DNA of 51,226 bases, taken from positions 1-51,226 of the forward strand of contig WIXG01000478.1 of NCBI GenBank assembly GCA_009869945.1, in the 5' to 3' direction. Position numbers and translations under genes: made by a program. Below the pieces are notes generated by a model. It was not told the DNA's origin and did not search any database. It was given only the letters and a program-made list of their open reading frames with translations. Of the stretch, positions 1 to 51,226 are shown piece after piece (within the stretch, counting starts at the first letter, position 1; each line of letters opens with the position of its first letter). Source of the stretch: Mesaphorura yosii (Eukaryota; Arthropoda; Collembola; Poduromorpha; Tullbergiidae).

Positions 1-1178
1 TGACGGACTTCACGATCTCGTAGATTTGATCTCCCTGGTTGCAGAACTTCTTGAAAGCCCTTGGCCATGGGATTTCTCCTTGGATGGTTTCGTGGCTGTC
101 TTCAGCGGAAGCGGAGTCCTGGTTTTGGGCCAACTTCTTGTAGGTGGCGTATTGTTGGAAGTTATCGTAGTATTTGTGTCTGTTGGCATCGGTTTCCTCT
201 GAGCTTTCTCCGCTGCTGCTGTTTTGTTGCTCGCTCTTGGCGTCCTTCTCGTCGGAGCTGGAGTCATCGTCTTGGACTGGTTGAGCTTGCTTTTGGAATT
301 GGAATGGAGCGTCGAAGGGTCCGTTTTGGGAGACGGTGTAGTAGGTCTCGCATTCACCGTGAACGGTCTCTTCCATGGTCTCATAGAAGAATCCGGACTC
401 TTGGTTCTGTTGGTCTGGGTGGACGGCGTTAGTTTTGCGGTTCAAATTGCCCCCAACGACGACATTGACGCCAGTGGTGTCCAAGATGAAGTGTGAGACT
501 TGAGCTTTCTTGATGTTGACAGCCCAGGTGGGGAGGCGACCGTCTACCTTGATGGAGTCGACGACACCTTGTCTCATTCTCTGCAAGACAAAAGAAATCG
601 CATTGAAATTAACTTAATTATTAATTTCATTCCTGATCAGGAGAATGGGGAAGGAAGAGAAACTCACCATTTCAATTGGACTTTCGAGGTATTCCTTGAG
701 CTGCCCATTGATTTGGAGTGGGCTCTCGTTCTCGAGGATACCGTCTCTCCATCCGCCTTGGATTTGTTGGTTCACTTCAACGGCCTTGAAATTCGTTGGC
801 TGAAAGAGTCAAACAAACGAAGGGTAAATTAAATTCAGTCTCCGATCCGTTGTTCATGTTCAGCGATTCAGTCTGTAGACTCACCTTCAAGTTGATTGTT
901 TCCGGTCCGACAACGGTGAGTAGGATTTGGTACTCAACTTGCATGCCAGAATATTGAGTATGTTGGCTGAGTCCGGTGAAGATGCGTCCACGAACATCGT
1001 AGGTGTAGGTGAGTCCAACTTTCCAGGCGAAGTCGGTGGAAGCATACCCCACTGAATAATTGACAAGAAAAGTAAATAGTAATTAACGATTATGCTCAAT
1101 TCTGCCAATCTGTGAACAGCATTTAACAAAATTTGACTTGCCCAAGCAAAGGGTGAGAAGGAAGGCTGCTGCCCTCAT
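1..1178 (-). CDS. Vitellogenin (5' part only, runs off the left edge)
   Basis: Yolk-protein precursor of the large lipid transfer protein family, secreted and taken up by oocytes. Exons read 1178-1142, 1051-885, 799-668 and 580 to beyond position 1, about 305 residues. Exon 1 codes a signal peptide starting MRAAAFLLTLCLG; exon 2 carries the conserved start of the N-terminal beta-barrel (DFAWKVGLTYTYDVRGR); later exons carry the LPTWAVNIKKAQ and HGECETYYTVSQNGPF blocks and a Ser/Asp/Glu-rich linker. It aligns closely with the complete vitellogenin at 28335-34675. Intron 1 has a GC donor (GCAAGT) where the other two relatives have GT. It has an intron at 667-581 that the other copy lacks, and no intron where the other copy has one (33709-33801). 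The lipid cavity and VWD domain would lie outside the window. Start chosen as the only ATG giving a signal peptide in phase with exon 2. Confidence 0.93.
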
Positions 1179-1332
1179 CTTGAATCTGTGAACGGGATCA
1201 CAACAGATAACCAATGATTCTGAGATAAGTTAAATTTAAAGGCAGAACTGCAGAGGACGAACTTCAGTCTAAATCTTACGATCTAACTGAAATTCTGTGA
1301 TCGACTGTACCCGATGAATGGTGGCGTCCATT

Positions 1333-1340
1333 TATTTATA
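1333..1340 (-). promoter_or_regulatory. TATA box of the left vitellogenin
   Basis: TATAAATA on the minus strand, about 155 bp upstream of the start codon at 1178. The same octamer stands upstream of the other vitellogenin (34784-34791). A TCAGTT element follows about 52 nt downstream (1285-1290), matching the arthropod initiator consensus TCAGTY but further away than the usual 30 nt. Confidence 0.6.
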
Positions 1341-1343
1341 TCC

Positions 1344-3226
1344 TCTGCTTCGTCAATTGAACGTCAAACTCGTGGAGGACATTGTGCACGATCACGAGGA
1401 CGATGATTGCGTGATGCGATATGTCACGGGGACTTATGCTGGCCAAGGGGCACAGCTTGGTCAGTCGTACTTGCTAGCTCTCCCTCCATCCACTCCATCC
1501 CATTCAAACAATTCAGCTTGCTGCAACTCGCGACATGTGCAGCACAGAAGTTAGATGGTGACCTGAAATAAGATAAAGAAATCACTGATCACGAATTGAC
1601 TTTTACCTTAATGTGCTATGACTTCGTATAAACCACTCCGACCCCGATTCAACTGTTGTGATAAGGCACCGCTTTTGCTTCAACTGTTGTAATTCAATAG
1701 TCTGTGGCCAGCCATTAGCCAGCGATGATAAACAACTCACGGACTCACCTTTTTGCTGAATTGCAGAAATCAGCTGAAACTGAAGCATGTTTATTCTCAA
1801 GTTGCCCTTTAAACTAGATTAACTCACTACCCTCTTGATGCTGCACCAGACTCTAAATTACGGATCAATTTATGAAACTGGTGAATGAAGCAAATGAAGT
1901 TACGCGATCCACTTTCGGTTTCGCGTTCTTTCTTTGACAATCGCAGTCTCAGTTGAATTCCATGCAAATCTGAAAAATAATCAACACATGCTGCCATACA
2001 ATGGAGCTGGTGGCATGGGGCAGCTGGCAGATTAATGTCGCAAAAAATCTGTAGCTTGTCCAATGAGCTTAGCGCAGATAAATTAACCCCTGACCCAGCA
2101 TTGACTGCGTTAAAAACATTTTATGAACGCTGTTCATCATTTCTCAATGAAATGACAAGCCGAATCGAACTTTGCTCATTCTGAAAGAAACTTGTCTCTA
2201 ATTGTGCAAACTATGCATTTTTGCAGCTCAGCAACCTTTCTGCATGTCAAAGGCCGTCCAGCTTCGTATCTCGTTCATTCATCGACTGATCTCCAATTAC
2301 ACAAAGAAGCAAAAGTGGAGCGTGTGCAGTCCGACTCCGAGTTCGGTTTTCATGTAAAAGTCAATGCGCTGTGACACCGAGGCCATTTTGATGCTCATTC
2401 GGGTTGTGCTTATTGGCATCAAGTAATCATTAAGCTGAGTGATTCGTAATTGGTCTTTCATCCGAAAAGTTTTGAATTAATAATTTGGGTGCTAAGGTTT
2501 ACACACTGAATTTGGCTATTTGACCCGCGTGAGGGTTTATGGCGGAGGCGTAACTCACCTACTCATGGTGTCAATTACTCAACTCAGGAATCTTGGGAAT
2601 GCTCCAGAGTATCCGTTGTGGTTTTCTTTGTCAACTCATAAAAACTGATCTTCTGGCAAGGTTTTCACATTGGGCAGCCTGAATCAGTGTGACAACGACG
2701 AGAATCTGTACTATTTGAACAGCGGTTTTGCCAACAAAGCGCCAGAGAGCTTTACGAATTTAATGCAACAAATGCGACGTAGTCGTCAGCGCTCGCTCGT
2801 CGTCGCTTATTGCGCGTGTTCGACGAGCCAAGCTGAAAGACGATGGACTCGGAGGGCACAAAGATTAATCCACCAGCAGTCACACAAGCACTCGACTTCG
2901 CTTGACTTGGACCTGATTGCATTTGTGCTGACGACGGTGAAAACGAGTTCGTGTTCGAGAGCATTTTGATTCTGGACAGGATGCTGAGATCAGATGTCAA
3001 TGTATGGCAAAGCTGCTGCTGATGATAGATTAGAATTTGAATTAAAAACGCGATGCGGACTTTTCTGAACTCGGTAGCTAAAATTATGATTTAATCGACA
3101 CTTTAGATTACAGAAAAACAAAATCGTTGTCCGTGAGGAAGGACGTTGCCCTTTCTTTCTTTCTTCCAACCCTAGCACACTCCACCTTCTCCGAATCCAA
3201 ACCAAATCGAATGCCACCGAGTCTTG
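1344..3226. other. Divergent intergenic region between two vitellogenin-family genes
   Basis: About 1.9 kb between the TATA boxes of two head-to-head genes. Small open frames occur on both strands but none has a recognisable domain, signal peptide or good splice context. The likely content is shared enhancer sequence for fat-body or egg-linked expression; I cannot name individual factor sites with confidence. Confidence 0.5.
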
Positions 3227-3235
3227 TATAAAAGG
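3227..3235 (+). promoter_or_regulatory. TATA box of the vitellogenin-N/crystallin gene
   Basis: TATAAAAGG, 126 bp before the start codon at 3361. A TCAGTC initiator-like element follows with its A at 3276, 49 nt from the first T of the TATA box, similar to the spacing seen at the two vitellogenin promoters in this window. Confidence 0.65.
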
Positions 3236-3360
3236 AGACGTCTCCGCCAAACTTAATTCTATTCTTGATCTGATCAGTCTTTGTCGTTGATTAGTTGACA
3301 GAAGTGAACGTTCATACACAAGGAACCTGAAAGTTGTTTTGTGACTGTGAGTGGTGAACA

Positions 3361-5510
3361 ATGAAAGCAATAATCTGCTTGTTGGCTGTCGTCGGGGGTA
3401 AGTTTTACTGTACAATTATCCGCTTGTGCACACAGCAGCAGCCACCAAATTTTAATCTTTCCATTTGTATTTGTGTAATTGCAGCCTGCTTCGCGGCCCA
3501 GCAAGGCCAGGAGCCAGGATGGGACATTGGCAAGACCTACACTTACCAAGTGCAGGGCCATGCACTATCTGGACTTCGCGTTGACCAGCACGGAGGACTT
3601 CAGTTGAAATACAAAGTCAAATTGACTAGACAAGGACAAAATCAATACTATCTGCAGGTAGCATACCGCTTTAACTAAGCTGGAGCTACATGCTCAACTC
3701 TGTCATCTTTTATTGCTCCTAATGTAAATGTGTTTTGTATATTTTAGCCAAAAGACTTCCAAGTCATGACCAACTGCATCCAAGAATGTCAGCAAGTGCC
3801 AAACCGCCCAATTCCCCAGTCTCTCCTCCAGTACCTCGAGGCTCCAATCCAATTCTCCATGACCCCACAAGGCAAGATCAACTCCATCCGTTTCGATCAC
3901 ACCATCCCACACTGGGCCATGAACTTCAAGAAAGCTCAGATGGCTCCATTCATCGCCAACATTCAGTACCCACAACAATTGACCCGTCAGCAGCAACAGC
4001 AACAATCCCAGTCCAAGGTGCAACAGGACGAGAAGACTGTCTACGGTGAGTGCAAAGTTCAATACCTCTTCGAGCAATATGGCCAACAACAACAGCACGA
4101 AGAACAGAACCAATACTCACCACAAAATCAACAACAAAAGCAACAGCAACAACAACAATCATGGTACCAACGTATCGCTGCATACTACAATGATGACAAT
4201 GACTCCGATAGCAGCAGCAGCAGTAGCCAGCAGCAAGATGATGACGACAATCAATACAGAGGAAATAACCGCAATCAGTACAACAGTCACAACAGAAACA
4301 GCCGCAACCAATACAACGATGATGACAGCTCAGGCGACAACAGCGCTCAAGGCTTCTTCGCCAAGCTCGGACGAAAAATCGGAATGGGATCCGGATCAGA
4401 CGAACAAGAAAGCCAAGAACAAAACCAAGTAAGGGACAATTCACAAAGATTTTAATGGGGCATCTTGCATCTAGCTAAATATTGTTCTGATTCGTTGCAG
4501 ATCCGTCGTGGAAACGGACAAGAGTCCAGCGAAGAGCAGGGGCAAGCTGAAAGAAAGAACTGCGACTCATCTGACCAGAAATTCCAATTCTTGAAGATGT
4601 ACCGAGTCAACGACTGCTCACACACGCCAAACTTCTCCAACTCCAGCTCCAGCTCAACACAGCGTAGCATCAACAAGGTAAGAACAGTGACCAATGTTTT
4701 TTTTCACCAAATCCACACGATGTTCGATATAATCTGACGATCGGGAATATTTGTTCTGTTTTTGCAGCGTCAAGTCTTCACCCGCTACTACGCTTGCGGT
4801 CAAAACAAGAACAACTACAACATTTATCACATTGAGCGCCGTGAAGCCACCAAAGAGGCCCAACAAGCTGTTCAACAATTGACCCTGGTCGACATTTCTT
4901 CCTCACCCTCTGCCAGAAGCCAGCAAATTCAACAACCAAGCGTTTACTCAAATCTCGCCTACAACTTCGAAGCTCAACAACTCAAACAAAAACCAATCGT
5001 CGGTAAGTGCGAGATTGTATGAGTTTCATCCGTGAGAAATGAGAATGAGAAATTCTAAATCCAAACCTAATTTCTGTTTTTCTGTTATACTTTTTGGCTA
5101 GAAATGGACAAAGAAGAATACCAAAAGCAGCTGAGATCTCGTGCTGGAGTTGGACAAGTTGATATCTTCCAAGACAGCGACTACCAAGGTGAGACAAATG
5201 TTTCATGCAATGAGCGTAGTTTGTACCGCAGTCGATCAAATTCCGCACGACACTTGTTAATCCTCCTTTCTTTTTTCTGATCGCAGGTCAACACACCACC
5301 CTCGACGTCCCAGTTGGCAAATGTCTCGGACTTCCCAGCGGCTGGAACGACGCCATCAGCAGCATCGACCCGCAAATGAGCTGTGTCATCCTCTGGGAAC
5401 ATCGCGGCTGCTCCGGTGAAGCTGTTCGTCTTGAGCGCTACTCCTGGGGAACCAGCCAGCTCTCCCGTGTCAACATGGACAACAGAGCAACTGCCATTCA
5501 ACTGTGTTAA
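3361..5510 (+). CDS. Short vitellogenin N-terminal domain protein fused to a beta/gamma-crystallin domain
   Basis: Exons 3361-3397, 3485-3657, 3748-4428, 4501-4677, 4768-5002, 5102-5188 and 5287-5510 give 537 aa. Signal peptide MKAIICLLAVVGACFA, then the vitellogenin barrel start (GWDIGKTYTYQVQG), HWAMNFKKAQ and YGECKVQYLF blocks, a long Gln/Ser/Asp/Asn-rich insert (about 140-300), and a later barrel segment (TRYYACG, LTLVDI). There is no helical, lipid-cavity or VWD region. Residues 454-537 form two Greek-key motifs: VDIFQDSDYQG with NDAISS (484-489), then CVILWEHRGCSGE with DNRATA (528-533). NDAISS fits the calcium-binding consensus N/D-N/D-x-x-S/T-S. Three introns (end of signal peptide, before PKDF, before RQVFTR) match vitellogenin intron positions and phases, showing descent from a vitellogenin. 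Secreted; role unknown, possibly an egg-coat, haemolymph or clotting-type protein (inference). Confidence 0.9.
3994..4220 (+). repeat. Coding CAR/AGC low-complexity tract (polyGln, polySer)
   Basis: Runs of CAA/CAG near 3994-4010, 4083-4095 and 4129-4160, and AGC repeats near 4209-4224, encode Gln and Ser homopolymers inside exon 3 of the vitellogenin-N/crystallin gene. Mixed CAA and CAG codons suggest that the Gln content is kept at protein level and is not only a fresh slippage product. Confidence 0.7.
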
Positions 5511-5730
5511 GCACACACGGACATGGACAAGGACGACCACGAAATGGCAAATATTTAATACTCAAAATCTTTATTTTCTTTCAAAACTTTCCTCTAAATT
5601 CGAACTTTATTTTAATGCGTCAGCAATTTATTCAAATGTTCGTTATGATGGTACTGCCAAAATGTGTTAATGATAATGATGATGAGGCTATATTTATGTG
5701 ATATTCAAGGATTACTTCAATTCGGACTTT

Positions 5731-5736
5731 AATAAA
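5731..5736 (+). terminator. Polyadenylation signal of the vitellogenin-N/crystallin gene
   Basis: AATAAA 221 nt past the stop codon at 5508-5510, in an AT-rich 3' UTR. Confidence 0.6.
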
Positions 5737-5996
5737 CTATTCTTTCCTCTTTCGGCATACAAAGAAGCTTGACCTAATCCTTGGGAAAATCATATCAAGT
5801 TTAGGTCATCAAAGTTTCAATGACGTGAGCACGATAGGCATTAAAACGATTCTCACATTTCACAACTCATCAAATCTGGGATTATGCCTTTATTGCCCGA
5901 AAAACTGATTAATTAACTTAATTTGTTCCAGTTTCATGCAACGCCTCGGACTTGGATTGCTGTGTTGTTGGCCGGCTCTCTTGTATCGACGGAATT

Positions 5997-7603
5997 CTAA
6001 GGCTGCACTTTGTAAGAATGTACCGTGTCAATGAAAGTTTGGACATTGGCGACTGGCGTCTCAGGATAGATGCCATGTCCTAAGTTGCAAATGTAATTTG
6101 TGGTCCCAAATCCTGCGATCATTTCTTTCACTTCTCGTTTAATTGTCTCCTGCGCAAATGAAACGAAACAAATTCAAATCTCCAAATGTAGTAAGTTCTT
6201 TAATGAATTTGTTCATAGGAGGGAAAACCGGTTAATTACCTCAGCCCCAAATAGGGCTACTGGATCCATATTCCCTTGCATCGCTTTGTCCCCGAGTAAA
6301 ACTCTTGTCGATTTGGCATCAACAGTCCAGTCTAACCCAATCACATTGTATCCTAGCTTGGAAATTTCCTCCAAGGCGTAGTGAGCACCTTTTGCAAATA
6401 TGATCTGGAATGCAGAAGACACTTCGTAAAAATACACGAATACATAACCCCCAATAATTTAGTCCGCTTTAATTTTACCATTGGCACAGGTTGTAGTGCG
6501 AGAGCGCTGAGTGTTGCCAAAACTTCGTCACGAATTCTTTTCAGCACTGGAATGCAGTACTCTTTGAACAAGTACGGACTCAGCAGATCAGCGTGAGACT
6601 CAAACACTTGTAGCAGCTAGAAAAGATTGAGAAGTTTTAGTTTACTTCTGCAATGATGGCAAGTCCACACCAAGCAACATAATATTACCTGAGCGCCTGA
6701 CTTAACTTGCTCAACAAGATATCGAATTACGACGTTCCCAATTCGCTCAATCAGGTCTTTGGACTGCTCTGGATATTTGTACAGCCAGCTTTTAGATTTT
6801 GTTAAAGTTTTGCTGCCTCCGCCTTCGATCATGTAGCTCATTAAAGTCCACTACGAATTAAGGGTTAATCAATAAAGATAACATTCATGCTGTGGCACTT
6901 GATTACCGGCGCTCCAGAAAAGCCAATCAATGGCACTCGTCCGTTCAGTAACTTCCTAGTCAATGTAATCGCTTCTAGCGTGCCTTTCATCTTCTCTGTG
7001 ACATCAGCTTCGAAGTTTAATTTCTTTACATCATTTGGCGAGGCAAGCGGTGCAGGAAGTACAGGCCCCTATTTCAAGATAGGATTTCTGTTCAAAAGTC
7101 TGACCCAATTGTTCTGTAGAACAATAGTAAGAGCAAACCTACAAGACCCGGTTCCATCTTCACCTCCATGCCAATTGCTTGCGGAATGACGAGAATATCG
7201 GAGAAGATTATTGCCGCATCCAAATCAAATCTTTCGATTGGTTGCAGTGTAATTTTCGCTGCCAATTCCGGAGTGTTCACAATCTCAAAAAAGCCATGTT
7301 GCTTCCGCACTTCTAGGAATTCTAGAGATCGGAACAAAAGAGCATCGTAACTTTGTGACTGCGTGCCGTATAAATGGCGCGAGCATCGCACGCTAATACC
7401 TGGAAGATAGCGTCCAGCTTGTCTCATCAACCAAACTGGAATTCGGTGTGGCACTTCGCCGTTGGAAACCTTCAGAATCGCATCATTCTGCAACGGTGGG
7501 AATGTTTCCTGCGCGTAATAACCGATGTCAAGTAAAGCAAGAGAATTCAGCCCATAGTTTTAATACGGCGTACGTTTACGTTTTAATCATGACGTACCTT
7601 CAT
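5997..7603 (-). CDS. UROD: Uroporphyrinogen decarboxylase
   Basis: Fifth enzyme of haem synthesis, cytosolic: removes four carboxyl groups from uroporphyrinogen III to give coproporphyrinogen III. Exons 7603-7598, 7508-7400, 7321-7143, 7068-6907, 6850-6689, 6616-6479, 6404-6240 and 6149-5997 join in phase to 357 aa (human 367). Family signatures are intact: MRQAGRYLP (substrate-binding arginines), [15 protein letters not shown] (catalytic Asp), [34 protein letters not shown] and LGHGIYP near the C terminus. All introns are short and GT-AG. The first coding exon holds only two codons (ATG AAG) before GTACGT; no other in-frame ATG exists before the upstream stop, so this start is the best available but is less sure than the rest. 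Divergent from SKI3, 0.5 kb away. Confidence 0.96.
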
Positions 7604-8134
7604 GATGTTGGTATCAAAAAGAACGTCTATGTCAACGAGCAATTAGAGACCCTTTCAAAGGAAGACACCTGCAGACGTGGAGGTGGAACGAGAGCCGACT
7701 TTGCCGAATGGATATCGAAGTCAATACTGAATTGAAATAAAAAATCACATGGTGCACACTCGAGCCTCTTTTCTTGCTGAATTCGCGTACTTTCGTCTGG
7801 ATTTGAAATCTGAGAGAATTGTATGGGATGATCCAGTCCGGCCTCTCCACAGATAAGTTAGCCATAGTTTAAGTTTTACTTTATTTCACTAGTTACATAT
7901 TCCGAGGGTCTCCCATCGCATGCCGAGTTTTTGTAGTTAAGATTAGCTGTAATTGTTAATAAGTTGAATAACGAGATCTTGAGGAACGAATCGATTGAGA
8001 TCCAGGCAAGTAAGGCAAGTAGAGCAAGTAAGTCCAGGTAAGTATTATATTCAGGACGCCGCCGCTTGTCATTCTTGTGAAGCCGCTGCCTTGAACTTCT
8101 GTGGTCTTTCTCCTTTCAAGGGTACAAGGACAAT
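7604..8134. promoter_or_regulatory. Divergent promoter region of UROD and SKI3
   Basis: 531 bp between the two start codons. On the plus side a 5' UTR intron is likely: donor CAG|GTAAGT at 8038 and acceptor TTTCAAG ending at 8120, just before the SKI3 start at 8135. No TATA box is evident, as is common for housekeeping genes. Confidence 0.55.
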
Positions 8135-11100
8135 ATGGATAAACAAGACTTAAAAGCCCTCCTGAAGCAGGGGATGAGTTGCGCCAAGAACAAAGACTAT
8201 AATGGAGCCCTTAATGCAGGACGGGTAAGTTTGTCATATGTGACTTCTTGAACTATCAGTGATCTTTTGCAGTTTTCTGGAGTAAGTTACCTAACTGAAC
8301 CTGTGGTTCATTAGACCATTTTACGATATGAACCTGATAATTATACTGCCTTGGCACTCGTGGGAGTCGGACTCTCGGAGAAGGACCCAGTTCAGAGCCT
8401 GGAAAGCTACAAGAAGGGTGTCAAACTCAGACCGAACGAATTGGTATGCTGGCAAGGAATTGCAACTTGGTATGAGAAGAAAGGAGATAAAAAGCACCCT
8501 GATTTGCTCGATGCCTATGGTCACATCAGCAGGCTACACAAAGAGTAAGATGATTTACTCCTTAATAATGCAAGTGCCTTCGAAACCAGTTTGAGGACGT
8601 AATCCTATCATAATTTAATTTTTCAGTGATAAGAATATGGAAAAATACACCGAAACAACCATGAAACTTGCTGGTGTATTGCAGTCACAAGGAGACTTCT
8701 CAGGATGTGTGAAGGCGTTGCAAAATTGCATAAAAGCATGTGGACACTCTGTCAAAGTGGATCAAATGATTGTTGGGGTTATCGGGCAAATGAAACCACC
8801 GTTATCAAAACCCAATGAAGAGGTGGTAAGTGACCATAAATTGTAAAAACCTTCGATATTATTTGGAATTTTATTAGAGTGTCATTGTTAAATTTGGTTG
8901 GTTGCAGTTTATTTCATGCTTACTGGCACTTCATGAGTCTGGCGCAGCAACTGATAGCAACTACAAGTCCTTGTTTCCAGTTTTGTATCAAACGAAGCAA
9001 TTTGAAAGATTGAAAGAAGTCTGTCTCGCACTTAGCCCAAAATTCAACGTGTTTTACACGCCCATTGAGTATCTATGCAGACTATACGTTGAGAATCACT
9101 TCACTACCAACCCAGTGGAGATGAACACGATCGCAGAAAAACTGCTCAAATTGTACCCGTCCAGCACCTTTGGCTATTTTGCACTAGGAAAAGTTGCTCA
9201 TGAAAGAAATCGACACTCAGAAGCAATTGCATGGCTGAAGGAAGGCATCGAATCGAAGATTCATGATGGCGCGCTTCAAATTCTGATTAAGTCACTGCTA
9301 CAGATTTGGGATTTTGTCTCGGCTGAAGAGTACGTGTTGCTGGCGAAGAAGAAATCAAAAATGCCAGCTCACTACGATGAATTTCATTGTCTTGCACTCT
9401 CTGGTCAAGAGAAATGGAGTGATATTAAGACTCTTATTAAGAAACTCAAGAACGAAGACTTGGTAAACATAATGAAGGCGAATGTAGCCCTGAGTGAGGA
9501 AAACTGGGTGGAATTTGACACTGCAGTTGATCAATTGGCTACCAAATCACGGTCATGGGAAGTTGAATACTTTAGAGGCTTCAAAAGTTCGGCAAAGTTG
9601 AATCAATTATGCGAGGAGAACTCAGACAACTTGGAATGCCTACTAAAGTGTGGAATTCAACTTATGAAAATGGAAGATTTCGAAAGTGCGATTCTACCAT
9701 TTAATCAGGTTAGCTGCAACTAAGATTAACTGTCTAGAAATGTATTACTTAACATTGATTTCTTTCTCAGAGCTTGAAGATTTCCCCAAGCCATCCAATC
9801 GCACTTTTCTACATTGGAAAACTGCATAAATTGGACCATAACGTGAACGCTGCCAAGAAGTTTCTTGCCCGAGCTTACGAAGCATTGCCAACCCCGGAAA
9901 TTGGAAGCTTCTTGTCGGACATGTATTCTGAACTTGAGGACAATGTAAGCGAATGTTGCATGAACTGCTGAGAGAGCTCGTTAGTCTTGAATTTCTTTTC
10001 TTAGGAATCAAACAAGAAGCTTTTACTATCGGCTTCAAAGAGTAGTAAGAAGTCAAGATCAAAATGGGCCTGGTTGCGCCTTGGAGTTCTGCACTTACAC
10101 TTAGGAGAAGCAAATGAGGCCGTGGTGGCTCTTCAATCAGCAGTACGTACCGATATTCAAGACTGTCATATTTGGGAAGCATTGGCCGACGCGTACTACG
10201 CTCGAGGTTCATACGAAGCTGCTCTGAAGGCCTACAATCAAAGCATCAAGCTGGGAGCAGACCCAGTTTACCCTCGACTGCGGATCGGTGTGATTAATGG
10301 ACATTTGGGGTTGGAAGATAGGGCCGTTGAAGCGTTGACTGCATTGGGCGATTATGTGCCTGCTCTGGTTGAACTGTCAAAGACATGGCTACAAATTGCG
10401 TCCAGCCGTATACAAGAAGGACTCGATGAAGCGGCCGTGAAAGCAATATTTGAAGGATTGGTGGCAGCAACAAGGCAAGTTCAGTTACAGAAATGACAAC
10501 AAACGGTTTGCATGTTTCTTGCTACTAATTGCTGGATGCATGCGCAGGGCCTTGAGACTGGATACGAAAGAACAAATTCTGCCATTGATCCTGATTTCAC
10601 ACTTGGCTCTCTCTGCCACCCGCCTAAACTCAGAGCAAGCATTCGAAGTGCCAGCGTACCTGCTAAATCCCGACGAAGCCGTGGATCACACAGTTATACT
10701 GCACGTCAATATGAGCAGGCTTCTGCTCATTGGGATTAATGTGTTGGTCGCAGCATTATCGAAGCCACTTTCCAAAACACGGAAATGCTCTATGCACAGC
10801 GATTTAGCCAAGCTGTACTACTATTTGTTCATGAAGTGCGGCACGACATGCATTGACAAGGCTGTTTATCATGGGAAAAAAGCAGTGTCTCTCTCTCCAA
10901 AGGATTTCACAACTTGGAATACACTCGGACTCGTTGCATTTGCTGCAAGAGACGTCGAGCTGGCTCAACACTGCTTCGTCAAGTCGCTGGAGCTGAACAA
11001 TTCCGGAAACCCGACTGCCTGGTGCAACATTGGCCTTTTGTACATTGCAAATGGTGAAAGTATGACTGGTCACAAATGCCTCAAGGAAGCACAAAGCAGT

Positions 11101-12372
11101 GAACCAGGGTATGGGCGCACGTGGATTGGAATGGGACTCGTAGCTGAAGGGTTCGCGGCGTATCGAACCGAAGCCATGGACTTATTCCGCCATGCTTTCA
11201 CGATTCCTGATACTCATGAATTTGCGGCGTTTGCATATTCTGAGTTCCTGTGCAAATCCTTGCAAGAAGAATTCCAGTACCAAGTCGCCGAGTACAAATC
11301 AGCACATTCCGAAGCAGTTTGTCAAACCCCTGAGTGCATTGCGCGGTTCAACAACAGAAGCCCCACGGCGCTGTCGCTGAATGTGCAAGGCTACATTCAA
11401 GTGCATGCACGGCAGCTTAAATCCGCTGTGGAAACATTTCGGCGGGCTGAGACCAGCACAAAAGACCCGAGAGAGCTGGAAGTAATCAAGCAAAATTTGT
11501 TTGTCGCTCTCCTAGAAGCTGGACAATATTCTGAAGTTCTAGAATTGGTACAGAATGAAAAAGAGCACACCTTCATTTCGCTGAGCGCGGCAGCGCTCGC
11601 GTCATACAAAACGGGATCGTTTGACAACGCCTTCGCCCTGTACGAGCAAGCACGAGACTCCAACTCTCACCATGTGGAAGTGTCAGACAGTCACGTGGGT
11701 CAAGCCCTGGCGGCATACAAGATGGGAAATCTCGAGTTGACAAAGACGCTCCTTTTCAAAGGATGTCAGACGAAGGAGCCAAACTTCCAAGCCTACGCCG
11801 CTCTGTGTTCGTTGGGGCTCGTGACGGGAGACATTCAACTCGCGACCAGTGCACTAACCGAAATGACAAATAAATGTCAGAATGAGCACAATATTTCGGA
11901 CATCACCCAGCTGAATGCTTACTGCCTCGTCGCACAGGAGCCCGAGCCGACTCCTCTCCGCTGCATCCTAAAAAAGATTCACAACTACCCGTGCAACGGG
12001 AAACTTCGTCGCCTGCTCGCACTGCATCTCATCAATTTGCACGGCGATGGAGTGGGTGCCAGACGCCATTTGCTGACGGCGAGGTTGTACGAGGAGAGGG
12101 AGAAAGGATCGACGTCACTCCCGGCAGTGGCACTCACTTATCTGATTGACGGTGACTACGACAATGCTCTCAAGTATGGCAAGGCGTCGCTCTGTGCAAA
12201 TGTGGGCGATCCAGCATCGTACGCCGTGCTAGTCGCGACTTTGACGACAAGGGGCAAACACACTTCTGACGAAGCCGATCTTCAACTCGCAGCCCGGCTG
12301 AAGAATATGGTGCTGGCTTCGGGACGCCTGGTGTTGGGCTCGTGTTTGCATGAATGGTTCCAGTCAATTTAA
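8135..12372 (+). CDS. TTC37: SKI3 / TTC37, tetratricopeptide scaffold of the Ski complex
   Basis: Scaffold that holds the SKI2 helicase and SKI8 and feeds mRNA 3'-to-5' into the cytoplasmic exosome. Exons 8135-8224, 8315-8544, 8627-8825, 8908-9708, 9771-9944, 10005-10474 and 10548-12372 give 1262 aa (human about 1560). The protein is built of TPR repeats throughout, for example ALVGVGLSEKDPVQSLESYK, AFGKVAHERN-type repeats written here as ALGKVAHERNRHSEAIAWLK, LGVLHLHLGEANEAVVALQ, and WNTLGLVAFAARDVELAQHC. Exon 6 ends in ACAAG|GCAAGT, a GC-AG intron: reading straight on meets a stop within seven codons, and splicing to 10548 restores the frame as TRALRLD. The start ATG lies just after a likely 5' UTR intron. 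Assignment rests on the repeat pattern, length and region-by-region resemblance to TTC37, not on a single diagnostic motif. Confidence 0.85.
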
Positions 12373-12401
12373 ACAAACACTTATGAGATTCATGTTTTTG
12401 G

Positions 12402-12407
12402 AATAAA
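12402..12407 (+). terminator. Polyadenylation signal of SKI3
   Basis: AATAAA 30 nt after the SKI3 stop codon. The opposing gene has its own signal at 12451-12456, so the two 3' ends nearly meet. Confidence 0.65.
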
Positions 12408-12450
12408 AATGTGAGACGTGAAGCCGATCCACGAATTGAGTTCTTTTCGT

Positions 12451-12456
12451 TTTATT
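12451..12456 (-). terminator. Polyadenylation signal of the Pro/Gln-rich secreted protein gene
   Basis: AATAAA on the minus strand (TTTATT on plus), about 180 nt past the stop codon at 12635. Confidence 0.55.
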
Positions 12457-12634
12457 ATACCATACATCAAAGCACTGAAAGCACGTACATTTTAAATACG
12501 ATGGATACGATGGGCGATATAAAAACAAGTCAAGAACAATAATAAAAATATATGCAAAATTTAAATAGGAATTTAGAAGAGTGCTAAGATTAATTCTACT
12601 ATTAATTTCTAACCAAGCTATATCTTCACATTGG

Positions 12635-15600
12635 TTAGTACTTGACCGGAGTCTGCACCGTGAACGCACTAATCAACGGAGCCGTAGTGATCGACTGCAC
12701 ATGAAGGCCGAGCGACTTGGCGTACGTGTTCGCTTCTTGATGGTCGAAGGAATTCGACACAGACTCTTGCGCAGGTACTGCTGGAGCTGATGGGGACGAG
12801 ATTTTGTTATTAGATTTATTGTGAACAACGACGGCGCCTGATTCCGGGTACTTGAGCTGAGCAGCTTGTGGGTTCGCCGGAAACTGCTGTGAGGGAGTGA
12901 AACTATCTCTCTTGTGTTGCTGCTGTTCAGTTTTGTAGTACGGTTTCGTGTTGATGTTGTACTGCGAGGGGCTGGAAAGTGGCGTCGGTGCTGGCGGTGA
13001 TGGTGGTGGAACCGGGTGCTGCCTGAAATTCACATGTGCAAACTGCTTCTGGAACTGAATCGGATGGTACGAGCTGGGCGCAGTCTGAAACTTGAACCCT
13101 TTCTCCCCGCTCCCATTACCCGAAGGAGGAGGAGGAGGAGGCCGTTGATGTCGTTGGTGATCCTGGAATGTGGGCAGTCCACGGAAATTCACTACGGGTG
13201 GTTGTCGCATGGTGAGCTTGGGTGGTGGTGCAACGCTCGTCGTCGCAGCATGCATGAATCTAGATGCCAGCGCCTGAATTCGTTGAGCCATCGGAGCGAG
13301 CAAGTTTCCAAGCGTAGATTGCTGGCGAGTATGGTGTACGGAGTCTGGCGGCTGAGGAACTTGGCCGTGGCGATAGTTTGAAGGACCAGAACCCGAGTGT
13401 AGGTTGTATGGAGATGGTACGCGCTGCTTGTTTTCCTGACTTTCTAAACGGAGGTGGCCACCGAATGCCGAACCTGGGCCGCTGGGAGACGAGGCCTGTG
13501 AGTGAGGAGCCGGTGGTCGGGGAAAGTTATTCTGATGCTGATGTTGCTGCTGTCCTTGTGGCTGTTGTGACTGTGTCTGATGTTCGTTCGGAAAATAGTT
13601 GGTCGGGCCATTGTTGTACCGCTGCGGCGGTGGTTGAAAGTTGCTGTTTGGTTGTTGTTGCTGGTTTACGTGAGGCTGTTGTTGGAATTGTTGTTGCTGA
13701 TATTGCTTCTGTGGCGGCGGATGACTGGGTATTGAAATCGGCGGCGGCTTGTGCACCGTGCTTGCTACGGCGTTCTGATTTCCATGTCCCAGTGCTTGTG
13801 CCGAACCGGAGCCTCCGCCTCCGTTCTTGTTGTAGTAAGGTTGCTTGCCAGACAGCTCAAATGATTTCATTCGCTCTGCGTGACCGCGATAAGCGGCCAT
13901 TGCATTCTCGTGCGTGGCAAGTGGAACCATAGGCACTGACGGAGTGACTTGGAATATTCCTTGTGGGGAGAACGATCTCGGAGTTGTGGTCGGCTGTGGT
14001 TGTGGAGGTGATGGCGGAGGCAGAGGAGCCTGTTGCTGCACTTGACGTTGAATGTTATGGTTGTTGAAATTTTGCTGATGTGGTTGTCCATTGTTTCCAT
14101 TATTCGAATACTGTGGTGGCTGTTGTGGAACGTGGAATCGGTTATGTTGGTGATGGTCAAAAACTGGCGGTGGCTGTGACTGTGGTCCCGAGCCCGACGA
14201 GGCAGATGGAAAATGAACTTGTTCTCTGACTATGCTTGGCTGAACAAAGTTTTGTGGCGGTGCCCGGTAATCGACGTAGTGCTGCTGTTGCTGCTGGTGT
14301 TGTGGCTGCACAGGCGCTTGTGGAGGTGGTGGTGGAGGGGCAATAGACGTCGGGAGTGAGTGACTGCTTGTCGTCGGGGACGCCACCGGAAAGTATGCTG
14401 GTGGCTGTTGGGCATAATTGCTATTTTGCTGTTGGTAGTTACCTTGATGTTGCTGGTGAGTAGGAACTGGATCGTAGTGGTGTTGAATGTGAACTGAAGT
14501 GCTGGTCAAAGACGCAGGAGACAAGGAAGGTGGCGGTTGGTGAAGCTGTCTAGGTTGTTGCACTGGGAAGTGTTGTGGAGGCGGTTGGTGTTGTGGAGGC
14601 AGCGAAGACGGAGCAGGAGCAGAAGGAGCCACAAAGTATGGGGACGGAAACGAGAGCGTGGCTTGGTGAAAGTGAGCCTGTTGTGGAACTGGAGGTTGGC
14701 TCTGTTGCTGGTGCTGCTGCTGGGGTGGAATTGGTCGAGGCTGGTCGAAATGTGGTCGTGGTGGCTGCTGATGCTGAACGGCGTTTGTTATCTTCGGCGG
14801 TTCAAAATCAGGTTTAGGCTCGTTGGAGCCAAAACTAGGCGGCTGTTGCTGAGGCTCAGCATTGTAATTGTGATTCTGGTGGTAATTTTGTCGCTGGCCC
14901 TCGTTATGTGTGTTATTGTACTGCTGCGTCACCTGATTTCTAAATTCATTGCGCACATACGAGATTGGCGGAGGCTTTGTTTGCAACTCTTGAATAACGC
15001 GTATGTAATCTTGGAACTGCTCCGGACGGGCGGTTGAGTGTTGGTGCTGCTCTTGAGGTTCGTTGATGTACTCTTCATCGTCCAAGTTGTTGGATTTGAA
15101 CGTGGAGCTGAAGAGGACTGGTCTCTTGTTGACGCGCACGCGCTTCTTTTTCGGCCTTGTCCTCGGACTGTGGTCCTGGTCGTAATTATCTTCTTGAACC
15201 TGCTGCAGATGCGGTCCCGGTGAGGGCAGAGGCGACGATTCGTACGACTGCTGTGTGGGATTGCTGAATGGCGACTCGTACGTCGGCGGAGGTGCAGAAG
15301 GTTGCTGCTGCTTTTGCGTCGCTTGGGGCTGATGGTACTCCTGCTGCGATTGTTCCTGCTGCTGCTTTAGAGCTTCATCGAAATTCTGAGCCCCACTCGG
15401 GTTCTTGAAGAAATCCTTAAACTTCTTGAATGCCATTTCCGCGACGCTCTTGTCCGAATCGGCCAGCCCTTCCGACGAAAGTTGGGCAAAGTCTTCCAGG
15501 TTCAGCTGCTCATTTCCATCGAATCCAACCGTGAGAATCTGCGCCTTGGGGCCGCCATTCCCACCAAACGTACTGAAACAGAAATAAAATCTCATCAACT

Positions 15601-18600
15601 TATCTTTTCATACTTCCTGTAAATGCACGATTTTAATCTTAAGTTGTCTCAACGTCAATCTTTGTTCAAGTCAAATTAGTTTCTCGTTTCCTTTTTTTTG
15701 TTAATGCTAATTCGTAATTCATGTCCGTGTTCATGAAAGCGCTCAATTGTTTTATGAAATATTAATTTCGTGACATGACATCTTGTAAAAATAGGAATAA
15801 GAATACAGAGCACGATGCTTGTTTGTAATTTGTACTCGAAACTGTACTGAGCACTTAATCTCTTTGCAAAGTGCAAGAAAGGGAAAGTGCCATGAAAAGC
15901 TATTTTATTCTTCAGCCTACTAATACGGATAATGATGTTTACTGTTTCTGCAACTAAACGCATAATTTTATGCATTATGAATTAAGTAATGCAAAACGAA
16001 TTGCCCCACTGCGAGTTTCATGGCTTGAGATTCGAGATGCTCATCAAAGCATGGCTATCAAATATCAAATCTAGTCTTTAGTCTCAAAAGCCAACTCGTG
16101 TCGTGGCTTTTGACCCTCGGCCGACTTACTCGATTGGCAACAGCTTGACATTTCCCAGGAAGTTTTCCAAGTCCGCTCCAGAAAGGCCGAGTGATTTAGG
16201 GTCAATTATCTCGAGGTTATCAGGCAGGTTGTGATGAATGTCATCGGCCGCTCCGGCTGCGAATGCGATGGATGCAAAAATCTGCAAAGAAAGAACACCA
16301 ACAGGTAAATAATAAACATGATCAAATGCGAGTGAAAATTGTAAATTCGTTGCCCATTGCCTTAATGCTTGTCGCATTAAGCATGCAGTCAAATAAATGT
16401 CAATGAATCTTGTTAAGTGCAAGCGCATGTGAAATCTGCGCTGTGAAATTGCATTGCATTGCGCCGGTGTTGCATTGCAGGTGACAAGAATTTATATGCA
16501 ATTGTTTCATAGCGCACAATGTGAAGCAGACGACAGGCAATAAATCCATTCATTATTCATAATTCGTAATTCAAAGTGACGGCGCAGACAAATTGATCAT
16601 ACGCCTTGTCCGCATGTGCCACGCAGCGTGCATTTCAGTGTGTAATTCAATTGTGAATGATTATCTGCTTAATCTTAGCCTGTTATCACAAAACTTAAGC
16701 AAACTAAACCTGTAATCACTGCAATTGTAGGCGCAAAGTTGCAGCTGGCATTCTCTGAAGGGAAGGACGTTTACAAAGCAAAAATGCAGATTTTAGTGAT
16801 ATTTGTCATGAAACGTATTTTAATTTGTATTGCCCACCGGAGGCGTACTTCTCAGACTACAAGAAAATTTTCAATTAAAGCAAGATGTAATTCCCAAGAT
16901 GCACGATGCAGGTACAAGAAGAAGACTATCCAGAATTAACTTATGCTTATACGTAACGAAGCGAATATGGCATTTCATTTTCAATATACGACTGCACGTA
17001 AAACTTTTGACTTATGCTCATACCAGCACGAAAAAGGAAACCAACAACCGACGTATAGCCACCGAAGACGTTTGACAATGCTAGAGAAGTCAAATGCTCA
17101 CTTCACTACCTCTAAACGATTTGAGTATAATTGTCCTGATATTGAGACCTGTCATTATGTGCGCTTGTCCACCCAAAACGTCGCCTTTGGACACTGTCTA
17201 TCTGCGAAACAGTGTCGAGTCATTTCGAATGCGAATGCAGCTAATCGTATTCATTTCATTTCATACTGCTGTCGCCATCAGGTTGCATCTTCGCCTCGTA
17301 TCGTATTCCGTTTAACCTGCGGCTTTGTCCACACCAATCAACAGTTTGTATTTTAACAAATTAGAACCCCGCATTTAAAAGTTAGCAGGCATGTACTAGG
17401 AGTCGTGCTCACTGAGTTTGGCCAATGTTTATGAGAAGACGATTGCAAACAAAGCAAAGGCATTTTACACTTTCAATGACTACCGTTTAATTTTTTGCAA
17501 AACATGTGGAGAGACCATAAATGACGATCTACGCTCTGTATGTTTTATGTCTAGCAGCGTGGTGCATATTCGCAACTCGCACATGACATGGTAACATTAA
17601 TTTATCATGTCGATCGGTAGCAGCAGCCTCGCCAGCAGCGGCAGAGTAGATGATGTGTGAATGATGATCGTCTTCATTACTACCGTGTGCCATTGCCATG
17701 GTCGCCAGGAACTACGACCGCTGCCGGTGCGGCACGCTGCTGTGTCGGTGTATTATTTTTATCTCTACAATTATCAAACCCATTGCAATTGCAATTACCA
17801 AGTCCATGATAAATGGCAATCACGTTTCAGTTTTACTCTTTCTTTCGCAGTCGGCGCAATGCAGTCGTGAACTGACTGACCAGCCAACCGTCTGGCATGC
17901 GGCAGTAATGATATTTCAATCATTAGCAGAGGCAGCAGGGGAGAGAGTTTCAACAATGCAATGTAAAGCAATGGACTGCATTGCACCGCACTGACCGACC
18001 GAAAGAAAATGTAAAGACGCAATTACATTCATGCCTGGTACATCGCATTTTCGCATTGTTATACGGGACAGTAAGCGAAAAGCTAATACACTTGCTAAAT
18101 GCTGGTAATATGGAGTAGGAGAGCATGTAAGCGGATCAGATTAGAAATCATGCACACAGAACAACAGTGCTAAAAATAACAATAATCATAATCACGCATT
18201 AATCTTGCAGGTACAGCGCACGCATCTGCCGCTGTGTCGCGACTCGATGCGGACTGCAGGGAGATCACATCCCGTCACAAGCCATACGTAGAAGGCACAA
18301 GCAAATGCATGACTCAAGTTGGACTCAAATGCAAATGCAAAGAAAATATTTTCTTGCCTCGGCAGCATTTCCCTTATTTGCATACGCGCGGAAATTAATG
18401 ACGATTTGGACTGAATTACTTTCGGAATGTGAACGGCGAACAATGAACAACGAACTCTGCGCAAGTGCACTGTAATGCAGTGCAAACTGCGACATTGGCA
18501 GTGGCAGTGGAATGGAGTCGTCATCATCACCATCGCCGTCGTGGTTGTTATCACTTTTATCATGCATTTAGCACGCGTGCACACGTGAATTGGTGAATTA

Positions 18601-21600
18601 TGATTTATGATGAATGCAGGCGCAGGAGAAATGAAGGAATGCTGAAATTATGCCAGATTCTAATTGAACGCGTTTTCACCTTACTACCACGTTGGTTTTG
18701 TGCGCACAGTAAGTGGGATTTTAAGCCATGCTAGTAGCTGGTGAGCACGAGTTTGCTCGAAACTGGCGTTTAATTAAAGATTAATTGGGGCAAAATCTTC
18801 ATTCAGTGAGGTAAGACGAGCCCGAGAAGCAATTTTTGCTCCATTTCTAGCAAGTCAAGTGGAAGAAGAATTCTGTCACCTGCATCTCAGAGAATATGAA
18901 TTAAATCTTATGTCTTTGTCCGTGGTCAGAATTTTAGGAACCGCGTAAGTGTAAGTTCACGTTCACTGCAGTTTTTTTTACAGTGGCAATGACTCATGAC
19001 ATTTAAAATGCAATTAAATGTCGAGAGCACGTAAACATAAGCGCACTTTGCTTTGCCGGCTTTCATCCGGCGTCCGTTGGCATCACACATTTATGTACCA
19101 TTCATCAACTTAGGACCAAGACATACTCAAGTGACTCAAGTTCAGTCCAACGACTCTCCGTAAATAGCAACCAGCCTGCTGATGCAGCTGGTGTTGCAAT
19201 AATAATAGTACTCGCACAGCTAATTACGGACCAACTCGATCTCAAGTCGATAGTCGAGCAAAATTTTTCCTTTTAATGGAAAGCGCTGTGCTGCAACTAC
19301 TTCTTGTGGTAAATGACATGGGAAAATTGAGCAACGGCACTAATAAAATAGCCGACAAGTAATGGCCTGGTACTAATGCCATAATTATGGTGATGAAAAC
19401 CTGAAACGCTGGCTGCACTCCCGATTCTGGCTCTTAAATGGTCATAATGAAGAGGATGGCTATCAATGAAGGCAGCAGACGAGGTTTTCGAGTGCACTAG
19501 ACCGAGGTAATAGGAAAATTGATCCTTCATTCGTTGTGTCGCTGCGAATAAACTGCATAGCTGTGAATGGGTAATGGCTGCATGGGCGCAATTATCCACC
19601 TGTATGTAAACAAAGCTCGCGACTCGAGAGATCTTCGTCCTGGATAACAATGAAGCTGCACAATTCTATTTTTGGCAGGTGTTGAGTGGTACCGAGTGCC
19701 GAGATGTGTTGCGTGGGCGGAATTCAAGCACTCATTCGTAGAAATAACAAATGATGGCTTTATTCGTATTAAATTAACCTAATAAACGTAAGACGCGCAG
19801 CGCAGAAGTAAAAATATTGCAAACGTTCTGCGCTGCCAACTTTCTAATAAAATTCTTACTGCCATATTTCAGGCTCGAGTGACTTTACTCCGCTGAGGCT
19901 CCTGCACCGCTCGCAATTAACTTGTGCTTGTGCTGTCGAGGAATGCAAATGGCAATGGCAAATTTCCTCAATTACAATTAATTGGACGTCTGTTGTTGTG
20001 CATTTCAATTTCATTTCATTTCTGTTTTACGCAAAGGTGAAGACGTAGGCGAAGGCGACTGAAAAATACAGCAGATTTTCGACGAATTGCAGAAAGACGA
20101 AACATAATTTCATGCGGCGAATGCGGCCAGCCCATTGATTAATGCGACTTTAATCCCTGCCAATCTCGGGTGCAGCATATTTGCATGTCGCACATGATTA
20201 GAACATTGATGAATTGCTGTTCGTCGCATTAACGTGATCAATCATCATTAGTTAATCATCAGCAAGGCGCAAGAACAAGGCAAGCAGGGTTTCTGCGTTC
20301 GTTGCTGGCGTTATTCATGTAAACGTGAATAAACCCGGACGTCAACAACAAAAGTGAGGCAATGGAAGGCAAGAGCAATAATAACACGGCGTAGCGTGGC
20401 GTGGCAATAAATTATTATTTACGTTCAGCGATTCAACGTACTTTGTATGGCCCTTTCTTAAGAAGATGCAATAAGCAAAAGGCAAAACTTTCATCCTCCT
20501 TTGCGCGATCTATTCACTGGTCAATGCTTCTGCCGTCTGCACCTCTTTACCGCGCTGCCGTCAATCTGTGGTGTTGAGTTGACAAACTGCCAGCGCCAAC
20601 CAACAACACGTCAAGTCGAGTCAAGCTGTCATCGCCGCGCCGCACCGCCGCGTGAAAGATGAGTCGAATCGACGAGATGACATTTATTAACTGGGAAATT
20701 GTGCAACTCATTCAAACCCAGCAGCGGCAGCGCAGAGTGACAGGCAGTAGGATGCAGGCGGATGAAGACGATGATTTACAAATCACATGTGAAATTATTG
20801 CAAATTGCGAGTCGCAAGATGAACAAGATGAATGGCTGATTAAATCATAACCTGCGCTGTGCGAATGCGAGGCTTAATAAAAGCGTCAGCGTCGCGTCGG
20901 CGATGTCAAGTCAAAGAAACTAACACGAAAATTTCCCTTTCATTAGTCAATTCACGCGGCTTGCCATTTACTACGCGAGCCAACGGTTTAAATGAAATAG
21001 TGAACGCGAACGGGCTCGATTGTGAATACGAAGATGAAGAAACGGAAATGCATGCAGATTACTGCAGAAAAGAAGAGAACACGAAAGACCCTATAAAAGA
21101 ATAAGACATTGTTGAGCTGAGCTTATTTTTCGCGTAAAATACGTAATAAAAGATGAAACATGAAGATGCTCGTCGCAAATTGCTTCATCTCGCAACAATT
21201 GCGATTGTCTCGTTTCGCGAAATGCGAAATATTACGCAAAATCTTAATTTTCCCTTTTTAAACCCAAAACCAAAAAGAATTAAGATGTTGCAGCAGGAAG
21301 CAAGACCAAGATTACAGAGTACGATGTACAATTTTCTTGTTAGGCAACGTAAAACAAGACAATAGCCATACAGTCTCTCAGTCAGTCCTGATTATAGACA
21401 TTTAACTTGTACACGGTATAATTTGACATCAGCCCGTGTATAATTGCACCAGCAGAGGTTGATCTGGTTCATCTTATCTTGATGCTCAAGTATTGCAGAA
21501 ATACCTAGTACAAATTGAGATGTGCTTGCTGTTTTGAATCTTTTGATGATGATGTAACAAAATAATAACAGTGCGAGTGCGAAGGATGTCGTCTTGCTGA

Positions 21601-22005
21601 CCTTTGCCCTTACGGTTATGAATTTTTTCGATTAAAACCTTACTTCTTTGCAAGACATGGAAATGAAAGTGAAAATAGAAACTTATTTCAAGTAACCTCT
21701 TATGTGGCATGAACTTTATGAATTAATTGGGCTTCTAGTCCATTTCTAGTGTCGTCTGATAGTATTTGCGCACCACAGCCTTCAAATCCGTTAGTAAATT
21801 CGGGAAAAACAGAATGAGCTGAAGGGAAACACCAGACAAATATCCTTGCCGAGATGCAAAGACGTACCTGAGTTAAAATTGTGATTAGTGCAAGAGTTCT
21901 TGGAATCCGACTCCGCCGAGGTGTGATAGGAGTCGGAATTGAGGGTGGTGGCAGTGAGGCCGTACTACACGACCAGGTGTCACTTTTTATTCTTGTGGTC
22001 GGCAT
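12635..22005 (-). CDS. Secreted cysteine-free Pro/Gln/His-rich protein
   Basis: Family not recognised. Exon 3 (15572-12635) is one long frame of 979 codons; exon 2 (16281-16130) joins in phase (ATCGA|GTAAGT to CAG|TACG) and begins IFASIAFAAGAADD, the end of a signal peptide. The best exon 1 is 22005-21868, which ends ITILTQ|GTACGT in the right phase and supplies the rest of the hydrophobic core (about residues 37-57), giving 1075 aa and an intron of 5.6 kb. The mature part has no cysteine, is rich in P, Q, H, S and N with PPPP and QQQ runs, has a small acidic, helical-looking N-terminal segment (98-160) and a basic stretch KKKRVRVNKR (238-247) that could be a processing site. Resembles cuticle, silk or matrix proteins in composition only. 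Exon 3 certain, exon 2 likely, exon 1 moderate. Confidence 0.72.
16282..21867 (-). other. Long first intron of the Pro/Gln-rich gene
   Basis: 5.6 kb with acceptor TTCTTTCTTTGCAG at its 3' end and donor CAG|GTACGT at its 5' end. Many homeodomain-type cores (TAATTA, ATTAAT) and TGCAT words occur, as expected for AT-rich regulatory introns. Short frames, including 20659-20850 and 18192-18584, show no domain or splice support. Confidence 0.5.
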
Positions 22006-24603
22006 TCTGTATATAATTTTGTGGAGGCTAAGTTCGGAAACAATTTTGGCACTGCGAATTGCGAATTGTCACGGGCGTCTATTCTGCGCCAGTGAGATAC
22101 ACGTCAACTAGGAAACTGACAGAAAAGCACAGAAGTCTGTGACACATTTGGGCTCACTTTTAGTCAAAACCACTTAAAATTCGAGACTAAGTAAATCACG
22201 CGACTGGCTCACTCGTTCTTGAAGTCATTAAGTATTGTATGTTTTCAGTCACACACCGGACGCCGCACCACAGAAGAGACGAAGAATCAGAAGAGTGATC
22301 ACTTTGACAGAATAGAAAAGAAGAATTGATCGATTCGATTGTTGAAGCGACCAGTCAGTCATTGAGAATGAAGAGAAAGAAGGACCAACAGTCGAGTCAA
22401 GTGAACAATGAAAGAACGTGCCTTGTGTGTGTTTGAAATATCGAATGTGGACTGCCTGCCAGTCAACTGGTCAAATCGGTACTGAATGAATCGAAGGGAT
22501 AATGAACAATGTTGATCTGTGCTCCTATATTTGGACGATTCTGTTTGGACAATACTCCTGCACGTTCTTTGTTGCTCAGCTGTAACAATAATGATCTCAC
22601 ACGCCGCACGCAGCAGCACAGGAGAAGTTACACTGGTTCACTGTGTAAGTACAACAATCAAAGATCACAATAATAGTAAACTAGTAACGTCAGCTTAGCT
22701 TGTAGTGGAGGAGCTTGTAATCTTCTTAGAGGAGAAAAGATGAATGAATGAATCGCCAAGATGAGGACGCGGAACAGCAGCGCACGTTAATCCTTCGTCT
22801 TCGTCGGTCATCGACGTCGAGGAAAGTGAAGCTGAATTGCGTCGACACGACGCAGGCGCAAGGCTCCGAGACAGACAACAAGCGCAGTGAGCTGATTTCC
22901 TCAAGGTTTGGCGTACCGAACGCGATTTACGTTAAAATCCCACTGATTTTGATTGATAGCTGAAAAACTGGGCTGCACAGCGGTGAACAATGCTTGATTT
23001 TTCACTTGGACTTGGACTTGAGGTAGAAGAGAGATGATCAGGACCACGGCCAATATTAATACGGATACATAAAGTTAATAAGATTTGGTACGGTTTCCTC
23101 TCCGTCGCTTTTTTTGTGTATTTACGTTTTGAGTAGTTTAACGCAATTTTTTCTGCGACAATCCCAGAACGAAGACCGAGACCGAAACGAAGACTGGCTC
23201 GTCTTAAGGAAAGACAGGGACAGGGACAACTCTCTCACGTTCTTCAGCGTGGGGATGCTGCGCGGAGACAAATGAGCATGCGATGTGAAATGAAATGAAA
23301 TAAATTAGGTGAGTAAATGGAAAATTGTTGTAGAACAATCTTCTAGAGTCATTTTTAATAAATGCGTACGCAACGTACGTGTATTTACATTAGGGGCTGT
23401 AAAACTTTCTCCTTCACCTGCATTATCATAATTCTTCCTAAGACTAATACTCTGACTCAGACCAGACGCGAGAAGACGTGAAGAATGAAGAAGATGACGC
23501 CAAAAATTTGCTTTTGCCGTGTTTTGTATGAATTCTTTTCATCTTCATACTTCATAATCATAACTGCCACTTTTGCCATTGCCACTGTTCTGCGTTCTGT
23601 AATGGACTTTTAAATCTCGGTACAAGCGCGCAGGACGCGGACGGACGCTCACGCATACTTACTGTAAATAAAAACCAAGTTGATGCTAATGACGATGATT
23701 ATGAGAAAATGTAAAGTACCTTGAATAATCTTGGCCTGCACTGCACTCCTCCAACGAGCAACCTCTGGCTCCTGTGCCGTGCTTGTATTGCGCTTGTACT
23801 AGGGTTGCATTGATTGCACAATCTATGGTTCAAGATGACTTACCGGAACTCAACTCCGCTCTTCCTTTGTTGTGCTTCTTTGAAATTTCAATTGAATACC
23901 TAAAATCAGTCACTTTCGTTAGCTAAACACAAAAAAGCAGACTTCTTCAAGTCGGAGATGAGCATCTGCATTCTGCATCTTTTATCATCGTCGTCATCCC
24001 CGCCGCCACGTCGGATTGCACCTCAGGAATAGATTTTGACGTTGATGAATCAGACCAAGAAACTCTTGAGACTCTTCATCGTGCGTCCGTTCATCTTCGT
24101 CTTCATCTTTGCTACAATTTTTTCATCTTTTTGTATCGTAATTTTTAATCTCTCTTTTTACACGGCTTTTAAATTTAATTACAAAAACAACTCTCATTTT
24201 TATCATTTTGCTTAGCTTCAAATGCGGACAAATTGAATATTTGGCTGCCCCTTTTCCCAAGACTAATTTAATTGATTCGCTTCTCATTGTTGCTCGCTGC
24301 TGTTGGCGTTGCAAATCGTGCCCGTGAACCGTGCTGTGGTCATTATTAATTATTTGTTATCTAAAGTGATGAGGATGAGAGAGAAGATCCAATCAAGCTG
24401 ATTCACATCAAAGGGCTGGTATGCTGCGTTGTGGTTCATCTTCATCTTCACGGCCGTGATGAATGTAATGCTGATCTGCATTACATCTCTGCTCTGCTCC
24501 GCATCTTCTTTTCTGGGTTAATGAACTAATTCACTTCAGAGCTGCATTTTTACGATGTGAGTGCATGAAATTATAATAATAGGAAGTACTTAAACGAAAG
24601 CTA
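22006..24603. other. Gene-poor intergenic DNA
   Basis: Upstream region of the Pro/Gln-rich gene. No open frame longer than about 90 codons carries a recognisable domain. A TATATA-type word lies only a few bases ahead of the proposed ATG at 22005, too close to be that gene's TATA box. I see no RNA gene or coding exon here that I can support. Confidence 0.45.
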
Positions 24604-25229
24604 TCTACTTCTTAATCGAAGGCGGTATGTATATGACCGAAAATCTCGAAAACGGTGGTGAGTATTGGAAAAATGGATTTCGCCACTGTTTTCAGACTGC
24701 CGTGCAGATGGTTTATAGCCACTATTTGCATGGGCTCCACGAAAAAACATTTTGTGGATTCTGTCTCTTACTTGGTGTGCAATTTCAAACCTCATTTCAT
24801 CATATCCTTAATCGTCACCAGACAATACACGTTTGTTCCCTTATAACTTAAAATCGGGAGGAGCTAGGCAAAACCTGACTTGATCTTTACTGGGCATCGT
24901 CGGGTGATGGTTTGTAACCGATTTTTTTTTTCAAAATTGCAAATTCTCTGTAAAATTGGTTACTTTCGTGGTTTTGGATGCCAACAGAATGCTTATGACT
25001 CAAAAATGTTTTCCACAATTTTGAAAATTGGAATAAGAAAATTTTAATGAACTATGTCAGTTTGTAAGCTAACTATTAAGAACCGGACAAAGATAAACAA
25101 AATCTGACATTTTGAACTTTTTTCAACATTAAAATTTTTTTACATTGATGGTGGCTATTTTCCTTGATCTCGGATGTCAAAGGAAGGTTTATGACAGTAA
25201 TTTTTTAAAAATTTAATCATCATCATTCT

Positions 25230-25900
25230 CTTAATCAAAGGCTGAGGTCTGAGTCGAAGAGGATAAGGGCTGGGGTGGAGGACGAGGTCGAGAGGATAAT
25301 GGGATCTGTTTGGTGCGAGGAAGAGGCATGTGGTTGAAGAAGAGAGGGGAGAGGAGGATAAGGGGTAGGGTTCAGGGCGAGATTGAGATCTGCCTAAGGG
25401 AGGAGGAGGCCTGCGGTGGAAGAAGGAGGAGTTGAGGAGGATATGGGGTGGAACTCAGGCCGAGCTTCAACTCCGAGACCAAGGAGTAGAAATTTGTCTG
25501 TGGTGGTGGCGAGGGAGCGAAATTGGGGTCAATTTGGAGAGGTAGATAGAAACCGATTTCAGATTCTTTCAGAAATATTCAGAAAATATATTTCCAAAAT
25601 TTTGAACTGTTGGCGAAACATTTCAAGATAGAAAGAAACTCGAGAAGGGTGGAATGCATCCAGATACTTCTGGGAAGGGGGAGAGGATCGACGAAGGGTG
25701 AAAATAGGAGAATCGAAAGGACTGAAGAGGGGAGGAGTAGGTCTGGGTGGAAGAGGAAGATGAGAAATGGGGCGTATGAGGCGTTGAAAGGAGTAGGAGA
25801 TTTATGTGTGAGGAGGAGGACGGCAGGGGGTGGAGGACGTGGTTAAGAGAACTATGACGGCGAGGGTGGAAGTCAGGGAGTCGTGGAACGTGGGGTCTGT
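25230..25900 (+). repeat. Purine-rich (GA) tract
   Basis: About 670 bp with a strong excess of G and A on the plus strand, made of irregular GAGGA, GGAAGA and AGGAGG words. It reads as a degenerate polypurine repeat inside the possible Helitron. No conserved frame on either strand. Confidence 0.6.
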
Positions 25901-25936
25901 CTGGAGGTAGTTTATTATGGGGAGGTCTCGGGTTAT

Positions 25937-25956
25937 GTCACCGAAATTTCGGTGAC
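25937..25956. repeat. Perfect 20-bp palindrome
   Basis: GTCACCGAAATTTCGGTGAC reads the same on both strands and can fold into a 7-bp stem with a six-base loop. It stands eight bases before a CTAG, the arrangement of a Helitron terminal hairpin. Confidence 0.85.
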
Positions 25957-26582
25957 TAGGGCCACTAGTTATTATTAATCCATTCATTCAGAGCAGAGCA
26001 GCAACCAACAAAGCTCAGGTCCAAAGGCGAAGGCGAAAGGAAAGAGAACAAATATAAAACTTGACTGCTGCAACCTGTGTGTAATCTTCTTTTAATTTAT
26101 ACGCTCAATCTTTTCATTTATGATTCACTGTGCGAGAGTTGCGGTCGGTTGTGGTTTAACATTACTGTGAACTAGTGAATTGTTATAATAAATGCAAATG
26201 AAATTAGTATTGGTATTAGTAGACAAGTAAGTGTGTCACTGAATTTTGGCATTTGTCTGCCATTGTCAATGCTAAACAAACTGCTAATGGAAGTAAAATA
26301 TTTTATTGTACCGCATAAAAATGAGAGCTGCTAATCACTTTCTTCGAGAACTGAACAGCAGAAAATCAGAAAAGAATTTTAATTTTGAGGATTCAAATTG
26401 GGTTTAAGACGAGATTAGTAACGATGGTCAAGGTTTTCCCTTTCTGCTGCTTCATCTGCGGTTGTAATAATTAATTCACCGTCACTTCTCGTTCTCGCTT
26501 TGGATTTTGACAGCTGAAGATACAATTCTGAGTTTCTCTCTTCTTACCAACTTGTCATACTCAGAATTTCTTCACCTGTTGA

Positions 26583-27869
26583 TCATATATTAGAAGTTGG
26601 TAAAGCTTGGGTTTTGTCAAAATTTTCCATTATTCTCGCCTTCTTCGAGTTGTCATTCTCAGCAGAGTCGTCTTCACTTATAGACAAGTTCGCGAACGCC
26701 CTTTTGAACCCATTTCCTTCCAAGAATATCTGCAAAGTATCATCATCGTCCAGATGGAGTTCATTTAGCTTAGAGTTAGAAACAGAGATGAGACATAAGA
26801 CCTTTGGTCCTATTGATTCAGGATATGCTCTAGTTACCTCAGTTTCGAGATCAGTCACGCCTATCCCTATTCCTCGGGCTTGTCCTCCGTCATTCTGTTC
26901 CCATCCTCTAGGCGATGGAAGGACTGGTTCTTCTGTTCCTGTGCTCATCGACTCCACATCAGACGGCGATTGGGACTGATTTCGACAAGGAAACCTGGTA
27001 TGAGTTTGATGATTGCGGGTCAGCCTCCTAAAACTGTTCATAGCACACGTTTTCAATTAGATACGCAGTTAGCTGTGCAATTACTGCTTTTGTGTACTTA
27101 AGCCAAACCGAATGCATGCAGATCCTTTGATCAATCCAAGATCTTTTAATGTTGCCTGCGTTAATTCTTCTTCCCCGATGAGAGTTCGTCTCAAGTAAAC
27201 GCAGGCTGGATAAATGACATCGCCATTGTCGGCGTCGGCAGCAACAGTGGGCTCGAGTAGGGTGGAACTGATTTCTCTAGTTTCTTCCCATGAACACAGA
27301 AGGCTCCAGAGGGTGATTGACGAAAAGAAAGTACTCTTCAATCTTCGACCGTCCTCCATTAAAATCAAGACAGATATTGAAGTTTCCTTCCGTTCCGGAA
27401 TTAGCGGGAGGAGATTTAGGATGACATTTTCCGGCAATGCTAAGAATGGAATTGAATATGACAATTCAACGAACGTGCCGCCATGCCTAGATAAAGTAGA
27501 GAACAAATAAGCGCGTGGTTAAGTCGCATATGCAATTTGTGCTTTTAGAGGAGGCGAGCCATGCAAGATCACCACTTAAAGTGGTACTCACTTCAGCTGC
27601 CACTGCGTAGGATTCAACCCCTTCTTGTGACAAATTTCCTCCAGAATCTAACGAATTAAAATACAAGCCCAGTTAAACTAGTCTGAATTTATGGAACCAA
27701 GGCTCCTTCCCATTGGCAAACGTACCTGAATTCCGCATGTATGATGCGACGCTTTAATTTTGTGCTTTTTGTTATCCGGAGTCACGACGATAATGGTCCT
27801 GACCTTGTTCTTAACGTTATCGTTTTTCCATGCGGAGGCTGATGAGGATGGATGCGAAGGAGGCTCCAT
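26583..27869 (-). CDS. ASPSCR1: TUG/ASPSCR1-like protein without UBX domain
   Basis: TUG proteins bind p97/VCP and tether GLUT4-type vesicles. Exons 27869-27726, 27647-27592, 27486-27109 and 27033-26583 give 342 aa. The first ubiquitin-like domain spans exons 1-3 (VRTIIVVTPDNKKHKIKAS, ILEEICHKKGLNPTQWQLK, then LPLIPE); the second follows (VLILMEDGRRLKSTF, TLWSLL, ending SACIRF). Both match the TUG order. After that comes an acidic, low-complexity tail, and the frame stops at 26583-26585 with no UBX domain, whereas vertebrate TUG runs past 500 residues. The last splice is uncertain: the donor is a weak GTTTGG and two acceptors (exon start 27033 or 26994) keep the frame and the IRF motif. Either a short family member, a decaying copy, or a gene whose UBX exons I could not find. 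Confidence 0.75.
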
Positions 27870-28334
27870 TTTGGGTTTCAATGTTCCAAGCCCTTTCGAA
27901 CTAATTGCAGCTTGAATTTTGCCTAAACCACTAATTTAACTAGCCTACTTCAGACGAACTCAGAATTTTGTCAAACACATGTCCAATTTGTGATCAGGAC
28001 TAGCTGGCTGGAATAGGCAAGATGCAAATTCTAGGTGCGCCTTGCGGTGAGGATTTATACGCCAGTGTTAAACGCACAATCTCGTAGAATTACCCGTTCT
28101 TGTTGCAGGTACTGAGATCACTTTACATTAGCAGTGCGCTGGGTTCTCAAAAATAGATTTAATTCACATTTTAGACTTTCGATAATCACAAAGAAGAGAT
28201 AACAGATAACAAATAAAAGACAACAAAGAAGACCAAAGAATGTCTTGAGACAGATTGAATATAGAAATGTAATGTGACAGGTTGGAGAAGAATCATTTGT
28301 CAAATCAGCATCAGATGACTTCCTGTACGTGTTC
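27870..28334. other. Short intergenic region
   Basis: 465 bp between the TUG-like gene start and the vitellogenin stop. It holds the 3' UTR of the vitellogenin, with a possible ATTAAA signal on the minus strand near 28154-28159, and the promoter of the TUG-like gene. No other gene is seen. Confidence 0.4.
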
Positions 28335-31300
28335 TTACCAGTTGCGGACGCACTCAGTGGGCATGTCCACGTACAGCTGCTTACGGACGGACTGGGTCAG
28401 TGGGGTCACGTGTCTGAAGTCGACACAGTCAAACCAGACCAACTTGCGTACGGGGTTCGATGCTACGCAGCCTCGAGCGCAGGTGCGAATGGGGCGCTCC
28501 GAGTGACACTCGCCAAGGCCAGCCGGATGACGGACCAACTTCTGAAGGACGTAACAGTCGTCATCATCTTCCATACGCGGGCGAGGGCTGAATTCGTCGT
28601 CATTTTCCATGTCCATGGTCATCGTCGGCTTCGGGATTCGCATATGAGTATGGACTTTGCGGCAATCGGCTTCCTCCTCCTCAACTCGGGTCTTCAGTTC
28701 CGGCTTCAGAGTGCACTGTCCTCCTTGCCCGTGAATTGGTGGGAAAGCATAGCTTGTGAGTAAGAGTGATCCTGAGCTGAGTGGGCAGTCCTTCGGGCTC
28801 CTGAACTCAGCAGTCTTCTCTCCGTCAAAGTCACCACACAAACCGCAGGTTCTGTTGCGATACGCGTTATCGCCGAATACGACGACACGGTTACAATCGG
28901 TGGCCACCTTGAGTTTTGGAGTGATGATTTGAATACCACCAGTCACCATTCTTTCAATCTTGCAAATGTACATATCGCTGTCTGGTTGTTGGTCATTGGA
29001 GCGAATGATTTTGGGGAATGTTGTGACGTCTTGGCCGTTGACGCGTACTTTCAAGTTTTCGCCTTCCTTTCTCATCCAGTGCAATGGGCTGCGGGAACCA
29101 GGCAGGATTTCAATCTTGGTTGCGTGACTGAAAAGGACGGTAACCATCTTGTTCATGGTGTGAATGTCTCGGACGAGAACAGCCATTGGCCACTTGCCGG
29201 AGCAGTCTTGAGTCAGAACATGCTCACAGTTTCGGGTGATGTCTTTGCCGAATTTGAAGGTGACATTGTCGAATGTGTTGATGTAGTTTGATTCGAGAGT
29301 GCAAACCGCTACATGAAAGAAAGAAGGAGTGTGTTAAGCCATAGCTTGAACCTAATCACACGAGAGAGAAAAGATTGGACGTTAGCTTACGATTCATGAC
29401 TGGACGGATAACGCGCTTGAGAATGTGTTCGGGAAGAGTCAGGGTGGGAGTGAGTGGCAGCATTCTCCTGATCCACCAGTTCGTTTTAATGTTCTTGAAC
29501 ATGATGTGAGATTCTGGCTTGCGAATGTTAATGTGCACAAACTCCATGTCGGGTTTCATATGCCAGTCAATGACCATGTTTCGCTCTCCTACACCTCCTT
29601 CGACTGGGAATCGTTCATGGCGCATGTAATTGTAGAGCGTGTTCTTCATGATGTCTTGGAGCATGAAGCACATACGTTTGAATGGCACTGGTAGATTCTC
29701 GGTCCACTGTAACGTAACAGATTGAAATTGCAATGCACAAACTCAAGCAGGCAAGCTCTCAAGGCATCATAACGTAGTTAAATTTAAACTTACGGTAATC
29801 TGCATCTTGCCCTCGTTCAATGCGGTCGCCTGTTCACGAACAAGACGGAGGCATACTCGTGATACGCTGAATCCCTTCTTCTCGTCCTCAATGCATTTCT
29901 TGGCCAACGGAGACTTATTGCGTGCCCATTCGGTCATTTTCTCATTTCTCTTCAGTTCCGAATCCATTTTGATTTTGTGGTTCATTTGCGTGCAAGTGCG
30001 GCCGAAATTGATTTCGCCTACAAGCAATTAAACAGCAATTCATTAGAATAGTAAGGAAAATACGGAGTGCTTACGTCTGCTTCAAATCCAATTTCTTAAT
30101 TGTGAACTTACTCTTTATTTTAACAATCAAGTCCTCAGCCAGCAGTCTCTTTCGGAGCACGACAAGGTCGCGATTGGTCCACTCTGGCCATTCAAGTATT
30201 TTGCGGACTTCGACGCAGTAGTTCGTTTCGGTAAGTTGAACAGTGGAGCTCATAACGAAGTCTCGGATTGGGACGGTCCATGGCTCGTTCTGTGGCAACT
30301 TGGTCACAAGTTCTTTGCATGGCTCACCGATCGCAGTGCGAATCACTACGAGGTCACGGTTCAATTTCAAGTGGACGAGATACATGAGAGTGGACGGAGT
30401 TCCCTTCACGAGCATGTGCTGTATACCATGCGATCTTTCCACTGGCATAATGGGGCGCTTGATTCCAATCATGCCGAGGACATGATTACGTTCTTCACGG
30501 ACTTGTCCCTTCTCTGGCTCGTTGTTCCACTTCTTGCTACCACCCAGCATGAAGATGAGTGTCTTGGTTTCAGTCTTCGACAAATCAATGGATAATTTGC
30601 GCATAGAACGGACGACGAATGGATGGCCCATGTAGCCAAGATTCCACCATCCCATCGGTGTCTTGAACTGGTGGAGGTACCGCATCCAGCCGCTCATGCT
30701 CTCTGTTTCTGGTTTGTACTCGGATTCAACTTCGTAGCGGAGTGACCAGCCGAGGATCTTCTCGCCAAAGTTACGATCTATTTTGCATGGCGTGTCCATG
30801 AGTGCACGGTGGATTGGTTTCACGATGCCGGCTTCCGTCTTGTGAATTGGCCACATGGCGTCCTTGACGATGGCGGTGTACGGCTTCTGGTGGAATGTAA
30901 TGAGGTTGAGTTCTCCGGTGGGAGTCGTGTCGTGGAGGCGTGTTGGCGTGAGGGCAAGTTTGTAGAGGCCATGTTCGCCACGTCCAATGAGACAACGGAA
31001 TGGGAATTCTGTAACTAGATGCTGCTGTACTCCACATTGGTACTTCTTGTGAAGGAATGGAACCTTAAAGGAGACTTTGTGGTGCATTTTCCAAGCGTAG
31101 CTGGCAAATTAAAATAAAATCTTGTTTAAATTGGCGAACTTGGCTTACGGTTTTAGCCTTAAACGGTAATGTGTTAACTTACATCGGGTGCAAATCAGCT
31201 TGCAGTTGAACCACGTCGTTCTCCTTCACCCACTTCAAGTTTCCTCTAACGCTCAAATGCAGAGGCATTTCGTACTTTTGCATGATCGGAATACCAAACA

Positions 31301-34300
31301 AGCTGGGGAATTCAGTCACGTGTTCGACCATGTGTAGGGTTTTCTGCCAGTTGATTGGGAGCCCATCGTTGAGTTTCGGGAGGGTGTTGTCCGTAAATTC
31401 CTTCATCAACCGATCAATTTTCTCCCTGTTGAGCGTGAAGAGGCGCTCCATCTCATTGTGAATCTTGACGTAGATTGAGCCAACAACCTTGTCAGTCTGC
31501 TTGCGGTCGGTCATTCCAAGCAGGTCGCGAATCTTGTTCATGTCCTCATGCGCTTGTCTGTCTCCACTCATTGGAACCCAAACCTTCTCGAGGAAGTGAT
31601 CGAGAAGCTTCTGGATTGAGTGGCCATGGATGGAGAGTTCGAGAGGATTGTACCCGAGGGCACCATCACCAAACGCTCTGTAGTTCCTAAAGTAAATGTC
31701 ATCTGGAATCCACGAATCCTTGGCTCCCATTGTGGACAGCTGATAAAAGAACGAGGACATATGATATTCAAGATTGACTGAGTCAAAAATGTTGTGAGAT
31801 TTCATCCAGTTTAGTGTCTTGACTGGTTTGCAGAGCGACAGCACAAAGCGGGCTCTCTTTTGTCTATAAACGGGGAAGAAGTTAATTAGAATTGAGTAAA
31901 GTTAATAAAACAGCACAGGATACTTACAGTTTCCAGTGAACGGTTGCTGTTGCTTTTTCAAGGCCAGCCAGATTCCTGAATGATGTGCAGATGAACGTGC
32001 GGACTTCTTCCGAGACCTCGAACCAAGTCATGTACGCGAGTTGTTGCCAGATGGTCACGTCAGCGTTGGTTGTGTACATCAGCAATGAGATGGCAGCAAT
32101 GCGGACATGTGGATGCTCACCCTTGTCAAAGGCGACCGAGACCAAGATGGGCATCACGCGCTTCTCGATGACTTCATCAGTCAGGCAGTCAATCGACCTG
32201 CGATCAATTCCGCGAACGCGAGACTCCTCCTTCAGATTCTGATTGGAACGCGAGACAATCATCTTCTTGAGCACGAACAAAGCCTTAACTTTGATAAACG
32301 GGTTGATGCAGTTGTCCATGATGCGCTGAACGAGTGGGATCACTGCGGGATGGCCGATATTTCCTAAGGCGGTGAGGTAGACCACCTTCCAGTGCATAAC
32401 TTCGTCGGTGTTCTCTGTGAAAACAATCTTCTCTAGTGCTTTAATGAAAAAGTCTAGGAACTCTTGCTCGACGAATTTCTCATCACAGAATTGTCCGTAG
32501 ACTTGGACTGGATAGCGGGTGTTCATGACGTTGGTGTTCACGCAGGCTTGGTGGAGGAGAGTTGTGAAAGAGAGCAGCCCGGCGGTCTTGAGTTGGCGGT
32601 TGCCAATCTCGACAGGCAGCATCTGCACCAGCTTGAAGAACTCTCGAAGAAGTTCCTTTGTCGGTGTGCGAATGTGAAGCGGAAGTGTCATCATAATTTG
32701 GACAACATGCTCGCCATTAATGTCGCGCTTGCGGATCAAATCGAGGAGGAATTTGATGTTGGGGTTGGTGCCAGCAATCGCGATAGTGTTGAGAAGAATG
32801 TGGTGACAGAATCTCTCTTCAACGGTAGATCTGAGATTACAAAATTGTGATGAGTAATTAATATCGCGACATAGTCTTGCAATTATCTTTGTCGGTACTC
32901 TCACCTTTTGTTGAACTTGACGTAGATCTCCTGGACATCTTGATAATTGCAGTAGCGCAGGATTTTCGCAACCGTTGTAATCTTGGACAGCGTTTCTTTC
33001 TCAGCAAGGCTGTCTTTGGTATTCTCCTTGTTCATCAAGTCATGGACAATCTCACGCATCAGGATATCCACTCTGCGTTTCATTTCGTCGATTTTCACCG
33101 GTGAGATGAGCATCGTGTTCAGTGGTGCATCGACGAGATTTGGTTTTGGCAACACGTCACCCTCGTTCGTTTTGTGGGTGGTGTCCATGTCCCTTCCGTG
33201 CATATGGACCTTGTTCATGGGGAACTTGTACACGAGGTTCGGAATGACGGTTGGGTTGTGAAGTTTGGGCAAGTTCTTCATGTCCATGATGTCGATCAGG
33301 GTCAAGTTCTTGATGGCACCAGCAATCAGCTTTTCGGTGTAGTGGAGACCCAAGTTGACTTGTTCTTCTTGACGAATCTTGAGAATTGTGAATTGCTTGC
33401 GATCGACTCCGCAGGCCAGGAACCGAGACACGACAGCTCTCTGAAGAAGAAGAGAAAGGTCAAGTTTACAGCGCAAAAGAAAATGTCTTAAGCAGGATAA
33501 GGTTCAATTTGCTTACCAGTCCGAAGGATCCAATCATATTGTCTCCGGCACGGGCGTTGGTGCTTGCCGCTGGCGACAGAACTCCGTACACAGGCTTCTT
33601 GTTGCATGATGTGAAATTTACCGACTTGATGATCTCGAAGACTTGATCTCCGTCGTTACAGTACTCGTGCCAGGTTCTGTGCCATGAAAGTTCGCGCCCG
33701 AGCATTTTCTATGAAGACAAAGTGTAGTTGAGATTATAGATTTCGCTACACTCATACCGGTGAGAAACGAGAAATCACGCATCATTCACCATTTCACTAA
33801 CCTTTTCGCTGGTATGACTTTCCATGCTCTCTTCCGAAGACTCTTCTGAGCTGCTCTCACCAGGCTGGGCTTGTTTCTGGAACGGGAATGGCTTCATAAA
33901 AGCCTCATTCTGGCTAACTGTGTAGTATGTCTTGCATTCCCCGTGCACGGTGGTCTCAATTGTCTCGAAGAAGCGACCAGACTCGAGTGTTGGGTAGTCT
34001 GAATGAACGTGGTCGATCTTGCGATTGAGGTTGCCTTCGAGCACAACACGGACGCCAGTCGTGTCGAGGACGAAGTGAGAGGCCTGAGCCTTCTTGATAT
34101 TGACTGCCCACGTCGGGAGTGACTGTTCCACCTTGATGGATTCAATCACACCACGGTTGAGGGTCAGCTCGATCGGCGACTCGAGGTACGTGCGGAATTC
34201 AGGCTCAAGCTCAACGGGAGTCATGCCCTCGAGGTTGGCGTCGCGCCAGCCGCCGTTCAACACGTCGTGAACTTCAACAATTTTGAATTCGAGAGGCTGA

Positions 34301-34675
34301 AAGAGAAAAGGAATTAAATGAACTAAGGAAAAGTAAAGTGCATGTAGAGAAACTCTGGCAACATTTTGCGTCAACTTACCTTCAAAATAACAGTATTTTG
34401 ATCCTTGCGAGTCAGCATAATTTTGTAGTCCATTTCCATTCCCGAGTATTGTGTGTTAATCTCCGACAGTCCAGTCATCAGCCGACCACGAACCATGTAC
34501 GTGTACGTCTTGCCCATTTTCCAAGCAAAGTCTTGGGAAGTCGCCCAGCCCACTGTAAATTAGTACGAGCAACGAGCAAATTAGCTAATGATATGATCGT
34601 AAGAGTAAAATTTTGAGATTTTCTCAAATTACCCAAGAGGCAGAGGCAGAGTGCTGAAAGGCTGTTCGCCTTCAT
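28335..34675 (-). CDS. Vg: Vitellogenin, complete
   Basis: Secreted yolk-protein precursor. Eleven exons join in phase: 34675-34633, 34552-34380, 34296-33802, 33708-33517, 33440-32905, 32830-31928, 31863-31183, 31100-30112, 30017-29794, 29706-29391 and 29308-28335, giving 1841 aa. Order: signal peptide (MKANSLSALCLCLLG), N-terminal lipid-transfer barrel and helical region (about 17-780), a short Ser/Glu linker after PFPFQKQ (about 215-235), open beta-sheet region, then a VWD domain from about 1519 (ESNYINTFDNVTFKFGKD, GLCGDFDGE near 1668) and a Cys-containing C-terminal tail. No furin-type RxxR was noticed in the Ser-rich linker. It has no SOD domain. Paralogue of the partial gene at 1-1178. 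The stop codon TAA is embedded in GTAAGA, a good splice donor, so a further exon cannot be fully excluded. Confidence 0.95.
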
Positions 34676-34783
34676 GGTGTCTTCTGCAAGTTAAATCGCC
34701 TCAGAAGAAGTTTCAGTAAAAGACCAGCGTTCTCGGCCAACTAACTGAAATTCGACTCTGAATTCAGCACCGGCCGGCGTTTC

Positions 34784-34791
34784 TATTTATA
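34784..34791 (-). promoter_or_regulatory. TATA box of the complete vitellogenin
   Basis: TATAAATA, about 110 bp upstream of the ATG. A TCAGTT element lies 45 nt further down (34743-34748) in the context AATTTCAGTTAG, which is shared with the left vitellogenin promoter. Confidence 0.65.
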
Positions 34792-34877
34792 CCCATCTCG
34801 GTCCGGCCCGTAGGCCCGCAGTTTACCGACTCAAGTGGAAACAGAACCAGCGTCAGGTCAGAAATTATTACACTTAT

Positions 34878-34896
34878 AAGGTGACCTGATCACCTT
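34878..34896. promoter_or_regulatory. Inverted repeat upstream of vitellogenin TATA box
   Basis: AAGGTGA and TCACCTT separated by five bases, about 87 bp upstream of the TATA box. The half-sites resemble degenerate nuclear-receptor half-sites (AGGTCA-like), which would suit hormonal control of yolk genes, or E-box type CACCT sites. Binding factor unknown. Confidence 0.45.
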
Positions 34897-36101
34897 AATA
34901 AAAAGTATCAGATTGACTTTTGTTCCGCTCCTAATATGCGTAATCTAGTTTTGCTCAGTTCGTCAACATCGGAGATCAAAGGTGCAGCACGTAGTCGGAT
35001 TGTCTGGTTGCCTGGTCCCGAATGCGATACGAGAGATTAAAGGTGAGTTGTTGCTTTCGCTATACTCTCCCTTTCTTCCTGCAGTGACCTGTTAATCGTG
35101 GGGGTCGTGGCCGGCAGGTTGAGCCCGTACGTACATATCAACTGATAACCTGGGAACTCTTGCGAAACGACTCTTCTAGAAACAAAAATATCATTCTTCC
35201 ACGTCTTCCTTCTTCATGCTCACTGTCGTGTACATATTCACCCAAAAAACCAGAACTCGTACGGCCTGGACCCCACAACGCAGTGGAAGTTTACTGCGAA
35301 TCAGGGAAACTGCCAAACGAGGACAAGCAGCGCAAAAGTTCAAGAGAATAAAAGATGGTCCAAGGTTCTTATGCAACACTTGTAATTACTCATGATCTTC
35401 ATCTTATTATACTAGGAACACTAGAAGGTACGCACACTATATTGTCTTATAGAAAATGTGGATGACTTTGAGTTATCCTTATCAGTAGGCTCTGTTACGA
35501 GAGCAGAAATCTCGAATGCTCCATCGTCTTCTCGAATGTCATCCGAGCAGCCACAATGCACGCACCAACGCGGGTTAGCAACAGAGGTTTGATAAAACAT
35601 CGGAGCCATAATTTTAATGAGGTTGCACATTTGCCCTTTTGTTTTGGAATTTGAGGTTCGATAAGCCAGTTTCATAATGCTACACTACTGATATTAAATA
35701 AATCTATCTATATAAAAAAGAATGGCAGATAAAATGATGACTGATAAGGAATGAAGCCGAAACGAGATCCGCGTGGGACTTATCTGCGTTTGGAATCATG
35801 ACATCCATTAGTCAAATCCGAGCACAACCGTAAATTCATTTCGATTCGGGTCCGGATTCAACAGAAGACAGATTCATGAGACTTGAGAAAGTTGAGATGA
35901 AACTACGAACGTGCATGAGACGAGACTGACGTAAAAAAGAATGTCATTCCGCGGTAAAATCATCAACTTATTCAAGTTGCAGTACTACTTGCAGGGTCTT
36001 AAATTTTCCGGCATACTAATTTCTACTAAATTAAACTAAGGAGATAACTTGAACTTTGCGTGAGGATTAAAAGCCATAGCCAAACGAAGCAACTAATCGC
36101 A
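34897..36101. other. Intergenic region between vitellogenin and NUP43
   Basis: About 1.2 kb. An 84-codon minus frame at 35421-35675 includes a small Cys cluster (WCVHCGC) but lacks splice or signal-peptide support. I see no certain gene. The NUP43 promoter should lie at the right end; no TATA box is obvious. Confidence 0.4.
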
Positions 36102-37925
36102 ATGAAGTCAATCGGTCCTCCTTCCACAACCGTCACCAGATTCAACAATAAGCCCGAGTGGCAACCGCGTCAAGACCCTGCCATTTCAGCACTTATCAGC
36201 AGCGGAAAGCGCTTCCGAAACTTGACGCATACCGGAAAGCGTGTCTGTAAGATTCGCTGGTTGCGTTCTGGAGGCACATTGGCACTTCCAAACTACAACG
36301 CGACCGAGCACTTTGTGACCGGATCATGGGGAGAACAGGTAAATGCTCGGTCGACATGATGTCCCTACAGATTAAGTTAACTAATCGCCAATTGTTTGCT
36401 ACAGGAAAATGAAGTATGTCTTTGGAGGCTTAGAATAGAGCAGGAACAAGGCGATGATCGAAACGCCCTGATCGATAAGATTTACCCATTCCCTGTAATC
36501 GGCAATGTTTCCGGTATTGTGGTAAGTTCAAGCCATTAGGTGTAAAGTCTATGTCGTCTGACGCGTTGTATTCGTTTCCTGCCTCCTCTGTTAATTGACA
36601 ACTGTTGGTTCCCCGTAGTCCTTGTCCGAGGACAAATTCGCATTCACTACGTCCAAGGGTGTTTTGGCTATTTTCAAAGTACTGGAGGATTCGGACGAGC
36701 AAGGCGTATCAGCACCAAACACAATTCACCCAACTTGCGCCAGCCAATTACATACTTACAAGTAAGCGCAGTGCATTTGGTTAGTCTCCGTGATCATTTA
36801 ATTTTACTTATCGCTTTCTATTTCAGAAAGACAAATGATCAATGCCCAGCCACTGGCATCACCACAGATTTTGACGATTCACTTGTGACTGTCGGAGAAG
36901 AAGGATCAATTTACCAGGTGTCGCTATCTACGAATGAAGTAGTGAGATCATTCGGTAAACTGAATCTCTCATAGCATAGAGTTGCTTGGAAGTGCAAGCT
37001 GGTTAATTATGCATTCAATTTTCGCGTACATGATAGAATCAGTCGACCCAGCCTCTCTGACCACTGTCGAATTCATTGGACGAGAAGAAATTGTTACCGG
37101 AAACATTTGTGGACAAGTTAAAATTTATGATCTCCGGGCATCTGATGGGACCAAGCCAGGACGTACCGTTCATGACTTCAATGAGATCACTGGCATCAAG
37201 AGCTTAGCACAGCATCCTTCACAAAATCACATGCTGCTGATCGGGTACGAGTCTGGACAGTTGGCCCTACAAGATTTGCGCCAGAACTCGGCCTTCAGCG
37301 GCTCAAGCGAGCCGATCGCGTATTTGCCACCTCAGAGCGGTGGTGTCAGCGAAATGAATTTCCATCAAGTGAATCCCGATCATTTCTTCACCGCTTCACA
37401 AAATGGAGAATTGGTGAATTGGATGCCTGGCGAGCCAGATGTCGAGATGGACGGACGTAAGTCAAAAGTCAGGTCGAGGTGTGGCTGTTGCTAAGCTTTG
37501 TCTGTTATATAAGAATTTTAACATTGTAATCGCCAATGGCCGAGCCGAGATCAAGAAATCATTATCTTACGAAGAAGATTTAGGAATCTTACGTAACAAC
37601 CACACGCAATTCTCTAACCTTGAAATTGTTCAACGAACTCAGACAATCTTAGTCACTGCCGTGTCGTTAAACTTTATCTTTCTTCTGAAAATGTCAGTGG
37701 TGAGTCTGGTCTAGACGGCTATCTCATCTCTTGTCACATGCAGGTTTTGAGGATCCCACGCCGGTACTGCCTGATCTCAACCTGGAGTGTCTCAAATACG
37801 GATTCATGTCGAAGGTCATGTATTCGTCCCAGTTTCCTTTGAACAGTCTTAGCATCTCTGCCCATAACCGACTGATTGCTGCAGGTGACAGTGGATTCAC
37901 GTTTTGTACAGAATTGGTACTTTGA
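36102..37925 (+). CDS. NUP43: Nucleoporin NUP43
   Basis: WD40 beta-propeller subunit of the Y-shaped (NUP107-160) complex of the nuclear pore. Exons 36102-36338, 36405-36521, 36619-36761, 36827-36954, 37037-37456 and 37744-37925 join in phase to 408 aa (human 380). Family marks in order: CKIRWLRSG, FVTGSWGEQENEVCLWRL across the first junction, LVTVGEEGSIYQV, EIVTGNICGQVKIYDLR, HPSQNHMLLIGYESGQLALQDLRQ, NPDHFFTASQNGELVNW, and the closing strand FPLNSLSISAHNRLIAAGD. Introns are GT-AG and 66-96 bp except the last (287 bp). An upstream in-frame GTG extends the frame to 36060, but the ATG at 36102 is the first usable start. Confidence 0.93.
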
Positions 37926-37933
37926 TTGTGGAA

Positions 37934-37963
37934 TTTATTCTTGTAATAATTTTTCAGAATAAA
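37934..37963. terminator. Opposing polyadenylation signals of NUP43 and GPALPP1
   Basis: Plus-strand AATAAA at 37958-37963 (a second at 37962-37967) serves NUP43; minus-strand AATAAA at 37934-37939 serves GPALPP1, 62 nt after its stop. Cleavage of each would fall inside the other's transcript, giving a short antisense overlap. Confidence 0.65.
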
Positions 37964-38000
37964 TAAAATGAGTAATAAATATTTACAGCTTACGTTGTAC

Positions 38001-38881
38001 TTACAGGAATTTCTTTTTCCCACCCTTAAATCGACTGGAGAGCTCCTCGCTTTTCTTTATGAATTTGGCCTTATCTTCACTGCTTAGTCCACCCACTTTG
38101 AGATCAGTGTCACGATCGAAGGGACGTCTTTCCTTAGGCTCCGAGGATTTATTCGCGGCGTCCTCGAGCAACTTCCGCTTTCGGTGTATGTTCATTAGGC
38201 TTTCGCTCTTATCGCCAGCAGCAGTCATCAAGGTCTTCATCTTTTCATCTCGTTCCTGCTCAGATTTGTTGGCCAGCTCAGCCCTTGCGGTTTCCAGGAA
38301 CGTGTCCGTGTCTTCATCCTCTTCCTCGGCATTCCCATCCTTATCGAACACTAACTCGTCTGGTGTTCGCGCAAGAAACTGCCTGGGTCCCAACCCAACC
38401 GCCAATGATCTGTTCTTTGGGCAAATTAGCATCCACTCCTCTCGCTTAGTCGGTGCAGCCTCTTTCGGACCTGCGAGACGAGCTTTGGGCACCAATTGAT
38501 TGCGAGGATCCTCTGGTAAATATGGACCAATTTGACCTCCTCTGTCTTCATCTGCGTCATTGTCCTCTGCCTCCTCTTTCTTTCCTCCAGGCTCCTCCGG
38601 GCGGTTTTGCTCCGCTGCTACGGCGGCTAAGATTTCCAAATCGGTCCTCTTGATGTGAGACGGCAATTGTGGACCAATCACGGCTGGTTTACTAGCTTCC
38701 GAGTCTGGTGCTCTAAGGATGAAAAGTCGGTGTATACTGTATTCCGCAAAACGTGAAATTTATTGAAGTTTAACTTTAATGTTACTTACTGGTTCACAAG
38801 ATGTGGAGGAAGTGCCGGACCGTAACAATCGTCGTCTGAACCTGAATCTGAAGCGTTGTCGTTATTATGATTAGCAGACAT
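38001..38881 (-). CDS. GPALPP1: GPALPP motif-containing protein 1
   Basis: Two exons, 38881-38790 and 38712-38001, give 267 aa. Exon 1 has an acidic Ser/Asp start and the motif YGPALPP; exon 2 has two variants, IGPQLP and IGPYLPEDP, then the DUF3752 core REEWMLICPKN and GLGPRQFLART, a charged helix, and the conserved end LSSRFKGGKKKFL. The GPALPP motif and DUF3752 identify the family; its molecular role is poorly known, likely nuclear. The stop TAA lies in CCT|GTAAGT, a strong donor sequence, but the conserved C terminus supports stopping here. Confidence 0.93.
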
Positions 38882-39093
38882 TATCCGATGCACTGGTGAT
38901 CAAGATAACTATCAATAGCATCAGTTTAAGTTAAAATAAAATACTACTACATTCTACGCGCGCCTTGGTATTTAATCTGCTGGAACTGAATGATAGAATG
39001 GTTTCAAATGAGTACGTCCGGAACGATAGAGAAGAAGCGGAATATTCCGCGTTGGCTTAAAACCCACTTCGAATGGTTTGTTACACCAGAGCA
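38882..39093. other. Spacer between GPALPP1 and tRNA-Asp
   Basis: 212 bp holding the GPALPP1 promoter; no TATA box or other gene recognised. Confidence 0.35.
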
Positions 39094-39165
39094 TCTCGAG
39101 TAGTATAGTGGTAAGTATCCCCGCCTGTCACGCGGGAGACCGGGGTTCGATTCCCCGCTCGAGAG
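39094..39165 (+). tRNA. tRNA-Asp(GTC): tRNA-Asp (anticodon GUC)
   Basis: A complete cloverleaf without intron. The acceptor stem TCTCGAG (39094-39100) pairs with CTCGAGA (39158-39164), with G39165 as discriminator. Anticodon stem CCCGC/GCGGG (120-124/132-136 of 39xxx) encloses CTGTCAC with GTC at 39127-39129. A box TAGTATAGTGG and B box GGTTCGATTCC are intact, and a T7 run (39168-39174) follows as Pol III terminator. CCA is not encoded, as expected in animals. Confidence 0.97.
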
Positions 39166-39167
39166 AA

Positions 39168-39174
39168 TTTTTTG
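39168..39174 (+). terminator. Pol III terminator of tRNA-Asp
   Basis: A run of seven T shortly after the tRNA 3' end. Confidence 0.8.
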
Positions 39175-40256
39175 CATTTGCTTTTGCACATTTTATGCAC
39201 AGTTTTCACGCGTGGTCTACGCCTGACCCTATCAAGCAGGAGAATTCCCCTGAATTATGATTTTTGATGATGAAAACGAAGTGACCACGCGGCTGATCAC
39301 CATGAATTTGTAGAAAATCAGAGCAAAAGCACATTGAATTTCATTTACGACCGGCGCGGTGAGTGTCATTTGCTTTTTGCGAATTGCATTTCACAAGCTT
39401 CATTATCCATTCTCTTTCTTTTACAGTGATGTTTTCTGAGTGTGGTATGACAAGCAAGCGACCATTTTTAAACTAGGTCAGGCAGGCAGATGCTGGATGC
39501 TCGGTGCCAGAAATGATTATTGATAATACACGAATCCCTATAACCGATGACAGTACCATTTACACAGCCATCAGTACTTTCGCAGGCTGGAGAGTCAGTT
39601 CGACAACAAATCATAATCTCACTGTACGTACTGAAGCATTTGTGACTTGCACACAAGCCCAGCCTAGGCGTAGCTCAGGCCATGTAATTTGGGACAAGAA
39701 CACATTCACCCAGGCTCGGCTGATAACCTGTGCAATATACGTGAATTCATGAATTAAATATTAGAAAAGGTAAATACCAAATAGTTCATTAAATATTCAT
39801 ACAAACTGCCGAGTCGTGCCTGGTCTCAAAATAGGCATTCCTGTTTCTGTTTCTGCGATCGTGTTCCGCGAGTTGCTTGCAGCTTAGCTGTAACTAAAAC
39901 TGTAAATCACAGATTACGACTTGACGCTTTAACTTTGTAATTACGCGATTAGCCTTCGACTACTATACTAAAAGCCAGAGATACCAGCTACCAGCTACAA
40001 TCTGCAATCTGCGAATGTGTTCTTTCTGTACAGTGTAGGCGAGTTTTTTACTTGCTCTTGCCGTTTACAGTTTGCAAGTAGCTTTAGCCTTCCTGTTCTG
40101 GGCTCTCGCTCTCTCATGGCCAGGAGGTTTAATACTTACAGCATTAGTCATAGTTCATAATAGTCACACTAACATTACGCACCGACCACGCTTTCAGCGA
40201 ATCCATTCAGTCATGTTTTGTATGAGCCGTGAGTGAGTGACGAGTGACGAGATACA
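39175..40256. other. Upstream region of the first TRPA-like gene
   Basis: About 1.1 kb without a gene I can support. A frame at 39504-39752 has no domain. Short near-repeats (for example CAGCTACCAGCTAC near 39990 and AATCTGC words) are seen. The promoter of the TRPA-like gene should lie at the right end. Confidence 0.4.
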
Positions 40257-43200
40257 ATGAATTTTGAACTGGAGCAGCTTCTCCAGCAACGTAACTCGAG
40301 CCAGGGCCAGCATAATGGAGGACTTGGCACTGGCACGGGACCAAGATTACGCCAGTACAAGCACGTAAGCGGAGTACCGGGCGTAGGAATGGACGAAGGC
40401 AGCCTGGACATCCTCGAGCACCTTATCGCCGTCATCTTGCAGGAGAATTCGGCGTACCTCGAGCAGCTCCTGCAAAATGAGGAAGTGCTCGAGGTTCTTG
40501 ACATGCAAGACAACAAAGGCTTCACTCCTCTGCACATCGCCTCAGACAAGTACGACGTCGACTCCTGCCGCCTGCTCCTCCAAGCCGGCGCCAACCCGAA
40601 TGTCATGGATAATTACGGCCGCACAGCGCTGCACTGGGTCGTGAGCGCCGGTTGCCACTGTGAGACGTGCAACATGAGACGGGCGCAATGCACGCGGCTC
40701 CTCGTTCAGGCCCGGACAAATGTCGAGGCAGAGGACCATTTTGGGGAGACGCCACTCTTTTACGCGGCCAACAATCTCCAATCGCAGAGTGCGGTTGTGC
40801 TCTTGGAGTCTGGGGCAACCACTGACAAAACGTAAGTGAGTCGCTGACATTCGCCGAAAATTGGGTATCGACTTTGGTTGTCGAAAGTACGGTTTTTCCC
40901 ATTTTCCTCCGATTTTTCATTTAAAAAATCATTAACATGACGACTGTCGAAATTATGCATATTTACTTATGTGAAACTAATATTCCGAAAACACACATTC
41001 TCGGTGCTCAGTTGCTCAGTTTGCCTTCGGCCATGGAGTCGACAAATGGCACTAAGTACGTGAGCACAATAGGTAAGAAAATTTACCACAAATGGGCCAA
41101 CAGTGGATATGGTTAACGGGACACTTAATGGTACCGAATTTTGGATTTGTACCTACCATGATAATTGTTCAGTTTCACTCATTCAAAAGGCAAGTGATGT
41201 ACGAAAAGGAAAGAAAGGTCAATGCATGAAAAGAAAATGTACTATCTTACCGCACACGCAAATTTCGTACGACCCCTACCATAAATACTCCTACCAGCCA
41301 TTTCCCACTGCATTTGAACTTGTATTTTTACCACTAACTTGATTTCTGTTTTAATGTTGCTGATAATAAAATTTCGACAAGTGCGATTATCCACGTATTC
41401 ACTTTCGACAATCCCCCTGTTATTTTTCAAAACTACTTTCGACAGTCGAAATGCGAATCGAAAATTGTTAATACAGAGATCACGCAAAACCAACTTTTTT
41501 GAGTAAGATGTTTTGTCTATTTCATAGAAATTCAAAAGGCGTCCACTGCGGGCAGCTACTCGTTCAGAAAATCCCTTTCGTGATGTCACAGTTGCTTGAC
41601 TCCTGCATCACTTATGACGAGGAAGACAACTCCGAACTGAAAATAGATTTTAGGTAAGAGCTTAAAATTAATCATACACATGAGTCAAGTAATGTCATGT
41701 GTCATGTTTGCTTCCTCGTTCTTGTAGTGTTCTGATCGACTCTGCCGCCATGTCGTCTGAAGACGCCAGCAAGTCCATCACTTCGCTTGCAAGTAAGAAT
41801 CCCGGTCGTGAAACGGAGCTCCTCTGCTGCATGCTGCAGACGTACCCCATCGCCCGCGAGATGCTCCTGACTCACCCCGTCACACAAACGTTCCTCTACC
41901 TGAAGTGGCAGTACGTTCGCAAGTGGTTCTGGTTCATTCGTCTGTTCTACTGCCTCCTCACTCTGCTCTACACGTACTTCGTCTACAACTTCTACATTCG
42001 TCAATGCCCGTACCACGCAAACAATGACAGTACCAATTTTCTGCGGAGCAGCGACCTTATCGCCCGCCCGCTTTACGCTTGTCAGCAGAAGCCGTTGGCT
42101 TTGCCCCTCAAAACGCAAGTTATGCTTTTGTGCATTTGTGCGTGGCTGGTGCTCATGTTCCTGAATCAGCTGAACATGGCCGTGGTGGACTGCAAGAATT
42201 ACATGCGGAGTTATGGACTGCTGGCACTTGGATGGTGGATTGTAATCATTGCTTGTGGGCTGACTGTCCTGCCTCCAACCGGGCTGGTTCCGTTGAACTA
42301 TTGGGTGTATCCACTGGCAGCAGTAAGTACGAATACAATGGACTTCATACTCAATCGTGTGCTATGTTAATCTAATCTCCGACCTTCACCCCATTTTTAT
42401 TTGCAGTTCAGCATTTTCTGGACGTGGTCCATGCATCTGACGCACTTGAACCGACTCCCATACCTTGCCCCGTACATCTCCATGTTCAATCACGCCGTAC
42501 AGCGGGTTCTGATAATCATTGGCGTGTTTGCATCACTCTTCATGGCCTTTGTGCTTGGATTTTGTGTCCTCTTCCCCAATCACAAAATGTTTCAAGACAT
42601 TCCTGTCGCTGCGCTGAAGCTCTTTCTGATGGCTGTCAACGACCAACATTACTCCACAATATTTAATGCTAATTTGAACGACAGCATGACTTCGCCGTTA
42701 GATGAAGGAGTCGAGCCGGAAGAACGCTTGATGCATCTGGATTACAGCCTTCCAACGCAACTATTCTACATTGCGTTCATCGTCGTCTTCGGAATCTTGA
42801 TGCTGAACGTCCTGATAGGCCTTGCGGCCAGCGACGTGCATAAAATCCGGGAGGACGCCACATTGCTCCGTGCCGAGCGCCAAATCATTGAGATTGCTAG
42901 ACTCGAAACGTTTCTGGCGACCAGTTGGTTTTGCATATCAAGTTGCACCAGAAATACATTCCTCGCTCTCATGGCCGTGGAGTACAGAAATGGACGCACG
43001 TTCAACTTCGCACCGACGGATCCAGACGCCGAGACCAGCTTACCGAAAAGATTGAAGGCCAAATTCATTCCTTACTTGGCAACTAGACCATGCTATCGGT
43101 CCTCCAGTTGTAGTGGGAAGCTCCGAAACTTGGAAATTCACCCTCAACCAGAGCTGACTCACAGCCGTAGTTTCACAGGAGGCAGAAGCCGGTCACGGTC

Positions 43201-43333
43201 GAGTGACACAATTGAGTCAATTCTTGCTGATTTGAGGAGGAAGCTTGAGGGGCTGACGTCAGGGACGGGCACGATTCAGAGGCGTAGTGCAGGTCAGCGG
43301 CAGAGTCAGAACCAGCAGAATACGACGTCATAG
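40257..43333 (+). CDS. TRPA-like ankyrin cation channel, copy A
   Basis: Six-TM cation channel of the TRPA group; arthropod members (painless, pyrexia, water witch) sense heat, chemicals or humidity. Exons 40257-40831, 41528-41653, 41728-42322 and 42407-43333 give 740 aa. About four ankyrin repeats (80-190: NKGFTPLHIASDKYD, NYGRTALHWVV, FGETPLFYAANN), a linker with VQKIP, TM1 from about 300 (WFWFIRLFYCLL), TM5 about 466-488, TM6 about 550-572 (ending VLIGLAASDV), and a Ser/Arg-rich tail. The ankyrin region carries an insertion with C133, H134, C135, C138 and C145. The pore reads VNDQHY (509-514): the glycine usual before the acidic residue is replaced by Asn. Tandem partner of the next gene, but exons 4 and 5 of that gene are fused here. 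Confidence 0.9.
40832..41527 (+). other. Intron 1 of TRPA-like copy A
   Basis: 696 bp, donor AAC|GTAAGT, acceptor CATAG. Contains an 80-codon plus frame (41103-41342) with no support as an exon. Confidence 0.7.
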
Positions 43334-43507
43334 CATTAGTAGTCATCGCGTCATAAGATGCTAATAATAGATGTGGGAGCGTAATGATTTTATTTTGCTC
43401 CCGGAGCCAGTGACTACTTCGATTTTTCTACGTCATTCTTTTATTTTTAGCGTTTATACTTTCGGTTTTCAATTTTTCATGAGCTGTGCATTGTTATGAT
43501 GTTATTG

Positions 43508-43513
43508 AATAAA
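43508..43513 (+). terminator. Polyadenylation signal of TRPA-like copy A
   Basis: AATAAA 175 nt after the stop codon at 43331-43333. Confidence 0.6.
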
Positions 43514-44336
43514 TTGACGTACTTACACTATTTTTAATTGTTTATCGTGGTCGTCATTCGTACTTCATGAATCAGCTTAATCGCTTCTACTGACGGGCAG
43601 CGTGATTTGATAGAAGCAGCAAGCCAATAAAAGTGGCCATCTGGCTGGCATGCAACAGCAATCTTGACCAAGTTATCGCACCTCACATGCCAAATCAGCG
43701 AAGAGAGTATTAATAAATTCATCGTACGTCGCTCACCGGCACTTGGACTGCCAGTCCGTTGGTCGAGCAAAGGTTGCGTAAAGCAAATAAACTGCAGATA
43801 AAACAAAAGCACCTGAAACCTGAATTCGCCAAGCCAGACGTCGAGGCGATCAGTCAAAATGAATAAACGTTCTTGTTCTGCTTCCAGTTCAAGGCTCGAT
43901 CTTCATCTTCTAAGGTCATCCATTATCCATCTGTCTGCTGATCTGCTTATGATCTCTTCTCACCTGCTAATTAATTAATCCGACTGCAAACCACTTAAAC
44001 TAAACTACTGTAAACAGTGCCTTGAATCAGAGATCTTGCACAAGTTCTCCTGCGTTGTGACTGTGACTCATCTTAATTTCATCATCAAGCGCCGTAATGT
44101 GAAGTCGAAGATGGCAAGTTTACTAGTTCGCTTAAAAATGGCATTTTAGCTTTAGCCTTTGCAGATTTAATATTTACCTTAATTATTTAAATCTTAATGC
44201 GGTGAGCCTGAGCATGTGAACCTGAACCCACACTAGGTGCTAAAATCTTCAATTAAGCCCTGAGACGCAGTACAGCGAATAGCAAGTTTGTGTTTGTGCC
44301 CAAGCGACGCGTCCGACGCTTAAAAAGTGATAAATA
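43514..44336. other. Spacer between the two TRPA-like genes
   Basis: About 820 bp with the 5' region of copy B. A minus frame of 107 codons at 43534-43857 has no recognisable domain. No TATA box is evident. Confidence 0.4.
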
Positions 44337-47246
44337 ATGTCAAGGTACAACAAGAACACGCTTCTTGAAACCAATCTTGACGAAGACGCCATGGGAGACA
44401 CACATCCACCGAACCACAATGCAAGAGCTCCACTCACCCGTCAGCCAAGCCAAGACGTACAAAACTTCAGTCCGACAGCATCCACTCGAAATGGCGCACG
44501 CAGAAATCGACGGTCAGGGAACTTGAGTTTTAGCCTGGGCCACGGCCACGACGAAGGCGCACCGTCAAATGGAAGCCCAAACCACCATCACCATCAAGGC
44601 AGCGGATGGGCACATGGGCGACTGCGGCTTGGACTTCTCTCAGGCAGCTTTTTTAACAGTCATGGGCATGGCCATGGTCAAAACAGCCCTCAGCGAACGG
44701 GCACAGTCAGCATGACCTCCGAGGACTCATCCACCGAGTCAAACTCCAAGGCAAATCCACTCCAAACCGAAACACTCAACGAACTGCGTGAAGCGATCAG
44801 AAACGGGAATGCGATCGTGCTTGAGGAATGTCTGCATGACTGCCACGAACTTATTGACGTCACTGACGAACATGGAATGACACTTTTCCTCCTCGCCTGC
44901 AAGATTTCCGATCCTGAATGCGTGAGAATCTTGCTTGAAAATGGGAGCGACGTACATGTCACGGATAAAATGGGTCGAGGAGGTCTGCACTGGGTTTTGG
45001 ATGTCGGCTGCCACTGTGAAATATGCAGCAACAAGAACGTCAAGTGCTTAGAACTTCTGTTTCAATACGGGGCCAATCCAAATGCGGAAGATTTCAACGG
45101 AGAAATTCCACTGCACTTTGCGGCCAAGAATATGCTCCCGAAGTGTGCACAAGTGCTGTTGGATAATGGAGCTGATATCGATTATGCGTAAAATGTCTTT
45201 TAGTATTCATATTCCAAGTGTTCTAATTAAAGATGTCAACGGTTCACTGCTTCAGGTCGAAGGCCAAACATGTCGGGTACATGATGGTACAAAAAATTCC
45301 GGAAGTATTGCGTGGGGTCCTGGACAAAGGAATCTTATACGATGAGCAAGACAGCAGCAAGCTTAAACTGGACTTCGGGTAACGATTCCAATGATTTGAC
45401 CTGTGCCAATTCAGAATAACAATTCTTCCATGGTTGTAGCTGGATCCTGAACTCTTCCGGTGTGAAAGTGAATCCGATGAGTATCAAGAGCCAAGAGGGC
45501 AGCGCAGGCAGCGACGATGACGAGAAGCAGGCGATGGCTAACCATCAAGACGAGCAAGTCACCATGCGCCGAAGACGTGAGACCGACCTCCTCGTGCGAA
45601 TGCTTCGGGCCCACCGCTCCGGCCGTGAAGCCCTTCTCACTCATCCGTGGACGGAGGCTTTTCTCCACTTGAAATGGTTGAGTGTTCGTAAATGGTTCTG
45701 GATCATTCGCATAATCTATGGCCTCATGTTGATTTTGTACTCTTTCTTCATATTCAACATCTACATTTGGAGCTGCCCACCTGACGACGAGGACCCGACA
45801 ACGGCGGAAGCTTCGACGACCATTCCGACCAACGCAATTTCTGGTGAACTTGTGCTGGAGTCGAATTCTAGCAATTTAGTCTTTGATGAACTTGAAGATG
45901 ACAATACAACAAGCACAACGCCTCTTCCCACGACTCAAGCGTGGTCGTCGCCACTTCTTCTCGCCCACTCGTGTGAAACAAGCATCTGGATCAATTTCAT
46001 GGGCATCTTTGTAGCTTTGTCAGCGTGCGCCATGATATTCAATGAGATCTACGAGTTTATACAAGACCGGCACGTGTACGTGCAGACATACCTGAACATT
46101 GGGTGGTGGGTGTTAATCATCAATATTTCCTGCACCCTGCCACCAGCGTTTGGGGTGAAACCCAGGCAGTGGCAGTATCCAATGGCCGCGGTAAGTAAAA
46201 ACAATAGTTAAAAATAGTCTGCCGTTTTTAACTCGTTTACCTCGTTCGTGTTGGTGTCATTTGTTGCAGTTTGGTCTCTTTTTTGCTTGGGGTATGAACT
46301 TAACTCAGATCGGCCGAATTCCAGCCGTTGGAGTCTACGTTGAAATGCTTGGGAAAGTGCTTCGAGATTGCTTTATTTTCCTGATAACATATGCGAGTTT
46401 GATGATTGCATTCACTCTCGGAATGTGTGTCATGTTCCCGAAGGTACGATCACGCGAAATCTAGTACAATGATCATATTTTATTGCTGATATAAACCACT
46501 ATGAGACTAATCAATTACAGAATGAATACTTCCGCTCCGTGCCCTTGGGTTTTATAAAGTCGCTGCTCATGATGATTGGCGAAAACGACTACCACGACAT
46601 CTTCGACGAGAGCAACTCTCGTGTCAAGTATCTCGAGTATTCCATACCAGCACATGTCATGTACGCTGGCTTTATCTTTATAATTACAATCGTCATGATG
46701 AATCTGCTCCTTGGCCTAGCGGTGAGCGATATTCAAGAACTCCGTAAGCATTCCACCGTGACTCGGATCACGCGCGAGATCTCGCAAATTGTGCTCGTGG
46801 AATCCATTTTCTACAGTAAATTCTTCCCACAGCGACTTGTGATCAGATTTTTCCCGTCATTCTCAGCCGATTCTCGTATAGAGCGTTACTTTCGGTTCTC
46901 GCCCACGGATCCCGACGACAAGTCGCTACCCGAGGACCTCAAGCAGAAGTTCGTGCCGTATCTGACGAGCAGCCCGTGTCTCAATAAGCAGGCTGTGTTG
47001 CGGCGAGTGATGGCCGTCAATAAGTGGAAAGCGGCCCGACGCTCGAGTCTCATGATGAGGTTGCAGGGAGAAGGCAAGGCAAAGGGAAAAGATCCTGAGA
47101 CGAAGGAAATGAGCCCGAGGAAGCTCCTGCTGCAGAATCTGAGCGACACGGTAAACGACATCAAGGCGCAGTTGCAAGTGTTGACAGAGAAAATGAATGC
47201 CGGACAGATCGAGGTAAGGCCGTTTGCGACTGATGCAGACGCTTGA
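44337..47246 (+). CDS. TRPA-like ankyrin cation channel, copy B
   Basis: Exons 44337-45187, 45256-45378, 45440-46190, 46270-46443 and 46521-47246 give 874 aa, near the size of arthropod pyrexia/painless proteins. The N-terminal 140 residues are low complexity with His/Gly clusters (NHHHHQG, HGHGHG). About four ankyrin repeats follow (150-284), with an insertion holding C225, H226, C227, C230 and C237, in the same spacing as copy A. The linker has VQKIPEVLRGVLDKGILYD; TM1 begins WFWIIRIIYGL; TM6 ends NLLLGLAVSDI. The pore reads IGENDY (652-657), with the normal Gly-acidic pair. The S1-S2 loop has an acidic, Ser/Thr-rich insert (DDEDPTT) with possible N-glycosylation sites. Plasma-membrane channel; ligand or temperature range cannot be read from sequence. 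Confidence 0.92.
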
Positions 47247-48158
47247 GTACGCATGCACGTGTAAATTGTATAAGTACAAGAAAAATTTACAATTTATTTT
47301 TACCACCTTTCTACTGCTACTTCTAGTAAGATACTTGAATACATAAATATATTTAGCGTATCATTGATGTTACACATTATAATGACAAACCATTCTTGTC
47401 GCTGCCACCTGAACTCCTAAGACATTGACGACGGTTCCATTTGTATTGTCGAACAGTACTTTTGGCCATTTACTTACATTTACAGGCAAATACATGAAAT
47501 TATTATAAAACGTAAATAAACAGCGTGCTAATGCTAAGTGCATGCAAATCAATGGCCTACCACCAAAGAATCGTGCTTCGTGTGATCGTGTACGATGTGA
47601 AAGGGCGAAATCAAAGAGTATGTTCTGTAATTGGATCACCTGCCAAAGCGAAGCGAAAACACGATATCTGCTACTGACAAAATAAAATGCATTTGGCTGT
47701 AGCCCATGCCTGACATTGAATATTGATATGAATATCAAATACACTGTACAAAGTGTTTTGTCGTAACTTCATGGATGGAATTAATTTCGAAACCCTTTTA
47801 TCATCACATGAGTAACCTAACACCTAAATGACATTAAGAGCATCGCATCAACATACAATACAAATTGCTGACGCTCACTTTCACTTGGTGCATTCGGGCT
47901 TTTCTAACGGTTGACGTCAATGAGTCAATGCTGTGGACGTGGACTGGAAGAACGATTACCTATACAATTTGAATAATAAAATTCGAAATCTGATCTTTTA
48001 AAAAAGGGTTCTTGTTGGTCATATTGTCATACAGCACATAGCACAGCAGTTCACCGTCACGTGGATTGGAAAACGGAAAGCTTCGTAACTTAGCAAACGT
48101 ACGATAAATTATAAATTAGTTCGATAAATTATAAATGGGTAAGTGGTCCAGCTTCACT
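47247..48158. other. Intergenic region between TRPA-like copy B and the SFT2 gene
   Basis: About 0.9 kb between convergent genes. A possible plus-strand AATAAA lies near 47514-47519. No coding exon or RNA gene recognised; the minus frame at 47370-47744 has no domain. Confidence 0.4.
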
Positions 48159-48800
<642 letters not shown>

Positions 48801-51226
48801 GGTTCCAACGTCACCTTATGATTAGGATACTTCTCTAATGATTACTAAGCTCTTGTTCCGATTTGATTGTCGTATTTGTGATATGTTTCGCAGTCCAGTA
48901 ACGGATTGTTAAGTACTGAAGGTGAAGGAAGGATCAGCGATCAGGAAGTCCTTACTCGAAGCGAATCTGAACGGATTAACAATACCTAATATGAATAACC
49001 CACAAAGTACAGTATTATAGCAATTAGATTCTAATCAGTACTGGTCATTAAACTAAACGTTTAGTGACAGTGATTGCAATATACGTAATAATTGCAAAGG
49101 AGGCGGTCTCATGAGCTTACCAGCAATGATTATGGTTAGCAATGCTTCTAACTGCCACTTCGTGTTAGCTTCTCGTTTAAATAGCCTATTCAATGCTAAT
49201 TGATTGAACTCGTGCCTTGTCACTGCTATTTCTAAGTACTGAGTTAGTCCACCACGGTGTAATTAAAGAATAAAGCTAACTTAAACCAAAAATTACCAAC
49301 TAGAAAATTAAATTATAAAAGCAACTCAAATATCTGCGAAACTCAACATAAACGCAACCAACAAAATATTTAACTCTACTGAAATGTTACCGACTGCGCT
49401 TCCGAGTGAGTTGTCAAAATAAAAGCGAAAGAACTACAACACTAAACCAGCTAAACATAAACACAAGCACAAGAGCGTCTTTTGAGCCTTGTTCAAGTTC
49501 AAGGAACAGAAGCGAGAGGAATTTCACTGCGGAACAAATCTTTACACAAAAAGTCACGTTCTCATTACAATAGGGGAATGAATCCTGCGAATTCAACAAC
49601 CTGTTGCTATTCCTGCTGCAATAATCCAATACTCGCCATCTCATCACAGTTTTGTCGAAACTAGAAATTGCCCTGTCCCGTACTGGTGCTTCGTCCATTC
49701 GTGCTACGTTATTAACGTTATGGATTCGGTATCAAATTATACCATAAAGCACTAAACATGCATTAAGCTTCGGCTCACGGGCTGATGCTATCTTTCGTAG
49801 CTTATCTAGTTGTTAACTATCATCGACAGCTGTCCTACGCTGGACACTGATAAGCCTGCTGCACGCAATAAACTAGATCGACAAAAGGCTATTGAGTAAC
49901 TCACCTGTCGTGTGACCTGTGAAGCGAATGCGTGCAAGGAGTAGCTACTGAGTCACTGTCACTTCTGTCACTGTCACCAAATCAACTTTTACCGTCTCAA
50001 GCTGTGATGGAATGTGTAACTCGGATCAATGCCGGATCGATGGTACTTACATTGATCAGTGCGTCTGGAGAAATGAACGGAGAAACGGACTCAAAACTCA
50101 GAATTCACAAAGAAGCAGAAGCACAATAGGGAGTCCAAATAAACAAACACATTCACGTCAACGAAGTAACTCTAAACCCTGCCAGCATCGACGTGCATTG
50201 ATTCTTGAGTATGTTGACGTCCGTGATCCGCGTCCGTCGAAACCATGCAACCAACAGCCCGGAGAAAAATCAATGCCGATCCAATTTGAGCTGTTGCTAT
50301 TTTTGAATTAATTCTCGGGCGATGCCGACGCTCCAATCCAACGATGAAATTGACGCTGACGATGGTCTTCACACAACTCCTCCAGTTGGTTGTCCGAACA
50401 ACTATTGGCCTGAACAATTATTGTGTGATAATCATTCAATGCGCTGACTCACGCACGGTTCACTTGATGCACTGGAAACTGGATCCTCGCAGCTCGTCAG
50501 AGAGAAAGAATCGAATTTGATAAATACTCCCACGCACACAGCCGCACACTTTACTCGCTCTTCATCTTTCCACTCTTGTCTGACGGCTTGATTTGACGTA
50601 TGGAGGAATAACACGAATCCTTTCTGTTTCCAATTCCAATTATGCTAGCACAGCAACGAAACCCACCAGCCGCGTTGCTTTTGTATAGTTTTCTTTACTT
50701 GGCTTGACTTGGAACCTGGATGCCTGGGACTGAAATTGAATGACTCAAATTGGCATTCGACTCCGTAGCCTGGCCGTGCTTTGACCTGGCTCTGAGGAAT
50801 AGAGCAGGAAATGGAAAAGTGGAAATAAGAGAATGACGAAGGAAGGGAGAAAGGATCGAGAGCAACCTGTTGCTTTCTCTTGTTCTTGGTGTCGGTTCGC
50901 TTCCCTGCACTCGCGTATTTACGTGTTACGATTGAATTCCATCGCCTTTTGTCGTTTTCTTTCACCTTCATCCATCCGGTGGATGGCGAATCTGAATTCT
51001 TATTCAAACCAGATCAACTTTCCGTTCTCTTCTGGGTTCTTTTGTCACAATTCAGTATTTTGATGGTGGGCGGTTGAAAGACCCATGATAGGTATCGAGG
51101 GGCGTTGAGGACAATACTCAGCTTTCGTGTACGCACCACGGCAAGTAAAAGACTTGCCTTGTGCGCCACGCACCAAAGCAAATACATGCAGAAGCAAGAT
51201 CTTGCAATGGCAAGTACTTGCAAAGG
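48801..51226. other. Right-hand end: no supported gene
   Basis: 2.4 kb upstream of the SFT2 gene. Frames at 49414-49698 (minus), 50012-50311 (plus) and 50645-51007 (minus) lack domains, conserved motifs and convincing splice signals. Short direct repeats such as GTCACTGTCAC near 49952-49977 are present. It may hold 5' UTR exons of the SFT2 gene or of a gene beyond the window. Confidence 0.4.

Follow-up and report, generated by a model that had tools for sequence, protein, structure and literature searches.

Vitellogenin is usually viewed as a single lipid-carrying unit. Its N-terminal barrel (the N-sheet) is reported to be the receptor-binding region of the fish protein and, in the honey bee, to be released by cleavage as a 40-kDa fragment; the honey bee is also the one species for which nuclear entry, DNA binding and ChIP-seq sites of the N-sheet have been reported (PMC8924143). 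A vitellogenin paralogue of Hymenoptera, Vg-like-C, is reported to have only the N-sheet (PMC8258195).

Analysis of the window (the whole stretch of DNA analysed, 51,226 nucleotides; it is C478, one of the 1,127 contigs of a 93.0-Mb genome) revealed a gene at 3361–5510 on the plus strand in which such a barrel is followed by a crystallin-like domain, an architecture that is most likely real and that pairs known domains in a new way. Seven exons splice into a single open frame of 537 amino acids, and all six introns are GT-AG, 72–99 bases each and 536 bases summed; the single reconstructed product of the original prediction is thereby confirmed. The gene, its neighbouring elements and the vitellogenins used for comparison are as follows.

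1..1178, minus strand: a further vitellogenin, oriented head to head with the fusion gene and represented only by its N-terminal part, as the contig end cuts it
3227..3233, plus strand: TATAAAA, probable TATA box (pattern match), 134 bp 5' of the fusion ATG
3361..3397, plus strand: exon 1, with the ATG and the greater part of the signal peptide as judged by eye; the intron that follows is in phase 1, as it is in the complete vitellogenin
3485..3657, plus strand: exon 2, first barrel strands (GWDIGKTYTYQVQG...)
3748..4428, plus strand: exon 3, barrel and Q/N/D/S-rich linker
4501..4677, plus strand: exon 4, linker end and barrel cysteines C318 and C336
4768..5002, plus strand: exon 5, final part of the N-sheet barrel (RQVFTR... 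NLAYNF... KPIV)
5102..5188, plus strand: exon 6, linker sequence and the first crystallin strand (VDIFQDSDYQ)
5287..5510, plus strand: exon 7, which completes the two-motif domain (cysteines C476, C496, C505 and C537) and carries the stop codon
5731..5736, plus strand: AATAAA, probable poly(A) signal 3' of the fusion gene
28335..34675, minus strand: complete vitellogenin (comparison), with Vitellogenin_N, open beta-sheet and VWD

TATAAAW occurs 16 times in the window, both strands counted, which leaves position as the only argument for the candidate TATA box. Inspected by eye, the start of the fusion protein resembles a signal peptide, from which secretion would follow, and the linker region contains 42 Q within residues 151–320. 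Exons of URO-D (uroporphyrinogen decarboxylase) lie just downstream, at 6353–7559 on the minus strand, and a tRNA gene at 39094–39165 (plus strand) is the sole Rfam match in the window at the gathering threshold.

The vitellogenin-like beginning that had been proposed was recovered by a profile search, with Pfam Vitellogenin_N matching residues 25–446 (1e-14, 54.5 bits, cut-off 24) over profile positions 1–304 of 590. The same whole-protein search gave no match to the rest of Vitellogenin_N (the helical domain) or to the open beta-sheet, and none to VWD at E up to 10, consistent with the predicted loss of the lipid cavity and VWD region. Comparison with the complete vitellogenin, which lies about 22.8 kb from the fusion stop and whose pieces were joined by hand (29.4–31.1 kb was left out of the scan), revealed that the two proteins align through the barrel up to NLAYNF / NLVYKF and then diverge. 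Four introns are common to both genes, with phases 1, 0, 0, 0 in each: one in the signal peptide (phase 1), and one each before PKDF, RQVFTR and IRRG (phase 0). The intron before IRRG adds to the three positions noted originally, and the equivalence of the third shared intron in gene order is less sure because it is sited in a poorly aligned stretch. Four barrel cysteines (C172, C318, C336 and C366) are also kept. The four shared introns of equal phase uphold the view that the N-terminal part is a true vitellogenin derivative.

The start codons of the fusion gene and the head-to-head vitellogenin are separated by 2,182 bp, and we take the vitellogenins of the window to be insect- or arthropod-like. 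Across the genome, Vitellogenin_N gave 42 exon-level matches (E<=1) on ten contigs. When the barrel was used as a genome query, the matches other than the fusion itself were limited to the window's two vitellogenins and to pieces on C573 and C512, with 42% identity for the best; within the reach of that search, the fusion is therefore without a close second copy in the assembly. The pieces on C573 (36285–37331) and C512 (234–2212) lie at contig ends; the former is close to the cut vitellogenin at window positions 1–1178, and these pieces may belong together.

The C-terminal part was more difficult to place from the single sequence. No crystallin family was listed for the whole 537 residues in Pfam at E up to 10, and a PDB search with the whole protein gave chance matches only. 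The C-terminal 92 residues alone matched Inhibitor_I36 (0.0073; 16.7 bits, cut-off 21.1), Yeast-kill-tox (0.0076), Crystall_3 (0.038) and Crystall (0.057; 14 bits, cut-off 25), all four below the curated cut-offs, and the best two PDB matches of the crystallin half, protein S (E=0.024) and Ciona beta/gamma-crystallin (0.095), were not significant. However, a profile built from 15 other crystallin-like genes of the genome, excluding the fusion and P0001 (a relative from a second source, described below), scored fusion residues 453–537 at 6.8e-20 and 74.0 bits, against a best of 13.4 bits for 998 shuffled versions of the C-terminal 92 residues. Searched against PDB, this profile matched gamma-B crystallin (6e-13) and spherulin 3a (4e-6). 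Because the intermediate family matches both the fusion and solved crystallins, we identify residues 453–537, by sequence comparison, as a two-motif beta/gamma-crystallin domain. The Crystall profile match on which the original prediction had staked this domain was thus borderline and below the cut-off for the single sequence, whereas the crystallin assignment itself stood through the family profile. AlphaFold models had a mean pLDDT of 43.8 for P0001 aligned with window fragments, an alignment with misplaced exon 3 pieces, and of 38.7 for the stand-alone family member P0002 with two alignment rows, values too low for the models to show whether the fold is a double Greek key.

P0001 is a 561-residue protein from JGI data with the same joint and the same end as the fusion, to which it is 77% identical by BLASTP (75% in the search table). 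Identities amount to 78/88 in the crystallin domain and to 108/128 and 119/135 in the barrel; in the linker, 106 of the 160 aligned residues are identical, with a further 25 gapped columns. As a whole protein, P0001 was listed in Pfam for Vitellogenin_N only. Its coding sequence of 1,686 bases lies on a contig of 1,933 bases, which would be exceeded if the 536 bases of introns in the window were added, so P0001 is most likely a transcript; an intronless gene is the less likely alternative. P0001 is the only relative with the fusion found in protein searches, which reach only proteins of similar length sharing short words with the query. A search with its last 92 residues found P0001 itself alone, and the stand-alone members P0002 and P0003, both from other sources, were picked up with the family profile.

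Since P0001 carries the joint in a single 561-residue frame, exons 6 and 7 are part of the same gene, which contradicts their assignment to another gene, the outcome that was to refute the prediction; the pairing sought elsewhere has accordingly been found once, in the second source. P0001 is probably an independent, joined and transcribed copy, as judged from its sequence. That the fusion is an artefact, whether two misjoined genes, a misassembly or a decaying copy, would fit the weak single-sequence crystallin match, but the same joint in one frame of a 77% identical protein, together with the open frame and the GT-AG introns throughout, makes this highly improbable.

A genome search with the crystallin half gave 23 matches at E<=10. 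The fusion's own exons account for two, and 10 of the remaining 21 had E<=0.001. Fifteen of the 21 were aligned (C992, C177, C253, C8 at 332 kb, C50 and C194 were omitted, some of them partial or divergent), three of these (C314, C957 and C34) without the first strand. Genes of this type occur on C116, C426, C314, C67, C992, C349, C666, C34, C957, C447, C8 and other contigs, with clusters on C8 and C447, and most have four conserved cysteines; these are invariant in all 17 aligned rows (15 genomic, the fusion and P0001). In several stand-alone members a signal peptide alone precedes the domain (by eye), and on C349 and C666 there are T/P-rich stretches ahead of it. Vitellogenin_N was unmatched, in the genome profile search, on every contig with another crystallin match. 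By these sequence features, the fusion's crystallin half belongs to a secreted four-cysteine family expanded in the genome. Its nearest stand-alone relative is the gene on C116: each is the other's best match, but their grouping in the tree is weak (80/78).

Other observations were made on these contigs. Upstream of the C116 crystallin there is a long G/S-rich frame (L023 4523–5608, minus strand). Two more crystallin-like genes, of a different type, were noted: one by eye on C116 (L023 6717–7621, plus strand), the other on C658 (L001), where it is the genome's only Pfam Crystall match.

Pfam analysis of the 17 rows at E<=1 revealed Crystall in 13 (best 1.1e-5) and Inhibitor_I36 in 8 (best 1.4e-7). 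These matches bear on the chief rival to a yolk role, a defence or inhibitor protein in which the crystallin fold would act on microbes or proteases and the barrel would be a secreted carrier or surface-binding part. The expansion and diversity of the family, its I36 matches and the top, though sub-threshold, scores of the fusion's C-terminus with Inhibitor_I36 and Yeast-kill-tox are in its favour, but Crystall matches more rows, the structures that the family profile matches in the PDB are crystallins, and the head-to-head vitellogenin neighbour suits reproduction better. We consider a defence role unlikely, if worth keeping in mind.

Intron 5 sits between the barrel end and the crystallin part, and intron 6, in phase 1, interrupts the codon for the first Gly of the crystallin domain. 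Ten stand-alone genes were examined for an intron at the same codon and phase: seven have a clean one, one has a weak donor (L016) and two do not fit (L021 and L005). The genes on C67, C8 (at 334 kb), C349 and C666 are uninterrupted at that Gly codon. Since the crystallin half belongs to a local family and carries an intron common there, exon shuffling is the likely origin, and the passage of exons from a local crystallin gene to a duplicated vitellogenin is, from these sequences, the simplest account; the introns of both parents are still recognisable in the fusion. Thus, the gene very probably encodes a real, apparently single-copy, secreted protein that consists of an N-sheet-only vitellogenin paralogue, a Q-rich linker and the shuffled-in last exons of a secreted four-cysteine crystallin gene. 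No vitellogenin–crystallin fusion was described in the literature searched, by titles and abstract openings and mostly outside subscription journals, in line with the statement that no family of this architecture was known.

Analysis of the calcium motifs by pattern bore out that NDAISS (484–489) fits the consensus [DN][DN]xx[ST]S and that DNRATA (528–533) is a near match, without the last Ser, in both the fusion and P0001. The same pattern also occurs by composition at 221 and 260 in the linker, and these occurrences make the motif alone weak evidence of calcium binding. Among the 15 relatives, the exact first site is present in 3 and the exact second in 7, and most relatives are without at least one exact motif. 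Calcium binding by the fusion's crystallin domain is possible from the sequence, and the label "calcium-type" reflects one exact and one near-consensus site, from which we infer it.

A functional account can be built by analogy with vitellogenin. The fusion would be produced in yolk-producing tissue and then secreted, as vitellogenin is; the barrel would bring it to an oocyte or haemolymph partner without a lipid load, the crystallin domain would be a compact, disulphide-bonded and possibly calcium-binding cargo, and the linker would be an extra amino-acid store. We infer the tissue, the receptor binding and the calcium and storage roles in this way, and likewise that the fusion may be an egg or haemolymph protein. 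This secreted, barrel-addressed, lipid-free crystallin carrier with a linker store is put forward tentatively, its chance being somewhat below even; as a whole, with anatomy, origin and function taken together, the explanation is the best available and falls just short of an even chance. A narrower proposal, that the barrel is an address label for the vitellogenin receptor of the oocyte and delivers a non-lipid, calcium-binding or defensive crystallin cargo, is doubtful.

The barrel has been kept with high identity between the two sources (108/128 and 119/135), which suggests a specific barrel function. This argues against a purely structural or storage protein in the haemolymph or egg coat, which would make no use of a vitellogenin receptor and in which calcium and disulphides would give durability only; the long Q/N/S/D-rich linker, the invariance of the four cysteines in 17/17 rows and the loss of the lipid module would all suit such a protein, which we nevertheless hold to be rather improbable. 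A regulatory N-sheet protein can also be drawn by analogy from the nuclear N-sheet and ChIP-seq sites reported for the honey bee (PMC8924143). The crystallin domain and its four cysteines point instead to an extracellular site, the nuclear form is reported there from one species only, and a regulatory role is very unlikely.

A natural construct that joins the barrel alone to a crystallin, with both domains well conserved in two sources, would allow a direct approach to the question of whether the barrel by itself suffices for receptor binding and egg import. The locus also brings out a secreted four-cysteine branch of the beta/gamma-crystallins, expanded in a 93-Mb animal genome.

Comparison with known systems places the fusion beside several partial counterparts. 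Vg-like-C is likewise an N-sheet-only vitellogenin paralogue, but in the excerpted text it is a protein of Hymenoptera only, of 948–978 sites and with crystallin unmentioned, and the comparison is by description alone (PMC8258195). The honey bee 40-kDa N-sheet is free of the lipid module, like the fusion's barrel, but, as far as the excerpts of the report go, it is a product of protein cleavage rather than of its own gene and is without a crystallin (PMC8924143). The conventional vitellogenin at 28335–34675 shares with the fusion the N-sheet barrel, the four introns with their phases and the four barrel cysteines, and continues with the rest of Vitellogenin_N, the open beta-sheet and VWD, where the fusion has the crystallin domain instead. 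The stand-alone crystallin-like genes, of which that on C116 is nearest, have the two motifs, the four cysteines and, in 7/10, the phase-1 intron, as in the fusion, and unlike it they have no Vitellogenin_N on their contigs. Gamma-crystallins, spherulin 3a, protein S and the Ciona beta/gamma-crystallin have the two-motif domain matched by the family profile but no vitellogenin part, and the four-cysteine pattern belongs to the local family. The beta/gamma-crystallin-fused aerolysin-like protein of amphibians resembles the fusion in that a crystallin domain is carried on an unrelated secreted module in an animal; its partner and the animals concerned differ from those of the vitellogenin–crystallin fusion.
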